Position numbers and translations under genes: made by a program
Part shown: piece by piece, positions 1 through 64,000 of the stretch
Layout: each line of letters begins with the position of its first letter
How positions within the stretch are numbered: position 1 is the stretch's first letter
Source of the DNA: Streptomyces sp. cg36
Lineage (GTDB): Bacteria; Actinomycetota; Actinomycetes; Streptomycetales; Streptomycetaceae
DNA length: 64,000 bases
Direction: 5' to 3'
Assembly: GCF_041080675.1 (NCBI RefSeq)
Contig: NZ_CP163520.1
Location: 3,534,001-3,598,000 of the forward strand
The notes under the pieces: model-generated
Told to the model about the DNA's origin: nothing
The model's input: only the letters and a program-made list of their open reading frames with translations
Database searches by the model: none

Positions 1-368
1 GTGACGAAGTCGCGCGCGTACTGCCGCTGCCAGCGGAACGGCGGGTGCACCACCACGGTGGAGGCGCCCAGCTTCTCGGCGGCGGCCTTCGCGCGCTGGA
101 GCTTCACCCACGGGTCGGTCGACCAGACCCGCTGGGTGATCAGCAGGCAGGGGGCGTGAACGGCCAGGATGGGCACCTGGTGGTAGTCCGAGAGGCGGCG
201 CAGCGCGTCGATGTCCTGGCTGACCGGGTCGGTCCAGACCATGACCTCGACGCCGTCGTAGCCCAGGCGCGCGGCGATCTCGAAGGCCGTCGCCGTCGAC
301 TCCGGATAGACCGAAGCAGTCGACAGGGCGACCTTCGCATCCGGGATGCGCACCACTGGTTCTGCCAC
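1..368 (-). CDS. Sugar phosphate isomerase/epimerase (TIM barrel), partial
   Basis: The gene runs off the left edge, so only the N-terminal 122 codons are present. The start is GTG at 368, giving [19 protein letters not shown]. The following strands and helices ([17 protein letters not shown], then [12 protein letters not shown] and [11 protein letters not shown]) are typical of the AP-endonuclease-2-like barrel used by xylose-isomerase-like epimerases: an N-terminal beta strand, the GYDGVE turn, and an HxP histidine for metal or substrate. The substrate cannot be told. It lies 101 bp downstream of the Ppx/GppA gene on the same strand and may be co-transcribed with it. Family assignment is fairly sure, specific function is not. 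Confidence 0.75.
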
Positions 369-469
369 GGAGACAGCGTACGGGCAGCCGCCGCCGGGGC
401 CGCGGGGGGACCGTCCAGGTGGCCGGATCCCGCCCCCGGCCGCCTCCTGGGCCCCCCGGTCCCCGGGCG

Positions 470-1402
470 TCACCCCACCGGCAGCTGGTCCAGATGACGC
501 AGGATCACGCCCTCGCGCAGTGCCCATGGACAGATCTCCAGCTCCTCCACCCCGAACAGGTCCATCGCCCCCTCGGCCACCAGCGCCCCCGCCAGCAGCT
601 GGGGCGCCCGGCCCTCGGAGACGCCCGGCAGCGTGGTGCGCTGCTCGGTGGTCATCGCGGCGAGCTTGGGCACCCACTCCTCCAGCGCCTTGCGGCTCAG
701 GGTGCGCTGGACGTACACGCCCTCGGTGGAGCGGGCCGCGCCCGCGATCCTGGCGAGCTGTTTGAAGGTCTTGGAGGTGGCGACCACGTGGTCCGGCGAG
801 CCGGAGCGGGTGAACTCGCCGACGGTACGGGCGATCTGCGCCCGGACGTGCCGGCGCAGCGCCCTGACGTCCGAGGGGTCCGGCGGGTCGCCGGGCAGCC
901 AGCCGGCGGTGAGGCGGCCCGCGCCGAGCGGCAGCGAGACGGCCGCGTCGGGCTCCTCGTCGATGCCGTAGGCGATCTCCAGGGAGCCGCCGCCGATGTC
1001 CAGGAGCAGCAGTTTCCCGGCCGACCAGCCGTACCAGCGGCGGGCCGCCAGGAAGGTGAGGCGGGCCTCCTCCTCGCCGGAGAGCACGCCCAGGTCGACG
1101 CCGGTCTCGTCCTTGACCCGGGCGATCACCAGGTCGGCGTTGCTGGCCTCGCGCACCGCGGAGGTGGCGAACGGCAGCATCTCCTCGACGCCCTTGTCCT
1201 CGGCCGCGAGCAGCGCGCCGCTGACCGTGGCCACCAGCCGGTCGACGCCTTCCGGTCCGATCGCACCGTCCCCGTCGAGGAGTTCGGCGAGCCTCAGCTC
1301 GGCCTTGTGCGAGTACGCGGGCAGCGGCGCGGCACCGGCGTGCGCGTCCACCACCAGCAGGTGAACCGTATTCGACCCCACATCGAGGACTCCGAGTCTC
1401 AT
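470..1402 (-). CDS. Ppx/GppA family exopolyphosphatase / (p)ppGpp phosphohydrolase
   Basis: This 310-residue protein has the ASKHA phosphatase fold. [20 protein letters not shown] is the first phosphate loop, [16 protein letters not shown] the second, and [15 protein letters not shown] is the conserved strand-helix seen in Ppx proteins. It is the short form, without the C-terminal HD domain of E. coli Ppx. Family members hydrolyse inorganic polyphosphate and/or the 5-phosphate of pppGpp, linking phosphate storage to the stringent response. The ATG at 1402 is only 40 bp from the divergent start at 1443, so the two genes share a small control region. Which substrate is preferred cannot be read from the sequence. 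Confidence 0.9.
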
Positions 1403-1430
1403 GAGCTGAACGCTACTGCGGTCGCGGACA

Positions 1431-1443
1431 TACGCTTGTCCCG
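1431..1443 (+). promoter_or_regulatory. Candidate leaderless promoter (-10 TACGCT)
   Basis: TACGCT lies at 1431-1436 and ends 6 nt before the GTG at 1443, with no ribosome binding site between. A CTGAAC at 1406-1411 could be a weak -35. This spacing is what a transcript starting at or next to the start codon would need. Confidence 0.5.
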
Positions 1444-2255
1444 TGCCAAAGACGAAAAAGGCGAAGCCGGGCAAAGCCAAGACCCCCAAGACCCCCGGGC
1501 AGCGGGCGGACGAGCAGGGGGTGGACTTCCCGCGCGCGTGGGTCGAGTTCCCCGACCCCGCCGACGACGAACAGGTCTTCCGCTGCGATCTGACCTGGCT
1601 CACCTCGCGGTGGACGTGCATCTTCGGCAGCGGCTGCCAGGGCATCCAGGCGGGCCGCGCCGACGACGGCTGCTGCACGCTGGGCGCGCACTTCTCCGAC
1701 GAGGACGACGAGAAGCGGGTGGCGAAGAACGTGGCCCGGCTCACGCCGGAGCTGTGGCAGTTCCACGATGTGGGAGCCGAGAGCGGCTGGGTGCAGCTCG
1801 ACGAGGACGGCGATCGGCAGACCCGCAGGTGGGAAGGTTCCTGCATCTTCCAGAACCGGCCGGGCTTCGCGGGCGGCGCGGGCTGTTCGCTGCACATCCT
1901 GGCCCTGAAGGAGGGCAAGGAGCCGCTGGAGACCAAGCCGGACGTCTGCTGGCAGCTGCCGGTGCGCCGCACCTACGACTGGATCGACCGGCCCGACGAC
2001 ACCCGGGTGCTGCAGATCTCGATCGGCGAGTACGACCGGCGGGGCTGGGGGCCGGGCGGCCACGACCTGCACTGGTGGTGCACCTCGGCGACCTCGGCGC
2101 ACGGCGCGGGCGACCCGGTCTACGTCACCTACCGGCCGGAGCTGACGGAGCTGATGGGCAAGAAGGCGTACGCCGTGCTGGTGGGTCTGTGCGAGGCGCG
2201 CCTGGCCTCGCAGCTGCCGCTGGTGGCCCCGCACCCGGCGGACCCGGCGCGCTGA
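1443..2255 (+). CDS. Conserved Cys-rich hypothetical protein
   Basis: 270 residues, cytoplasmic, no signal or membrane segment. The N-terminus is Lys-rich (about residues 1-20: [19 protein letters not shown]). Cysteines cluster in [40 protein letters not shown] and GGAGCSLHI, and there is a Trp/His-rich stretch HDLHWWCTS. This spread of Cys and His suggests a metal-binding fold and loosely recalls the YkgJ-type zinc- or iron-chelating families, but I cannot name the family with confidence. It is divergent from the Ppx/GppA gene and convergent with the sigma-like gene, with a strong palindrome behind its stop. Function unknown. Confidence 0.75.
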
Positions 2256-2282
2256 GCGGCGGGGGCCCGTCGGCCTCATGAG

Positions 2283-2304
2283 GGGCGCCCGTCGACGGGC
2301 GCCC
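2283..2304. terminator. Palindromic terminator between convergent genes
   Basis: GGGCGCCCG and CGGGCGCCC flank TCGA, forming a perfect 22-bp palindrome in the 78-bp gap between two converging genes. A second small palindrome, CCTCATGAGG, lies just before it at 2274-2283. There is no T-run, as usual for this GC content. Confidence 0.6.
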
Positions 2305-2333
2305 GCCGACGGTTCCCCCTCACCCCGGCCACG

Positions 2334-4007
2334 TCACGAGGGCGCCGGTGAGGACGCCGGGTCGGACGGGGTGGCCGGGGGCGAGGTCGGCGGCGTGGGG
2401 GTCGGCGTCGGCGCGGTCTCGGTCGGCGAGGGGCTGGTCGGCGTCGGGGACGCGGGCGGGCTCGTCGGCGGCGTCGGATCGGGCTCCGGCGACGACGGGG
2501 TGCCGGGGTCGGGCGAGGCGGGCGGGATGGCCCGGGTCCCCTGGCCCGTACCGAAGATGCGGACGACCGCGCCCGAGGGGTTGAGTCCGACGTGCGCCGA
2601 CCACTGGCCGCGCGGTTCGCGCGCGTGGTTGACGGCCACGTACACCGACACGCTGGCGCCCGGCTCCAGGGCCCCGTCGGTGCGGCTGAAGGTGAGCCAG
2701 GACGCGTTCGTCCACAGCGACCAGCGCACCGGCGCGTCGCCGGTCGCGCTGATCGTGAGCACCGTGACGCCGCCCGAGGTGCGGGCGGAGACGGCGAGTT
2801 CGCCGGGGTCGGACGGGGTGGAGCCGGGGCTGACGACCTCCACGGAGACGTCGGCGGGGGCGCGGCTGCCCGACGGGAGGCGGGGATCCGGCTCCGCGCG
2901 CGCGTTGCCCGCGTTCTGGTAGCGCTCGTACGGGTGCCCTTCGAGGCCGCCCGGGGAGTCCGCCTCACTGGCCGTGATCTTGGCGCCGTCGTGCGACTCG
3001 CCGGTGGCGGGGGCGCCCCGGTAGGCGGCCCAGAGCGCGAACGCGGGGGCGGCCACCACGGTCGCCACCACCGTGGTCGTCAGGGCACGCGCGCGCAGCC
3101 GGTCCCGGCGGGCCGCGCGGTCCTTGGGGTCCATCGGGAAGCCGCTCCGGTCGAAGCGGGGCGCGCCGCCACGCGTGCGCGGGACGTGGAGCATCGCCGC
3201 GTACGCCTCCGCGCGCGGGGCCTCGGCCAGCGGCAGCGCGGCCGGGGTGACCGAGGAGCCCGGCCAGGGCCCGGCGGCGCCCGCCCGCTCGGCGGCCCGG
3301 CGGCAGCGCGGGCAGTCGTCCACGTGCCGCACCAGCTCGCGGCGCAGCGCCGCCGAGAGGAGCACCTGGTGGTCGCCGGTGAGCCGGGCCACCGAGGGGC
3401 AGCCGCCGGTCTCCACCACGGCGAGCGCGGCCCGGGTCCGCTCGACCTCGCAGGCGCCCGCGGCCAGCAGTTCGCGCGCGGCCGGGTAGTTCATGCCGAG
3501 GACGGACGCCACCTGGCGCGGGCCCAGCTGGTGGCGGACGGCGAGCTCCAGGGCCTCGCGCTGCTCGGGCGTGGTGCCGGCGGCCTCGGGCCAGGCCAGC
3601 AGCGCCAGTTCGGCCCGGCGCCGCTCGGCCTCCTCGGCGGGGACGGGCGGCTCGGCGCTCTGCTCGCAGGGCTCGGGGCGGCCGGTGTGGGCGCCCTTGC
3701 GGCCGCGTTTGCGCTCGGCGAGCTTGCGCAGACAGGACCAGCGCGCCAGCGCGTACAGCCAGGCCCGGCGCTCGGGCTCCGGTTCGGGGCAGCGGGCGTG
3801 CTGGCGCTCGGAGACGGCCAGCACGTCACCGAGGACCTGGACGGCCTCGTCGTGGTCGCAGAGCACGGACAGGCAGTAGGTGAACAGGCCGTCGAGATAC
3901 GCCTCGTAGCGCGCCGGCGGACGCTGGGCCAGCGTCCGGGGCGCGCGGCGCCCCGCCCGGTGTGCGCCGGTGGTGTGCGTGGAGTGATCCAGACCGCTGC
4001 TCTTCAC
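2334..4007 (-). CDS. Sigma-factor-like / anti-sigma zinc / TM / BACON-type Ig fusion protein
   Basis: 557 residues if started at GTG 4007. Residues ~30-100 resemble ECF sigma region 2 (ARYEAYLDGLFTYCLS, WLYALARWSCLRKLAERK) and ~140-195 resemble region 4 (PEQREALELAVRHQLG, VASVLGMNYPAARELL). Next comes an anti-sigma-type zinc motif H228-x3-C232-x2-C235, with C203 before it. A single hydrophobic helix is at about 308-330. The outside part has a BACON-like Ig domain at ~402-490 (APVRWSLWTNASWLTFSRTD, SVYVAVNHAR) and a Pro/Thr/Ser tail. Known relatives are actinobacterial ECF proteins with regulatory extensions (ECF52/53-like groups, from memory). The start was chosen because TACCTT lies 6 nt upstream. 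Whether the sigma part still binds RNA polymerase is unclear, as both regions look divergent. Confidence 0.75.
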   Translation of the reverse strand: MKSSGLDHSTHTTGAHRAGRRAPRTLAQRPPARYEAYLDGLFTYCLSVLCDHDEAVQVLGDVLAVSERQHARCPEPEPERRAWLYALARWSCLRKLAERKRGRKGAHTGRPEPCEQSAEPPVPAEEAERRRAELALLAWPEAAGTTPEQREALELAVRHQLGPRQVASVLGMNYPAARELLAAGACEVERTRAALAVVETGGCPSVARLTGDHQVLLSAALRRELVRHVDDCPRCRRAAERAGAAGPWPGSSVTPAALPLAEAPRAEAYAAMLHVPRTRGGAPRFDRSGFPMDPKDRAARRDRLRARALTTTVVATVVAAPAFALWAAYRGAPATGESHDGAKITASEADSPGGLEGHPYERYQNAGNARAEPDPRLPSGSRAPADVSVEVVSPGSTPSDPGELAVSARTSGGVTVLTISATGDAPVRWSLWTNASWLTFSRTDGALEPGASVSVYVAVNHAREPRGQWSAHVGLNPSGAVVRIFGTGQGTRAIPPASPDPGTPSSPEPDPTPPTSPPASPTPTSPSPTETAPTPTPTPPTSPPATPSDPASSPAPS

Positions 4008-4019
4008 CCGGCGAAGGTA
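4005..4019 (-). promoter_or_regulatory. Candidate leaderless promoter of the sigma-like gene
   Basis: On the minus strand TACCTT (4019-4014) is followed by 6 nt and then GTG at 4007. No ribosome binding site precedes the GTG. The -35 is not evident. Confidence 0.5.
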
Positions 4020-4117
4020 GGCGCAGGATCCAGGCCCCTTCGGGTCCCTTGAGCACATTTACTCCTTACGGGTGAAGCTATCCCCCAAAAGGGGACAGGA
4101 ACGGCCTCTTCCGTCGC

Positions 4118-4156
4118 GGAAGATTGCCTTCCCCAGCACGGAACATTGCCTTCCCC
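4118..4156. repeat. Two direct repeats with 22-bp period in the radA upstream region
   Basis: GGAAGATTGCCTTCCCC at 4118-4134 recurs as GGAACATTGCCTTCCCC at 4140-4156, one base different, with starts 22 bp apart (two helical turns). Nearby are hairpin-like CTTCCG-TCG-CGGAAG and CGGAAG-GACTG-CTTCCG. They sit in the divergent gap between the sigma-like gene and radA. They could be operators; no regulator is known to me. Confidence 0.55.
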
Positions 4157-4240
4157 TGAACGGCGGAGCGCACGCCGGGCGGGCGGAAGGACTGCTTCCG
4201 GCACCTGCGGACGGCGGCCGGGCCCGGCGGGCGGCGGCGC

Positions 4241-4262
4241 TGTCAGTGGGCGCCGCTACGGT
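4241..4262 (+). promoter_or_regulatory. RecA-NDp/PafBC-type DNA-damage promoter of radA
   Basis: TGTCAGTG (4241-4248), 8 nt, then TACGGT (4257-4262) fits the published actinobacterial RecA-NDp consensus tTGTCRgtg-N8-TAnnnT, the LexA-independent damage promoter used with PafBC. The -10 ends 6 nt before the ATG at 4269, so the mRNA would be leaderless. Confidence 0.75.
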
Positions 4263-4268
4263 GACGTC

Positions 4269-5678
4269 ATGGCTACCCGTACGAAATCCGCGAAGGACCG
4301 GCCGTCCTACCGCTGCACCGAATGCGGCTGGACGACCGCCAAGTGGCTCGGCCGCTGCCCCGAGTGCCAGGCGTGGGGGACGGTCGAGGAGTACGGCGCG
4401 CCCGCGGTGCGCACCACCGCCGCCGGCCGGGTCTCCACGGCCGCGCTCCCCATCGGCCAGGTGGACGCCCGCCAGGCGACCGCGCGCTCGACCGGGGTCG
4501 CCGAGCTCGACCGGGTCCTCGGCGGCGGGCTCGTGCCCGGCGCCGTGGTGCTGCTCGCGGGCGAGCCGGGCGTCGGCAAGTCCACGCTGCTGCTCGACGT
4601 GGCGGCCAAGGCGGCCGGCGAGGAGCACCGCACGCTCTATGTGACGGGCGAGGAGTCCGCCAGCCAGGTCCGGCTGCGCGCCGACCGGATCAACGCGCTG
4701 GACGACCACCTGTACCTGGCCGCCGAGACGGACCTGTCGGCCGTCCTCGGCCATCTGGACGCGGTCAAGCCGTCCCTGCTGGTCCTCGACTCCGTGCAGA
4801 CGGTGGCCTCGCCGGAGATCGACGGCGCGCCCGGCGGGATGGCCCAGGTGCGCGAGGTGGCGGGCGCGCTGATCCGCGCCTCCAAGGAGCGCGGGATGGC
4901 GACGCTCCTGGTGGGCCACGTGACCAAGGACGGCGCGATCGCGGGCCCCCGGCTGCTCGAACACCTCGTGGACGTCGTCCTCTCCTTCGAGGGCGACCGG
5001 CACGCGCGCCTGCGGCTGGTGCGCGGCGTGAAGAACCGCTTCGGGGCCACCGACGAGGTGGGCTGCTTCGAACTGCACGACGAGGGCATCACGGGCCTCG
5101 CCGACCCCTCCGGCCTCTTCCTGACCCGCCGTGACGAGCCCGTGCCGGGCACCTGTCTGACGGTGACCCTGGAGGGCCGCAGGCCGCTGGTGGCCGAGGT
5201 CCAGGCGCTCACCGTGGACTCCCAGATCCCCTCGCCCCGCCGCACCACCTCGGGGCTGGAGACCTCCCGGGTCTCCATGATGCTGGCCGTCCTGGAGCAG
5301 CGCGGGCGGATCAGCGCGCTCGGCAAGCGCGACATCTACAGCGCGACCGTCGGCGGGGTGAAGCTCTCCGAGCCCGCCGCCGACCTCGCCATCGCGCTCG
5401 CGCTCGCCTCGGCGGCCAGCGACACCCCGCTCCCGAAGAACCTGGTGGCGATCGGCGAAGTGGGGCTGGCGGGCGAGGTCAGACGGGTGACCGGCGTCCA
5501 GCGCCGGCTCGCCGAGGCGCACCGCCTGGGCTTCACGCACGCGCTGGTGCCGTCCGATCCCGGCAAGGTCCCGGCCGGTATGAAGGTCACGGAAGTCGCC
5601 GACATGGGGGACGCGCTGCGGGTGCTGCCGCGCGGACGTCGTGCCGAGGCCCCACGGGCGGAGGAGGAGCGCCGGTAG
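4269..5678 (+). CDS. radA: DNA repair protein RadA (Sms)
   Basis: 469 residues with the full RadA plan. The N-terminal C4 zinc finger is C16-x2-C19-x10-C30-x2-C33. A RecA-like ATPase core follows with Walker A GEPGVGKSTLL and Walker B LLVLDSVQT, then the RadA-specific VKNRFGAT (KNRFG) motif, and a C-terminal Lon-protease-like domain. RadA is a hexameric helicase that drives branch migration and DNA loading in recombination. The ATG at 4269 is set by the zinc-finger N-terminus and by the -10 hexamer 6 nt before it. disA follows after 36 bp, a common pairing. The promoter motif predicts induction by DNA damage. Confidence 0.97.
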   Translation: MATRTKSAKDRPSYRCTECGWTTAKWLGRCPECQAWGTVEEYGAPAVRTTAAGRVSTAALPIGQVDARQATARSTGVAELDRVLGGGLVPGAVVLLAGEPGVGKSTLLLDVAAKAAGEEHRTLYVTGEESASQVRLRADRINALDDHLYLAAETDLSAVLGHLDAVKPSLLVLDSVQTVASPEIDGAPGGMAQVREVAGALIRASKERGMATLLVGHVTKDGAIAGPRLLEHLVDVVLSFEGDRHARLRLVRGVKNRFGATDEVGCFELHDEGITGLADPSGLFLTRRDEPVPGTCLTVTLEGRRPLVAEVQALTVDSQIPSPRRTTSGLETSRVSMMLAVLEQRGRISALGKRDIYSATVGGVKLSEPAADLAIALALASAASDTPLPKNLVAIGEVGLAGEVRRVTGVQRRLAEAHRLGFTHALVPSDPGKVPAGMKVTEVADMGDALRVLPRGRRAEAPRAEEERR

Positions 5679-5714
5679 ACTTTGCCGTCGAACGTCTGCG
5701 ACCGGAGGAGTGCA

Positions 5715-6839
5715 GTGGCAGCCAACGACCGGGCAGCGGGAACCGGAAAGTCCGGCACAGGCTCCGGCAACGAAGCGCTGATGCGTGCCGCGCTGAGCGC
5801 CGTCGCGCCCGGCACCGCACTCCGCGACGGCCTGGAGCGCATCCTCCGGGGCAACACGGGCGGCCTCATCGTCCTCGGTCTGGACAAGACCGTCGACTCG
5901 ATGTGCACGGGCGGCTTCGTGCTGGACGTCGAGTTCGCCGCGACGCGGCTGCGCGAGCTGTGCAAGCTCGACGGCGCGCTGGTCCTCGACAAGGACATCA
6001 CCAAGATCCACCGGGCCGGGGTGCAGCTGGTCCCGGACGCGGACATCCCCACCGAGGAGACCGGCACCCGCCACCGCACGGCGGACCGGGTCTCCAAGCA
6101 GTGCAACTTCCCGGTCGTCTCGGTCTCCCAGTCCATGCGCCTGATCGCGCTGTACGTGAACGGGGAGCGCCGGGTCTTGGAGGAGTCGGCGGCGATCCTC
6201 TCCCGCGCCAACCAGGCCCTCGCCACCCTGGAGCGCTACAAGCTGCGCCTCGACGAGGTCGCGGGCACGCTCTCCGCGCTGGAGATCGAGGACCTGGTGA
6301 CGGTCCGGGACGTGACGGCGGTCGCGCAGCGGCTGGAGATGGTGAGACGCATCGCCACCGAAATCGCCGAGTACGTGGTGGAGTTGGGCACCGACGGCCG
6401 CCTCCTCTCGCTCCAGCTGGACGAGTTGATCGCGGGCGTGGAGCCGGAGCGGGAGCTGGTCGTGCGGGACTATGTGCCCGAGCCCACGGCCAAGCGGTCG
6501 CGGACCGTGGCCGAGGCGCTGCACGAGCTCAACGAGCTGACCCACGCGGAGCTGCTCGAACTGCCCATAGTGGCGCGCGCCTTGGGGTACAGCGGCTCGC
6601 CCGAGACGCTGGACTCGGCGGTGTCGCCGCGCGGCTACCGTCTCCTGGCGAAGGTCCCGCGGCTGCCCGGCGCGATCATCGAGCGGCTGGTGGAGCACTT
6701 CGGTGGCCTCCAGAAGCTGCTGGCGGCTTCGGTGGACGACCTCCAGACGGTGGACGGGGTCGGTGAGGCGCGCGCACGCAGTGTCCGCGAGGGGCTGTCG
6801 CGGTTGGCCGAGTCGTCCATCCTGGAGCGGTACGTGTAG
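5715..6839 (+). CDS. disA: Diadenylate cyclase DisA (c-di-AMP synthase, DNA integrity scanning)
   Basis: 374 residues, the usual DisA length. The DAC domain shows both active-site motifs, DGA (CKLDGALVLDKDI) and RHR (GTRHRTADRVSKQ). A helical linker and a C-terminal helix-hairpin-helix DNA-binding region (LQTVDGVGEARARSVREG) follow. DisA makes c-di-AMP from two ATP and stalls on branched DNA. The GTG at 5715 has a GGAGGAG ribosome binding site 4 nt upstream, slightly close; the next codons match DisA starts from Streptomyces as I remember them. It is probably co-transcribed with radA, 36 bp upstream. c-di-AMP in Streptomyces affects osmotic balance and development. Confidence 0.97.
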   Translation: MAANDRAAGTGKSGTGSGNEALMRAALSAVAPGTALRDGLERILRGNTGGLIVLGLDKTVDSMCTGGFVLDVEFAATRLRELCKLDGALVLDKDITKIHRAGVQLVPDADIPTEETGTRHRTADRVSKQCNFPVVSVSQSMRLIALYVNGERRVLEESAAILSRANQALATLERYKLRLDEVAGTLSALEIEDLVTVRDVTAVAQRLEMVRRIATEIAEYVVELGTDGRLLSLQLDELIAGVEPERELVVRDYVPEPTAKRSRTVAEALHELNELTHAELLELPIVARALGYSGSPETLDSAVSPRGYRLLAKVPRLPGAIIERLVEHFGGLQKLLAASVDDLQTVDGVGEARARSVREGLSRLAESSILERYV

Positions 6840-6884
6840 CTCCGCCGGGGTGCGGCGACTCCGCCTGCGGCCCGTCGTGGCCGC

Positions 6885-7310
6885 TCGCGCAGTTCCCCGC
6901 GCCCCTTTTTGGGCCGGGACTTTTGGCTTGCAGACCGTGCTGGCTTACTCGCGCCGTTCCCCGCGCCCCTATCGGGCCGGTGTTCACCTGCGGACCGGCG
7001 GTGGGTTGCTCGCGCAGTTCCCCGCGCCCCTCATCAAGCCCGCCTACACCTGCGGACCGTGCTGGCTTACTCGCGCAGTTCCCCGCGCCCCTCATCAACC
7101 CCGCCTACACCTGCGGACCGTGCTGGCTTACTCGCGCAGTTCCCCGCGCCCCTATCGGGCCGGGACTTCGCCTGCGGACCGTACTGGCTTGCCCGTGCTC
7201 CTGACGGTGCCGTTCCGCGGCAATCCCCTGGGCGGCCCGTAGGGGCGCGTTCAGGGGCGCGGGGAACTGCGCGAGAAGCGACCACGGTCCGCGGGCGAAC
7301 CCCGGGGCCG
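6885..7310. repeat. Array A: five direct copies (61-64 bp period) plus one inverted copy of a GC-rich element
   Basis: This fills most of the 475-bp convergent gap between disA and the next gene; I see no CDS in it. The core TCGCGCAGTTCCCCGCGCCC begins at 6885, 6949, 7010, 7071 and 7132 (spacings 64, 61, 61, 61). The second copy has a CGTT variant. The spacers share CTGCGGACCGTGCTGGCTTA. A single inverted copy lies at 7254-7275. Within the core GCGC-N8-GCGC can fold as a small hairpin. The same core recurs at 13506-13660, 26446-26466 and 34747-35330. Confidence 0.9.
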
Positions 7311-7314
7311 GAAC

Positions 7315-8157
7315 CTAGTCCTTCGTCAGTGAGAACGGGGCCCGGGCCACCGGCAGCCCCGTCGCCTGCACCTCGAAGAGGTACGTGCCCGCGCCCGGCG
7401 CCCCCGGCGCGGGCGTCGCGCAGTGCGCCGCGCTGCGGGTCCGGTCCCACGCCACCACGTGCGTGACCGTGGAGTTCCCCGGCACCTGGTACAGCACGCT
7501 CCCCGCTCCGCCCGGGCAGTCGTCCGACGACCAGACCTTGCTGTCGCCGGAGTCGGTCACCACCAGGACCGCCCCCTTGGGCCCGAGGTCGGCCTTGCAG
7601 CTGGAGCCCGCGGTGTTCTGCACGGAGATCTCGGCCCGGGGCTTCTCCCCCGGCTCGTACGCGTTCTTCAGGCTGCGCACGGTCAGCTTCAGCTGGCCCG
7701 GCGCGCAGACCGGCATCGCGGACCCCGCGGGCACCTGCCGCGCCGTACCGCCGTCGGTGGAGCCGCCGCCGACGGCGCCCGAGCCGCCCGTGGAGGACGA
7801 ACTCCCGCCGCCCGCTCCCCCGTTGCCGCCGCCGTCGCCCGAACCGCCCGTACCGTCACCGGAGGAGGAGCCGCCGGACGAGCCGCCGGAGGCGGAACCG
7901 GAGCCGGACGAGGACTCGTCGCGGCCCCCCGGCGCCGTAGTGATCGCGGGTCCCGAGCTGCCCGGTCCGGGCGTGATCGAGGGGGCCGGGTGCGCGCCCT
8001 TGTCGTTGGAGGCGCCCTTGCCGCCGCCACCGCCACCGGAACTGACGATCCATAGGATCACCACCGCCAGCAGCGCGAGCAGGGACAGCGCGACTGCCCT
8101 CCGTCGCCAGTAGATGGAGGAGGGAAGCGGCCCGACCGGATTGCGCAGAGATCCCAC
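7315..8157 (-). CDS. Gly/Ser-rich membrane-anchored extracytoplasmic protein, unknown function
   Basis: 280 residues from a GTG at 8157. A short basic cytoplasmic stretch ends in YWRRR, then one membrane helix (AVALSLLALLAVVILWIVS, about residues 20-40). A long low-complexity Gly/Ser linker follows (about 41-135). The folded outer domain of about 140 residues has four cysteines (MPVCAPGQ, GSSCKADLG, DDCPGG, AHCATPAPG) that could form two disulfides; the strands EISVQNTAGS and GTYLFEVQATG suggest a beta sandwich. Orientation is N-in, C-out. It is convergent with disA across repeat array A and divergent from the PAP2 gene. I do not recognise a named function. Confidence 0.8.
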   Translation of the reverse strand: MGSLRNPVGPLPSSIYWRRRAVALSLLALLAVVILWIVSSGGGGGGKGASNDKGAHPAPSITPGPGSSGPAITTAPGGRDESSSGSGSASGGSSGGSSSGDGTGGSGDGGGNGGAGGGSSSSTGGSGAVGGGSTDGGTARQVPAGSAMPVCAPGQLKLTVRSLKNAYEPGEKPRAEISVQNTAGSSCKADLGPKGAVLVVTDSGDSKVWSSDDCPGGAGSVLYQVPGNSTVTHVVAWDRTRSAAHCATPAPGAPGAGTYLFEVQATGLPVARAPFSLTKD

Positions 8158-8254
8158 GGGCGAAACTCTACGAGAGTTCTGGGCCAACTCCCGCCCCACC
8201 CGCCGCCGCCCCCCGCAACTTTTCCGGATCATCATTCCGGAAGTCGATGTTCCA

Positions 8255-8269
8255 TACTGTCCGTCACCA
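8255..8269 (+). promoter_or_regulatory. Candidate leaderless promoter of the PAP2 gene
   Basis: TACTGT (8255-8260) lies 8 nt before the ATG at 8269 with no ribosome binding site. The -35 is weak. Confidence 0.4.
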
Positions 8270-8883
8270 TGGATAGCGATCTCTACCGCGACATCACCGA
8301 CTTCGCCCACGACACGCCCTCGTGGATGCAGCACTTCGTCGAGCTCTGGACGGAGGTGGGGCTGCTCCTGTTCGGCGTGCTGTTCGTCGTCTGCTGGTGG
8401 CGGGCGCGCCGGGCGGACACCGCGGCGATGGCGCTCGCCCTGCTCGCCCCGCTGGCGACGGCCCTGGCCTACGTCTGCAGCGAGGTGATCAAGTCGCTGG
8501 TGGACGAGGAGCGCCCGTGCCGCGCGGTCAAGGGCGCGGCGGCCTCCCTGATCACGTGCCCGGCCAACGGCGACTGGTCGTTCCCGTCCAACCACGCCAC
8601 CATCGCGGGCGGCGCGGCCGTGGCGCTGCTGCTGGCCTGGCCGCGCATCTGGGCGCTGACCGTGCCGATGGCGCTGGCGATGGCGTTCTCGCGGGTGTAC
8701 GTCGGGGTGCACTATCCGCACGACGTGGCGGTGGGCCTGCTGCTCGGCACGGCCGTCGCCCTCCTCGTCGCCAAGGTCGCCAAGCGCCCGGTGACGTCCC
8801 TGGTGGAGTCGATGCGCGGCAGCGGGAACGGCGCGGCCACCTGGCTGACCGGTCCCGGCGCGCCCCTGCACGCACGCCGCTGA
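8269..8883 (+). CDS. PAP2-family membrane phosphatase
   Basis: 204 residues, mostly transmembrane. The three acid-phosphatase motifs are present: K-x6-RP (KSLVDEERPCR), PSGH-like FPSNHA, and SR-x5-H-x3-D (SRVYVGVHYPHDV). Such enzymes dephosphorylate lipid phosphates such as undecaprenyl pyrophosphate or phosphatidic acid on the outer membrane face, so a role in recycling the cell-wall lipid carrier is plausible but not shown. Membrane helices are visible at EVGLLLFGVLFVVCWW, AMALALLAPLATALAYV, GGAAVALLLAWPRIW and AVGLLLGTAVALLV. mutY-like follows on the same strand after 52 bp. Confidence 0.9.
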   Translation: MDSDLYRDITDFAHDTPSWMQHFVELWTEVGLLLFGVLFVVCWWRARRADTAAMALALLAPLATALAYVCSEVIKSLVDEERPCRAVKGAAASLITCPANGDWSFPSNHATIAGGAAVALLLAWPRIWALTVPMALAMAFSRVYVGVHYPHDVAVGLLLGTAVALLVAKVAKRPVTSLVESMRGSGNGAATWLTGPGAPLHARR

Positions 8884-8935
8884 GCGGCCCGCCGTGCCCG
8901 TCGCACCCCCGTTCCGTGCCAGGATCGGGGGTGCC

Positions 8936-9847
8936 ATGACGACGATGCCGACGACCGGTCCCGACACGGTCTCCCCCGCCGCCCTCCACACCCCCGTCAT
9001 CGGGTGGTTCGACCAGCACGCGCGCGACCTGCCCTGGCGCCGCCCCGAGGCCGGTGCCTGGGGGGTGATGGTCAGCGAGTTCATGCTCCAGCAGACGCCG
9101 GTGAGCCGGGTGCTCCCGGTGTACGAGCAGTGGCTGGCCCGCTGGCCGCGCCCGGCCGACCTGGCCGCCGAGGCGCCCGGCGAGGCCGTGCGCGCCTGGG
9201 GGCGGCTGGGCTACCCGCGCCGCGCGCTGCGGCTGCACGGGGCGGCCGTGGCGATAACGGAGCGGCACGGCGGCGACGTCCCCAGCGACCACGCCCGCCT
9301 CCTCGCGCTGCCCGGGATCGGCGAGTACACGGCGGCGGCCGTCGCCTCCTTCGCGTACGGGCAGCGCCACCCGGTCCTGGACACCAATGTGCGCCGGGTC
9401 TTCGCGCGGGCCGTCACCGGCGTCCAGTACCCGCCGAACGCCACCACCGCCGCCGAGCGACGCCTCGCCCGCGCCCTGCTGCCCGACGAGGACGCCCGCG
9501 CGGCCCGCTGGGCGGCGGCCTCGATGGAGCTGGGCGCGCTGGTGTGCACCGCCCGCGGCGAGGACTGCGGGAGCTGCCCCATCGCCGCGAGCTGCGCCTG
9601 GCGCCTCGCGGGCAAGCCCGCCCACGACGGGCCGCCCCGGCGCGGTCAGACGTACGCGGGCACCGACCGCCAGGTGCGCGGCAAGCTGCTGGCCGTGCTG
9701 CGCGAGGCGGTGGAGCCGGTGCCGCAGTCGGCGCTGGACGCGGTGTGGCACGAGCCGGTGCAGCGGGCCCGGGCGCTGGACGGCCTCGTCTCGGACGGTC
9801 TCGTGGAGCCGCTGGCCGACGGGCTGTACCGGCTGCCGCTGGGCTGA
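8936..9847 (+). CDS. mutY: A/G-specific adenine glycosylase (MutY-like)
   Basis: 303 residues. HhH-GPD glycosylase features are complete: the catalytic glutamate in VSEFMLQQTPVSRV, the helix-hairpin-helix LLALPGIGEYTAAAVASFA, the catalytic Asp in VLDTNVRR, and the 4Fe-4S loop C-x6-C-x2-C-x5-C (CTARGEDCGSCPIAASC). MutY removes adenine mispaired with 8-oxoguanine. The protein is shorter than E. coli MutY, so the C-terminal NUDIX-like domain that reads 8-oxoG is reduced to about 80 residues (GQTYAGTDRQVRGKLLAVLRE onward). The ATG at 8936 was chosen over an upstream ATG at 8894 because homology begins only after it. The ribosome binding site is weak. Confidence 0.92.
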   Translation: MTTMPTTGPDTVSPAALHTPVIGWFDQHARDLPWRRPEAGAWGVMVSEFMLQQTPVSRVLPVYEQWLARWPRPADLAAEAPGEAVRAWGRLGYPRRALRLHGAAVAITERHGGDVPSDHARLLALPGIGEYTAAAVASFAYGQRHPVLDTNVRRVFARAVTGVQYPPNATTAAERRLARALLPDEDARAARWAAASMELGALVCTARGEDCGSCPIAASCAWRLAGKPAHDGPPRRGQTYAGTDRQVRGKLLAVLREAVEPVPQSALDAVWHEPVQRARALDGLVSDGLVEPLADGLYRLPLG

Positions 9848-10114
9848 CCGGGGCGGCGCCCCGGGACGCCGACGGGCACCGCGTTGACCAGCGGGTCAGC
9901 TCTTTCGGCGGACCCTCTGTCACCGTGGGGAGACGCCCCGTACCCCCCGAAATCGCGGGTCAAACCTCCGCTGTTACACAACCGATGGCTCTCCGTGCGC
10001 CACCCGAGGGCTGCTCCGCACAGGCCCGTGACAACGCCTCCGTAGCTTCATTCCGGTAAGCGGGACAGCAGGTTGACCAGCAGGTGAAAGTCACGGGGAC
10101 GGAGGCGGTTGGGT
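9848..10114 (+). promoter_or_regulatory. sigE upstream region
   Basis: 267 bp without a gene. In S. coelicolor sigE is switched on from a promoter that needs the response regulator CseB, encoded two genes downstream. Here TAGCTT at 10041-10046 is a possible -10; GCAGG is repeated before the start (about 10069-10083). GGAGGCGG (10101-10107) is the ribosome binding site for the ATG at 10115. No clear -35 is visible, as expected for an activator-dependent promoter. Confidence 0.4.
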
Positions 10115-10723
10115 ATGGCGCACGGCGAGGTGCTTGAGTTCGAAGAGTACGTACGCACCCGGCAGGAGGCTCTCCTGCGCAGCGCCCGGCGGCTCGTGCC
10201 GGACCCGGTCGACGCCCAGGACCTGCTCCAGACCGCGCTGGCCCGTACGTACGGCCGCTGGGACGGCATCGCCGACAAGGCGCTCGCCGACGCGTACCTG
10301 CGCCGCGTGATGATCAACACCCGGACCGAGTGGTGGCGCGCCCGCAAGCTCGAAGAGGTGCCCACCGAGCAGCTGCCCGACGCGCGCATCGAGGACGGCT
10401 CCGAGCAGCGCGCCGACCGCGCCCTGCTGATGGACGTCCTCAAGGTGCTGGCTCCCAAGCAGCGCAGCGTCGTGGTGCTGCGACACTGGGAGCAGATGAG
10501 CACGGAGGAGACCGCCGCGGCCCTCGGAATGTCGGCGGGTACGGTGAAGAGCACGCTGCACCGGGCGCTGGCCCGGCTCCGGCAGGAGTTGGAGAGCCGC
10601 GAGCTTGACTTCCACGCGCTCGGCGACGCTGATGTACGGAGCGGTCGCGTGGGCCGCCAGGCGGACCGACGCGTCGGCCGCGAGGAGCGCGACGAAAAGG
10701 GGCGGGAGCGGTGCGCGGCCTAG
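10115..10723 (+). CDS. sigE: ECF RNA polymerase sigma factor SigE (cell envelope stress)
   Basis: 202 residues. Region 2 is LRSARRLVPDPVDAQDLLQTALARTYGRW and region 4 is RSVVVLRHWEQMSTEETAAALGMS followed by GTVKSTLHRALARLRQEL. It is nearly identical to S. coelicolor SigE as I remember it, which directs genes for cell-wall and surface polymer synthesis when antibiotics damage peptidoglycan. There is no anti-sigma gene; control is transcriptional through CseBC. ATG 10115 is preferred to TTG 10109 because the ribosome binding site is about 8 nt away from it. The C-terminal tail (about residues 172-202, Arg/Glu-rich) is longer than the 176-residue protein I recall. Its 3' end overlaps cseA by 13 nt. 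Confidence 0.95.
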   Translation: MAHGEVLEFEEYVRTRQEALLRSARRLVPDPVDAQDLLQTALARTYGRWDGIADKALADAYLRRVMINTRTEWWRARKLEEVPTEQLPDARIEDGSEQRADRALLMDVLKVLAPKQRSVVVLRHWEQMSTEETAAALGMSAGTVKSTLHRALARLRQELESRELDFHALGDADVRSGRVGRQADRRVGREERDEKGRERCAA

Positions 10724-11364
10724 GCAGGGGCAGAGGGGGCGTACTGGCGGCGAGTACCACGGCGATGGCCGGACTCGCCGCCTTCGGGCTGCTCACCGCG
10801 GGATGCTCGACCGGCGGTACGGGCACGCGCGACGAGGGCGAGGCCCACACCGACAAGGTCAGCCACGCCACGCCGACCCCGGTCGCGACGACCGAGGCGC
10901 CCTTCAAGAAGATCAACCCCGTCCGGCTGCTCAAGGCCGACCCCAAGGTCAGCGAGCGCGTCAAGGCGGATCTGAAGCCCTGCGTGAAGGACGAGTACCC
11001 GATCGACGTCAGCTACGGGCACATCACCGGCGCCACCGGCCAGGACGTCGTGGTGAACGTGATGACGTGCGGCGACGCCGTGGGACTCGGCGCCTATGTG
11101 TACCGCGAGGACGGCACGTCGTACGACAATGTCTTCACCTCCGAGGAAGCGCCGGTCTACGCGGAGATCGACCGGGGCGACCTGGTGGTGACCAAGCAGA
11201 TGTACGCGAAGGGCGACAAGCCGGCGTTCGCCTCCAGTGAGATCGTCACCACGTACCGCTGGACCGGCGGGAAGTTCACCAAGCACGACCAGGTGGAGAA
11301 CGATTTCAGCAAGGCGGTCGGCAACGACGAGGGCAGCGAGCCACCGGTGCCGCCCTCGCCCTGA
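10711..11364 (+). CDS. cseA: Lipoprotein CseA, negative modulator of the SigE system
   Basis: 217 residues with a lipoprotein signal: hydrophobic GVLAASTTAMAGLAAFGLL then lipobox LTAGC, so the mature protein starts at that Cys and is tethered to the outer membrane face. The mature part (IDVSYGHITGATGQDVVVNVM, then VYREDGTSYDNVF) has no catalytic motif that I see. In S. coelicolor loss of CseA raises sigE expression, so it is thought to damp the CseC sensor. The GTG at 10711 lies inside the end of sigE, so translation is probably coupled. Confidence 0.9.
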   Translation: MRGLGRGRGGVLAASTTAMAGLAAFGLLTAGCSTGGTGTRDEGEAHTDKVSHATPTPVATTEAPFKKINPVRLLKADPKVSERVKADLKPCVKDEYPIDVSYGHITGATGQDVVVNVMTCGDAVGLGAYVYREDGTSYDNVFTSEEAPVYAEIDRGDLVVTKQMYAKGDKPAFASSEIVTTYRWTGGKFTKHDQVENDFSKAVGNDEGSEPPVPPSP

Positions 11365-11457
11365 CCCCGCCTCCGCCGGGGCGGTACGTCGCACGCCGAA
11401 GCCGCCGGCCGAAGCCCGCAAGCCGCAAGCGCCCGCCAAGGAACTGAGAGCAGCACG

Positions 11458-12162
11458 ATGGCCGAGACCCATGTCCTGTTCGTCGAGGACGACGACGTCA
11501 TCCGTGAAGCCACCCAGCTCGCGCTGGAGCGCGACGGCTTCACCGTGACCGCGATGCCCGACGGGCTCTCCGGTCTGGAGGCGTTCCGCGCCGACCAGCC
11601 CGACATCGCGCTCCTCGACGTGATGCTGCCCGGCCTCGACGGGGTGAGCCTGTGCCGCCGCATCCGTGACGAGTCCACCGTTCCCGTGATCATGCTGTCC
11701 GCGCGCGCCGACTCCATCGACGTGGTGCTCGGCCTGGAGGCGGGCGCCGACGACTACGTGACCAAGCCGTTCGACGGGGCCGTCCTCGTCGCCCGGATCC
11801 GCGCCGTGCTGCGCCGCTTCGGGCACGCGGGCGGGCCGGGCGCGGGCGGCGCCGAGCCCGCCGAGGACACCGAGCGCGGGGTCCTCGCCTTCGGCGACCT
11901 GGAGGTCGACACCGAGGGCATGGAGGTCCGCAAGGGCGGCGCGCCCGTCGCCCTCACCCCGACCGAGATGCGGCTGCTCCTGGAGTTCTCCTCGGCGCCC
12001 GGTACCGTGCTCTCCCGTGACAAGCTCCTGGAGCGGGTCTGGGACTACGGGTGGGGCGGTGACACGCGCGTGGTGGACGTCCACGTACAGCGGCTGCGGA
12101 CGAAGATCGGGCAGGACCGGATCGAGACCGTGCGTGGCTTCGGCTACAAACTGAAGGCGTGA
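11458..12162 (+). CDS. cseB: OmpR/PhoB-type response regulator CseB
   Basis: 234 residues. The receiver domain begins HVLFVEDDDVIREAT with the acidic pocket D11-D13 and the phospho-acceptor D54 (IALLDVMLPGLDG); K in YVTKPFDG closes the site. A winged-helix DNA-binding domain occupies about 135-232 (LTPTEMRLLLEFSS, RVVDVHVQRLRTKIG, GFGYKLKA). CseB activates the sigE promoter when phosphorylated by CseC. ATG 11458 follows a 93-bp gap after cseA. cseC begins 10 nt after its stop. Confidence 0.95.
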   Translation: MAETHVLFVEDDDVIREATQLALERDGFTVTAMPDGLSGLEAFRADQPDIALLDVMLPGLDGVSLCRRIRDESTVPVIMLSARADSIDVVLGLEAGADDYVTKPFDGAVLVARIRAVLRRFGHAGGPGAGGAEPAEDTERGVLAFGDLEVDTEGMEVRKGGAPVALTPTEMRLLLEFSSAPGTVLSRDKLLERVWDYGWGGDTRVVDVHVQRLRTKIGQDRIETVRGFGYKLKA

Positions 12163-12172
12163 GGGTCGGCTA

Positions 12173-13483
12173 GTGAGACGTCCCTCCCTGCGGACGGGCG
12201 TCCGCTGGAAGATCAGCATCGCCATCACGGCCGTCGGCGCGCTGACCGTGATGGCCCTCAGCCTCGTGGTCCACAACGCGGCCCGCGTCTCGATGCTCGA
12301 CAACGCGCGCGACCTCCAGCTCGACCGCGTGCTCTTCGCACAGCGCATCTACGAGACCAGCAAGCAGACCCGGTTCGGCGCCAAGCTCAACGACCCGGCG
12401 CTGCCCGCCGACCTCAAGGCCAAGACGGACCGGGGCCGCAAGGCCACGTCCGTGGCGGAGGGCAAGAACGGCGTGCCCGACATCTGGGCGGCCGTACCGG
12501 TCGGCAACGGCGACGTCCTGTCGCTGCACAGCACGTTCACCGACCGCAGCTCCAACGTCATCTCCGACCTCGACCGGGCGCTCGTCATCGGGTCCGTCGC
12601 CGTCGTCTTCGGCGGCTGCGCGCTCGGCATCCTCATCGGCGGGCAGATCTCGCGACGGCTGCGCAAGGCCGCGGCGGCGGCGACGAAGGTCGCCGAGGGG
12701 CACACGGACGTACGCGTACGGGACGCCATCGGCGGTGTCGTGCGCGACGAGACGGACGAGCTGGCCCGGGCCGTCGACGCGCTCACCGACGCCCTCCAGG
12801 AGCGCCTGGAGGCCGAGCGACGGGTCACCGCCGACATCGCGCACGAGCTGCGCACGCCCGTCACGGGGCTGCTCACCGCCGCCGAACTGCTGCCGCCCGG
12901 CCGCCCCACCGAGCTGGTACGGAACCGGGCCCAGGCGATGCGGACGCTGGTGGAGGACGTCCTGGAGGTCGCGCGGCTCGACAGCGCGTCCGAGCGGGCG
13001 GAGCTCCAGGAGATCGCCCTCGGGGAGTTCGTGAGCCGGCGGGTGTCCGTGCTCGACCCGGAGGCGGTGGTGCGGGTCGTCCACGAGTCGTGGGTGAACA
13101 CCGACCCGCGGCGCCTGGAGCGGATCCTGGGCAACCTGCTGGGGAACGCGGCGAAGCACGGCAAGGGGCCGGGTTCGGGGCCGGTGGAGGTCACGGTCGA
13201 GGGCCGCGTGGTGCGGGTCCGCGACCACGGGCCCGGCTTCCCGGAGGCGCTGCTGCGCGAGGGGCCGAGCCGCTTCCGCACCGGCAGCAGCGACCGCTCC
13301 GGCCACGGCCACGGCCTGGGCCTGACGATCGCGGCGGGCCAGGCCCGGGTGCTGGGCGCCCGCCTGACGTTCCGCAACGCGGCGGGCTCCTCGGCGGAGT
13401 CGGGCGGCGCGATCGCAGTACTCTGGCTCCCGGAACACGCCCCCACGGCAACGGGCAGCTTCCCGGTACTCCCCCCCAAGTAA
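12173..13483 (+). CDS. cseC: Sensor histidine kinase CseC
   Basis: 436 residues. TM1 is about 13-33 ([20 protein letters not shown]), an outside sensor loop runs to about 140, and TM2 is about 142-162 ([22 protein letters not shown]). A HAMP linker leads to the H-box [12 protein letters not shown] with phospho-acceptor H224. The ATPase domain has the N-box [10 protein letters not shown], the G1 box VRDHGPGFP and the G2 box [11 protein letters not shown]. In S. coelicolor CseC responds to cell-wall damage and phosphorylates CseB. GTG at 12173 lies just after cseB, so the four genes behave as one operon. The gene converges on the MFS exporter across repeat array B. Confidence 0.95.
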
Positions 13484-13505
13484 CCACCCGAGCAACACCT
13501 CGCAA

Positions 13506-13660
13506 GGGGCGCGGGGAACGGCGCGAGCAACCCACCACGACCCGCAGACGGCAGCGGGGTTGGGGGCGCGGGGAACGGCGCGAGAAGCGACCACGCCCCG
13601 CGGACGAAGGCGGGTTTCCCAGGGGCGCGGGGAACGGCGCGAGAAGCGACCACGCCCCGC
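13506..13660. repeat. Array B: three copies of the GC-rich element
   Basis: The core GGGGCGCGGGGAACGGCGCG (inverse orientation relative to array A) begins at 13506, 13563 and 13622, spacings 57 and 59 bp, in the 265-bp convergent gap between cseC and the MFS gene. Copies two and three share the following AGAAGCGACCACGCCCCGC. No CDS is supported here. Confidence 0.9.
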
Positions 13661-13748
13661 AGGCAGACGAACCACCCGGGACGGAAACACCGCCGCCCCC
13701 TCCCCGTACCCAGCGGGCAGGAGGAGGGGGCGTCGGCAGGGAACTGGT

Positions 13749-15323
13749 TCAGACAGGCTCGTGGACGGGCACCGCGTCCACGGGAGCCGCGGCCTTCGGC
13801 CCCGCCCCCCGCAACGGCACTTCCTTCACGAAGAGGGACGCCACGAACGCCCCCAACGCGACGACCGCACCCAGCAGGAACGCCCCGTGCGTACCGGACG
13901 ACACCGCGTGCTGGTAAGCCTCCCGCAACTGCTCCGGCAGCTTCCCGAGACTCGACGCGTCGAGCTGCGCGGACCGCTGGGTCACCCCGCCACCCCCACG
14001 CGCACTCATCTCGTCCTGCACCCGGCTGTTGAACAGCGCACCCATGATGGCGACACCGAAGGACGAGCCGAGCGTACGGGCCAGCGTGCTGGTGGAGGAG
14101 CCGACGCCGATGTCCCTGAGCTCCACGCTGTTCTGGGCGACCAGCATGGTGATCTGGAGCAGGCAGCCCATGCCCGCGCCGAGGACGGCCATGTACAGAC
14201 CCGAGGTGAGCCGCGTGGTGCCGGTGCCCATGGTGGACAGCAGGTACAGACCGGTCACCATCAGGAGGCTGCCGACGATCGGGAACGCCTTGTAGCGGCC
14301 GGTCGACGTGGTGACGCGGCCCGCGAAGAGCGAGACGACGGTCATCGAGAGCAGCATCGGCAGGAGCAGCAGCCCCGAGTTCGTCGCGGAGGCGCCCTGC
14401 ACCGACTGCTGGTACAGCGGGAGGAAGAGCACCGCGCCGAACATCACGAACCCGGTCATGAAGGCGATGGTCGCCATCAGGGAGAAATTGCGGCTGCGGA
14501 AGATGTGCAGCGGCACGATCGGCTCGGCGGCCTTGGTCTCGACGAAGAGGAAGCCGACCAGGGAGGCGACGCCGAGGGCGATCAGCTCCATGATCCGGGC
14601 CGAGCCCCAGGCGTACTCCGTCCCGCCCCAAGTGGTGACCAGCACGATCGCGGTGATGCCGACGGTCAGCAGCACCGTACCGAGGTAGTCGATCTTCGGC
14701 TTGGACTTCTTCTTGGGGAGGTGCAGGACGGCGGTGACCATCGCGAGCGCGACCACGCCGAGCGGCAGGTTGATGTAGAAGGACCAGCGCCAGCCGAGGT
14801 GGTCGGTGATGGAGCCGCCGACCAGCGGGCCGCCGATCATGGCGATGCCCATGACGCCGGCCATCATGCCCTGGTACTTGCCGCGCTCCCGGGGCGGGAT
14901 CAGCTCTCCGATGATCGCCATGACGCCGACGATCAGACCGCCCGCGCCGAGACCCTGGAGGGCCCGGAAGCCGATCAGCTGGCCCATCCCCTGGGCCATG
15001 CCGCTGAGGGCGGAGCCGATCAGGAAGACCACTATGGAGCTGAGGAAGGCGCCCTTGCGGCCGTACATGTCGCCGAGCTTGCCCCAGATGGGGGTCGAGG
15101 CGGCGGTGGCCAGGGTGTACGCGGTGACGACCCAGGACAGGTGCTCCATGCCGCCGAGGTCGCCGACGATGGTCGGCATGGCAGTGCCGACGATCATGTT
15201 GTCGAGCATTGCCAGCAGCATCGCGATCATCAGGGCCATCAGGACCACTCGCACGCTGCGCTGCTTGGGTCCCGCTGGAGCCGCCCCTTCGGCCACGGCC
15301 CCCTGCTGTGTTTGTTCCGCCAT
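13749..15323 (-). CDS. MFS drug exporter, DHA2 (14-TM) family
   Basis: 524 residues with about 14 hydrophobic helices. Motif A is [11 protein letters not shown] after helix 2, the antiporter motif C region is [19 protein letters not shown], and the first helix carries the DHA2-typical [13 protein letters not shown]. Members export drugs or small metabolites by proton antiport. ATG 15323 has GGGGAG about 9 nt upstream. The divergent TetR gene and the long inverted repeat between them suggest that a toxic ligand derepresses this pump. The substrate is unknown; no biosynthetic cluster is adjacent. Confidence 0.92.
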
Positions 15324-15345
15324 GTCGACCACTCCCCTGCCCCAC

Positions 15346-15416
15346 ACTTACTTGCCGCCCGGCTAGTTACTACACTGGGGAAAGTAGACCCCCTACTAGC
15401 CGGGCGTCAAGTAAGT
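15346..15416. promoter_or_regulatory. Large inverted repeat, likely TetR operator of the MFS/TetR pair
   Basis: The 22-bp arm at 15346-15367 (ACTTACTTG-CCG-CCCGGCTAGT) is matched in reverse at 15395-15416 with one mismatch; 27 bp separate them. The arms lie symmetrically in the 108-bp gap between the two divergent starts, so bound TetR would cover both promoters. Confidence 0.75.
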
Positions 15417-15431
15417 TTTCGGGAGAGCTCG

Positions 15432-15989
15432 ATGGCCAGAGGCAACACCCGCCAGCGGATCCAGGATGTCGCCCTGGAGCTCTTCGGCGAGCAGGGGTAC
15501 GAGAAGACCTCGCTGCGCGAGATCGCCGAGCGGCTCGACGTCACCAAGGCCGCGCTCTACTACCACTTCAAAACCAAGGAAGACATCCTGGTGAGCCTGT
15601 TTCAGGACCTCACCAGGCCGATGGACGAGCTTCTCGAATGGGGCAAGACCCAGCCCCAGACCTTGGATTCCAAGATCGAGATTCTGCGACGTTACAGCGA
15701 GGCCCTGACCGGCGCCGCCCCGCTCTTCCGCTTCATGCAGGAGAACCAGGCGACCGTCCGGGAGCTGTCCATCGGGGAGAACTTCAAGGACCGCGTCATC
15801 GCGATGGTCGGGCTGCTGAAGGCCCCCGGCGCGCCGCTGGCGGACCAGGTCCGCTGCTTCACCGCGCTCTTCTCCATGCACGTGGGCATGCACGCCCTGA
15901 AGGACCTGGAGGGCGAGCCCGAGGAGAAGCGCAAGGCCGTCCTCGAAGTCGCCATCGACCTGGTCACCCAGGCCCACGGCGGGCAGTAG
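15432..15989 (+). CDS. TetR-family repressor of the adjacent exporter
   Basis: 185 residues. The N-terminal helix-turn-helix is canonical: [21 protein letters not shown], then [20 protein letters not shown] with KTKEDIL after it. The C-terminal part is a helical ligand and dimer domain with no motif that reveals the ligand. ATG 15432 follows GGGAGAG closely. Divergent from the DHA2 exporter at 15323, with a shared 22-bp inverted repeat, it very likely represses both genes. The 3' neighbour is the M23 peptidase on the other strand. Confidence 0.93.
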
Positions 15990-16114
15990 CGCCCGCGACG
16001 GACGGGGGTCCGCCGGACAGGCGGCCCGTCAGGCGGCGGGGCCAGCCGGTCCGCCGGACAGCGGCCCGTCCGTCAAGTGATCCCCCGAGCAGCGGTCCGC
16101 CGGGCCGCGGTCCG

Positions 16115-16765
16115 TCAGACCTTGACGCCCTCGGCGCGCAGGAAGACGACCGGGTTCACGGCCGAGCCGTAGTTCGCGGTGGTGCGGATCTCGAAGTGGA
16201 GGTGCGGGCCGCTGGAGTTGCCGGTGTTGCCGGAGAGGGCGATCCGCTGGTCGGTGGAGACCGACTGCCCGATGCGGACGTCGATCCGCGACAGGTGCGC
16301 GTACTGCGAGTACGTGTTGTCGGCGTGGCGGATCACGACGGCGTTGCCGTACGCCGGCCCGTCGCCGCCGCCGACCGGGCCCGCCTTGACGACGGTGCCC
16401 GCGTGCACGGCCTTGACCGGGGTGCCGACCGGCACCGCGAAGTCCTGGCCGGAGTGCTTGTGGGCCCACATCGAGCCGCCGGTGCCGAAGGTGGCGCTGA
16501 GCTGGTACACGTCCACCGGGTCCACCCAGCTCGCGGCCTTCGCCGCCGCCGCCCGCTCGGCCTTCACGGCCGCCTTGGCCTGCGCGTCGGCCTGCGCGGC
16601 GACGGCGGTGGCCGCGCCGGTCAGCGCCGGGGCGCCCGCCTTGTCGGCCGCCGCGGCCGTTCCCGTACCCAGCAGGGCCGCCGCTCCGAGGCCCGCGCCC
16701 ACGAGGGCGGCGCAGAGACGGCGGGCGGACGGACGGGAGCCGGGGAGAGCGGAACGCGGGGACAT
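16115..16765 (-). CDS. Secreted M23-family peptidase (LytM-type cell wall hydrolase)
   Basis: 216 residues. An N-terminal signal peptide (RRLCAALVGAGLGAAALLG, cleavage near GTAAAA) is followed by an Ala/Lys-rich helical linker (about 45-80). The LytM domain carries the zinc ligands in HKHSGQDFAVPVGTPV (H and D) and HLHFE, with the second-shell histidine in SQYAHLSRI. Such enzymes cut peptide bridges of peptidoglycan. ATG 16765 has GGAGG about 10 nt before it. The 5' leader contains a 9-bp-arm hairpin at 16811-16840. It is divergent from the NACHT gene; a functional link is not evident. Confidence 0.93.
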   Translation of the reverse strand: MSPRSALPGSRPSARRLCAALVGAGLGAAALLGTGTAAAADKAGAPALTGAATAVAAQADAQAKAAVKAERAAAAKAASWVDPVDVYQLSATFGTGGSMWAHKHSGQDFAVPVGTPVKAVHAGTVVKAGPVGGGDGPAYGNAVVIRHADNTYSQYAHLSRIDVRIGQSVSTDQRIALSGNTGNSSGPHLHFEIRTTANYGSAVNPVVFLRAEGVKV

Positions 16766-16810
16766 ACGGGACGGACCTCCGGGTCGGGGACAGGAGCGGT
16801 GGGGCAGGAA

Positions 16811-16840
16811 GCCGCCCGGCACGAGAGCGCACCGGGCGGC
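16811..16840 (-). promoter_or_regulatory. Hairpin in the 5' leader of the M23 peptidase gene
   Basis: GCCGCCCGG and CCGGGCGGC form perfect 9-bp arms around a 12-nt loop, 46-75 nt before the ATG at 16765. It may be an attenuator or a 5' stabilising structure. Confidence 0.5.
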
Positions 16841-17007
16841 ATCCCTTGGTACCCCGCACCCCCATCCCGCCCCAAAACGCCCATCTACTAACGAAAGCCG
16901 TAACGATCAGACGGGGAATCCGGCCCCGCCACCGGTCCGGGCCCGCTATCCCCGGTAGTAGGCCCCCGCCGGCCTGTGCGCCTTGTCACCGCGCACCGCC
17001 GGGCCAT

Positions 17008-17060
17008 GGGCCTTTGGTCCTTCCGATTCGGGACCAAGGTCCCGTGTGCGCGACTACGCT
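17008..17060 (+). promoter_or_regulatory. Two DevR/DosR-like boxes and -10 of the NACHT gene
   Basis: GGGCCTTTGGTCCT (17008-17021) and GGGACCAAGGTCCC (17030-17043) both resemble the core GGGACTWWAGTCCC of the DevR/DosR box; the second is a perfect inverted repeat and has TTC before it as in the full consensus. Centres are 22 bp apart. A TACGCT at 17055-17060 is a good -10, placing the second box over the -35. Confidence 0.65.
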
Positions 17061-17106
17061 GACGGGTCCTGGAACCGGGTCCGCGTCGCGTCGCAAGGAG
17101 AACCGG

Positions 17107-20100
17107 ATGCCGCACCACGCCCCCGCCGTACCCGCCGCGACCGGCACGGGCCGGGGCGCCCGCGTGGTCGCCGTCCTCGGGCCCCGGCAGGGCACCGGCG
17201 TACTGATCGGGCCCGGCCTGGTGCTGACCTGCGCCCATCTACTGGATCTGGACGCCTTGCCCATCGTCCTCACCGAACCGACCCGGACGGTCACCGCGCA
17301 GGTGGCGTGGTGCGACCGGGAGCTCGATGTCGCGCTCCTCGCCTGCGTGGACGAGGCGGCGCAGTGGCCGGGCGGGGTGCTCCGGCTCGGCAGGCTCGGC
17401 ACCGAACAGCCGCTGCCGGGGTGTGAGGTGACCGGGTTCCCCGACGTGCAGCGGCTGCGGGGGCGGGAGCTGGACCGGGACCACTTCACCGGGACCGTAC
17501 TGCCGCTGGCCGGGCTGCGGAGCGAGGAGATGACCTTCGAGTTCGACCGCCCGCCCGCGGCCGAGCGCGCCGACGGCACCTCGCCCCTGGCGGGCCTCTC
17601 CGGCGCTCCGGTCTTCGCGGGCGAGACGCTGATCGGCATCGCCCGCGAGGTGCAGGGGGGACGGGCGCACTACCGGGTGCGCTGCGTCCCCGTGTCGGTG
17701 ATCGTCGACCGCCCGGACTTCGCCTCCCACGCACGGTGGAACGGGGTGTGGCCGCGAGTGACCCTGGAGGCCGTCACCGGCGCCCACTCCGAGGACGCGC
17801 GCTACGAAGGGGAGTACGCCGGGGCCCTGCGCGCCGAGTACCGCCGCACCCGCATCTTCGGCCTCGACGAACTGGGCCGGAACGACTCCGAGTGGGACCT
17901 GGACACCGCCTACCTCAGCCTGGAGGCCGAGGCGAAGGGCCCCGGCGGACCCGGCCTGCCGTACGGCGGCGGGACGCCCCAGCGCATCGACGCCCTGCTG
18001 GCGTCCCGGCCGTGCGTGCTGCTGCGCGGCGACGCGGGCGCGGGCAAGACGACCCTGGTGTGGTGGCTGGCCGCGCACGCGGCGGCGGGCACCCTGGGGC
18101 CCGGCCTGGCCGAGCTGAACGGGCTGGTGCCGTTCGTCGTCCCGCTGCGCACCCTGCGCGCCACGGCCACCCGCTACCCCGTGCCGGGCGAACTCCCTCA
18201 CTCCGCCCGCCTGATGATCGACGGCCCACCGGAGGGCTGGGCGGTCCGGGTCCTGGCCGCCGGGCGGGCGCTGCTGCTCGTGGACGGCCTGGACGAAGTG
18301 CCGCCGGACGACCGCGAGGAGGCCCACCGCTGGCTCTCCCACCTGCTGGAGCGCTACCCCGGGAACCGCTGCGTCGCGACCGTACGCCCGCTCGCCGTCG
18401 AGCCGGACTGGCTGAAGCGGTCCGGCTTCGCGGAGCTGCGGCTGCTGCCGATGCGGGACGACGACATCCAGGCGTTCGTCACCGCCTGGCACGCGGCGGC
18501 CCGGCTGGACAGCGACCCGCGCGAACCGCTGGACGACCTGGAGCGCGACCTCGCCCACCAGTTCCGCACCAACCCCACCCTGGCCGACCTCGCCCGTACG
18601 CCCCTGCTCTGCGCGGTCATCTGCGCCCTGCACCGGCTGCGCCAGGGCTTCCTGCCCAAGACCCGCTGGGACCTGTACCAGTCGGCGCTGAGGATGCTGC
18701 TCGGGGAGCGCGACGAGCGCCGCAAGGTGGGCGCGCCCGAACGGATCGCCCTCACCGTCGAGGAGTCCACCCAGCTCCTCCAGCGCATCGCGGTGTGGCT
18801 GGTGCGGGAGGGCCAGTCCTTGTTCACGGACCTGGAGGCGGCGCAGCGGATCGAACGGGCGCTGCCGGGCATGGCGGGCGCGCGGGACCGGGGCACCCCG
18901 GCCGATGTGCTGCGGTACCTGCTCAACCGCAGCGGGCTGCTCCAGGAACGCGACGAAGGGGTCTACCAGTTCGCCCACCGCACCTTCCAGGACTTCCTGG
19001 CCGCGAAGGAGCTGGTCGAGGACGACCACCTCAAGGAACTGGTGCGGCACGCCACGGAGGACACCTGGCAGGACGTGATCCTGCTGGCCGCGGGCCACTG
19101 CGGACGCCAGCAACTGGCCGGGCTGGTCAACGGGCTGCTGAAGTTGCGCGGCCGGGGGCGCGGGGACACCCCGGTGCTCGCGGCGCTGTGCGCGCAGCAC
19201 GCGGCCTGGCTCGACGAGCGGACGCTGGAGCGGGTCCGGGAGGGCGTCGTGCGGCTGCTGCCGCCCGTCAGTGGGGATGGCCTGCGGACCCTGGCCCGCC
19301 TGGGCCCTTCGCTTCTCCCACTGCTGCCCGACCCCGCGACCGTCACCTCCGCAGACCGCGGCATCGCGCGCTACGCCGAGTTGATCAGCGCGATCGGCGG
19401 CGCGGAAGCCGTCCCCCACGCGTACGCCTGGGGTTCCCGCCACCCTGCCGCCGCGCAGGTGCTCGCCCAGAGCTGGTCGCAGTATCCCGCCGCGGCCTAC
19501 GCGCGGGAGGTGCTCGCCCGGATTCCGTTGGCGCACTTCACCTTGCAGGTGCGGTCGAAGGAGCAGTTGGACGAAGTACGCGGCCTGCCCGGCCTGGACC
19601 GGCTGATGATCTGGGGCGACTTCACCACCGGCGAGCTGGCCGGAGCACTGGACGGCTCGGCCCCGCGCTCTCTTCTTCTGCGCTCCAACACCGCCGTCTC
19701 GGACCTCTCGTTCCTGCGCGGCGCGACGAACCGGCTGGAACGCCTGGATCTGGTGATGTGCCCGCGGCTCGACGACTTCTCGGCCCTCTCCGACCTCACG
19801 GGCCTCACGGGCCTCACCGAGTTGCGTCTCCGCCGCGTGGGAGCCGACGACCTCTCCGCCGTCCCGGCACATTCAGGGGTGACCCGGCTCGCGATCGAGG
19901 CGAGTACGGGACCGGTCGGCACGGTGGGACTGGAAGCCTGGAGGAGCTTGTCCTACCTGTCTGTGAGCCGGCCCGCGAACCCCACCGCGCTGCTGCGCCA
20001 GGTCGACGAGCTGCCGAAGCTGAACCAACTGGAGCTGTGGATCGGCTCCGCCCGGGATTTCCATGGCGCGCCCGCCTGTCCAGCGGTGCGCGATCTGACC

Positions 20101-20280
20101 CTGCACCTCGCCGAAGACCGCCACGGCATCGAGCGACTGCCCGGCCTGTTCCCCTCGCTGAAGCGGCTGCACCTCCTCCTGAACGCAGACTTCAGAGTGC
20201 CCGGCCCCAGAGAGCTCAAGGATCTCAAGGCCCTCTTCCCACCCACCGTCGGCGTGATCGTCAACGGCAGCCTGCTCTGA
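17107..20280 (+). CDS. Trypsin-like protease / NACHT NTPase / LRR protein (bacterial NLR-like, candidate defence)
   Basis: 1057 residues in three parts. Residues ~15-200 form a trypsin-like protease with an apparently intact triad: H44 (LTCAHLL), D74 (ELDVALL), S165 (GLSGAPVF). Residues ~295-640 form a NACHT module: Walker A GDAGAGKTT (308-316), Walker B LLLVDGLDEV (389-398), and the hallmark FAHRTFQDFLAA (622-633) closing the winged helix. Residues ~830-1050 contain leucine-rich repeats (LERLDLVMCPRLDDFSALSD, LTELRLRRVGADDL). No signal peptide, so cytosolic. Bacterial proteins of this plan (bNACHT/Avs-like STAND proteins) sense phage and fire an N-terminal effector, here a protease. ATG 17107 follows AAGGAG. 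It stands alone, converging on clpC. The immune role is inferred from architecture. Confidence 0.88.
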   Translation: MPHHAPAVPAATGTGRGARVVAVLGPRQGTGVLIGPGLVLTCAHLLDLDALPIVLTEPTRTVTAQVAWCDRELDVALLACVDEAAQWPGGVLRLGRLGTEQPLPGCEVTGFPDVQRLRGRELDRDHFTGTVLPLAGLRSEEMTFEFDRPPAAERADGTSPLAGLSGAPVFAGETLIGIAREVQGGRAHYRVRCVPVSVIVDRPDFASHARWNGVWPRVTLEAVTGAHSEDARYEGEYAGALRAEYRRTRIFGLDELGRNDSEWDLDTAYLSLEAEAKGPGGPGLPYGGGTPQRIDALLASRPCVLLRGDAGAGKTTLVWWLAAHAAAGTLGPGLAELNGLVPFVVPLRTLRATATRYPVPGELPHSARLMIDGPPEGWAVRVLAAGRALLLVDGLDEVPPDDREEAHRWLSHLLERYPGNRCVATVRPLAVEPDWLKRSGFAELRLLPMRDDDIQAFVTAWHAAARLDSDPREPLDDLERDLAHQFRTNPTLADLARTPLLCAVICALHRLRQGFLPKTRWDLYQSALRMLLGERDERRKVGAPERIALTVEESTQLLQRIAVWLVREGQSLFTDLEAAQRIERALPGMAGARDRGTPADVLRYLLNRSGLLQERDEGVYQFAHRTFQDFLAAKELVEDDHLKELVRHATEDTWQDVILLAAGHCGRQQLAGLVNGLLKLRGRGRGDTPVLAALCAQHAAWLDERTLERVREGVVRLLPPVSGDGLRTLARLGPSLLPLLPDPATVTSADRGIARYAELISAIGGAEAVPHAYAWGSRHPAAAQVLAQSWSQYPAAAYAREVLARIPLAHFTLQVRSKEQLDEVRGLPGLDRLMIWGDFTTGELAGALDGSAPRSLLLRSNTAVSDLSFLRGATNRLERLDLVMCPRLDDFSALSDLTGLTGLTELRLRRVGADDLSAVPAHSGVTRLAIEASTGPVGTVGLEAWRSLSYLSVSRPANPTALLRQVDELPKLNQLELWIGSARDFHGAPACPAVRDLTLHLAEDRHGIERLPGLFPSLKRLHLLLNADFRVPGPRELKDLKALFPPTVGVIVNGSLL

Positions 20281-20287
20281 CCCGGAA

Positions 20288-20342
20288 AAGGGGCTGCCCC
20301 GGCCCCGTACGACTTCTCGTACGGAATCCGGGGCAGCCCCTT
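20288..20342. terminator. Strong bidirectional terminator
   Basis: AAGGGGCTGCCCCGG (20288-20302) is repeated as its perfect reverse complement at 20328-20342, with a second small stem GTACG/CGTAC inside the loop. It lies between the converging NACHT and clpC genes. Confidence 0.85.
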
Positions 20343-20358
20343 GCGAGCCCTGCGGAGG

Positions 20359-22884
<2,526 letters not shown>

Positions 22885-22945
22885 CGTTAATCGCTCCTCA
22901 GAGCGGTCGGGCAGTTAGGGGTCGGTCCCCTCCCTGTCCTTCCGC

Positions 22946-22968
22946 ATGCTAGTCCCGTGGGACGGGAC
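22946..22968 (-). promoter_or_regulatory. Palindrome and -10-like hexamer proximal to clpC
   Basis: GTCCCG (22952-22957) and CGGGAC (22963-22968) flank 5 nt, directly upstream of TAGCAT (minus strand 22951-22946). A weak TGAGCT lies 17 nt above. It may be a vegetative promoter with an operator in its spacer. Confidence 0.4.
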
Positions 22969-23050
22969 AGCTCATTCCAACTGCCGACATCCGACCCGAT
23001 CACCCCCGCCCAGGCGGGGAAACTTACTGCCGAACAGCCGACAACTGCTC

Positions 23051-23078
23051 CAACCCGATGGTGCGAGACGATGTTCCC
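23051..23078 (-). promoter_or_regulatory. Sigma-R-type promoter of clpC
   Basis: On the minus strand GGGAAC (23078-23073), 18 nt, GTTG (23054-23051) matches the sigma-R consensus GGGAAY-N18/19-GTTG. Protease genes belong to the thiol-stress regulon in Streptomyces. Confidence 0.75.
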
Positions 23079-23105
23079 GCAGGCCAGGCAGATACCCCTG
23101 TCTCC

Positions 23106-23123
23106 AGTACGCCGATGGCGAAC
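23106..23123. promoter_or_regulatory. ClgR-binding box upstream of clpC
   Basis: AGTACGCCGATGGCGAAC fits every position of the corynebacterial ClgR consensus WNNWCGCYNANRGCGWWS as I recall it. It lies about 28 bp above the sigma-R -35. Confidence 0.65.
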
Positions 23124-23334
23124 GCGAGACGGCCCGGCGAGCTTCTCGCCCCTCCCCACTAGGAATGTCTTACCCGTAACGACTGACAGTCCATGCGGCG
23201 CGCCCCGGTTCCCTCAGCTACGGGCGAACACACTTGCGCCGCCGAATGCTTCCGAGCGCCCCCGCAATCTCTACGGAACGCAATCATCCGGAAACTCTGC
23301 GTAACCCCCGGCCGTTTCGGGAGTTGCTCCGGAC

Positions 23335-23964
23335 ATGGCCCTCACCGTGCCCTCGCCCCGCGCCCCCGTCGGCCGCGCGCTCGCCCAGTGGTACGAGCGG
23401 GAGCTCGGCTGGCCCGTGTCGGCCGGGCCGCCGGTGCGGCTGGAGACCGGTGTGCGCTTCGACGTGCTCGATGTGCCCGCGCCCGCCGGAGCGGCCCTGC
23501 TGGAGCGGTTCGCGCGCACGGGCCCCGTCGCCCTCATGGGGCGCCGGATGCGGTTCCTGGTGGCGCCGGGCGGCGCGGAGGAGCTGCCGGGGCTCCTCGA
23601 CTGGCTGGAGTGGGGCGGGGTCGCCCTGGACCTCTCCGCCGTCGGCGCCGGGGGCCGGATCGCCGCCCCCGTGCCGCCCGGGTGGAACGGCTCGCGGGAG
23701 ACCGCCGTGTGGCTGCGGCCTCCCGGTCCGGGATGCGGGATCGAGGCAACCCTTCCGGCCTTCACCGGATTCGCCGGGCCGAAGGACGGCGGGGGCTGTG
23801 GGGACGCCCCCGACCTCGTCCGGCTGGTGGACGCGGCGGCCACCGAATGCCACCGTGCCCTGTTGTTCCCCACGAAATCGGTAACCGGCTCCGCGGTCGC
23901 GCAGCGGAGGGCCGATGCGAAGGGATCGGGTAACGCGGGAACTCAGCCGTTCGCCTTCTCGTAA
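23335..23964 (+). CDS. Conserved Streptomyces hypothetical, next to lsr2
   Basis: 209 residues, no signal or membrane segment. The N-terminus (GRALAQWYERELGWPVSAGPP, then VRLETGVRFDVLDVP) resembles the short N-terminal part of prim-pol-like proteins from actinomycete plasmids and phages, but without their zinc cysteines or catalytic acids, so no enzyme call is justified. The tail (about 175-209) is polar and low in structure. It is encoded divergently from clpC and its last 22 nt overlap the end of lsr2 on the other strand. ATG 23335 has no clear ribosome binding site. Confidence 0.75.
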   Translation: MALTVPSPRAPVGRALAQWYERELGWPVSAGPPVRLETGVRFDVLDVPAPAGAALLERFARTGPVALMGRRMRFLVAPGGAEELPGLLDWLEWGGVALDLSAVGAGGRIAAPVPPGWNGSRETAVWLRPPGPGCGIEATLPAFTGFAGPKDGGGCGDAPDLVRLVDAAATECHRALLFPTKSVTGSAVAQRRADAKGSGNAGTQPFAFS

Positions 23965-24281
23965 GCCTCACGGATATCGGCCGGGACGCGTCCGCGGTCG
24001 TTCACGTTGTAGCCCTGCTCCTTGGCCCACTTGCGGATCTGGGCCGTGTCCTGGTTGCCGGACGCGGCGACGGCGCGGGCCTTGCCCCGGCCGCCGGCGG
24101 CGCGGCCACCGGTGCGCCGTCCGCTCTTGGTGTACGGGTCGAGCAGACCCCGGAGCTTGTCCGCGTTGGCGGTGGTGAGGTCGATCTCGTAGGTCTTGCC
24201 GTCGAGAGCGAACGTCACGGTCTCGTCCGCCTCGCCACCGTCGAGGTCATCGACAAGAAGGACCTGAACCTTCTGTGCCAC
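23943..24281 (-). CDS. lsr2: Nucleoid-associated xenogeneic silencer Lsr2
   Basis: 112 residues, the usual Lsr2 size. The dimerisation domain is VQVLLVDDLDGGEADETVTF with LDGKTYEIDLT. A basic linker (GRRTGGRAAGGRGKARA) leads to the DNA-binding domain (IRKWAKEQGYNVNDRGRVP) with the RGR AT-hook-like minor-groove motif, ending EAYEKANG. Lsr2 coats AT-rich DNA and silences foreign and specialised-metabolism genes. GTG 24281 (giving MAQKVQV) is preferred to ATG 24296 because AAAGGA lies at the right distance and known Lsr2 proteins begin MAQKVQV. It converges on the hypothetical gene at 23335. Confidence 0.96.
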   Translation of the reverse strand: MAQKVQVLLVDDLDGGEADETVTFALDGKTYEIDLTTANADKLRGLLDPYTKSGRRTGGRAAGGRGKARAVAASGNQDTAQIRKWAKEQGYNVNDRGRVPADIREAYEKANG

Positions 24282-24435
24282 CGGATTTCCTTTCATCGAA
24301 AATGCAGTACGCGGAAAGGAAACCGCTTTTGCCTGGAAAACACAAACCCCCGGCAGAGGTTCAGGGGCCTTGCCGAGCGGGAAACGTACGCGATTCGGAC
24401 ATAGGGTTCTCTCGGCTTCCGCCGGGTTCCCGCGA

Positions 24436-24957
24436 TCACAGGTGCAGAAGCATCCGGCTGTTGCCCAAGGTGTTCGGCTTCACTCGTTCGAGACCCAGGA
24501 ACTCGGCGACACCCTCGTCATAGGAGCGCAGCAGCTCGCTGTAGACATCGGTGTCGACCGGAGTCTCACCGATCTCGGTGAAGCCGTGCTTCGCGAAGAA
24601 CTCCACTTCGAAGGTGAGACAGAAAACCCTGCGCACCCCCAGCCAGCGGGCGGTGCCCAGCAGCTTGTCCAGTACCAGATGCCCCACTCCGGCGCCCTTG
24701 AACTCGCGGTCGACGGCGAGAGTGCGCACTTCGGCGAGGTCTTCCCACATCACGTGCAGTGCGCCGCAGCCCACCACTCGGGCGTCCGAGTCGCGTTCCG
24801 CGACCCAGAACTCCTGGATGTCCTCGTAAAGCGTCACCATCGCTTTGTCGAGCAGGATCCCCTCGCCCACGTACGCGTCGAGAAGGCGGCGGACCGCCGG
24901 GACATCGCTGGTCCTGGCCCGGCGGACGGTGACGGCATTTGCAGGGGCATAAGACAT
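24436..24957 (-). CDS. GNAT amino-acid N-acetyltransferase (ArgA/NAGS-like)
   Basis: 173 residues, one GNAT domain. The acetyl-CoA loop is EFKGAGVGHLVLDKLLG, preceded by the strand LAEVRTLAVD; the substrate side has VGCGALHVMWEDLAEVR and FCLTFEVEFFAKHGF. This pattern matches the short actinobacterial N-acetylglutamate synthases that begin arginine synthesis (M. tuberculosis ArgA type). ATG 24957 lies 9 nt after the stop of the BlaI gene, so the two are probably co-transcribed. lsr2 follows after 154 bp with its own AT-richer leader. Family sure, substrate likely. Confidence 0.85.
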   Translation of the reverse strand: MSYAPANAVTVRRARTSDVPAVRRLLDAYVGEGILLDKAMVTLYEDIQEFWVAERDSDARVVGCGALHVMWEDLAEVRTLAVDREFKGAGVGHLVLDKLLGTARWLGVRRVFCLTFEVEFFAKHGFTEIGETPVDTDVYSELLRSYDEGVAEFLGLERVKPNTLGNSRMLLHL

Positions 24958-24966
24958 GAGCGGACG

Positions 24967-25434
24967 CTATCGCCCCGCGCCACCCCCGGGTCCATCGGGT
25001 TCTTCCGCTTCTTGCGCGTCGTTCGGTCCGGACGTCCGTACGGGCCCGGCGGGAACCGGATCCGGGGACTCCTCGGCCGGTCCGACCATCCGTACGGCAT
25101 CGCGCAGGGACTCGCGCTGCTCGGGCGACATCATGCCGAAGAAGGCGACGAGCGCGGCGGCCGGGTTGTCGCTCTGGGACCACGCTTCGTTCATCAGTGC
25201 GGCCGCGTAGGCGGCGCGCGTGGAGACGGCGGTATATCGATAGGCGCGGCCGTCCACTTCCCGGCGCACCCAGCCCTTCTGATGGAGATTGTCCATTACG
25301 GTCATGACCGTCGTGTACGCGATGGACCGTTCCTGCTGAAGGTCTTCCAGGACTTCCCGGACGGTGACCGGACGGTTCCACTGCCAGACGCGCGTCATGA
25401 CGGCGTCTTCCAGCTCTCCCAATTGGCGCGGCAC
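24967..25434 (-). CDS. BlaI/MecI/CopY-family transcriptional repressor
   Basis: 155 residues. The winged helix is GELEDAVMTRVWQWNRPVTV, REVLEDLQQERSIAYTTVMT, VMDNLHQKGWVRREVDGRAY, the standard BlaI signature. The middle region dimerises and in the classical family carries the cleavage site cut by the membrane sensor BlaR; no BlaR-like metallopeptidase is next to it here. The last 35 residues are Pro/Glu/Gly-rich. Start GTG 25434 overlaps an inverted repeat that may be its own operator. Confidence 0.88.
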   Translation of the reverse strand: MPRQLGELEDAVMTRVWQWNRPVTVREVLEDLQQERSIAYTTVMTVMDNLHQKGWVRREVDGRAYRYTAVSTRAAYAAALMNEAWSQSDNPAAALVAFFGMMSPEQRESLRDAVRMVGPAEESPDPVPAGPVRTSGPNDAQEAEEPDGPGGGAGR

Positions 25435-25457
25435 ATCTGCACCATAGTGGGAGATGT
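25433..25457. promoter_or_regulatory. Candidate BlaI operator
   Basis: ACATCT (25433-25438) and AGATGT (25452-25457) flank 13 nt and overlap the start codon of the BlaI-family gene. This would suit autorepression. Confidence 0.45.
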
Positions 25458-25553
25458 CCCGAATGGCTGGTTATTTACGGTGGTGAACAGCAAAAAGAGC
25501 GCGCGCCCCTATATGGGTCGCGCGCCCTCCAGGCGGCCGGCCGAGCTTTCCGC

Positions 25554-25733
25554 TCAGACCTGGCCGGTGTTCGGCCGCTGCTGGGCGGCCTCGGCGCGGG
25601 CGATCGCGGCGTCCACCGCCGCGTCCTCCTTGCCCTTGTTGGGGCCGCCCTGGCTCTTGACGATCGTCACGATGAGCCCGATGAAGAAGACGGCCATCAC
25701 CACGGGGGGAACGAGCGCGGAAACGTAGTCCAT
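25554..25733 (-). CDS. Small single-pass membrane protein
   Basis: 59 residues: MDYVSALVPPVVMAVFFIGLIVTIVKSQ contains one membrane helix (about 7-26), then a charged Lys/Glu/Ala tail (NKGKEDAAVDAAIARAEAAQQ) predicted helical and cytoplasmic. No function is known to me; similar tiny proteins occur at this locus in other Streptomyces, as I recall. ATG 25733 is supported by TACCCT 7 nt upstream, part of the palindrome GGGTAGCTACCC. It lies 14 bp after the stop of the next gene on the same strand. Confidence 0.75.
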   Translation of the reverse strand: MDYVSALVPPVVMAVFFIGLIVTIVKSQGGPNKGKEDAAVDAAIARAEAAQQRPNTGQV

Positions 25734-25741
25734 GCCGTCCA

Positions 25742-25753
25742 GGGTAGCTACCC
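25742..25753. promoter_or_regulatory. Perfect 12-bp palindrome at the small membrane protein promoter
   Basis: GGGTAGCTACCC at 25742-25753. Its TACCCT half is placed as a -10, 7 nt before the leaderless ATG at 25733, and it also contains the stop codon of the upstream gene. Confidence 0.5.
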
Positions 25754-26344
25754 GGCCGCGCGGGCCGCCGGTGGGGGCGTGGGCTTGCGGCGCGGCGGGA
25801 AGACCTCGCCGGGCGTGGGGATGGGGCGGCCCGGGACGGGGCCCTTGGGGGGCGTCTTGGGCTGGGCCGCGGGCTTCGGGGCGTCCTTGTCGGCGGCGCG
25901 TCCGCCGGGCAGGGCGAAGAGCCGGGTGCGGGGGCCGGGGGTCACCGCGGCGAGCCGGGCCCGTACCGAGTGCTCGGCGAGGCGCCGGCACCGCTCCAGC
26001 AGGGCGGCGGCGACCGGGTGGGTGCGCAGGGTGCGCAGCGCGGCCAGGTCCTCCGGACGGGGGTCGTAACCGGCCGCCAGGGCGTCCTGGAGCAGCTCCA
26101 GGTAGCCGGGGGCGGAGCCGGGCAGGGCGGTGCGGTAGCGGGCGAGGTCGGCCAGCAGGAAGGCGCGCAGCCGGTCGCCCTCCCGGGCGGCCTCGTCCAG
26201 CGAGCCGGCGAGCCGCAGACAGGCGTGGACGTCCGCGTCTGCGAGGGGGGCGGGGTGGAGGGCGACGGCGAGGGCACGTCGGAGCACACGCAGCTCGTCT
26301 GCGCTGAACGCCATTCCGCCGCGGGATCCGTAAGGCGTGGGCAT
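25748..26344 (-). CDS. Conserved hypothetical with helical N-terminus and Pro-rich tail
   Basis: 198 residues. About 1-135 are helical and Ala/Leu/Arg-rich (ADELRVLRRALAVALHP, VHACLRLAGSLDEAAREGDR, LRAFLLADLARYRTALPG). After GPRTRLFALPGG the tail (about 145-198) is Pro/Lys-rich and likely disordered. No membrane or signal segment. I know no function. ATG 26344 is preferred over ATG 26314 because TATTGT ends 6 nt before it with no ribosome binding site for either. The gene is downstream of coaX but separated by a strong terminator. Confidence 0.75.
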   Translation of the reverse strand: MPTPYGSRGGMAFSADELRVLRRALAVALHPAPLADADVHACLRLAGSLDEAAREGDRLRAFLLADLARYRTALPGSAPGYLELLQDALAAGYDPRPEDLAALRTLRTHPVAAALLERCRRLAEHSVRARLAAVTPGPRTRLFALPGGRAADKDAPKPAAQPKTPPKGPVPGRPIPTPGEVFPPRRKPTPPPAARAAG

Positions 26345-26455
26345 GAACCGACAATACGCCGGAAATGGACAAAATCCGTTTAATGGGGTTTTGCGGCGAG
26401 TTGTTTTTCCGCGGCCCCCGCTCTTGGCGAAAGCCCCGGGGGCGCACGCGCGGTT

Positions 26456-26487
26456 CCCCGCGCCCCTGAGTGCTCAGAGGCGCGGGG
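26456..26487 (-). terminator. Terminator hairpin after coaX
   Basis: CCCCGCGCC (26456-26464) pairs with GGCGCGGGG (26479-26487), and inside it CTGAG pairs with CTCAG after one mismatch, giving a stem of about 14 bp. The left arm is also a lone copy of the GTTCCCCGCGCCCC repeat core. It begins 6 bp beyond the coaX stop and probably ends the NAD/CoA operon. Confidence 0.75.
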
Positions 26488-26492
26488 TGCGG

Positions 26493-27299
26493 CTACATGC
26501 GGGAGATGTTGCGCTCGTAGACCAGGCGCAGGCCGATCAGGGTCAGCCACGGCTCGTGCTCGTCGATCACATGGGCCTCGCCGAGGACCATCGGCGCCAG
26601 GCCGCCCGTGGCGATGACCGTCACGTCGTCCGGGTCGCCGACCGGGCCGACCAGCTCACGGGCCATCCGGGTCACGACCCCGTCGACCTGGCCCGCGAAG
26701 CCGTACACGATGCCGGCCTGCATCGCCTCGACCGTGTTCTTGCCGATCACCGCGCGCGGCCGGGCAAGTTCGATCTTGCGCAGTTGCGCGCCCTTGACCC
26801 CGAGGGCCTCGACGGAGATCTCGATGCCGGGCGCGATGACCCCGCCCGCGTACTCCCCGCGCGCGCTGATCGCGTCGAACGTCGTCGCCGTGCCGAAGTC
26901 GACGACGATCGCGGGCCCCCCGTACAGCTCGACCGCCGCGACCGCGTTGATGATGCGGTCGGCGCCGACCTCCTTCGGGTTGTCCATCAGGATCGGCACG
27001 CCGGTCTTGATGCCGGGCTCGACCAGGACCGCCGGGACGTCGCCGTAGTAGCGGCGGGTCACCTCGCGCAGCTCGTGCAGCACCGACGGCACCGTGGAGC
27101 AGATCGCGATCCCCTCGATGCCGTCACCGAGTTCGGCGCCGAGCAGCGGGTGCATCCCCATCAGCCCGTTGAGCAGCACCGCCATCTCGTCGGCGGTGCG
27201 CCGCGCGTCGGTGGAGATGCGCCAGTGCTCGACGACCTCCTCGCCGTCGAACAGGCCGAGGACGGTGTGCGTGTTGCCCACGTCGATCGTCAGCAGCAT
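26493..27299 (-). CDS. coaX: Type III pantothenate kinase
   Basis: 268 residues. The P-loop-like first strand MLLTIDVGNTHTVLGLFD has the DxGNT motif, the central Asp is in VGADRIINAVAA, and the second phosphate motif is IVVDFGTATTFDAIS; GGLAP near the C-terminus completes the ASKHA fold. It phosphorylates pantothenate, the first step of CoA synthesis, and unlike CoaA is not feedback-inhibited by CoA. ATG 27299 follows the nadC stop by 3 nt, so the genes are one transcript; panC in the same operon makes its substrate. Confidence 0.96.
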   Translation of the reverse strand: MLLTIDVGNTHTVLGLFDGEEVVEHWRISTDARRTADEMAVLLNGLMGMHPLLGAELGDGIEGIAICSTVPSVLHELREVTRRYYGDVPAVLVEPGIKTGVPILMDNPKEVGADRIINAVAAVELYGGPAIVVDFGTATTFDAISARGEYAGGVIAPGIEISVEALGVKGAQLRKIELARPRAVIGKNTVEAMQAGIVYGFAGQVDGVVTRMARELVGPVGDPDDVTVIATGGLAPMVLGEAHVIDEHEPWLTLIGLRLVYERNISRM

Positions 27300-27302
27300 G
27301 GG

Positions 27303-28313
27303 TTACTCCGCCTCGCGGAGGTCGAGGCCGATGTCGAGGATCGCGGCGGAGTGGGTGAGCGCCCCGACCGCCAGGTAGTCCACGCCGGTCGCCGCGTACG
27401 CGGCGGCGTTGGCCAGGGTGAGCCGGCCCGAGGACTCCAGCACGGCCCGCCCGGCCACCAGCTCGACGGCCCGCGCGGTCTGCTCGGGCGTGAAGTTGTC
27501 CAGCAGGATCAGGTCGGCGCCGGCCGCCAGCACCTCGGCGACCTGCTCGACGGTGTCGACCTCGACCTCGATCGGCAGGTCGGGGAACATCTCCCGGACC
27601 GCCTTGAAGGCCGGGGCGACACCGCCCGCCGCCACCACGTGGTTGTCCTTGACCAGGGCCGCGTCGGAGAGCGACATCCGGTGGTTGACGCCCCCGCCGC
27701 AGCGCACCGCGAACTTCTCCAGGGCGCGCAGCCCCGGCGTCGTCTTGCGGGTGTCGCGCACCTTGGCGCCGGTGCCCTCCAGCGCGTCCGCCCACGCGCG
27801 CGTGGCGGTCGCGATGCCGGAGAGGCGGCACAGGATGTTGAGCGCGCTGCGCTCGCCGGTGAGCAGGTCGCGGGTGCGGGTGGTGACGCTGAGCAGCTTC
27901 TGGCCCGCCTCGACCCGGTCGCCGTCGGCGACGTGCCGCTCGACCTCGAACTCCTCGGTGCAGACGATCGACAGGACCGCCTCGGCGACCCGCAGACCCG
28001 CCACCGTGCCCGCCTCGCGCGCGGTGAAGTCACCGGTGGCGACGGCGTCCTCGGGGACGGTGGCGGCGGTCGTCACGTCCACGCCGCCGTCCAGGTCCTC
28101 CTCGATGGCCAGGTGGGCGATGTCCTCGACCTGGACGGGGTCCAGGCCCGCCTCGGCCAGCAGGGCCGCCAGCGTCGGGTCGAGGCCGCACTCGTACACG
28201 TCCTCGTCGCCGCAGCCGCAGTCGTCGCCGCAGCCGCCCCCGTTCGCGGGGACGCCGATCTGGATCAGCGGTACGTCCACCGGCTCGGGGCGGTGTTCGT
28301 CGGGGGTGCTCAC
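27303..28313 (-). CDS. nadC: Nicotinate-nucleotide pyrophosphorylase (quinolinate PRTase) with Cys-rich N-terminal extension
   Basis: 336 residues. The catalytic part from about residue 55 is standard: AIEEDLDGGVDVTT, ARTRGTRKTTPG-like KVRDTRKTTPGLRALEKFAV, GGGVNHRMSLSDAALVKDNH and the barrel end ESSGRLTLANAAAYAATGVD. It turns quinolinate and PRPP into NaMN. The odd part is residues 1-55, about 40-50 longer than usual, with C28, C32, C34 and C42 in GGGCGDDCGCGDEDVYECG, which could bind a metal. GTG 28313 is 2 nt after the nadB stop, so an internal start would break coupling. Confidence 0.94.
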   Translation of the reverse strand: MSTPDEHRPEPVDVPLIQIGVPANGGGCGDDCGCGDEDVYECGLDPTLAALLAEAGLDPVQVEDIAHLAIEEDLDGGVDVTTAATVPEDAVATGDFTAREAGTVAGLRVAEAVLSIVCTEEFEVERHVADGDRVEAGQKLLSVTTRTRDLLTGERSALNILCRLSGIATATRAWADALEGTGAKVRDTRKTTPGLRALEKFAVRCGGGVNHRMSLSDAALVKDNHVVAAGGVAPAFKAVREMFPDLPIEVEVDTVEQVAEVLAAGADLILLDNFTPEQTARAVELVAGRAVLESSGRLTLANAAAYAATGVDYLAVGALTHSAAILDIGLDLREAE

Positions 28314-28315
28314 GG

Positions 28316-30043
28316 TTACGGCTCCCTGGGGGCGTCGGCGACTGTCGGGGGGAAGTCGGTGGAATCGGTGCGGCGGAGGTCGAGCGTACGGTCCGGGGTC
28401 ACCCGGACGACGAGGTGGCGGCGCCAGTCCGCGTCGTCCCGGTCGGGCCGGTCCTCGCGCCAGTGACAGCCGCGGGTCTCCTCGCGGGCCGCGGCGGCGG
28501 CCACCAGGACGCGCGCGACCAGCAGCAGGTTGGTGGTCTCCCAAGCCTCCACGCCGGGCACGGCGGCCTTGCGCTCACCGGTCCCGTCGGCGTCGGCGCG
28601 GATCGCCTCCAGGCGGGCGGCGGCCTCGGCGAGGCTGTCGGCCGAGCGCAGCACCCCGGCGCCGTCCGTCATGGTCCGCTGGATCTGGATGCGGGCCTCG
28701 GGGGCCAGCAGCGGGCAGGTGGGGGCGGTCTGCGGGGCCCCGGCGCCGTCGGCCGCCGCCACGCGCGTGTGACCGCCCGCCGCGATGTCCGCCGCGATCC
28801 GCTCGGCGAAGACCAGCCCCTCCAGCAGGGAGTTGGAGGCCAGCCGGTTGGCGCCGTGGACGCCGGTGCAGGCGACCTCTCCGCACGCGTAGAGGCCGGG
28901 CACCGTGGTGCGGCCGTGCAGGTCGGTGCGGACGCCGCCGGAGGCATGGTGGGCGGCCGGGGAGATCGGGATCGGCTCGGTGACCGGGTCGATCCCGTGG
29001 GCGCGGCAGGCGGCCAGGATGGTCGGGAAGCGCTGCTCCCACATCGCGGCGCCGAAGTGCCGCGCGTCCAGGTACATGTGCGTGGCGCCGTGCGCCAGCA
29101 TCTGGCGGGTGATCGCCTTGGCCACGATGTCGCGGGGCGCCAGCTCCGCCAGCTCGTGCTGTCCGAGCATGAAGCGGGTGCCGAAGGCGTCGACGAGGTG
29201 CGCGCCCTCGCCGCGCACCGCCTCGGAGACCAGCGGCTGCTGGCCCTCGGAGTCGGCGCCGAGGAAGAGCACGGTCGGGTGGAACTGGACGAACTCCAGG
29301 TCGGAGATCTCCGCTCCGGCGCGCAGCGCCAGGGCCACGCCGTCGCCGGTGGCGACGGCCGGGTTGGTGGTGGCGGAGAAGACCTGGCCCATGCCGCCGG
29401 TGGCGAGCACGACGGCGGGGGCGCGGACGGCGCCCACGCCGTCGTGCTGGCCCTCGCCCATGACGTGCAGGGTGATGCCCGCGGTGCGGCCGTCCTCGTC
29501 CCGCAGGAGGTCGAGCACCAGCGCGTTCTCGATGGTCCGTACGGCCTGCTCGCGGACCGCCCCGACCAGCGCCCGGGAGATCTCGGCGCCGGTGGCGTCG
29601 CCGCCCGCGTGGACGATGCGGCGGCGGTGGTGGCCGCCCTCGCGGGTCAGCGAGATGGCGCCGGAGTCGTCGGTGTCGAAGTGGGCGCCGGTGGCGATCA
29701 GGCGCCGCACCGCGTCGGGGCCCTCGGTGACCAGGGTGCGCACCGCGGTCGCGTCGCACACGCCCGCACCGGCCACCAGGGTGTCGTCCAGGTGCTGCTC
29801 GGGGGTGTCGCCCTCGCCGAGTGCGGCGGCGACGCCGCCCTGCGCCCAGCGGGTGGAGCCGTCGTCGAGCCGCGCCTTGGTCACCACCACGGTGGCGAGC
29901 CCGGCCGCGGTGCAGCGCAGGGCGGCCGTCAGGCCCGCCACGCCCGAGCCGACGACCACGACGTCCGCGTCGATGGACCAGCCCGGGGCGGGCGCCTCCA
30001 GGCGTATTCCGGTCGTGGCCGGACCTTCGGTCGTCCTGGTCAT
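28316..30043 (-). CDS. nadB: L-aspartate oxidase
   Basis: 575 residues. FAD dinucleotide-binding loop [18 protein letters not shown], the flavin segment [17 protein letters not shown], the active-site region [25 protein letters not shown] and the closing [16 protein letters not shown] are all present, with a C-terminal helical domain. It oxidises aspartate to iminoaspartate, which NadA turns to quinolinate; nadA itself is not in this window. ATG 30043 overlaps the panC stop in ATGA, so translation is coupled. Confidence 0.96.
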
Positions 30044-31026
30044 GCGGGGGCTCCGAAACTCAGGGGGATGTTGTCGATCAGGCGGGTGGTGCCCACGCGC
30101 GCGGCGATCGCCAGGACCGCCTCGCCCGTGAAGCCGTCCTCGGCCTCGGCGAACGTCGCCGGGTCGACCAGCGCCAGATAGTCGAGCTCCAGCGGGTGCC
30201 GCGACCTGGCGGCCCCGTCCAGCACGCTCTGGGCGGCGGCGCGCACGACCGCGGGGGACGGTCCGGCCGCACCCACCGCGTACGCGTCCGCGGCGGCGCG
30301 GGCCTCGCCGATCCGGGAGAGCGCCTCGGCCCGCCCGGCGGTGGAGTGGGTGGCGCTCGCGCGCGCGTGCAGCGCGTGCTCGGCGGCGAGCCGGTCGCGG
30401 GCCGCGAACAGCGCGCGCGAGAGCGCGAGCGCGGTGTCCCGGTCGGCGGGCGACAGGTAGCGGTTGCGGCTGGAGAGCGCGAGCCCGTCCGCCTCGCGGA
30501 CCGTCGGTACGCCGACGATCTCGACCGGGAAGTTCAGATCGCGCACCATGCGCCGGATCAGGGCCAGCTGCTGGGCGTCCTTCTGCCCGAACAGGGCGAG
30601 GTCGGGCGCGGTCAGATGGAGGAGCTTGGCGACGACGGTGAGCATCCCGTCGAAGTGACCGGGGCGCGAGGCGCCCTCCAGGCGCTCGCCCATCGGGCCC
30701 GCCGTGATGCGGACCTGGGGCTCGCCGCCGGGGTAGACCTCGTCCACGGACGGGGCGAACACCGCGTCGGCGCCCGCCCGTTCGGCGAGGTCGCGGTCCG
30801 CGTCCAGGGTGCGCGGATAGCGGTCCAGGTCCTCGCCCGCGCCGAACTGCAGCGGGTTCACGAAGACCGTGACCACGACCTGGCCGGCCGGGCCGACGCT
30901 CTCGCGCGCGGTGCGCACCAGCGTGGCGTGGCCCTCGTGCAGGGCGCCCATGGTCATGACGACGGCGCGGCGGCCGGTGCGCTCCAGGGCGCCCAGTTCG
31001 GCGGCGGTGCGGACCAGAAGGCTCAT
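30040..31026 (-). CDS. panC: Pantothenate synthetase
   Basis: 328 residues. The nucleotidyltransferase-like core has [17 protein letters not shown] (HxGH motif), [39 protein letters not shown] and the KMSKS-like [11 protein letters not shown]. It condenses pantoate and beta-alanine using ATP. An Ala-rich stretch near 200-260 makes it longer than E. coli PanC (about 283). It overlaps the genes on both sides by 4 nt, and the product feeds CoaX at the operon end. Confidence 0.95.
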
Positions 31027-31922
31027 CGGTTCTCTCCGTCCGCGAGCACGCCCAGCAGGTCCTCGGCGAGCTCGGGCTTCAGCAGGCCGTGGGCCAGGGC
31101 CCGGTCGGCGGTCGTACGGGCCATCGCGACGTATCCGGCGACGGCCGCGGGGGCGTGCTTGCGCAGCTCGGTGATGTGGGCGGCGACCGTGCCCGCGTCC
31201 CCGCGCGCGACGGGGCCGGTCAGGGCCGCGTCGCCGGAGCGCAGCGCGTTGTCCAGGGCGGCGCCCAGCAGCGGGCCGAGCATCCGGTCGGGGGCGGCGA
31301 CGCCCGCCGTGCGCAGCAGCTCCATGGCCTGGGCCACCAGGGTGACCAGGTGGTTGGCGCCGAGGGCGAGGGCCGCGTGGTAGAGCGGGCGGTTCTCCTC
31401 CTCGATCCACTCGGGCTCGCCGCCCATCTCGATGACGAGCGCCTCGGCGGCCAGCCGCAGCTCCTGGGGCGCGGTGACGCCGAACGAGCACCCGGCCAGC
31501 CGCTGCACGTCCACCGCGGTCCCGGTGAACGTCATCGCGGGGTGCAGCGCCAGCGGCAGCGCCCCCGCGCGCGTGGCGGGCGCCAGCACGTCCGTCCCGT
31601 ACCGCCCGGAGGTGTGCACGAGCAGCTGGCCCGGGCGGACCGCGCCGGTGTCGGCGAGGCCCTGCACCAGGCCCGGCAGCGCGTCGTCGGGGACGGTGAG
31701 CAGCACCAGGTCGGCGGCGGCGAAGACCTGCGCGGGCGGCACCAGGGGCACGTCCGGCAGCAGGGCCGCGGCGCGGCGCACGGAGGCGTCCGAGACGCCG
31801 GAGACGGCGACCGGGCGGTGTCCGGCGAGCTTCAGGGAGGCGGCGAGGGCGGGGCCGACCCGGCCGGCGCCGACGACTCCGACGGCGAGGCGGGCTGGGC
31901 GGTTCTCTGGTGGTGCGTTCAC
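31023..31922 (-). CDS. Rossmann-like / DUF2520 dehydrogenase-type protein (first gene of the NAD/CoA operon)
   Basis: 299 residues. The N-terminal NAD(P)-binding loop is [20 protein letters not shown], followed by [15 protein letters not shown] and [18 protein letters not shown], and the C-terminal helical domain is the DUF2520 type ([20 protein letters not shown]). It looks like a distant ketopantoate reductase, and its place directly before panC makes a pantothenate role attractive, but the catalytic residues of PanE are not clear to me. GTG 31922 is the first start in the operon; panC begins inside its last codons. Confidence 0.88.
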
Positions 31923-32039
31923 GCGGCGGGGCCTTCCGTTCCAGTCCGCGAGGGGTACCGGACGATTTCCCCGTCATGCTACGCCCAGGTATCGACATAC
32001 TCGCGTGACTGTCCACAGGCCCTGAGTGATGATCTGATC

Positions 32040-33203
32040 ATGGTGGAAGAGAGCGCCGAGGGCGCGCGGAACGAGGAAGAACAGCGCAGGCGCAGGCAGG
32101 CGGCGTGGCGCGGTTCCCGGCGGACCCTGTGGCGGTCGCCCGCCGAGGAGCCCATGGGCGAGCGGCTGACGGCCCTGGTCGCGGACGCCTCCGCCGTGTA
32201 CGACACGGGCGAGGCGCCCGACTTCTACGGCGACGGCCCGGTGGCCGAGCTGGAGCGGCGCACCGCCGAGGCGCTGGGCTTCCCGGCCGCCGTCTTCTTC
32301 CCGACCGGCACGATGGCCCAGCAGATCGCCCTGCGCTGCTGGGCGGGACGCACCCGTGACGCCACGGTCGCGCTGCATCCGCTGTCCCACCCCGAGGTGC
32401 ACGAGCGGCGCGCGTTCGACACGGTCAGCGGGCTGCGCACGGTCCACCCGACGACCGCGCCCCGGCTGCCCACGGCCGAGGAGGTACGGGACTTCGAGGA
32501 GCCCTTCGGCACGTTGATGCTGGAGCTGCCGCTGCGCGACGCCGGGTTCACGCTGCCCACCTGGGACGAGCTGACGGCCGTGGTGGAGGCGGCCCGCGAG
32601 CGGGACGCGGTGGTGCACTTCGACGGCGCGCGGCTGTGGGAGTGCACCGAGCGCTTCGGCCGTCCGCTGCGGGAGATCGCGCGGCTCGCGGACAGCGTCT
32701 ACGTGTCGTACTACAAGTCCCTGGAGGGCCTGTCGGGCGCGGCGCTCGCCGGTCCCCAGTCGCTCGTCGACGAGGCCCGCGCCTGGCGCCACCGGTACGG
32801 CGGGCTCCTCTTCCAGCAGTATCCGGCGGCCCTGGCGGCGCTGGTCGGGCTGGACCGGGTGCTGCCCGAGCTGCCCTCCTACGTCGCCCACGCGCGCGTA
32901 GTGGCGGAGGGGCTGGCGGAAGGGTTCGCCAAGGCGGGCACGCCGTGGTTCCGGATCAACCCGGAGGTGCCGCACACCCACCAGTTCCAGGTGTGGCTGC
33001 CCTACGACGCGGACGTCCTGTCGGAAGCGGCACTGACCCAGGCCGAGGAGACCGGGGTGACGCTCTTCCGCCGCTGGTTCCCGGCCCCGGCGGGCCCGCC
33101 CGGGATCGCGTGCACGGAGGTGACGGTGGCCGGGCCGGCGCTGGAGTGGACGGCGCAGGACGTGCGGGACGCCACCGTGGAGTTCGTCCGCGGGCTCGCC
33201 TAG
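32040..33203 (+). CDS. PLP-dependent threonine-aldolase / beta-eliminating lyase family protein
   Basis: 387 residues, fold type I. The PLP lysine is in VYVSYYKSLEGLSGAALAG; the phosphate pocket is AVFFPTGTMAQQIALR and the cofactor Asp lies in VVHFDGARLWE. The core is that of low-specificity threonine aldolases, with an N-terminal 40-residue charged extension (AEGARNEEEQRRRRQAAWRG). The true substrate is uncertain: L-threonine and allo-threonine cleavage to glycine and acetaldehyde is the family activity. ATG 32040 has no ribosome binding site; a later ATG at 32154 (MGERLTALV) is an alternative start. Confidence 0.88.
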   Translation: MVEESAEGARNEEEQRRRRQAAWRGSRRTLWRSPAEEPMGERLTALVADASAVYDTGEAPDFYGDGPVAELERRTAEALGFPAAVFFPTGTMAQQIALRCWAGRTRDATVALHPLSHPEVHERRAFDTVSGLRTVHPTTAPRLPTAEEVRDFEEPFGTLMLELPLRDAGFTLPTWDELTAVVEAARERDAVVHFDGARLWECTERFGRPLREIARLADSVYVSYYKSLEGLSGAALAGPQSLVDEARAWRHRYGGLLFQQYPAALAALVGLDRVLPELPSYVAHARVVAEGLAEGFAKAGTPWFRINPEVPHTHQFQVWLPYDADVLSEAALTQAEETGVTLFRRWFPAPAGPPGIACTEVTVAGPALEWTAQDVRDATVEFVRGLA

Positions 33204-33268
33204 GGCGCGATCCTCACGGCGCGGCGTCGGCCCCCTCCCGGCCCCCCAGGGCCGGGCCCCCGCCGGGC

Positions 33269-33493
33269 TCAGCGGCAGGCCGGCGGGCGGGGTCGCGGCG
33301 GGGCGAACAGACGGGTCAGGGCGGCGCGCAGGCGCCCGGTGGCGAGCCGACCGTGCAGTACGGCCTCGAAGCGCCGGTAGTCGCGCAGTTCGCGCAGGAC
33401 CCGGGCGTCGTGCGTGCCCACCAGGGGCGGCGGGGGCTCCTGGAGACGGGCCGCGCGGTAGGTGTCGAACATCTGCTGCTGGATGGCGTCCAT
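33269..33493 (-). CDS. Small hypothetical protein divergent from ArsR-type regulator
   Basis: 74 residues, very basic (many Arg) with a Pro-rich middle (QEPPPPLVG) and C-terminus (PPRPRPPAC). No known domain. ATG 33493 follows GGAG closely; a TTG at 33550 inside the palindrome is another possible start. Its coding bias matches the genome and it shares a 27-bp inverted repeat with the divergent regulator at 33592, which is the best reason to keep it. Confidence 0.5.
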   Translation of the reverse strand: MDAIQQQMFDTYRAARLQEPPPPLVGTHDARVLRELRDYRRFEAVLHGRLATGRLRAALTRLFAPPRPRPPACR

Positions 33494-33528
33494 GTCTCCA
33501 GGCTGCGCCGGTCCGGGCGCCGCGTCGC

Positions 33529-33555
33529 GTCGATTGACCAGGGGCGTCAATCGAC
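33529..33555. promoter_or_regulatory. 27-bp inverted repeat, likely operator of the ArsR-type gene
   Basis: GTCGATTGAC (33529-33538) and GTCAATCGAC (33546-33555) are perfect 10-bp arms around 7 nt, in the gap between the small gene and the ArsR-like regulator. Lower GC than its surroundings. Confidence 0.7.
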
Positions 33556-33591
33556 AGGGGCGGTGTCGGTGGCGGGGTGCACCATGGGCCC

Positions 33592-34680
33592 ATGAGCGTG
33601 TGCATCGACATCACCGGACTCCCGCAGGAGCGGATCTCCTTCGGGCCCTCCCCCCTGGCCGAGCTGGGCGCCGCGCTGCACGCGCTCTCCGAGCCCGCCC
33701 ACCACGCCCGGCTGCACGGCTGGACCACCACGACCTGCGCGGGCCTCAAGCCGGAGCTGGCCGACCGGCTGCACGAGGCGGACTTCATGTGGCGCTCGAC
33801 CCGCTCGGACATCCTGCTGCCCGCCCGCCCGCGCGAGACGCTCGCCGAGGAGCTGGACGACCTCGACCGCATGGAGGACGAGAAGTACGTGGCGGCGGCG
33901 CTGGAGATCTCCTGCGCCAGCCTCTACAACGCGGGGGCGCCGTCCCCGCTGGTCGACGCGGCGATGCGGGACCGGGCGCTGGAGCTGGCCGCCGCGCGCG
34001 GCCCCCGCCAGCACGCCTTCGTCAAGCGCATGCTGCTCGACCCGCCGGGTGCGCGCGCGTGGATACGCAGGCTGTTCGAGGACTGCCACGAGGCGTTCTT
34101 CGCCGAGACCTGGCAGCGGGTGCGGGTGCAGCTGGCCGCCGACGCCCGCCACAAGACGGAGCTGCTCAAGCGCAAGGGGGTGGCGGAGGCGGTCGCGGCG
34201 GTCTCCCCCGCCGTCACCCTCGAACAGTACGAGGGCGGTGCCCGGGTCGTCGTCGACAAGCTGACGCACGGGCGCACCAGCGCGGCGGGGACGGGCCTGA
34301 CGTTCATCCCCACCGCGTTCGGCTGGCCGCACCTGTTCGCGCTGCACGCGCCGGGCTGGCAGCCGGTCGTCCAGTACCCGGTGCCCACCGGGGAGTTGGG
34401 CGGCAGCGCTCCCGTGGACGTGGTGAAGGCGCGGCTGGAGGCGGTGGCGCACCCGATGCGGATGCGGCTGTGCCGCAGTCTGGCGCGGGGGGCGTACACC
34501 ACGAGCGAGCTGGCGGACGCGTACGGGATCAGTGCGCCGGAGGTGTCCCGTCACCTGTCGGTGATGAAGAAGGCGGGGCTGCTCACCACTCAGCGGCGGG
34601 GCCGCTATGTGTTGCACCAGCTGGATGTGGCTGTGGTGGCGCGGCTGGGCAGTGATTTCCTGGAGGGGGTGCTGCGGTAG
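33592..34680 (+). CDS. ArsR-type winged-helix regulator with large N-terminal DUF5937-like domain
   Basis: 362 residues. About 1-255 form a helical domain I place in the DUF5937 group (ISFGPSPLAELGAALHALSE, LHEADFMWRSTRSDILLPAR, HAFVKRMLLDPPGARAW, LTFIPTAFGWPHLF). The C-terminal 80 residues are a typical ArsR winged helix: VVKARLEAVAHPMRMRLCRS, YTTSELADAYGISAPEVSRH, LSVMKKAGLLTTQRRGRYV. No Cys-based metal site is visible. ATG 33592 is chosen, with GTG 33577 possible. The perfect palindrome upstream is probably its own operator; the ligand is unknown. Confidence 0.87.
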   Translation: MSVCIDITGLPQERISFGPSPLAELGAALHALSEPAHHARLHGWTTTTCAGLKPELADRLHEADFMWRSTRSDILLPARPRETLAEELDDLDRMEDEKYVAAALEISCASLYNAGAPSPLVDAAMRDRALELAAARGPRQHAFVKRMLLDPPGARAWIRRLFEDCHEAFFAETWQRVRVQLAADARHKTELLKRKGVAEAVAAVSPAVTLEQYEGGARVVVDKLTHGRTSAAGTGLTFIPTAFGWPHLFALHAPGWQPVVQYPVPTGELGGSAPVDVVKARLEAVAHPMRMRLCRSLARGAYTTSELADAYGISAPEVSRHLSVMKKAGLLTTQRRGRYVLHQLDVAVVARLGSDFLEGVLR

Positions 34681-34746
34681 CGCTCCGCGGGGAGTGGGGG
34701 GCGGCTGGTCTCGCCGGGTGTTCGCCCGCGGACCGTGCAGGGTTGT

Positions 34747-35330
34747 TCGCGCCGTTCCCCGCGCCCCCTGGAAACCCTCGTTCGCCTGCGGACCGTGCCC
34801 GCTTCTCGCGCAGTTCCCCGCGCCCCTAGGAAACCCGCCCTCAGCTGCGGACCGTGCAGGGTTGCTCGCGCAGTTCCCCGCGCCCCCTGGAAACCCTCGT
34901 TCGCCTGCGGACCGTGCCCGCTTCTCGCGCAGTTCCCCGCGCCCCTAAAAGCCTGGGGCTGAGCTGAGTTCTCTGGCTGCCGGGTATCCCTTTGGGGCAC
35001 GGGGGAGGCCGAAACGATCGGCTCAGCCACCAGCTTTTAAGGGGCGCGGGGAACGGCGCGACCAGCCCCCACCGGCCCGCAGGTGACGTCGGTCCCATGC
35101 CCGCGCCCCACAGTGGCCGCGCCACTCGTACCCCCTAGGGGCGCGGGGAACTGCGCGAGCAACGACCCACCGGCCCGCAGACAAAGGCCGGGCCCAGAAG
35201 GCGCGCGGGGAACTGCGCGACCAGCCCCCACCGGCCCGCAGGTGACGTCGGGCCCATGCCCGCGCCCCACAGTGGCAGCACTGGCCGTACCCCCTGCGGG
35301 CGCAACCACCCACCGGCCCGCAGGCGGACC
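34747..35330. repeat. Array C: four direct and three to four inverted copies, with a 119-bp higher-order repeat and a 160-bp spaced duplication
   Basis: This occupies the 658-bp convergent gap 34681-35338; no gene is supported. Direct cores (CGCAGTTCCCCGCGCCCC) start at 34747, 34806, 34866 and 34925 (59-60 bp apart). Copies 1 and 3, and 2 and 4, share spacers, so the true period is 119 bp. Inverted cores start near 35041, 35140 and 35201, with a decayed one near 35297. A segment of about 75 bp around 35044-35117 recurs with few changes at about 35203-35277. A GGGGCACGGGGGAGG unit separates the two halves. Confidence 0.88.
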
Positions 35331-35338
35331 CCCGCCCC

Positions 35339-36316
35339 TCAACCCCCCACCCTCAACACCAACTTCCCCATCGACTTCCGGCTCTCCATCAGGCGATGGG
35401 CCTCGGGGGCGTCGTGGAGGGGGAATTCGGCGGTCACCGGCAGTGTCGCGCGGCCGTCCGTGGCCAGGGCGAAGGACCGGTTCGCCAGGGCTCGCAGGGC
35501 GTCGGGGTCGCCCGCCGCCAGGCCGAGGATCGAGAAGCCGGAGACCGACCGGCCGCGCGGGTACAGCTCGGGCTGGCCCACCTGCCAGGGCTCCTCCCCG
35601 CCCGCGTTCCCGTACGAGACGAGACGGCCGAAGAGGGCGAGCGAGTCGAGCCCGCGCCGCAGGGTGGCGCCGCCGACCGGGTCGAGGACGAGGTCCACGC
35701 CCCGCCCCCGGGTGACGCGGTGCACGTCGTCCTGGAAGGCGGCGGTGAGGAACACGTCGTCGTACCCGTACCGCCGGGCGTACGCGGCCTTCTCGCCGCT
35801 CGACACCACGCCGTAGACGGCCCCCGCGCCCGCGAGCCGGGCGAGCTGGCCGACGACCGTGCCGACGCCCCCGGCCGCGCCCTGGACCAGGACGGTCTCG
35901 CCGGGCGCCAGCCGTCCGACCTCGTGGACCAGGGCGTGCGCGGTGGGCAGCACGGTCGGCAGCGTGGCGGCGGTGCGCAGGTCCACGCCGTCCGGGACCG
36001 GGAAGACGGTGGCGGCCGGGGCGAGGGCGACCTCCGCGTATCCGCCGCCCTCGGCCAGCGCGGCGACCCGCTGTCCGACCGCGAGCCCTGTGACGCCCCG
36101 GCCCACCGCCCGTACCCGCCCGGAGACCTCCAGCCCCGGCACGAACGGCAGGGACGTCACCCGGTACCCCTCGGCACGCGCCTTCACCTCGGCGAAGTTG
36201 ACGCCCGCGTACGCCACGTCGACGGCGACCTCGCCCGGGCCGGGCTCGGGCACACCGGTCTCCACCGACCGCAGCACTTCCGGACCGCCCAGCTCGCTGA
36301 CCTGAATCGCACGCAT
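35339..36316 (-). CDS. NADPH:quinone oxidoreductase-like, zinc-free MDR dehydrogenase
   Basis: 325 residues of the medium-chain dehydrogenase superfamily. The GroES-like part is GPGEVAVDVAYAGVNFAEVK and PFVPGLEVSGRVRAVG; the NADPH loop is GETVLVQGAAGGVGTVVGQLA. The catalytic zinc ligands of alcohol dehydrogenases are absent, as in quinone oxidoreductases (QOR). ATG 36316 begins MRAIQVSELGGPEVL, the usual N-terminus. The divergent ArsR gene and a shared inverted repeat suggest it is induced by a small molecule, perhaps a quinone or electrophile. Confidence 0.92.
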   Translation of the reverse strand: MRAIQVSELGGPEVLRSVETGVPEPGPGEVAVDVAYAGVNFAEVKARAEGYRVTSLPFVPGLEVSGRVRAVGRGVTGLAVGQRVAALAEGGGYAEVALAPAATVFPVPDGVDLRTAATLPTVLPTAHALVHEVGRLAPGETVLVQGAAGGVGTVVGQLARLAGAGAVYGVVSSGEKAAYARRYGYDDVFLTAAFQDDVHRVTRGRGVDLVLDPVGGATLRRGLDSLALFGRLVSYGNAGGEEPWQVGQPELYPRGRSVSGFSILGLAAGDPDALRALANRSFALATDGRATLPVTAEFPLHDAPEAHRLMESRKSMGKLVLRVGG

Positions 36317-36342
36317 GACGTGGGTCCCCCTCGGCACGTAAA

Positions 36343-36392
36343 GTGTTCAATGAAGGTCGAACACCCAGGAGTGTACGGCCGCCATCGAACAC
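36343..36392. promoter_or_regulatory. Candidate ArsR operator, three half-sites
   Basis: GTGTTC (36343-36348) and GAACAC (36359-36364) flank 10 nt; a third half-site GAACAC lies at 36387-36392, just before the ArsR ribosome binding site. They lie between the divergent oxidoreductase and ArsR starts. Confidence 0.6.
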
Positions 36393-36415
36393 ACGGCAAG
36401 GGGAGAGGACACCCC

Positions 36416-36730
36416 ATGACCCACCGCGCGCCCCCCGAGCACACCCACCCCGACAAGGTTCCGCTGATCACGGCCCTGGACGCGCTGGGCGATCCGGTCC
36501 GGCTCCAGCTCGTGCGCGAGCTCGCCGACTCGGCGGACTGGACGCGCAGCTGCGGCTCCTTCGACGTGCCGGTGCGCAAGGCGGCGCTGAGCCACCACTT
36601 CTCGGTGCTGCGCGCGGCCGGGCTCGTCGAGCAGCGCGACGACGGCCCCAAACGGATCAACCGGCTGCGCCGCGAGGAGTTCGACGGCCGCTTCCCCGGC
36701 CTGCTCGCACTGGTCCTGCGCGGCGACTGA
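36416..36730 (+). CDS. ArsR-family winged-helix regulator
   Basis: 104 residues, a bare ArsR domain: VPLITALDALGDPVRLQLVR, SCGSFDVPVRKAALSHHFSV, LRAAGLVEQRDDGPKRINRL. One cysteine sits in the recognition region (SCGSFD), so a thiol or quinone-sensing role in the style of QsrR/YodB is possible but unproven. ATG 36416 follows GGGGAGAG. It is divergent from the quinone oxidoreductase, which it probably represses. Confidence 0.92.
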   Translation: MTHRAPPEHTHPDKVPLITALDALGDPVRLQLVRELADSADWTRSCGSFDVPVRKAALSHHFSVLRAAGLVEQRDDGPKRINRLRREEFDGRFPGLLALVLRGD

Positions 36731-36747
36731 CGACCGGCGGCCCGGGC

Positions 36748-37422
36748 TCACAGCCCCCCGGCCCGGACCAGCCCCGTCTCGTACGCCAGGACGACCACCT
36801 GCACCCGGTCCCGCAGGCCGAGCTTGGTCAGGATCCGGCCGACGTGGGTCTTCACCGTGGCCTCGGAGAGCACCAGACCCGCCGCGATCTCGCCATTCGA
36901 GAGGCCCTGCGCGACGAGCAGCATGACCTCGCGCTCGCGCTCGGTCAGCTTGTCCATCGCGGTGCCGCCCGGCCGCGGCTCCCGTCCGGTGGCGGGCAGC
37001 ATCGGGGCGAACCGGTCGAGGAGGCGGCGGGTGGTGGAGGGCGCGACCACGGCGTCCCCGCTGTGCACCGAGCGGATCGCCCCGAGCAGCTCGGCGGGCG
37101 GCACGTCCTTGAGCATGAAGCCGCTGGCCCCGGCCTTGAGCCCGGAGAACGCGTATTCGTCCAGGTCGAACGTGGTCAGGATCAGCACCTTCGGGTGCGT
37201 CTCGGCCGAGCAGATCCGCCGGGTCGCCTCCACCCCGTCGAGCCTGGGCATGCGCACGTCCATCAGCACCACGTCCACGGCGGTCGCGCGGAGGATGTCG
37301 ATGGCCTCCGCGCCGTCGCCCGCCTCCGCGACGACCTCCATGTCCGGCTGGGCGGCCAGCACCATCCGGAAGCCGGTGCGCAGCAGCACCTGGTCGTCGA
37401 CGAGCATCACGCGGATCGTCAT
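36748..37422 (-). CDS. NarL/LuxR-type response regulator
   Basis: 224 residues. Receiver domain IRVMLVDDQVLLRTGFRMVL with D9-D10 and phospho-acceptor D55 (VVLMDVRMPRLDG), closing K in GFMLKDVPP. LuxR-type helix-turn-helix at about 155-220: LTEREREVMLLVAQGLSNGE, LSEATVKTHVGRILTKLGLR. ATG 37422 has AGGAGAGG about 5 nt upstream. The kinase gene ends 31 bp before it on the same strand, so the two form a two-component pair. The signal is not known. Confidence 0.95.
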   Translation of the reverse strand: MTIRVMLVDDQVLLRTGFRMVLAAQPDMEVVAEAGDGAEAIDILRATAVDVVLMDVRMPRLDGVEATRRICSAETHPKVLILTTFDLDEYAFSGLKAGASGFMLKDVPPAELLGAIRSVHSGDAVVAPSTTRRLLDRFAPMLPATGREPRPGGTAMDKLTEREREVMLLVAQGLSNGEIAAGLVLSEATVKTHVGRILTKLGLRDRVQVVVLAYETGLVRAGGL

Positions 37423-37453
37423 CGGATCCCTCTCCTCCTCGGGGAGTACGAAG

Positions 37454-38671
37454 TCAGTGGGCGGGCTTGAGCGGCAGCAGGGCGCTGATGCGGAAGCCAC
37501 CGCCCGGACGCGGCCCCGCGTCCAGGGTGCCGCCCACCATGCCGACGCGCTCGCGCATGCCGATCAGGCCGTGGCCCTGGCCGTCGGCGCCGCCGTCCTC
37601 GTACATCTCGTGCGCCGCGCCCCGGCCGTCGTCCTCGACCAGCAGGCCGAGCCCGTCGTCGAAGTAGACCAGCCGGACGCTGGCGCCCGCGTCCGGGCCC
37701 CCGTGCTTGCGCGTGTTGGTCAGCGCCTCCTGCACGATCCGGTACGCGGTGAGCTCGACGCCGCTGGGCAGCGGACGCGGGGTGCCCTCGATCTTGAAGT
37801 CCACGGTGAGCCCGGCCGTGCGCACCTGCTCGACCAGCTCCTCGATCTGCTCCACATCGGGCTGCGGCACGTACTCCCCGGCCTCGCGGTGCTCGCCGGT
37901 GCGCAGTACGCCGAGCAGCCGGCGCATCTCGGCGAGCGCCTGGCGGCCGGTCATGGAGATCGTCTCCAGGGCGATCTTCGCCTGGTCGGGGGCGGTCTCC
38001 ATGACGTAGGCGGCGCCGTCCGCCTGCACCACCATCACCGAGACGTTGTGCGCGACGACGTCGTGGAGCTCGCGGGCGATCCGGGCGCGCTCGGCGGCGA
38101 CGGCGACCTTGGCCTGGGCCTCGCGCTCCTTCTCCAGCCGGGCCGCGCGCTCCTCCAGCTGGGCGAAGTAGGCCCGGCGGGTGCGCATGGAGTCGCCCAG
38201 CACCCAGGCGAGGACGAACGGGACCGTCATCACGACGGTGTAGAAGATCACCTGCCCGGGGCTCACGTGCCCGGCGGCGCTGTCGTCGGTGTAGTCGGGC
38301 CAGCGCCACATCGCGATCACCGCCGCCGACAGCGCGCCGCCCAGGGCGAACCGGGAGGCCCAGCGCTCGCCGATGGCGGCGGCCGTGTAGATGGCGACCA
38401 GCATGGCGAAGTCCGACAGGTTCGGACCGACGTTGAACGCCAGCTGCGCCAGGCCGATCAGCGCGGCGAGCACCACCATCTTCTCCGGCGCACGGCGGCG
38501 CAGGGCCACGACGACGCTCAGGCCGAGGGCGGTCAGGAGGGCCAGCGGCGCCCGGCCGTGGCTCACTCCGTTGGACACGATCGTCATGCCGGAGAGCCCG
38601 AAGAGGACGACGGCCCAGAGGGCGTCGACCGCGGTCGGGTGTCTGCGGATGAAGTCGTAGAGGCGCTGCAC
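37454..38671 (-). CDS. NarL-type sensor histidine kinase
   Basis: 405 residues from GTG 38671. About five hydrophobic helices fill residues 15-160 with very little outside the membrane, so the sensor is likely intramembrane. A coiled coil (LEERAARLEKEREAQAKVAV) leads to the HisKA_3 box RIARELHDVVAHNVSVMV with H203. The ATPase end shows AYRIVQEALTNTRKHG and GHGLIGMRERVGMVGG. The start is chosen because TACGCT ends 7 nt before it with no ribosome binding site; an upstream ATG at 38704 lies within the promoter. Confidence 0.94.
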   Translation of the reverse strand: MQRLYDFIRRHPTAVDALWAVVLFGLSGMTIVSNGVSHGRAPLALLTALGLSVVVALRRRAPEKMVVLAALIGLAQLAFNVGPNLSDFAMLVAIYTAAAIGERWASRFALGGALSAAVIAMWRWPDYTDDSAAGHVSPGQVIFYTVVMTVPFVLAWVLGDSMRTRRAYFAQLEERAARLEKEREAQAKVAVAAERARIARELHDVVAHNVSVMVVQADGAAYVMETAPDQAKIALETISMTGRQALAEMRRLLGVLRTGEHREAGEYVPQPDVEQIEELVEQVRTAGLTVDFKIEGTPRPLPSGVELTAYRIVQEALTNTRKHGGPDAGASVRLVYFDDGLGLLVEDDGRGAAHEMYEDGGADGQGHGLIGMRERVGMVGGTLDAGPRPGGGFRISALLPLKPAH

Positions 38672-38684
38672 GTAACCCAGCGTA
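38671..38684 (-). promoter_or_regulatory. Candidate leaderless promoter of the kinase gene
   Basis: TACGCT (minus strand 38684-38679), 7 nt, then GTG at 38671. Confidence 0.5.
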
Positions 38685-38764
38685 GGGAAGCCGGATCGGT
38701 GCATGGGTCAACCGGAGGGTCGATCCGGGCCGCCGGGGCGTACTCCCCAAGGTGGAGGGGGACC

Positions 38765-38777
38765 TAGCCTTTCCCTG
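38765..38777 (+). promoter_or_regulatory. Candidate leaderless promoter of the MidA-like gene
   Basis: TAGCCT (38765-38770), 6 nt, then GTG at 38777. Confidence 0.5.
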
Positions 38778-39997
38778 TGAACGACGAGGTGAGGGACGGC
38801 GTGCGGGACCTCCTCAAGGACGACGCGGACGGCGACGCCCCGGGCGGCGGCGACCGCGACCCCCGGAACGGCACCGGCCCGGACGCCGACGCTCCGGACG
38901 TGGAGGCTCCGGACCGCGACGGAGAGGACCACTACGGAGAAGAGGCCCGGAAGAGCGCCGGCCCGGACGCCGAAGCTCCCGATCACGACAGCCGGGAAGC
39001 CCGGGACGGCGGCGGCCCGGACGCCGCGTACGGCAGCGCTCCCGACCGCGACGCCCCCGGCGAGTGGGCCGGGTGGCGGGACGCCGCCGAGCGTGCGCTG
39101 TACGGGCCCGGTGGCTTCTATCTCCGCCCCGAGGGCCCCGCGGGCCACTTCCGTACCTCCGTGCACGCCTCCCCCCTCTTCGCGGCGGCGGTCGCGCGGC
39201 TGCTGCGGACCGTCGCCGAGGAGCTCGGCGGCGGCGAGGTCGCCTTCGTCGACATGGGCGCCGGACGCGGGGAACTGGTCACCGGCGTGCTCGCCGCGCT
39301 CCCCGAAGGGTTCCCCGTACGGGCGTACGCCGTGGAGCGCGCGGCCCGCCCCGACGGGCTCGACCCGCGCGTCGCCTGGGTGGCCGAGCCGCCGCGGGGT
39401 GTGCGGGGCCTGCTCTTCGCCAACGAGTGGCTCGACAACGTGCCCGTGGAGGTCGCCGAGGCCGACGCCGACGGCGTCCCGCGCCGGGTGCTGGTCCGCC
39501 CCGACGGCACCGAACGCCTCGGCGCCCCCGTCACCGGCGCCGACGCGCGCTGGCTGGAGCGGTGGTGGCCGCTGCGCGAGCCCGGTGCGCGCGCGGAGGT
39601 GGGGCGCGCCCGGGACGAGGCGTGGGCGCGGGCGGTGGACGGTCTGGCGGCGGGCCTCGCGGTGGCCGTGGACTACGGACACACGGCGGACGCCCGCCCT
39701 CCGTACGGCACGCTCACCGGCTTCCGGGGCGGGCGCGAGGTCCCGCCCGTGCCCGACGGCAGCTGCGACATCACCGCGCACGTGGCCCTGGACTCCTGCG
39801 CGGACCCGGGCGGGGAGCTGCTGCCCCAGCGCGAGGCGCTGGCCGCCCTCGGGGTGTCGGGCGCCCGCCCGCCCCTCGCGCTCGCCTCCACCGACCCGGC
39901 CGCCTACATCGGGGCGCTTGCGCGGGCGGGCGAGGCGGCGGAGCTGACCGCCCGGGGCGGGCTCGGCGACTTCCTCTGGCTGCGCCGGAGGGTGTGA
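38777..39997 (+). CDS. MidA/NDUFAF7-type SAM-dependent protein methyltransferase
   Basis: 406 residues. Residues 1-100 are Asp/Pro/Gly-rich and disordered, an unusual extension. The methyltransferase core follows: [20 protein letters not shown] with [18 protein letters not shown], then SAM loop [19 protein letters not shown], then [17 protein letters not shown], and [14 protein letters not shown]. This order is that of the mitochondrial complex I assembly factor NDUFAF7/MidA, which dimethylates an arginine of the 49-kDa subunit (NuoD homologue). The gene right after it encodes a NuoD, which supports this reading. It lies divergent from the kinase gene. Confidence 0.85.
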
Positions 39998-40098
39998 GCG
40001 GAAGGGGCCGGGCCGCGCTCCCCTCCCCCCGGCGGGTGTGCGCGGACGGGCCCGAGCCGCATTCCCATCCCCGTACCCGAACAGGGATACTGTCGCCC

Positions 40099-41241
40099 AT
40101 GACGGAGACCACGGTCGGTATCGGCGGCGCGGCGGAGAGCACCGACATGGTGCTCAACATCGGCCCCCAGCACCCCTCCACCCACGGCGTGCTCCGCCTG
40201 CGCCTCGTGCTCGACGGCGAGCGGATCCAGCACGCCGAGCCCGTCGTCGGCTATATGCACCGCGGCGCCGAGAAGCTCTTCGAGGCGCGCGACTACCGCC
40301 AGATCGTCATGCTGGCCAACCGCCACGACTGGCTCTCCGCCTTCTCCAACGAGCTCGGTGTGGTGATGGCCGTCGAGCGGATGCTGGGCATGGAGGTCCC
40401 GGAGCGCGCGGTGTGGACCCGTACGCTCCTCGCCGAGCTGAACCGGGCGCTCAACCATCTGATGTTCCTCGGGTCGTACCCGCTCGAACTGGGCGGAATC
40501 ACCCCGATCTTCCACGCCTTCCGGGAGCGCGAGGAGCTCCAGCACGTGATGGAGGAGGTCTCCGGCGGGCGCATGCACTACATGTTCAACCGCGTCGGCG
40601 GCCTCAAGGAGGACCTGCCGCTCGGCTGGCTCGGCCGCGTCCGCGACGCCGTCGCCGCCGCCGACTCGCGCATGGACGTGTACGACCGGCTGGTGCTCGG
40701 CAACGAGATCTTCCGCGGGCGCACCCGGGGCGTCGGCGTGCTCTCCCAGGAGGCCGTGCACGCGTACGGCGTCAGCGGGCCCATCGCCCGCGGCTCCGGC
40801 GTCGACTTCGACCTGCGCCGCGACGAGCCCTACCTGGCCTACGGCGAACTCCAGGACACCCTGCGGGTCGTCACCCGCACCGAGGGCGACTGCCTGGCCC
40901 GCTTCGAGGTGCTGCTGGAGCAGACCCACAACGCCCTGGAACTCGCCGGTGCCTGCCTCGACCGGCTCGCCGAGCTCCCGCCCGGCCCGATCAACCAGCG
41001 GCTGCCGAAGGTCCTGAAGGCCCCCGAGGGCCACACCTACGCCTGGACCGAGAACCCGCTGGGCATCAACGGCTACTACCTGGTCAGCAAGGGCGAGAAG
41101 ACCCCGTACCGCCTCAAGCTCCGCTCGGCCTCGTACAACAACATCCAGGCGCTCGCCGAGCTCCTGCCGGGCACGCTGGTCGCCGACATGGTCGCGATCC
41201 TGGGCTCGCTCTTCTTCGTCGTCGGCGACATCGACAAGTAG
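40099..41241 (+). CDS. nuoD2: NADH-quinone oxidoreductase subunit D, orphan paralogue (NuoD2)
   Basis: 380 residues, full length. Conserved NuoD segments are present: [56 protein letters not shown] and [20 protein letters not shown] near the C-terminus, ending [11 protein letters not shown]. In complex I, NuoD helps form the quinone pocket near cluster N2. No other nuo gene is here, so it is the separate second copy that I recall from Streptomyces. ATG 40099 is preceded by GATACT and 7 nt, with no ribosome binding site. The MidA-type gene upstream may modify it. Confidence 0.93.
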
Positions 41242-41291
41242 CGAGCAGGGCGCGCGCCCGCCGCACGGACACGGGATGCGCGATGCGGGAC

Positions 41292-41332
41292 ACGAGGAGG
41301 GCCCCGGCAGACGCTGCCGGGGCCCTCCTCGT
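41292..41332. terminator. Bidirectional terminator, 19-bp perfect stem
   Basis: The arm at 41292-41310 is matched exactly in reverse at 41314-41332 around a 3-nt ACG loop (CCCCGGCAG/CTGCCGGGG at the tip). It lies between the converging nuoD2 and coiled-coil genes. Confidence 0.88.
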
Positions 41333-41345
41333 ACGTACCGCGGGA

Positions 41346-42488
41346 CTACGAGATCGCCGTCCGCAGCACCGCCACGTCCAGCTGCTCGGTCTCGTCGTGC
41401 GCGGTCAGGTCGATGACCTTGCCGACGACCCGGCCGGGGCCGCCCAGCGGGCGCTCGGCCAGCACCTCCTCGCCGACCACGTCGGCCAGGTCCTCCTCGG
41501 CGGCGGCCTCTATCGCCTTGGCGGCGGCCTCCTTCTCGGCGGCGGTGCCGAAGAAGTCGAAGCTGCCCTCGGGCCGGACGGCCGGGCGCGCCACGTACGG
41601 CACGACGGCGGCGGCGACCGGCGCCGGGGCCGCGGGGAGCGCCGGAAGGGCGGCGGACGACGGGCGGACGTGCTCCCCGCCGGCGACCGCCCCGGACTTC
41701 CCCTGCGGCTCCTGGGAGTCCGGCGGAGTCTGCGCGCCCGTCGCCGGGCCCTTGGCCGCGCCGGCGGGCCCGCCCGACGGCGCGGACCGGTCGCCCGTGG
41801 ACCGCGCGTCCTTGGCGCCGAGCGGCTCCAGCGCGCCGGACCTGCGGGCGGCCTCGGCCTGCTGGAGCTCGCGCGCCCGCTGCGCGGCCCGGCGGGCCTC
41901 GTCGACCGCGGCGGCGGCCCGCCGGGCCTCCTGCGCACGGCGTGCGTACGGCAGGTTCTCCAGGGCGCGGGACGCCGAGGCGTACGCGGCGGCCGTCGGC
42001 GTACTGGCCGTGGCCGGCAGCGCCTTGGGGGCGGAGGCTTCGAGGGCGAGCACCCGGCGGCCCTCCAGGGCGGTGGCCCGCTCGGTCTCCGCCGTCGCGT
42101 ACCGCCGCAGCAGCGCCGCGTGTTCGCCGCGCAGCCCGGCCAGCTCCATGCGCTTGGCCCGCAGCTTGGCGTCCAGCCGGCCGCGCAGCTCGCGCGACTC
42201 CTCCAGCTCCGCCTCCAGCTCGGCGATCCGCTCCTCGGTCTGCCATTGGTCGGCGGCGCGCGAGCGGGTCAGTTCGGCGACCCGGCGACCGGCGGCCCGG
42301 TCCCAGCCGCGCATCAGCACCGAGCCGGTGACGGCAGCCGCCGCGGCGGCTGCCGCCAGACCGCGCAGCGCCAAGGGCTGATCGAGCAGCCAGGCGCCAC
42401 CGGCGCAGAAGACAGCGGCGCCGGCGACGACCGACGGCGAGAGGAGCCTGTGCAGAGGAGGGGAATGGCGGTGGCGTCCACGTGGCAT
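41346..42488 (-). CDS. Membrane protein with coiled coil and Ala-rich tail, unknown function
   Basis: 380 residues. Two short hydrophobic helices near the N-terminus (SVVAGAAVFCAGGAWLL and LRGLAAAAAAAAVTGSVLM) are followed by a coiled coil of about 80 residues (EERIAELEAELEESRELRGR, LDAKLRAKRMELAGLRGEHA). The middle is Ala/Pro-rich and disordered, and the last 80 residues look folded (SFDFFGTAAEKEAAAKAIEA, EEDLADVVGEEVL). Similar proteins could act as cell-envelope scaffolds, but I know no function. ATG 42488 gives MPRGRHRH; an upstream ATG at 42515 exists. Confidence 0.8.
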   Translation of the reverse strand: MPRGRHRHSPPLHRLLSPSVVAGAAVFCAGGAWLLDQPLALRGLAAAAAAAAVTGSVLMRGWDRAAGRRVAELTRSRAADQWQTEERIAELEAELEESRELRGRLDAKLRAKRMELAGLRGEHAALLRRYATAETERATALEGRRVLALEASAPKALPATASTPTAAAYASASRALENLPYARRAQEARRAAAAVDEARRAAQRARELQQAEAARRSGALEPLGAKDARSTGDRSAPSGGPAGAAKGPATGAQTPPDSQEPQGKSGAVAGGEHVRPSSAALPALPAAPAPVAAAVVPYVARPAVRPEGSFDFFGTAAEKEAAAKAIEAAAEEDLADVVGEEVLAERPLGGPGRVVGKVIDLTAHDETEQLDVAVLRTAIS

Positions 42489-42584
42489 GGCCTGAAATTT
42501 ACCGTGCGTAGACATCCGATGGACCCCCGGCCCGGCAAACTCCTGAAACTTCTTGCCACCGCGTTCCGTTGTCCGCGGTTTTCC

Positions 42585-43571
42585 CTACTTCTTGATCAGC
42601 CCCTTCGACTGGAGATAGTCCTTGGCGACGTCGGCGGGCTTGGCCCGCTCGGCGTCCACCTTGCGGTTCAGTTCCACGAGATCACCGGTCGTCAGCGCCT
42701 TGGTGAGCTTCGCGAGCACATCGGCTATCGCCTGGTCGCCGGCGTCCTTCGCATTGACGACGGGAAGCACGTTGTCCGCGTTCTGGAGCTTCTTGTCGTC
42801 GTCCAGGAGCACCAGGCCGAACTGGTCCAGGGTGGCGTCCGTCGTGGTGGTCAGCACCAGTTGGTCGACGCCGTCCTTGACGGCCTGCTTGGACTGCGGG
42901 GTGCCGACGCCCTTGGGGTCGATGCCACCGACGTCGATCCCGTACTTCTCCTTGAGGCCCGGTGCGCAGAAGGGGCGGACCGTGCACTCGTCACCGGCCG
43001 CGATCTTGACCTTGACCTTCGACTTCCCCAGATCCGAAAGGGTCTTGAGGTTGTTCTTGGCGGCGAATTCCTTGGTCACCGCGAACGCGTTCTGGTCGAC
43101 CGCCGCGCCCGCCGGAAGCACCTTCAGTCCGCGCGGTCCGGCGAGCTTGGTCAGCTCGGCCACGGTCGCGGCGGCGTCGCTGGAGGCGAGCGGCTTGTCC
43201 TTGGCCTTGTCGCCGTTCACCTTGGCATTGAGGAATTCGGTAAGCGTAGCCGCGTATTCCGGAACGATGTCGATCTCGCCCTTCTCCAGGGCGGGTTCAT
43301 AGAGTTCGCGGTTCTTCACCGTGGTGACCGACGTGCCGTATCCGGCGTCGCGCAGGATCTGCGCGTACAGCTCGGCGAGGACGGCGGACTCCGTGAAGCC
43401 CGCGGCGCCCACGGTCAGCGAGCCCTTCTTGCCGCCCCCCGAGCCGTCGGAGGCCGGGGCGGCGCTCTTGTCCTTGTCCTTCTCCAGGCTGTCGCCGCCG
43501 CACGCGGCCAGCGAACCGGCCAGCGCCAGTGTGCCGAGGGCCGCACCGGCCGTGCGCAGGATCTTGCTCAT
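42585..43571 (-). CDS. Glycine betaine/choline-type ABC transporter substrate-binding lipoprotein
   Basis: 328 residues. Lipoprotein signal with lipobox LAAC (LALAGSLAACGGDS). The mature part is the OpuAC type II binding fold: SLTVGAAGFTESAVLAELYA, IVPEYAATLTEFLN, and the second lobe DQLVLTTTTDATLDQFGLVL and NVLPVVNAKD. Family members bind quaternary amines such as glycine betaine, choline or carnitine. It is the last gene of a three-gene minus-strand unit with two permeases; the ATPase is divergent at 45171. Confidence 0.92.
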   Translation of the reverse strand: MSKILRTAGAALGTLALAGSLAACGGDSLEKDKDKSAAPASDGSGGGKKGSLTVGAAGFTESAVLAELYAQILRDAGYGTSVTTVKNRELYEPALEKGEIDIVPEYAATLTEFLNAKVNGDKAKDKPLASSDAAATVAELTKLAGPRGLKVLPAGAAVDQNAFAVTKEFAAKNNLKTLSDLGKSKVKVKIAAGDECTVRPFCAPGLKEKYGIDVGGIDPKGVGTPQSKQAVKDGVDQLVLTTTTDATLDQFGLVLLDDDKKLQNADNVLPVVNAKDAGDQAIADVLAKLTKALTTGDLVELNRKVDAERAKPADVAKDYLQSKGLIKK

Positions 43572-43610
43572 GAAGGTTCACCATCCGGGAATTCGAGGAG
43601 ACGAGAAGGA

Positions 43611-44300
43611 TCAGGAGGTTCGGGGCGAGCGGGCGGGGCGCCGGCGCAGCGGGCTGAACAGCCGGTCCGCGACCACCAGTACGCCCTCGACCAGCAACGC
43701 GAGCAGCGCGGCGAGGATCGCCCCCGCGACCACCTGCGGTGTGTTGTACGTGGCGAACCCGGCCGTGATGATCCGGCCCAGGCCGCCGAGCCCGACCATG
43801 GAGGCGATCGTGGCGGTCGCCACCACCTGCACCGCGGCCGACCGCACCCCGATCATGATCAGCGGGTAGGCGAGCGGCAGCTCGACCCGGGCGAAGAGCT
43901 GGCCGCCCGACATCCCCATGCCGCGCGCGGCCTCCACCACCGACCGGTCCACCTCCCGCATGCCCACATAGGCGTTGGTCAGCAGCGGCGGCACCGCGAA
44001 GAGCACCAGGGCGATGATCGTCGGGGTGTACCCGGCCTTGCGCAGCGGCGTGAGCATCAGCAGGGCGAGCACCGCGAAGACGGGCACCGCCCGGCCGATG
44101 TTGGAGATGTTGACGGCGAGCGCACCGCCGCGGCCGATGTGCCCCAGCCACAGGGCGAGCGGCAGCGCGATCGCGCAGGCCACCAGGAGCGAGACCCCGC
44201 TGACGTAGGCGTGTTCGGAGAGCCGGTGCCAGGCGCCGTCGTCGCCCTTCCAGTTGGCCCCGGTCGTCAGCCAGGTCCAGGCGTCGGCCATGACCCCCAT
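43611..44300 (-). CDS. Betaine-type ABC transporter permease 2
   Basis: 229 residues with about five or six membrane helices. The EAA loop that contacts the ATPase is DRSVVEAARGMGMSGGQLFARVELPLAYP, and the last helix region is ASMVGLGGLGRIITAGF. The long outside segment after the first residues (TTGANWKGDDGAWHRLSEH) is typical for this family. Its ATG shares a base with the upstream permease stop (TGATG), so translation is coupled. The binding-protein gene follows after 39 bp. Confidence 0.93.
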   Translation of the reverse strand: MGVMADAWTWLTTGANWKGDDGAWHRLSEHAYVSGVSLLVACAIALPLALWLGHIGRGGALAVNISNIGRAVPVFAVLALLMLTPLRKAGYTPTIIALVLFAVPPLLTNAYVGMREVDRSVVEAARGMGMSGGQLFARVELPLAYPLIMIGVRSAAVQVVATATIASMVGLGGLGRIITAGFATYNTPQVVAGAILAALLALLVEGVLVVADRLFSPLRRRPARSPRTS

Positions 44301-44995
44301 CAGCGCGCCCCCGCCGTCGTCCGTATCCGGGTCCACGGGGTGAGCAGCCGTTGCAGACCGAGCAGCAGGAGGTCCGCGACCAGGGCGAGCAGCACGCACA
44401 GCACGGACGCGGTGAGCACCTGCGCCTTGAACGTGGACTGCACGCCGTCGCCTATGAGGTTGCCCAGGCCGCCCTTGCCGACCACCGAGCCGACCGTGGT
44501 GAGCGCGACCGTCGACACCGTGGCGATGCGCACCCCGGCGAGCAGCGCGGGCAGCGCCAGCGGGAGCTCGACCTCGAACAGCAGCCGTATCCTCCCGTAC
44601 CCCATCCCCCGGGCCGCCTCGCGCACTTCGGCCGGGACGGCCTCCAGGCCCGCCAGGATGTTGCGGACCAGGATCGTCAGCGAATAGAGCACGAGGCCGG
44701 TGACCACCAGTGACGCCGAGAGGCCGAACACCGGCAGCAGCAGCGAGAACATGGCCAGCGACGGCACCGTGTAGAGCACGGTCGTCAGGGTCAGGACCGC
44801 GCCCGCGACCCCGCGCCGGCCGCGCGCGAGCAGGGCCAGCGGGAAGGCGATCAGCAGCCCGATCAGCACCGACACCGCCGTGATCCAGATGTGCTGGACG
44901 GTGGCGTCGGTCAGCTCGTGGCTGCGGGAGCGCACGTACTCCCAGCAGATCCAGTCGTTTCGGACCAGACAGTTCTGCGTGCCCACGGCACTCAC
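44300..44995 (-). CDS. Betaine-type ABC transporter permease 1
   Basis: 231 residues from GTG 44995. Six membrane helices; EAA loop VPAEVREAARGMGYGRIRLLFEVELPLALP; closing helix SVVGKGGLGNLIGDGV. The N-terminus QNCLVRNDWICWEYVRSRS before the first helix matches OpuC-type permeases. GTG 44995 is chosen because GGGGGAGG (45014-45007) is 11 nt away; it overlaps the GTG at 45007. A RecA-NDp/PafBC-type promoter lies about 60 bp upstream, so this operon may respond to DNA damage. It pairs with permease 2 and the ATPase at 45171. Confidence 0.9.
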   Translation of the reverse strand: MSAVGTQNCLVRNDWICWEYVRSRSHELTDATVQHIWITAVSVLIGLLIAFPLALLARGRRGVAGAVLTLTTVLYTVPSLAMFSLLLPVFGLSASLVVTGLVLYSLTILVRNILAGLEAVPAEVREAARGMGYGRIRLLFEVELPLALPALLAGVRIATVSTVALTTVGSVVGKGGLGNLIGDGVQSTFKAQVLTASVLCVLLALVADLLLLGLQRLLTPWTRIRTTAGAR

Positions 44996-45052
44996 GGTTC
45001 CCCGCACCTCCCCCGCCGGATCTCCCCGTCGCTCCCGAACGTATGTCTGGCG

Positions 45053-45075
45053 ACCTTATCCCCGACCACTGACAA
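45053..45075 (-). promoter_or_regulatory. RecA-NDp/PafBC-type promoter of the betaine permease operon
   Basis: Minus strand: TTGTCAGTG (45075-45067), 8 nt, TAAGGT (45058-45053), matching every fixed base of tTGTCRgtg-N8-TAnnnT. Transcription would start near 45046, leaving a leader of about 50 nt with a strong ribosome binding site. Confidence 0.72.
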
Positions 45076-45142
45076 TCACCGAGGGCCCGGAGCGGGATCC
45101 CCGCATCGAACACAGTGCAGCAACATGGAGTTCACACAAGTT

Positions 45143-45161
45143 CGGTCACAACCGGTCACAA
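45143..45161. repeat. Tandem 10-bp repeats just before the ABC ATPase gene
   Basis: CGGTCACAA occurs at 45143-45151 and again at 45153-45161, a 10-bp step (one helical turn), ending 9 nt before the ATG. A looser TTCACACAA lies at 45131-45139. Probable operator or activator half-sites. Confidence 0.5.
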
Positions 45162-45170
45162 TGGGGAACC

Positions 45171-46325
45171 ATGATCCGATTCGAGCACGTCACCAAGCGG
45201 TACGCCGACGGCACCACCGCCGTCGACGACCTCTCCTTCGAGGTGGCCGAGGGTGAACTGGTCACGCTCGTCGGACCGTCCGGTTGCGGCAAGACCACCA
45301 CGATGAAGATGGTGAACCGGCTGATCGAGCCCAGCGAGGGCCGGATATTCCTGGACGGCGAGGACATAGCCGCCGTCGACCCGGTCCAACTGCGGCGCCG
45401 CATCGGCTACGTGATCCAGCAGGTCGGGCTCTTCCCGCACAAGACGGTCCTGGAGAACACCGCGACCGTCCCGCACCTGCTGGGCGTCAAGCGCGCCAGG
45501 GCCCGCGAGCGCGCGGCCGAACTGCTCGACCTGGTCGGCCTCGACCCCAAGGTGTACGGACCGCGCTACCCCGAGCAGCTCTCGGGCGGACAGCGCCAGC
45601 GGGTCGGCGTGGCGCGGGCGCTGGCCGCGGACCCGCCGGTGCTCCTGATGGACGAGCCGTTCGGCGCGGTGGACCCGGTGGTGCGCGAGCGGCTGCAGAA
45701 CGAGTTCCTCAAGCTCCAGTCGCAGGTCCGCAAGACGGTCCTGTTCGTCACCCACGACATCGAGGAGGCGGTCCGCCTCGGCGACCGCATCGCGGTGTAC
45801 GGCCAGGGGCGCATCGAGCAGTTCGACGCCCCCTCGGCGGTCCTCGGCGCCCCCGCGACCCCGTACGTGGCGGACTTCGTCGGCGCGGACCGGGGCCTGA
45901 AGCGGCTCTCGGTGACGCCCATCGAGGAGGGCGACCTGGAGCAGCCGCCGGTGGTCCGGCTCGACGACCCGCTGCCCGCGGCCCTGGACGCGCCCTGGGC
46001 GGTGGTCCTGGACGCCTCGGGCGAGCTGCACGGCTGGATCTCCGCCGAGCGGGCGGCGGCGGCGGGCGGCGGCGCGACCGTGCGCGAGCACGCCCGGCGG
46101 ATGGAGGCGTGGCTGCCGGTCGGCGCCTCGCTCAAGCAGGCGTTCGCCACGATGCTCCAGCACGACGCCGGGTGGATCGCGGTCATCGACCAGGAGGGCT
46201 CGGGCCGCTTCCTGGGCGTGCTCACCCCGGCCCGGCTGCACGAGGCGCTGCGCCGCTCGATCGACGCGGACGCCCAGGACCTCCCCCGTACGGAAGTGGA
46301 CGTCGAGACGGTCAGTTCGCGCTGA
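45171..46325 (+). CDS. Betaine-type ABC transporter ATP-binding protein with CBS-like C-terminus
   Basis: 384 residues. Walker A GPSGCGKTTTMK, Q-loop GYVIQQVGLFPHK, ABC signature LSGGQRQRVGVARAL, Walker B VLLMDEPFGAVD, switch His in FVTHDIEEA. After about residue 260 a CBS-type region follows (APWAVVLDASGELHGWISAE and LKQAFATMLQHDAGWIAVID with GRFLGVLTPARLHEALR). In Firmicutes OpuCA this part binds c-di-AMP to shut off osmolyte import. It is divergent from its permease and binding-protein genes. ATG 45171 has GGGGAA 4-5 nt before it. The last 14 nt overlap the convergent esterase gene. Confidence 0.93.
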   Translation: MIRFEHVTKRYADGTTAVDDLSFEVAEGELVTLVGPSGCGKTTTMKMVNRLIEPSEGRIFLDGEDIAAVDPVQLRRRIGYVIQQVGLFPHKTVLENTATVPHLLGVKRARARERAAELLDLVGLDPKVYGPRYPEQLSGGQRQRVGVARALAADPPVLLMDEPFGAVDPVVRERLQNEFLKLQSQVRKTVLFVTHDIEEAVRLGDRIAVYGQGRIEQFDAPSAVLGAPATPYVADFVGADRGLKRLSVTPIEEGDLEQPPVVRLDDPLPAALDAPWAVVLDASGELHGWISAERAAAAGGGATVREHARRMEAWLPVGASLKQAFATMLQHDAGWIAVIDQEGSGRFLGVLTPARLHEALRRSIDADAQDLPRTEVDVETVSSR

Positions 46326-47424
46326 GGCGACCGCTGATCCACTCCAGGGTGGGCGGGATCTCCCGCCGCCAGGTGTTGAAGTTGTGCCCGCCGCTGTCGA
46401 GCGTGATCGACGAGACGCGCGCGGGCGACTTCACCTTCTCGATGAACTTCAGCGTCGGCTTGAGGTTGTCCTCGCCCGACTTGGAGCTGGTCACCAGGAA
46501 GGAGGACTTGGCGGGCTTCACGTGGTCCAGCGACCACAGCAGGTTGGAACGATTCTTCGCGGCCTTGTCGCCATGGAAGAGATCACCGGTGGTCGGGTCG
46601 CTCGCGGCCTTGTAGTACGCGGAGAGACCGGCGCTGGCGCCGAAGGTCTCCGGGTGGTGGATGCCGATCTTCAGGGCGCAGTAGCCGCCGGTCGAGTTCC
46701 CGATGAAGCCCCAGTTCCGCGCCTGGGTGCCGACCCGGTACGTCTCGGAGACGGCCTTGGGGAGGTCCTTGGCGAAGAAGGTCTCGGTCTGCGGGCCGCC
46801 CGGGATGTCCACGCACTCGGTGTCACGCGGCGGCGCCACCGTCGGGCGCATCATCACGAGGATCATGGGCTGCGCCTTCTTCTGCTTGACCTGCGCCCAT
46901 GCCGTCTTCGGGTACCGCAGCCCCTTGATCAGGTTCTCCGCGGTGCCCGGGTAGCCGGTCAGCACCACGGCGGCCGGGAACTTCTGGTTCTCGTACTTCT
47001 TCTGGAAGTACTCGGGGGGCAGATAGACGTAGGCGGGGCTGGCTATTTTGGACCGTTCGCCCTGGACGACCACCTTCTGGATCTCTCCGCCGACGGCGGG
47101 GTTGCCCGCGCCGGGGGTGTCGGGCTTCTGCTTCCCCGTGACCTTGATGTCCTTGGTCCCGGCCGAGTGGTCGACGACCACGCCCATGCCGTTCTCCTGG
47201 CCGAAGAGGTCGGCCCAGGACCCGTAGAACAGGAAAGAGTTGTTGGCGGCGAGGCCGACCGAGGCGAAGAGCATCAGCTGAGTGCCGAGGAGCAGGCCGA
47301 TCCGGCCCAGGACGGCCCGCCAGCTGCGCCTGGCCAGCCGCGGCCAGAGCCAGATGGTGAGCGCGAACAGCACCACCGCCAGTACGACGGCCAGCGCCAG
47401 AACCTTGTTGCTCGTGAGACCCAT
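46312..47424 (-). CDS. Membrane-anchored alpha/beta hydrolase (esterase D / mycolyltransferase-like)
   Basis: 370 residues. Two membrane helices at the N-terminus (KVLALAVVLAVVLFALTIWLW and GRIGLLLGTQLMLFASVGL) place the catalytic domain outside. The hydrolase part has the nucleophile elbow GFIGNSTGGYC (Ser in GNSTGG), an oxyanion strand FPAAVVLTGYPGTAENLI, and the catalytic His in SGGHNFNTWRREIP. The fold is that of esterase D and antigen 85-like acyltransferases; Streptomyces lacks mycolates, so the acyl acceptor is open. It is divergent from the MprF-like gene and may share its envelope-stress control. Confidence 0.88.
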   Translation of the reverse strand: MGLTSNKVLALAVVLAVVLFALTIWLWPRLARRSWRAVLGRIGLLLGTQLMLFASVGLAANNSFLFYGSWADLFGQENGMGVVVDHSAGTKDIKVTGKQKPDTPGAGNPAVGGEIQKVVVQGERSKIASPAYVYLPPEYFQKKYENQKFPAAVVLTGYPGTAENLIKGLRYPKTAWAQVKQKKAQPMILVMMRPTVAPPRDTECVDIPGGPQTETFFAKDLPKAVSETYRVGTQARNWGFIGNSTGGYCALKIGIHHPETFGASAGLSAYYKAASDPTTGDLFHGDKAAKNRSNLLWSLDHVKPAKSSFLVTSSKSGEDNLKPTLKFIEKVKSPARVSSITLDSGGHNFNTWRREIPPTLEWISGRLSAN

Positions 47425-47466
47425 GAGTCGTCGAAACTTTCTGACTGAGATTTTCCTGAGACCGAG

Positions 47467-47495
47467 GGAACCCTCCCCCGGGATGTCCCGTCCTA
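47467..47495 (+). promoter_or_regulatory. Sigma-E-like ECF promoter of the MprF-like gene
   Basis: GGAAC (47467-47471), 17 nt, then CGTCCTA (47489-47495) fits an ECF promoter of the GSAAC-N16/17-CGTCNNA kind used by Streptomyces sigma-E. It is about 75 nt upstream of ATG 47578. Confidence 0.6.
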
Positions 47496-47577
47496 GAGGG
47501 CGCAAATTGTCCGGAACACGGTGGCGACCTTGTCACTGTGTCCGACAACAGAATCTCTCGCGGAGTCACGGGAAGCG

Positions 47578-49431
47578 ATGTCTGTCAGGATAGATGGGGA
47601 CAAAAAGGGTTCGGTTCCGGCCGGCGCGCGCAAAGTCCTCCGCGGACCGCGCCCCGACTCGGTGCCCTCACTGGTCGGCACGGCCGCGACCTTCGTCGGC
47701 CTGCTCAACATCGCCGCGGGCATCTTCCCGCGCTTCCGCGCCAGCCGGATGCACGCCGTCACCGAGGTCCTGCCGGGTACGACGGGCCCCTTCGCGGCGG
47801 CCCTCGCGCTCAGCACCGGCGTGCTGCTGCTGCTCCTGGCCCACGGCCTGAAGCGGCGCAAGCGGCGCGCCTGGCGGGCCGCGGTCGCCCTGCTGCCGAT
47901 CGGCGCGGTGGCCCAGTTCCTCTACCGCCACTCGGTCGTCGGCGTACTGATCTCGATCGCGCTGCTGGTGCTGCTGGTCCGGCACCGCACCGAGTTCACC
48001 GCGCTGCCCGACCCGCGCAGCCGCTGGAAGGCGCTGGCCAACTTCATCCTGCTCGGCACCGGCTCGATGGGCCTCGGCCTGGTGATCGTCTCGGTCCACC
48101 CGGGCCGCGTCGTCGGCAACCCGTCGATCGCCGACCGGATCCAGCACGTGATGTACGGCCTGTTCGGCTTCGAGGGCCCCGTCGAGTACGCGGGCGACAC
48201 CAGCTGGACCGTCGCCTACTCGCTCGGCGCGCTCGGCCTGCTCACCGCGATCACCACCATCTACCTGGCCTTCCGCCCCGAGCACCCGGCCGCCCGGCTC
48301 ACCGAGGACGACGAGCGCAAGCTGCGCGACCTGCTCGCCAAGCACGGCGCCCGCGACTCGCTCGGCCACTTCGCGCTCCGCCGCGACAAGGCGGTCGTCT
48401 TCTCCCCCAGCGGCAAGGCCGCCGTCACCTACCGGGTGGTCTCCGGTGTGATGCTCGCCTCCGGCGACCCGATCGGCGACGTCGAGGCGTGGCCCGGCGC
48501 CATCGAGCGGTTCATGGACGAGGCCAAGGCCCACTCCTGGACCCCGGCCGTGGTCGGCTGCTCGGAGACCGGCGGCGAGGTCTGGACCCGCGAGACCGGC
48601 CTGGACGCCCTGGAACTGGGTGACGAGGCGGTGGTGGACGCCGCGGATTTCTCCCTGTCCGGGCGCGCCATGCGGAACGTACGCCAGATGGTCAAGCGCA
48701 TCGAGCGCAATGGCTACGAAACCCGCGTACGGCGCGTCCGTGATCTCTCCGTGGGTGAGCTGGAACGGGTCCGGCGGGCCGCCGAGGACTGGCGCGGCAC
48801 CGACACCGAGCGCGGCTTCTCCATGGCGCTGGGCCGGATCGGCGACCCGGACGACGGCGACTGCGTGATCGCCACCGCCCACAAGGCCGACGACGACGGC
48901 TCGGGCGAGCCGGGCCCGTACGGCGACCTCAAGGCAATGATTCACTTCGTCCCCTGGGGCGCCGACGGAATGTCGCTGGAGCTGATGCGCCGCGACCGCT
49001 CCGCCGACCCGGGCATGAACGAGCTGCTGATCGTGGCCGCCCTCCAGGCGGCACCCAAGATCGGCATCGAACACGTCTCCCTGAACTTCGCGATGTTCCG
49101 TTCCGCGCTGGCGCGGGGCGAGAAGATCGGCGCCGGGCCGGTGCTGCGGCTCTGGCGCGGTCTGCTGGTCTTCCTCTCGCGCTGGTTCCAGATTGAGTCG
49201 CTGTACAAGTTCAACGCCAAGTTCCAGCCGCGCTGGGAGCCGCGCTTCATGGTCTACCGGGCCCACGGCGACCTGCCGCGCATCGGCTTCGCGGTGATGC
49301 AGGCCGAGGGCTTCGTGAACGTCGCCCTGCCGCGTCCGTTCACCCGCTTCAGCCGGGCCCACCGCCAGCGGCCGTGCGCCCACCCGTCCACGACGCGGGA
49401 GACCGAGAGAACGGTCCGGGCGGCCCTGTGA
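47578..49431 (+). CDS. MprF/LysX-like membrane protein (DUF2156, aminoacyl-phosphatidylglycerol synthase type)
   Basis: 617 residues. Six or so membrane helices in the first 245 residues (VGTAATFVGLLNIAAGIFP, GPFAAALALSTGVLLLLLAH, NFILLGTGSMGLGLVIVSV) are followed by a cytosolic DUF2156 double-GNAT domain (DSLGHFALRRDKAVVFSPSG, SLSGRAMRNVRQMVKRIERN, MSLELMRRDRSADPGMNELL). MprF-type enzymes move an amino acid from tRNA to phosphatidylglycerol, lowering surface charge and raising resistance to cationic peptides. As I recall the S. coelicolor homologue is a sigma-E target, in line with the promoter seen. ATG 47578 is tight behind GGGAAG. Confidence 0.9.
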   Translation: MSVRIDGDKKGSVPAGARKVLRGPRPDSVPSLVGTAATFVGLLNIAAGIFPRFRASRMHAVTEVLPGTTGPFAAALALSTGVLLLLLAHGLKRRKRRAWRAAVALLPIGAVAQFLYRHSVVGVLISIALLVLLVRHRTEFTALPDPRSRWKALANFILLGTGSMGLGLVIVSVHPGRVVGNPSIADRIQHVMYGLFGFEGPVEYAGDTSWTVAYSLGALGLLTAITTIYLAFRPEHPAARLTEDDERKLRDLLAKHGARDSLGHFALRRDKAVVFSPSGKAAVTYRVVSGVMLASGDPIGDVEAWPGAIERFMDEAKAHSWTPAVVGCSETGGEVWTRETGLDALELGDEAVVDAADFSLSGRAMRNVRQMVKRIERNGYETRVRRVRDLSVGELERVRRAAEDWRGTDTERGFSMALGRIGDPDDGDCVIATAHKADDDGSGEPGPYGDLKAMIHFVPWGADGMSLELMRRDRSADPGMNELLIVAALQAAPKIGIEHVSLNFAMFRSALARGEKIGAGPVLRLWRGLLVFLSRWFQIESLYKFNAKFQPRWEPRFMVYRAHGDLPRIGFAVMQAEGFVNVALPRPFTRFSRAHRQRPCAHPSTTRETERTVRAAL

Positions 49432-49480
49432 CCCGTCGGGCCGCGCCGGCGGCCCGCGGTGAGCGGTGACACGCGGCAGT

Positions 49481-49524
49481 GACGAAGAGGGGCCCGGGGA
49501 TTTCTCCCCGGGCCCCTCTTCGTC
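49481..49524. terminator. Bidirectional terminator, 19-bp perfect stem
   Basis: The arm at 49481-49499 (starting GACGAAGAGG) is repeated in reverse at 49506-49524 around ATTTCT. It lies between the converging MprF-like and MFS genes, one base before the MFS stop. Confidence 0.88.
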
Positions 49525-51021
49525 TTACGCGGACGCGGTCTCCGGCTCGGGCGCCTTCTCGGCCCCGCCGGCGGCGGCGACGGCCTGCGCGGGCCTGCGG
49601 TCCGAGTGCAGTCCGACCAGCGCGACCACCACGACCAGCAGGAACGCGGCCCCGGCCAGCGCGAAGCTCAGCGTGAACTGGCTCTCCTGCGGCAGCGGCG
49701 GAACCCCGGCCGGCAGGTGCTCGATCGTCTTGGAGGCGAGCAGCGAGGTGATCACCGCACTGGCGATGGCGCTGCCGACCGAGCGGGAGATCGAGTTGAT
49801 GCCGTTGGCGATGCCCGTCTGGTGGTGCGGGACGCTCGCCACGATCAGGGCGGGCATCGCGGCGTAGCCGAAGCTGATCGCGACACCGATCACCATGCCC
49901 GCCAGGATCACCGAGGCGCTGGAGTCGTGCGCGCCGGTCAGCCAGGCGAAGCCGATGACACCGAACGCGGCACCGGCCGTCAGCGTGAAGCGGGCACCGA
50001 TGCGGCGCACCAGCATGCCTCCGGCCTGGGCGGCCAGCAGCGACATGACCGTGGTGGGCAGCAGGTACTCGACGGAGGCGCGCAGCACCGAGGCCGTGAA
50101 CCCGTAACCGGTGACCTTCTCGGGCATCTGCACCAGGTACGAGACGCCGATGAACTGCGAGAACATCGCGAAGCCGAGCAGCAGACCGGCCAGGTTGGTG
50201 AAGAGCACCGGACGGTGGGCGAACATCTTCATGTCCACCATCGGCTCCTTGACCTTGCGCTCGACCAGGACCCAGACGCCCGCCATCACGACGGCGGCGA
50301 CGAACAGGCCGAGGGTGCGCACCGAGGTCCAGCCCCACTCGTGGCCCTGCGAGATCGGCAGCAGCAGGAGGACCAGGAGGGCCGCCAGCGTGCCCGCGCC
50401 CAGCCAGTCGGTGCGCCCGCCGGGCTTGTGGCGGGAGGCCGGGACGCCGGCGACCACGGCCACCAGGGCCACGACGGCGAGGACGGCGGCGAGCCAGAAG
50501 ACGCGGTGGTAGTCGGGGTGGTCGCCCTGGGTGAGCAGGCCGGCGCCCACCAGGGCGAGGCCGCTGCCGAACGCCAGGGTGCCGCTGACCAGCGCCATCG
50601 CGCCGTGCAGCTTCTCCGGGCGGATCTCCTCGCGCAGGACCGAGAGGGCCAGCGGGAAGATCGCGGTGGCGGCGCCCTGCATGACCCGGCCGACGATCAG
50701 CCAGAGCAGCGAGCTGGTGGTGGCGGCGAGCACCGAGCCCGCGACCATCAGCACCAGGACGCCTATGAGCGTGGGCTTCTTGCCGTGCATGTCGCCGAAG
50801 CGGCCGAGCAGCGGGGTGAAGACGGCGGCGGAGAGGAGGGTCGCGGTGGTGACCCAGCTGACGTTGGCGGTGGAGGTGCCGAGGTCGTTCTGGATGATGC
50901 CGAGGATCGGCACGACCAGGGTCTGCATCATCGAGACGACCATGGCGGCCAGCCCGAGGACCAGGACGAGCGCGGGGCCGCCGGTGGGGCGCGCGGGCGC
51001 CACGTGATGTGTGGGAGTCAC
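49525..51021 (-). CDS. MFS drug exporter, DHA2-like
   Basis: 498 residues, about 14 helices. Helix 1 is LVLVLGLAAMVVSMMQTLVV; motif A is LGRFGDMHGKKPTLIGV; motif C-like GTLAFGSGLALVGAGLL. The C-terminal tail is Ala/Glu-rich. Drug or metabolite export by proton antiport is likely, substrate unknown. GTG 51021 has GGAAGAA nearby. The divergent MarR gene and the dense CTTGA/TCAAG repeats between them suggest MarR represses the pump until a ligand binds. Confidence 0.92.
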   Translation of the reverse strand: MTPTHHVAPARPTGGPALVLVLGLAAMVVSMMQTLVVPILGIIQNDLGTSTANVSWVTTATLLSAAVFTPLLGRFGDMHGKKPTLIGVLVLMVAGSVLAATTSSLLWLIVGRVMQGAATAIFPLALSVLREEIRPEKLHGAMALVSGTLAFGSGLALVGAGLLTQGDHPDYHRVFWLAAVLAVVALVAVVAGVPASRHKPGGRTDWLGAGTLAALLVLLLLPISQGHEWGWTSVRTLGLFVAAVVMAGVWVLVERKVKEPMVDMKMFAHRPVLFTNLAGLLLGFAMFSQFIGVSYLVQMPEKVTGYGFTASVLRASVEYLLPTTVMSLLAAQAGGMLVRRIGARFTLTAGAAFGVIGFAWLTGAHDSSASVILAGMVIGVAISFGYAAMPALIVASVPHHQTGIANGINSISRSVGSAIASAVITSLLASKTIEHLPAGVPPLPQESQFTLSFALAGAAFLLVVVVALVGLHSDRRPAQAVAAAGGAEKAPEPETASA

Positions 51022-51053
51022 GGTTTCTTCCGTAGGAGTCCGGTAGGGAGATG

Positions 51054-51159
51054 CTTGAGGTGTTCGACGCTTGACCACCTCAAGTGCTTGATTACCCCAA
51101 GCAACTAGAGTGACGGTAAACCTCAAAGGTTGAGATCGTCAAGTTTCTCGCGGTAAGGT
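51054..51159. promoter_or_regulatory. MarR operator array and leaderless marR promoter
   Basis: Three inverted repeats share CTTGA/TCAAG half-sites: CTTGAGGTG-N13-CACCTCAAG (51054-51084), TGCTTG-N7-CAAGCA (51085-51103) and CTCAA-AGG-TTGAG (51122-51134). TTGAGA (51130-51135), 18 nt, TAAGGT (51154-51159) is a good promoter ending 6 nt before the marR ATG, its -35 inside the third repeat. Confidence 0.7.
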
Positions 51160-51165
51160 GGCGCC

Positions 51166-51648
51166 ATGTCTGGAACCAGCCGCCCGGCCGCCGTGACCGA
51201 CGCCGTCACGAACGACGCGCTCATGGACGCCCTCTGGGACTCCCTGGCGGACTACTACGGCGACTTCACCGCCGCCGCCAACGAGGCCGGCCTCACCGTC
51301 AGCCAGGCCAAGACCCTCACCGTGCTGCGCCGCGGCCCCGCCGCCATGCGCTCGCTCGCCACCACGCTGCACTGCGACGCCTCCAACGTCACCGGCATCG
51401 TGGACCGCCTGGAGGGCCGCGACCTCGTACGGCGCGAACCGAGCCCCACCGACCGCCGGGTCAAGAACGTCGTCCTCACCGAGGCCGGCCTGCGGGCCGT
51501 GGAGACCGTCCGGGCCGCCATGCACGGCACCCACGGCGCCCTGGACGCCCTAGACGAGGAGGAGCGCGGCGCCCTGCACCGGCTGCTGCGCCGCACCTTC
51601 GCCGGTCCCGCCTCCCGCACCGCCACTGGTCCGAGGACCCTCGGCTGA
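51166..51648 (+). CDS. MarR-family transcriptional regulator
   Basis: 160 residues. Winged helix LTVSQAKTLTVLRRGPAAMR, SLATTLHCDASNVTGIVDRL, EGRDLVRREPSPTDRRVKNV is the MarR signature, with helices on both sides for the dimer. No Cys sensor is obvious apart from one in LHCDASN within the recognition helix, which might be redox-sensitive. ATG 51166 is probably leaderless. It is divergent from the exporter at 51021. Its stop codon lies inside the folP promoter. Confidence 0.93.
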   Translation: MSGTSRPAAVTDAVTNDALMDALWDSLADYYGDFTAAANEAGLTVSQAKTLTVLRRGPAAMRSLATTLHCDASNVTGIVDRLEGRDLVRREPSPTDRRVKNVVLTEAGLRAVETVRAAMHGTHGALDALDEEERGALHRLLRRTFAGPASRTATGPRTLG

Positions 51649-51652
51649 CGCC

Positions 51653-51665
51653 TACGCTGGACGTA
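51653..51665 (+). promoter_or_regulatory. Candidate leaderless promoter of folP
   Basis: TACGCT (51653-51658), 6 nt, ATG at 51665. The hexamer follows the marR stop (51646-51648) by 4 nt. Confidence 0.5.
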
Positions 51666-52525
51666 TGAGTACGTTGCGCCGACGGGGCACGGTCACCGGA
51701 CTGCCCGAGTGGGACCGCTGCGCGGTCATGGGCGTGGTCAATGTCACGCCCGACTCCTTCTCCGACGGCGGCCGGTGGTTCGACACGGCCGCCGCCGTCA
51801 AGCACGGTCTCGACCTCGTCGCCGAGGGCGCCGACCTGGTCGACGTGGGCGGCGAGTCCACCCGTCCCGGCGCCACCCGCGTCGACGAGGCGGAGGAGCT
51901 GCGCCGGGTCGTCCCCGTGGTGCGCGGCCTCGCCGCCGAGGGCGTCACCGTCTCCGTCGACACCATGCGCGCCTCCGTGGCCGAACAGGCCGTCGCCGCG
52001 GGCGCGCTGCTGGTCAACGACGTCAGCGGCGGACTCGCCGACCCGGCCATGATCGAGGTCGTGGCGGCCACCGGCTCCCCCTTCGTCGTCATGCACTGGC
52101 GCGGCTTCAGCCAGGACATGAACAGCCGCGCGGTCTACGCCGACGTGGTCGCCGAGGTCGTCGCCGAGCTCCACGCGCGCGTGGAGGCGGTCGTCGCGGG
52201 CGGCATCGCCCCCGAGCGCATCGTCGTCGACCCCGGCCTCGGCTTCGCCAAGCGGGCCGAGCACGACCTGGCGCTCGTCGCCCACCTGGCCGAGCTGCGG
52301 GCGCTCGGCCACCCCCTGCTGGTCGCCGCCTCCCGCAAGCGCTTCCTCGGCCATGTGCTGGCCCCGGACGGCTCCGGGCCGCCCCCCGCGCGCGAGCGCG
52401 ACGCCGCCACCGCGGCCGTCTCCGCCATCGCCGCCCACGAGGGCGCCTGGGCGGTCCGGGTGCACGAGGTCCGGGCCACGGCCGACGCCGTGCGCGTGGC
52501 CCGGGCCGTCGAGGGAGCGGCGTGA
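51665..52525 (+). CDS. folP: Dihydropteroate synthase
   Basis: 286 residues, TIM barrel. Conserved loops: MGVVNVTPDSFSDGGRWFD, LVDVGGESTRPGATRVDEAE, SVDTMRASVAEQAVAAGALL, LVNDVSGG, VVMHWRGFSQDM, VVDPGLGFAKRAEHDL and VAASRKRFLG. It joins DHPP and p-aminobenzoate to dihydropteroate and is the sulfonamide target. The pABA loop here is HWRG where many enzymes have HMQG/HMRG. It heads a cluster with folB and folK; the stop overlaps the next start (GTGA). Confidence 0.96.
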   Translation: MSTLRRRGTVTGLPEWDRCAVMGVVNVTPDSFSDGGRWFDTAAAVKHGLDLVAEGADLVDVGGESTRPGATRVDEAEELRRVVPVVRGLAAEGVTVSVDTMRASVAEQAVAAGALLVNDVSGGLADPAMIEVVAATGSPFVVMHWRGFSQDMNSRAVYADVVAEVVAELHARVEAVVAGGIAPERIVVDPGLGFAKRAEHDLALVAHLAELRALGHPLLVAASRKRFLGHVLAPDGSGPPPARERDAATAAVSAIAAHEGAWAVRVHEVRATADAVRVARAVEGAA

Positions 52526-52983
52526 CGGCCCCCACCGACGTCGAGGCGGTCGAGCTGGCCAACACCGCCTACTACGAGACGCTGGAGCGCGGCGACTTCG
52601 AGGAGCTCTCCGAGCTCTGGCTGAGCGCCACCGACGCCGGGGACACCGCGATCTCCTGCGTCCACCCCGGCTGGCCGGTGCTCTCCGGGCGCGGCGAGGT
52701 GCTCCGCTCGTACGCGCTGATCATGGCGAACACGGAGTACATCCAGTTCTTCCTGACCGATGTGAAGGTCGTCGTCCTCACCGACACCGCCCTGGTCACC
52801 TGCACCGAGAACATCCTCAGCGGCGGCCCCGCCCAGGAGAGCGGCGAGCTCGGTCCGCTGGTCGGCCAGCTGATCGTCGCCACCAATGTGTTCCGCCGCA
52901 CACCCGAGGGCTGGAAGCTCTGGTCCCACCACGGCTCGCCCGTACTCGCCGAGACGGGCGACGAAGAGGGTTCCGAGGACTGA
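52522..52983 (+). CDS. NTF2/SnoaL-like protein in the folate cluster
   Basis: 153 residues. One cone-shaped NTF2-like domain: ANTAYYETLERGDFEELSEL, WLSATDAGDTAISCVHPGWP, LSGRGEVLRSYALIMANTEY, TCTENILSGG, ATNVFRRTPEGWKLWSHHGS. The pocket residues W and H are conserved but no known catalytic set is seen. Its GTG overlaps the folP stop by four bases, so translation is coupled and a link to folate synthesis is likely. The role is unknown. Confidence 0.88.
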   Translation: MTAPTDVEAVELANTAYYETLERGDFEELSELWLSATDAGDTAISCVHPGWPVLSGRGEVLRSYALIMANTEYIQFFLTDVKVVVLTDTALVTCTENILSGGPAQESGELGPLVGQLIVATNVFRRTPEGWKLWSHHGSPVLAETGDEEGSED

Positions 52984-53098
52984 ACCCGGCGCTTCCGGCG
53001 GCTGAAGCCCTGGATCACGAGGATTGAAACCGGGGGCTCGGGGTAGGGGCGGGTACCAGTCCCGGCCCCGTCTGTCCATAGCCCCCGTGGGCGAGCGC

Positions 53099-53120
53099 TG
53101 TCAGTGCTCGCAGGTAGATT
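53099..53120 (+). promoter_or_regulatory. RecA-NDp/PafBC-type promoter upstream of folB
   Basis: TGTCAGTG (53099-53106), 8 nt, TAGATT (53115-53120). All fixed bases but the first T of tTGTCRgtg-N8-TAnnnT are met. Transcription would begin near 53127, giving a leader of about 65 nt before folB. Confidence 0.65.
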
Positions 53121-53191
53121 CGATGGCGGGTACGGAGCCGCCCGCACGCGGCCGGGTGCCCGACCGACCAACGACAGCAGGAGTGATTCGC

Positions 53192-53551
53192 GTGGATCGT
53201 GTCGCGCTGCGCGGCCTCAAGGCCCGCGGGCACCATGGCGTCTTCCCCCGGGAGCGCGAAGAAGGCCAGACCTTCATCGTGGACCTGGTGCTCGGCCTCG
53301 ACACCCGCCCCGCGGCGGCCGACGACGACCTGGCGAAGACCGTGCACTACGGAGTGGTGGCCGAGGAGGTCGTGGACGTCGTCCAGGGCGAGCCGGTCGA
53401 CCTGATCGAGACGCTGGCCGAGCGCATCGCCCAGCAGTGCCTCAAGCATGCGGGGGTCCAGCAGGTGGAGGTGTGCGTCCACAAGCCGGACGCGCCGATC
53501 ACCGTCCCCTTCGACGACGTGACCATCACCATCACCCGGAGCCGAGTATGA
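53192..53551 (+). CDS. folB: Dihydroneopterin aldolase
   Basis: 119 residues, T-fold. VDRVALRGLKARGHHGVFPR holds the substrate region, the catalytic Lys is in EVCVHKPDAPI, and Glu in VDLIETLAERIA binds the pterin. It splits dihydroneopterin to hydroxymethyl-dihydropterin and glycolaldehyde, the substrate of FolK. GTG 53192 has AGGAG 8 nt before it; another GTG at 53183 is too close to that site. The stop overlaps the folK start (ATGA). Confidence 0.95.
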   Translation: MDRVALRGLKARGHHGVFPREREEGQTFIVDLVLGLDTRPAAADDDLAKTVHYGVVAEEVVDVVQGEPVDLIETLAERIAQQCLKHAGVQQVEVCVHKPDAPITVPFDDVTITITRSRV

Positions 53552-54162
53552 CTGTGTTCTCGCACGAGAGCCCGCAGAGCGACCCGACCGTCCAGCCGGT
53601 GCCCGCGTCCGTGGTCGAGCAGGTGGACGCGGCCGACGTCACCCTCTCCAACCCGAAGCGGGCGGTGATCTCCCTCGGCTCCAACCTCGGCAACCGCCTG
53701 GAGACCCTCCAGGGCGCGATCGACGCCCTGGAGGACACCCCGGGCCTGCGGGTCAAAGCGGTCTCCCCGGTGTACGAGACGGAGCCCTGGGGCGTCGCCC
53801 CCGGCTCCCAGCCGGCGTACTTCAACGCGGTGGTCATCGTGAAGACGACCCTGCCGCCCACCTCGCTCCTGGAGCGCGGCCAGGCCATCGAGGAAGCCTT
53901 CGACCGGGTCCGCGACGAGCGCTGGGGCCCGCGCACCATCGACGTGGACATCGTTGCCTACGCCGATGTGATCGCCGACGACCCGCTCCTGACGCTCCCC
54001 CACCCCCGCGCCCACGAGCGGGCGTTCGTCCTCGCCCCCTGGATCGACGTGGACCCCGCCGCCCAGCTGCCCGGCCGCGGCCCGGTCGCAGGTCTGCTCG
54101 AAGCGATCGGCCGGGAAGGCGTGCTGCCGCGCGCCGACCTGGAACTCCGCCTGCCCGAGTAG
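53548..54162 (+). CDS. folK: 6-hydroxymethyl-dihydropterin pyrophosphokinase
   Basis: 204 residues. The first 38 residues are an extra polar stretch. The HPPK core begins RAVISLGSNLGNRLETLQGA and includes VSPVYETEPWG, QPAYFNAVVIV, RWGPRTIDVDIVAY with the Mg-binding Asp pair DVD, and LPHPRAHERAFVLAPW. It transfers pyrophosphate from ATP to the pterin for FolP. Its start overlaps the folB stop, so the two are translated together. Confidence 0.96.
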   Translation: MTVFSHESPQSDPTVQPVPASVVEQVDAADVTLSNPKRAVISLGSNLGNRLETLQGAIDALEDTPGLRVKAVSPVYETEPWGVAPGSQPAYFNAVVIVKTTLPPTSLLERGQAIEEAFDRVRDERWGPRTIDVDIVAYADVIADDPLLTLPHPRAHERAFVLAPWIDVDPAAQLPGRGPVAGLLEAIGREGVLPRADLELRLPE

Positions 54163-54233
54163 TCGTTAGGCTGCTGACGACCGCGTAAGGCTGCTCAGGG
54201 CGAGCAGGTTCCGAACACGAAGGGCACTCTTCG

Positions 54234-54713
54234 GTGAGACAACTGAGGCTTGGCGTACTGGCGGGACTGTTCGCCGTCGCCGGAGTGCTCTCCTGGGCGG
54301 GCGCGCGGATGTGGGACTCGCTGGGCACCCTGCCCAGCGTCCCGCTCGCCGCGCCCATCGTGCTGGCCGTGATCGCGGTCGTGCTGGCCGCCACGGCGCT
54401 GTCCATCCGCTCCCGGCTGCGCGCCCAGCGCGAGCGGCGCCCCGGCGCCAAGGGCGTGGAGCCCCTGATGGCCGCCCGGGCCGTCGTCTTCGGCCAGTCC
54501 AGCGCCCTGGTGGCCGCCCTGGTCTCCGGGATGTACGGCGGGACGGGCGTCTTCCTGCTCGGCTCCCTGGACATCCCGGCCCGCCGCGACCAGGCGATCT
54601 ACGCGGGCTTCTCGGTGGCGGCGGGCATCGCGGTGGTGGCCGCGGCCTTCTTCCTGGAGCGCGTCTGCAAGCTCCCGGACGACGAGGACGACGGGACGGC
54701 CCCGGCGGGCTAG
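54234..54713 (+). CDS. DUF3180 membrane protein, folate-cluster neighbour
   Basis: 159 residues, four membrane helices (LGVLAGLFAVAGVLSWAGA, VPLAAPIVLAVIAVVLAATA, SALVAALVSGMYGGTGVFLL, IYAGFSVAAGIAVVAAAFFL), with a short acidic tail. It matches the DUF3180 family, which regularly follows folK in Actinobacteria; no function is known. GTG 54234 comes 71 bp after folK. It converges on folE. Confidence 0.9.
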   Translation: MRQLRLGVLAGLFAVAGVLSWAGARMWDSLGTLPSVPLAAPIVLAVIAVVLAATALSIRSRLRAQRERRPGAKGVEPLMAARAVVFGQSSALVAALVSGMYGGTGVFLLGSLDIPARRDQAIYAGFSVAAGIAVVAAAFFLERVCKLPDDEDDGTAPAG

Positions 54714-54718
54714 GCAGA

Positions 54719-54781
54719 TGCCTGCCGGGCGGATCCACGGGCCCGAGGCAGGCACGTGGTCCGCCGCTCGTCGTCCGGCGG
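54719..54781. terminator. Weak terminator hairpins between DUF3180 gene and folE
   Basis: TGCCTGCC (54719-54726) with GGCAGGCA (54747-54754), then CCGCCG (54761-54766) with CGGCGG (54776-54781). Each could form a modest stem between converging genes. Confidence 0.4.
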
Positions 54782-54802
54782 CCCCGGAGACCTCAGGGAA
54801 GG

Positions 54803-55408
54803 TCAGCGAGCCATGATCAGGCTCATGGCCTCCGCCCGGGTCGCGGAGTCCCTCAGCTGACCCCGCACGGCCGAAGTGATCGTCTTCGCGCCGGGCTTGC
54901 GGACCCCGCGCATCGTCATGCACATGTGCTCGCACTCCACGACCACGATGACGCCCCGCGGCTCCAGGATCTCCATCAGCGAGTCCGCGATCTGCGTCGT
55001 CAGACGCTCCTGCACCTGCGGGCGGCGCGCGAACACGTCGACCAGCCGCGCCAGCTTCGACAGACCCGTGATCTTCCCGTCCGCCGACGGGATGTACCCG
55101 ACGTGGGCCACGCCCACGAACGGGACCAGGTGGTGCTCACAGCTGCTCATGACCTCGATGTCCTTCACCAGGACCATCTCGTCGTGCCCGAGGTCGAACG
55201 TGGTCGTCAGCACGTCCTGCGGCTTCTGCCACAGACCCGCGAATATCTCCCGGTACGCCCGGGCCACCCGCGCCGGCGTCTCCTGCAGACCCTCGCGGTC
55301 CGGGTTCTCGCCCACCGCGATGAGGAGCTCGCGCACGGCGTTCTCGGCCCGCTTCTCGTCGAACTCGCCGATGCGGCCCTCGCCGTCCAGCGTCACCGGG
55401 TCGGTCAT
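54803..55408 (-). CDS. folE: GTP cyclohydrolase I
   Basis: 201 residues. The zinc ligands are C and H in [12 protein letters not shown] and the later C in [18 protein letters not shown]-binding residues lie in [16 protein letters not shown] and [12 protein letters not shown]. It makes dihydroneopterin triphosphate, the first folate step, completing the set with FolB, FolK and FolP across the convergent gap. ATG 55408 lies 107 bp after ftsH with a terminator hairpin between. Confidence 0.96.
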
Positions 55409-55450
55409 CTGTGCCTCGTTCCTCGCGTCCCTGCACGGGCGTACGAAAGC

Positions 55451-55487
55451 GCCGCGCCCCCACAGGCTAAAACCTGGGGGGCGCGGC
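55451..55487 (-). terminator. Hairpin between ftsH and folE
   Basis: GCCGCGCCCCC (55451-55461) pairs with GGGGGCGCGGC (55477-55487), with CAGG/CCTG continuing the stem inside. It may end ftsH messages or attenuate read-through into folE. Confidence 0.65.
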
Positions 55488-55515
55488 GTGCATTCCGGGT
55501 CCGAGGAGCCGGGGG

Positions 55516-57543
<2,028 letters not shown>

Positions 57544-57724
57544 CCATACGGAGCGAGAACGCCCCGTCCCTCCTGCCCGTAGGTAAATGCTGCTGTGAGT
57601 AAAGACTGTTCTTCGGACGGTACCCCAGCATTGTCACCCGCGGCCGCAAGGGACGGCTGACAAACCCGCCTTCCCAAGCTCCAACGCGGGAAGGGGGCTC
57701 CGGGTTCCCGACCGGGTTTCCGGC

Positions 57725-58288
57725 TCAGCCGCCGTAGACGTGCGGAGCGAGCGTCCCGACAAAGGGGAGATTGCGGTACTTCTCGGCGTAGTCGAGGCCG
57801 TATCCGACGACGAATTCATTCGGAATGTCGAACCCGATCCACTTCACGTCGATCGCGACCTTTGCGGCATCCGGCTTACGGAGCAGCGTGCAGACCTCCA
57901 GCGAGGCCGGTTCGCGCGATCCGAGGTTGGACAGCAGCCACGACAGCGTGAGGCCCGAGTCGATGATGTCCTCGACGATCAGGACGTGCTTGCCCTTGAT
58001 GTCGGTGTCGAGGTCCTTGAGGATCCGCACGACGCCCGAGGACTGGGTGCCCGCGCCGTACGACGAGACGGCCATCCAGTCCATGGTGACCGGGGTGGAC
58101 AGCGCGCGCGCCAGGTCCGCCATGACCATCACGGCACCCTTGAGGACGCCGACGATCAGGAGGTCCTTGCCCGCGTACTCCGCGTCGATCTTCGCGGCCA
58201 GCTCGGCCAGCTTCGCGTCGATCTCTTCCTTGGTGATGAGCACCGACTGGAGGTCGGTGCCCATGTCCTTCTCGTTCACCCGGGCCAC
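57725..58288 (-). CDS. hpt: Hypoxanthine phosphoribosyltransferase
   Basis: 187 residues. The PRPP loop is [19 protein letters not shown] (EDIIDSGLT), the flexible loop carries [11 protein letters not shown], and the purine contact lies in [20 protein letters not shown]. It salvages hypoxanthine and guanine to IMP and GMP. GTG 58288 is used, as the residues ahead of the later ATG at 58264 (ARVNEKD) look conserved in Streptomyces as I recall. It follows tilS by 21 bp and precedes ftsH, the usual tilS-hpt-ftsH order. Confidence 0.95.
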
Positions 58289-58309
58289 TTTCGTTGTACC
58301 TACATGAGC

Positions 58310-59407
58310 TCAGCTCTGCCGGATGACCAGTCTGCCACCCTGGCGCCGCGCCTCGACGCGCCCGGGGAGGTTGATGGCCCGCTGGCCGCGCCAGCCGGTG
58401 ATCAGGCGGTCGACCTCCTCGACGTGGCGGGCGAAGAGCGAGCCGGCCGGGGAGCCGGCCTCGATGAGGGCCCGGCGCAGCACCCGGCGGCGCACGGCCG
58501 GGGGCAGGGCGTAGAGCTTGCCGCAGACCAGCTCTCCGCCGTCGTCGCGCACGGAGGGGTCGGCCTGGGCCGCCCAGGAGTCCAGGGCGTCGGCGTCGTC
58601 CCGGGAGAGCTCGGCGGTGCGCGCCAGGGCCTCCACGACGCCCTTGCCGAGGGCCTTCTCCAGCGCGGGCAGGCCCTCGTGGCGCAGCCGGGAGCGGGTG
58701 TAGGCGGGGTCGGTGTTGTGCGGGTCGTCCCAGACGGGCAGCGACTGGACCAGGCACGCCTTGCGGGCGGTCTGCCGGTCCAGCTGGAGGAACGGGCGGC
58801 GGTAGCGGCCGTGGCGGCCGGAGACGGCGGCCATGCCGGACAGGGAGCGGGTGCCGGAGCCGCGGGCGAGGCCGAGCAGCACCGTCTCGGCCTGGTCGTC
58901 GCGGGTGTGGCCGAGCAGGATCGCGGCGGCGCCGTGGCGCTCGGCCGCGGCGTCCAGGGCCGCGTAGCGCGCGTCGCGGGCGGCGGCCTCGGGGCCGCCC
59001 TCGCGGCCCACCCGCACGGCGACCGCCTCGACCGGGTCCAGGCCCAGCGCGGCGAGCCGGGCGGCGACCTCGGCGGCGCGCAGGTCGGAGCCGGACTGCA
59101 GACCGTGGTCGACGGTGACCGCGCCGGCCCGGACGGAGAGCTTGCGGGACTCGAAGGCGAGGGCCGAGGCGAGGGCCATGGAGTCGGCGCCGCCGGAGCA
59201 GGCGACGAGGACCAGCGGGCCGTCGGTGCCGCCCTCGCGCGCGGGGGCGGGGGGCGCGCCGGTGCGGGAGGCGGGGGCGGGGTGCGCGGTGTCGGGGGTG
59301 GTGTGGTCGGTGCGGCCGTCCGGGAGGACGAGCGCGTCGTGCAGGACGTCGTGGAGTACGCGGCGGACCGCCAGGCGTATCGCCGCGACCGCAGGATGGG
59401 GACCCAT
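58310..59407 (-). CDS. tilS: tRNA(Ile)-lysidine synthase
   Basis: 365 residues. The PP-loop is [20 protein letters not shown] (SGGxDS), followed by [35 protein letters not shown] and RPFLQL. TilS adds lysine to C34 of tRNA-Ile so that it reads AUA. The first 60 residues include a Pro/Ala-rich insert ahead of the PP-loop. The C-terminal domain is the short actinobacterial kind. ATG 59407 lies 210 bp from the zincin gene on the same strand; nothing clear is seen in that gap. Confidence 0.95.
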
Positions 59408-59617
59408 GTCCGGTGCCCTTCGGTGAAGTTGGGGGGTGCCTCGGGACGAGGGAAGAGTTCGGTCACACAGAGTGCGTAGATGGTGACAGAACCGAGCCGA
59501 TACCCGAGCATTGCACGCCTACCCATGCCCTACGGTCCCTCGGATGGGTGATACTGCGCATTTCCGGGGGACAGCCACGGGCCCCGGGCACCCGGCCGCT
59601 GCCGGTCGCGCCCGGGA

Positions 59618-60748
59618 TCAGCCCTCCGACTTCCGGTGCATCCGCGCGACCCAGTCCGCCGGTTTGGCGATCTCGGCCTTGGTCGGGAGCGTGTTGGGCG
59701 AGGTCCAGACCCGGTTGAAGCCGTCCATGCCGACCTGGTCGACGACCGCGCGGACGAACCGCTCGCCGTCGCGGTACTGGCGCAGCTTGGCGTCGAGCCC
59801 CAGCAGCTTGCGCAGCGCCAGGTCGAGGCGGGAGGCCCCCTTGGCGCGGCGCTGCTGGAACTTCTCGCGGATCTCTGCCACCGAGGGCACGACCTGCGGG
59901 CCGACCCCGTCCATCACGAAGTCCGCGTGGCCCTCCAGGAGCGACATGACGGCCGTCAGACGGCCGAGGATCTCGCGCTGGGCGGGGGTCTGCACCAGCT
60001 CCACCAGGGACCGGCCGCTGTCGCCCTCCTCCCCCTCGGGGCGGCTGCCGGCCAGCGACTGCGCGGCCTCGCGCAGCCGTTCCAGCACGGTCATGGGGTC
60101 GACGTCGGTCTCCCCCAGGAACGACTGGATTTCACCCTCAAGGTGGTCGCGCAGCCAGGGCACCCCGGTGAACTGGGTGCGGTGGGTCTCCTCGTGCAGA
60201 CAGACCCAGAGGCGGAAGTCGTGCGGGTCCACGTCCAGCTCGCGCTCCACGTGGACGATGTTGGGGGCGACCAGCAGCAGCCGTCCGCCGCCCTCGGCCC
60301 CGGCGGGCAGGTCGCGGGTGGCGGGCGCGAACGTCTCGTACTGCCCCAGGACGCGCGAGGACAGGAAGCTGAGCAGCATGCCCAGCTCCACGCCGGTGAC
60401 CTTGCCGCCGACCGCGCCGAGCACGGCGCCGCCCGGGCTGCTCCCGCGGCGCTCCTGCATCTTGTCGAGCAGCGGCCGGAGGATCTCGCGGAAGCCCGCC
60501 ACGTTGGCCTTGACCCAGCCCGCCCGGTCGACCACGAGGACGGGGGTGTCGGCCGGTTCGGCGCCCTCCGGGATCATCCGGGTGAACGCCCGCACATGTT
60601 CTTCCGAGGACTTGGCATGCCGGCGCAGCTCGGCGACGACGGCCCGCGCCTCGTCCCGGCTCACGTCGGGGCCCGGCCTCACCAGTCGGGTCGCGGTCGC
60701 CACCGCGAGGTTCCAGTCGACCATCTCGGCACCACCGATGCTCGTCAT
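59618..60748 (-). CDS. Zincin-like metallopeptidase (DUF2342 / F420-associated family)
   Basis: 376 residues. The zinc motif is HEETH in LWVCLHEETHRTQFTGVPW, with a possible third ligand in AVMSLLEGHADFVMDGVGP. The surrounding segments (SFLSSRVLGQYETFAP, LLVAPNIVHVERELDVDP) define the DUF2342 family, sometimes labelled as associated with coenzyme F420 synthesis. The substrate is not known. ATG 60748 is 6 nt behind TACGGT with no ribosome binding site, so leaderless. It lies 72 bp after dacB on the same strand. Confidence 0.9.
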   Translation of the reverse strand: MTSIGGAEMVDWNLAVATATRLVRPGPDVSRDEARAVVAELRRHAKSSEEHVRAFTRMIPEGAEPADTPVLVVDRAGWVKANVAGFREILRPLLDKMQERRGSSPGGAVLGAVGGKVTGVELGMLLSFLSSRVLGQYETFAPATRDLPAGAEGGGRLLLVAPNIVHVERELDVDPHDFRLWVCLHEETHRTQFTGVPWLRDHLEGEIQSFLGETDVDPMTVLERLREAAQSLAGSRPEGEEGDSGRSLVELVQTPAQREILGRLTAVMSLLEGHADFVMDGVGPQVVPSVAEIREKFQQRRAKGASRLDLALRKLLGLDAKLRQYRDGERFVRAVVDQVGMDGFNRVWTSPNTLPTKAEIAKPADWVARMHRKSEG

Positions 60749-60760
60749 GCGTCAACCGTA
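60748..60760 (-). promoter_or_regulatory. Candidate leaderless promoter of the zincin gene
   Basis: TACGGT on the minus strand (60760-60755), 6 nt, then ATG at 60748. Confidence 0.5.
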
Positions 60761-60820
60761 CGTTGTCCTCCCCGCACTGGGAGGGGGGTTGACGCCGGGC
60801 GCCGGGGGCGGCGCGGACTC

Positions 60821-62251
60821 CTACGGTCCGCCGGCAGGGGTCGGGCCGCCGTGGCAGCCGCAGGTGGCGAGGCGCTCGGCGAGCCGGTCCAGGGCCCGCT
60901 GGGCGGCGTCGGGGCCGGGGGTGTCCGAGGCCAGGAAGGCGAAGGCGAGGAGGTGGCCGTCGGCGTCCACGACGGTCCCGGCCAGCGCGTTGACGCCGGA
61001 GAGGGTGCCGGTCTTGGCGCGGACCAGGCCGGTGCCGGCCGAGGCGGCGCCATAGCGGGCGCGCAGGGTGCCGGTGAACCCGGCGACCGGCAGACCGGTG
61101 AGGACCGGGCGCAGTTCGGGGTGGCCGGGGTCGGCGGCGCGGGCCAGCAGCAGGGTCAGGAGCTGGGCGGTGACGCGGTCGTCCCTGTCGAGTCCGCTGC
61201 CGTCGGCGAAGTGGACGCCGGCGCTCTGCGGCAGGCCGAGGGCGGCGAGCCGGTCGGCCACGGCGCTCGCGGCCCCCGCGAAGTCGGCGGGCCTGCCGCC
61301 GGCGATCGCGGTCTGCCGGGCCAGCGCCTCCGCGAGGTCGTTGTCGCTGTTGGTCAGCATCCGCTCGACGAGGTCGGAGAGCGGCGCGGAGAGCGTACGG
61401 GCGAGTTCGGCGGCGCCGTCCGGGGCCCGGCCGGGCCGGGGGGTGCTCGCGGTGACGCCCCGCTCGGCCAGCAGCGAGACGAAGGTACGGGCGGTGTCCC
61501 CCGCCGGGTCGCCGGTGCGCGGCGCGGGCCCGCTGTCGCTGCCGTCGGTGCGGCCCTCGTCGGTCATCAGTGCCACTACGCGCGCGAGGTTCTCGTTCGG
61601 GCCGATGGGGTGCAGCTCGGGGCCGCTGTAGCGGGAGGTGTCGTAGCCGAGCGCCACCTGGGTGACGCCCCGGGCGCGCAGGGCGCGGGCGGTGGTGTCG
61701 GCCAGGGTCCGCAGGCCGTCCTTGCCGAGCGTGGGGTCGCCGCCGCCGACCAGGGTGAGCGCGCGGGCGTCGGCGGTGGCCGCCACGGTGGTGGGGATGC
61801 GGTGGTCGGGGCCGAGCGCGGAGAGCGCGGCGACGGCGGTGGCGATCTTGATCGTGGAGGCGGGCGTCATGGCGGTGTCCGCGCGCTCGCCGTAGATCTG
61901 CCGGCCGGTGGCCGTGTCGTACACGGCGGCGGCGGGCCGCGGGCCGAGGCCGGAGGAGGCCAGCAGGGGGCCGAGGAGCTGCGGCAGGGCGGTGGCCAAG
62001 GAGGCGGCCGGGTCGTGCGCGGGGGCGCCCAGAGCGGCCAGTACGCCCCGCGCGCTGGGCGCGGGCGCCGGTGCGTGGGGCGCGGGCGCGTGATGTGCGC
62101 CACCTGTTGCGGACCGGACGGCGGCCCGGTCGCGCTCGGCCGTACGCTGACCGGAGTCCCAGGGACCGGCCGCCGCCACCGCTCCGGCCGCCACTGCCAG
62201 GCCCACGGCGGTCGCACCCGCCATGACCTGCCAAGTCTTGGGTCCCGGCAC
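60821..62251 (-). CDS. dacB: D-alanyl-D-alanine carboxypeptidase/endopeptidase (PBP4, S13)
   Basis: 476 residues from GTG 62251. The membrane anchor or signal is TWQVMAGATAVGLAVAAGAVAAA. A Pro/Ala/His-rich linker leads to the S13 domain with the active Ser in S132-T-I-K135 (TPASTIKIAT), SxN in MLTNSDNDLAE, and KTG in VRAKTGTLSGV. It trims or cuts peptidoglycan stem peptides. GTG 62296 ([13 protein letters not shown]) would add 15 residues but has no ribosome binding site; 62251 has GGGG about 10 nt away. It is divergent from ppa. Confidence 0.92.
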   Translation of the reverse strand: MPGPKTWQVMAGATAVGLAVAAGAVAAAGPWDSGQRTAERDRAAVRSATGGAHHAPAPHAPAPAPSARGVLAALGAPAHDPAASLATALPQLLGPLLASSGLGPRPAAAVYDTATGRQIYGERADTAMTPASTIKIATAVAALSALGPDHRIPTTVAATADARALTLVGGGDPTLGKDGLRTLADTTARALRARGVTQVALGYDTSRYSGPELHPIGPNENLARVVALMTDEGRTDGSDSGPAPRTGDPAGDTARTFVSLLAERGVTASTPRPGRAPDGAAELARTLSAPLSDLVERMLTNSDNDLAEALARQTAIAGGRPADFAGAASAVADRLAALGLPQSAGVHFADGSGLDRDDRVTAQLLTLLLARAADPGHPELRPVLTGLPVAGFTGTLRARYGAASAGTGLVRAKTGTLSGVNALAGTVVDADGHLLAFAFLASDTPGPDAAQRALDRLAERLATCGCHGGPTPAGGP

Positions 62252-62393
62252 CGAGGACCAGCCCCTTTCGCGATCACACACCTGCGTGAGGGACACTTAA
62301 TCACCAGAACTGCGTCTTGCCGCGAACATGGCACTCCGGGTCAGCACCGGCGGCCCGTCCGGCTGAGCGTCCCGGGTCCACCCGGGGGACGCA

Positions 62394-62408
62394 GCAACCG
62401 ACCGTTGC
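62394..62408. promoter_or_regulatory. Short inverted repeat in the ppa leader
   Basis: GCAAC and GTTGC flank 5 nt, 29 nt before the ppa start. It may be an operator or a small RNA hairpin. Confidence 0.3.
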
Positions 62409-62436
62409 ATGTGCTGATCATGGAGGAGAGCCACCC

Positions 62437-62931
62437 GTGGAGTTCGACGTCACCATCGAGATCCCGAAGGGTTCGCGGAACAAGTACGAGGTGGACCACG
62501 AGACCGGCCGGATCCGCCTGGACCGTCGCCTCTTCACCTCGACCAGCTACCCGGCGGACTACGGCTTCGTCGAGAACACCCTCGGCGAGGACGGCGACCC
62601 GCTGGACGCGCTGGTCATCCTGGACGAGCCGACCTTCCCCGGCTGCCTGATCCGCTGCCGCGCCATCGGCATGTTCCGGATGACCGACGAGGCGGGCGGC
62701 GACGACAAGCTGCTCTGCGTCCCGGCCTCGGACCCGCGCGTGGAGCACCTGCGCGACATCCACCACGTCTCCGAGTTCGACCGCCTGGAGATCCAGCACT
62801 TCTTCGAGGTCTACAAGGACCTGGAGCCCGGCAAGTCCGTCGAGGGCGCCAACTGGGTCGGCCGCGCCGAGGCCGAGGAAGAGATCAAGGCTTCCTACAA
62901 GCGCCTGGAGGCGCAGGGCGGCGCGCACTGA
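62437..62931 (+). CDS. ppa: Inorganic pyrophosphatase (family I)
   Basis: 164 residues. Active-site motifs: [35 protein letters not shown] (with the DxDPxD-like DGDPLDALV) and [10 protein letters not shown]. It hydrolyses pyrophosphate and so pulls biosynthetic reactions forward. GTG 62437 follows GGAGGAG at 8 nt, an ideal ribosome binding site. It is divergent from dacB and ends before a strong hairpin. Confidence 0.97.
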
Positions 62932-62946
62932 CGCGTCTCTGACCGG

Positions 62947-62994
62947 TACGACAGCGGGCGGTGCACCTTCCGGGGTGCGCCGCCCGTTGTCGTA
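62947..62994 (+). terminator. Terminator hairpin after ppa
   Basis: The 21-nt arm 62947-62967 pairs with 62974-62994 with only two G-U type differences (core CGGGCGG/CCGCCCG), loop TTCCGG. It starts 16 nt beyond the ppa stop. Confidence 0.85.
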
Positions 62995-63061
62995 TCACCC
63001 GATGATCACCCACATACTGGGCACACGCATGCGTACGGAAGGGACCGGAGGGAGGCGAGAG

Positions 63062-64000
63062 GTGGCCGAGCAGCAGGCGCCGGAGGAGCGGAAGCCCTCG
63101 GACGAGGCACACAGCGCCTTCGCGGCTCCCGACGGGGTGGACCACCCCGCGCCGCTGGAGGAGGACGCGCCGACCTCGGAGTTCGCGCTTCCGGCGGGCG
63201 TGCCGGAGCCCGAGCCGATGCACGAGCAGCCCTCCTCGGCCTTCGCGACGCCCAGCACCTACTCGGCCCGCGAGGCGCCGCCCGCCACGATCACCACGGC
63301 CGGTCTGCCGTTGGTCCGCCTCTCCAAGGACGCGCCCTGGCAGGACCGCATGCGCACCATGCTGCGGATGCCGGTCGGCGAGCGGCCGGTGCCGGAGGCG
63401 CCGCTGAAGACGGACGAGTCCGGGCCCGCCGTGCCCCGCGTGCTCGACCTGACCCTGCGCATCGGCGAACTGCTGCTCGCGGGCGGCGAGGGCGCGGAGG
63501 ACGTCGAGGCGGCGATGTTCGCGATCTGCCGCTCGTACGGTCTGGACCGCTGCGAGCCGACGGTGACCTTCACCCTGCTGTCGATCACCCATCAGCCGTC
63601 GCTGGTGGACGACCCCGTCACGGCGAACCGGACGGTGCGCCGCCGGGGCACCGACTACACCCGGCTCGCCGCCGTGCACCGGCTCGTCACGGACATGACC
63701 AGCTCCGACCACGACGTCACCCTCGAAGAGGCGTACCGGCGGCTCGCGGAGATCCGCCGCAACCGCCACCCGTACCCCGGCTGGGTCCTCACCCTCGCGG
63801 CGGGCGTGCTCGCCGGGGCCGCCTCGGTGCTGGTCGGCGGCGGCGTGACGGTGTTCGCGGTGGCCGCGGCCGGGGCGATCCTCGGCGACCGGCTCGCCTG
63901 GCTCTGCGCGGCGCGCGGGCTGCCGGAGTTCTACCAGTTCGTGGTGGCCGCGATGCCGCCGGCCGCGATGGGGGTGGCCCTCAGCCTGCTCGGCTGGGAC
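63062..64000 (+). CDS. ThrE-family threonine/serine exporter, partial
   Basis: 313 codons, cut by the right edge with no stop. Residues 1-115 are acidic, Pro-rich and likely disordered (RKPSDEAHSAFAAPDGVDHP). The ThrE/DUF1212 cytosolic part follows: VLDLTLRIGELLLAGGEGAE, DVEAAMFAICRSYGLDRCEP, VTFTLLSITHQPS, and YPGWVLTLAAGVLAGAASVLV starts the membrane domain. Corynebacterial ThrE exports threonine and serine. GTG 63062 has GGAGGGAGG before it; an in-frame ATG at 63029 is an alternative. Confidence 0.88.
   Translation, partial: MAEQQAPEERKPSDEAHSAFAAPDGVDHPAPLEEDAPTSEFALPAGVPEPEPMHEQPSSAFATPSTYSAREAPPATITTAGLPLVRLSKDAPWQDRMRTMLRMPVGERPVPEAPLKTDESGPAVPRVLDLTLRIGELLLAGGEGAEDVEAAMFAICRSYGLDRCEPTVTFTLLSITHQPSLVDDPVTANRTVRRRGTDYTRLAAVHRLVTDMTSSDHDVTLEEAYRRLAEIRRNRHPYPGWVLTLAAGVLAGAASVLVGGGVTVFAVAAAGAILGDRLAWLCAARGLPEFYQFVVAAMPPAAMGVALSLLGWD

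Follow-up and report, generated by a model that had tools for sequence, protein, structure and literature searches.

Genomic context of the receptor gene

The window (the whole 64,000-nucleotide stretch of Streptomyces sp. cg36 DNA analysed here) contains a trypsin-NACHT-LRR receptor gene located between an M23 peptidase (wall hydrolase) gene and clpC (Table 1). The ORF, its neighbours, and the residues and motifs quoted in an earlier note based on the sequence alone (H44, D74, S165, GDAGAGKTT and LLLVDGLDEV) are all present as described there. The surroundings of the gene are a core neighbourhood with no defence island. No Rfam match was found within positions 15900-20500.

Table 1. Features of the receptor locus (positions refer to the window)
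Feature	Position	Strand	Basis
M23 peptidase gene, bounding the slot on the left and divergently oriented to the receptor gene	16115..16822	-	
Intergenic region, site of trypco2 in most trypsin-type relatives	16823..17106	.	no trypco2 match in the window
AAGGAG, likely ribosome-binding site ahead of ATG 17107	17095..17100	+	read from sequence
Trypsin-NACHT-LRR receptor gene, 1057 aa (start ATG at 17107, last base of the stop codon at 20280)	17107..20280	+	ORF call, Pfam, AlphaFold model
HtrA/trypsin-like protease domain, residues 18-200	17158..17706	+	Pfam, Foldseek, alignment
H44 codon	17236-17238	+	protease domain
D74 codon	17326-17328	+	protease domain
S165 codon	17599-17601	+	protease domain
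NACHT module, residues 230-650 (Pfam core 304-464; Walker A around K314; LLLVDGLDEV 389-398; FAHRTFQDFLAA from 622)	17794..19056	+	Pfam, alignment
Helical region linking NACHT to LRR, residues 651-810	19057..19536	+	model secondary structure
LRR sensor, residues 811-1057, variable	19537..20277	+	model, column entropy
Inverted repeat, terminator-like, between the convergent receptor and clpC genes (arms 20290-20302 and 20328-20340)	20290..20340	.	read from sequence
clpC, bounding the slot on the right and oriented convergently to the receptor gene	20359..22884	-	

Domain architecture and conserved residues

Pfam recognizes Trypsin_2 at residues 29-175 of the window protein (34.4 bits, cut-off 27.6) and NACHT at residues 304-464 (82.8 bits, cut-off 26.7). 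LRR_4 scores under its cut-off (17.6 against 27); the C-terminal leucine-rich repeats are nevertheless predicted by the AlphaFold model (mean pLDDT 82.3, pTM 0.54), which has 11 short strands with LRR-like spacing at residues 812-1052 (pLDDT of 76-97 by 10-residue block). The LRR strands show alternating conserved hydrophobic positions. The Pfam scan found no CARD in the window protein, whose protease and NLR parts share one ORF.

According to Foldseek, the closest solved folds are DegP/HtrA for the N-terminal part and NOD2, NLRC4 and NLRP3 for the NACHT-LRR part. Among the matches listed, NLR structures reach TM-scores of only 0.17-0.29 over the query, which, together with the pTM of 0.54, leaves the arrangement of the modules uncertain.

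Conservation was analysed with 163 aligned rows, made up of 120 database proteins, 23 genes of the slot and 20 genes from other loci; near-duplicates occur among them, and the window protein is present twice. Both H44 and D74 are invariant in all 162 rows that have the position (P0015 begins downstream of them), and S165, G163, K314, D393, D396, E397 and H624 are invariant in 163 of 163. In this alignment, conservation of the triad and Walker residues exceeds chance. The His-Asp-Ser triad and the GxSG motif in an HtrA/trypsin fold predict an active protease, and the combination of a NACHT domain with intact Walker motifs and a modelled LRR in one ORF corresponds to what is called a "bona fide bacterial NLR" in PMC12169576. 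The initial description of an active-looking protease, a complete NACHT switch and an LRR sensor in an NLR-like architecture is supported.

No PADLOC defence family fits the window protein; the matches are weak, such as RT-Protease_XI at 21.5 bits in the protease part. The proposed relation to Avs proteins could not be upheld: Avs2, the sole Avs model with a reported match, scored 8.5 bits against a cut-off of 1000. The EruA profile reached 26.1 bits, also against 1000, in the NACHT region only.

Distribution of the family

A protein search yielded 968 relatives at E <= 1e-3 among 7987 scored candidates; within the best 120 of them, every one with an organism name is from Streptomyces. Relatives already bear the database names 'NACHT domain-containing protein' or 'serine protease', to which the present analysis adds the slot, the partner rule and the behaviour of the sensor. 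Matches at E <= 1e-20 occur in 207 of 295 Streptomyces genomes, many of them NACHT-only. Class-wide, 14 of 246 genomes match at E <= 1e-60, and the only two of these from other genera begin at residue 228 or 291 and lack the protease. Receptors of this kind also occur away from clpC. Plasmid records gave 14 matches, of which one spans 80% or more of the length; a full-length relative with 43% identity resides on a 67.7-kb plasmid of Streptomyces jietaisiensis. None of 50,697 phage records matched, and none of 77 pattern matches in viral contigs was confirmed.

The M23-clpC interval

The clpC gene adjoins the receptor in 26 of the 29 best foreign loci (L014-L042). Two relatives near chromosome ends raised the suspicion of a second clpC copy moving with the receptor; this was rejected, as clpC gives a single match at E <= 1e-250 in 293 of 295 Streptomyces genomes. 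We surveyed the 3' flank of clpC in 100 genomes hand-picked among the listed clpC places. The chosen places were those nearest to the ClpC of the window, so the sample is biased toward it. Contig ends shorten the flank in L084, L140 and L141.

Intact NACHT genes, defined as NACHT ORFs of at least 800 aa, are present in one to three copies in 54 of the 100 slots; nine slots hold short or broken pieces, and in 37 no receptor was seen (these include the shortened L084, L106 and L109 where M23 was not found, and L124 with an uncounted weak match). With the window, 55 of 101 loci carry at least one intact NACHT ORF: the trypsin type alone in 22 (window included), the NNH1 type alone in 24, two NNH1 genes in six, three in two, and one gene of each type in one. 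The pieces are of the trypsin type in L053, L057, L089, L091, L098 and L105, and of the other type in L046, L136 and L141; L066 has a second, broken copy alongside an intact trypsin-type gene. Weak matches arising from overlong ORF starts (e.g. residues 1-151 in L080) were discarded as false relics, as was the match in L124. Some slots without a NACHT gene are filled by long unrelated ORFs.

The earlier note proposed a synteny check, with universal presence in strict synteny as the refuting case. That is not the pattern here, as intact trypsin-type genes occupy 22 of the 100 sampled slots and the window. The suggested insertion of a single gene into a core region does not describe the locus either, since the slot holds from zero to three NACHT genes, with relics and turnover. 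Streptomyces uses the M23-clpC interval repeatedly as an NLR slot, in which occupancy is patchy and both relics and tandem copies occur.

On a tree built from the adjacent MFS protein, a one-gene proxy covering 69 of 101 loci and only 10 trypsin-type carriers, presence of the trypsin type requires nine changes for these 10 carriers, and that of NNH1 requires 14. Shuffled labels gave a mean of 9.5 changes, and 201 of 500 shuffles were as low as the observed nine. Inheritance of the trypsin type with the backbone was rejected, as its label is no more clustered than in the shuffles; on this proxy, the result fits turnover of the type.

Two receptor classes in one slot

The other occupants of the slot, at times in tandem with the trypsin type, are NNH1-NACHT receptors, which have a helical N-terminus instead of the protease. 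All 42 non-trypsin N-termini scanned bear Pfam NNH1 (the first gene of L120, in which the region is missing, was omitted). In the literature searched, we found no description of NNH1 combined with NACHT.

The NACHT tree divides the slot receptors into two groups, trypsin (23 rows) and NNH1 (43 rows), with support of 100/100. An effector swap within the slot was rejected, as its trypsin and NNH1 receptors are separate NACHT groups; by itself, the slot shows gene replacement and no domain swapping. Among 20 trypsin-NACHT copies from outside the slot, 11 group with the slot trypsin class and nine with the NNH1 lineage. The AU test rejects a single clade for every row with a trypsin domain (p=3.7e-7), and a careful tree needs two module changes. 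The case for module exchange rests on this wider sequence set including copies outside the slot, and the trees behind it contain long branches.

Trypco2 as a probable partner of the protease class

The S. jietaisiensis plasmid relative directly follows a gene annotated as a trypco2 family protein, in which Pfam confirmed Trypco2. Using this Trypco2 and two relatives as queries, we found Trypco2 directly upstream of 34 of the 38 trypsin-NACHT genes of the slot and of none of the 48 slot NACHT genes in which no protease was matched. Before counting, genes close to the edge of a locus were removed; the count includes 11 extra loci (L177-L187), most of them fetched for holding the trypsin type. 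Outside the slot, Trypco2 lies upstream of 13 of the 20 trypsin-NACHT copies, with a downstream match in L154 and L157.

The reverse scan of genome contigs identified 167 confirmed Trypco2 loci. The best 80, all Streptomyces by title, have the protease next to Trypco2 in 77 cases and NACHT too in 74; three of the six loci without both are at contig ends. The fetched flank contains clpC in 59 of the 80. In 64, the stop of Trypco2 overlaps an ATG, GTG or TTG from which a frame of 600 or more codons runs, indicative of translational coupling. Within the sequences compared, the linkage of Trypco2 is specific to the protease class.

The four exceptions among the 38 are the window, its nearest sampled relative (G168, L177) and the first copies of L066 and L179. 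No Trypco2 was found in the intergenic region of the window or upstream in G168, the two close members of this lineage that were checked. The absence of an adjacent partner, as first reported, thus holds for the window but is misleading for the family, and "stand-alone" is not a valid name for the type. Two weak Trypco2-like matches (31% identity) lie elsewhere in the genome from which the window comes, besides a still weaker third that contains an internal stop.

The structure model of Trypco2 is poor (pLDDT 60.1, pTM 0.36), and the literature that names the domain gives no tested function for it in its accessible parts. In most relatives, the protease probably has Trypco2 as its partner, its brake or its substrate; the lineage of the window would work without it.

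Variation and exchange of the LRR sensor

Across 71 sequences, column entropy averages 0.69 bit in residues 291-650; the protease averages 1.30 bits and the LRR 2.19 bits. Within the LRR, the 40 non-hydrophobic strand positions average 3.21 bits and the 127 other non-hydrophobic positions 2.42 (p=1.2e-12). When the strand pattern is shifted, the entropy of the exposed positions falls steadily, to 2.2-2.4 at shifts of 10-12 residues. In 19 closer pairs, 23% of comparisons differ at exposed strand positions, 17% at other polar and 6% at hydrophobic ones. In plant NLRs, the concave face is where LRR sensors diversify, and alleles exchange these sensors. The concentration of variability at exposed concave-strand positions recalls these plant R-gene LRRs, and the fact that the sensor surface is far more variable than the rest suggests recognition of invaders such as phages.

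Comparison of L095 and L096 in 150-base DNA blocks shows a local drop. Identity is 86-99% through the flank, the protease and the NACHT module, 76% in the next block and 48-66% in the LRR, and returns to 93% and 97% in the final two blocks, at clpC. The LRR drop is also seen in three other trypsin-type comparisons and in the first gene of L118/L119, where the background is more divergent. L049/L052 has almost no LRR excess and no drop by blocks, and L101/L104 has no excess. The dN/dS ratio of the LRR is below 1 in all ten pairs (0.19-0.88), and simple positive selection across the whole LRR was rejected. Synonymous divergence of the trypsin-type pairs is greater in the LRR than in the NACHT module, which points to replacement, not selection alone.

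Among the 163 sequences, 111 pairs have NACHT identity of at least 0.95, and in 14 of these LRR identity is below 0.5; P0049 is involved in 10 of the 12 listed pairs with near-identical NACHT and divergent LRR. In AU tests, for which the groups were picked after the identities were seen, placing P0049 with its NACHT relatives is rejected by the LRR (p=2.7e-4) but not by the protease (p=0.096), and placing it with its LRR relative P0104 is rejected by NACHT (p=8.7e-4) and by the protease (p=0.008). P0060, P0087 and P0093 are grouped by NACHT and LRR, a group that the protease rejects (p=1.2e-6). For P0114, P0116 and P0065, which the LRR unites, the protease rejects the group (p=0.007) and NACHT does so weakly (p=0.04). 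Otherwise similar alleles can carry a replaced LRR, and the trees conflict reciprocally.

Proposed function

We propose, with a probability of about 0.65, that the window protein is a bacterial NLR in which the LRR binds an intruder protein, the NACHT module oligomerizes, and the HtrA-like protease stops the infection. The ligand would most likely derive from a phage, and its binding would free the NACHT module for nucleotide exchange and oligomerization. By analogy with STAND receptors, the clustered N-terminal HtrA-like domains could then be switched on by proximity and cut a host or invader protein, halting the infection. In most relatives the receptor would be co-produced with Trypco2, and in the window lineage it would act without Trypco2. 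What sequences and predicted structures show is the architecture, the invariant residues, the patchy slot, the linkage of Trypco2 to the protease class, and the variation and exchange of the sensor. The Foldseek matches to NLR structures, the plasmid-borne copy and the established role of bacterial NACHT proteins in phage defence (PMC12169576) also speak for the model. Several observations speak against a defence receptor: the LRR_4 score under its cut-off, the low TM-scores, the weak PADLOC matches, LRR dN/dS below 1, the lack of copies found in phage or viral records, the core neighbourhood, and the window gene's lack of the family's usual partner.

A receptor for allorecognition or plasmid entry, whose LRR reads polymorphic proteins from conjugative elements or other Streptomyces strains and whose protease arrests or kills the contacted compartment, would also account for a polymorphic sensor that is exchanged in an allele-like way at a single fixed position. 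Near confinement to a filamentous genus among the genomes sampled and the plasmid-borne copy agree with it, and fungal NLRs act in heterokaryon incompatibility (PMC7159879, accessible text). Nothing separates its trigger from phage, and bacterial NACHT proteins tested so far target phages according to PMC12169576; we regard this alternative as unlikely. A protein-quality or stress sensor tied to clpC, that is, a NACHT-gated HtrA-like protease sensing misfolded proteins, is suggested by the HtrA-type fold and by the convergent position beside clpC in most of the best foreign loci. It is quite improbable, as the receptor type is patchy, decayed or replaced next to a nearly universal clpC, the slot can instead be filled by protease-free NNH1 receptors or by unrelated ORFs, receptors of the present kind sit elsewhere too, and replacement of the LRR is unexpected for a housekeeping sensor. 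We give hardly any weight to a peptide-binding or scaffold role of the protease domain, or to a STAND-type regulator with an output other than proteolysis: another NACHT protein of the same genome bears an HTH domain, but Pfam finds no DNA-binding domain in the window protein (P0001), and the triad and GxSG motif are invariant in the family.

Returning to the defence receptor, we tentatively extend it to the locus, although the odds are somewhat against this wider picture in full. The M23-clpC interval might be a bacterial counterpart of a plant R-gene locus, a fixed chromosomal site at which two NLR classes, one with an HtrA-like protease and Trypco2 and the other with NNH1, are gained, lost, duplicated and recombined. 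The LRR and sometimes the protease would be exchanged round a conserved NACHT core, with diversification on the concave LRR face, and the partner-free lineage of the window would be derived. Sensor diversification of the plant NLR kind appears here at a fixed bacterial locus in culturable Streptomyces, including S. griseus, whose locus L229 has the trypco2-receptor pair next to clpC. A single gene allows tests of the specificity for ligands, of the exchange of sensors and of how an NLR might directly activate a protease, and lineages that have or lack Trypco2 provide a natural experiment on this domain.

Relation to known systems

Bacterial NLRs, or bNACHT proteins, are reportedly treated by Kibby et al. 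2023. We found no description of the clpC slot or of this receptor class in Streptomyces in the openly available literature searched.

Bacterial NACHT proteins are established phage defences, and the bNACHT proteins in PMC12169576 share with the window protein the order of N-terminal effector, NACHT and C-terminal sensor. The present family differs from them in its protease effector, the clpC slot and Trypco2 in relatives. STAND proteins with peptidase effectors are listed in PMC8195603 and PMC10907252. CARD-NLR of Lysobacter and LypABC of Caulobacter likewise combine a trypsin-like serine peptidase with an NLR-like ATPase. According to PMC13236601, their peptidase and NLR-like protein are encoded by separate genes and joined via a CARD-like domain, with TPR repeats and another ATPase family, in contrast to the single polypeptide with NACHT and LRR in the window.

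Trypco domains were defined beside trypsin domains of ternary conflict systems (PMC7159879). As in most receptor relatives, a trypsin-like domain is paired there with a neighbouring Trypco2. In those systems the trypsin domain is part of VMAP proteins, whose partners are MoxR and vWA, whereas here it is fused to NACHT-LRR. Unlike those pairs, the window copy has no adjacent Trypco2 gene and is not assigned to the Trypsin-Trypco2 conflict module.

The metazoan proteins NOD2, NLRC4 and NLRP3 are the best solved-structure matches to the NACHT-LRR part. The effector of metazoan NLRs is a CARD or PYD adaptor; in the window protein, the protease is fused directly to the receptor.

Sensor replacement, trypsin-NACHT pairs and other NACHT proteins

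Sensor replacement extends beyond the trypsin type of NACHT receptor, since the first NNH1-NACHT gene of the tandem in two clpC-flank slots (L118 and L119) falls to 57–67% DNA identity in its LRR part and mostly retains 81–96% outside it. One group of trypsin-NACHT genes, in four genomes and at loci not beside clpC (L158–L161), has a NACHT of the NNH1 lineage; no match to Trypco2, the small putative partner, was found near these genes. A trypco2 and trypsin-NACHT pair lies on a Streptomyces plasmid (L173), and such a pair can therefore travel on a mobile replicon.

The window genome, G000, has 12 NACHT matches at E ≤ 0.001, nine of them above the cut-off; the set includes an HTH-NACHT protein (L001) and an NNH1-NACHT protein (L002). 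A second trypsin-like STAND protein (L012) is present in the same genome; it contains HEAT repeats and scored 50.5 bits for Trypsin_2, above the cut-off, and 21.5 bits for NACHT, under it.

Features located in this part of the analysis
Feature	Position	Replicon or source
Trypco2 + trypsin-NACHT pair	L173 7630-11288	Streptomyces plasmid NZ_CP108340.1
Second trypsin-like STAND protein	L012 427-3390	G000:C1, about 337 kb
Sigma factor, lipoprotein-like gene, response regulator, sensor kinase, consecutive	window 10115-13483	ORFs of window

The four-gene row of the window resembles the sigE-cse operon. The M23-clpC interval of five slots (L043, L055, L078, L090, L102) holds other long ORFs and no NACHT gene; several of these ORFs have starts that, judged by eye, are similar to secretion signals.
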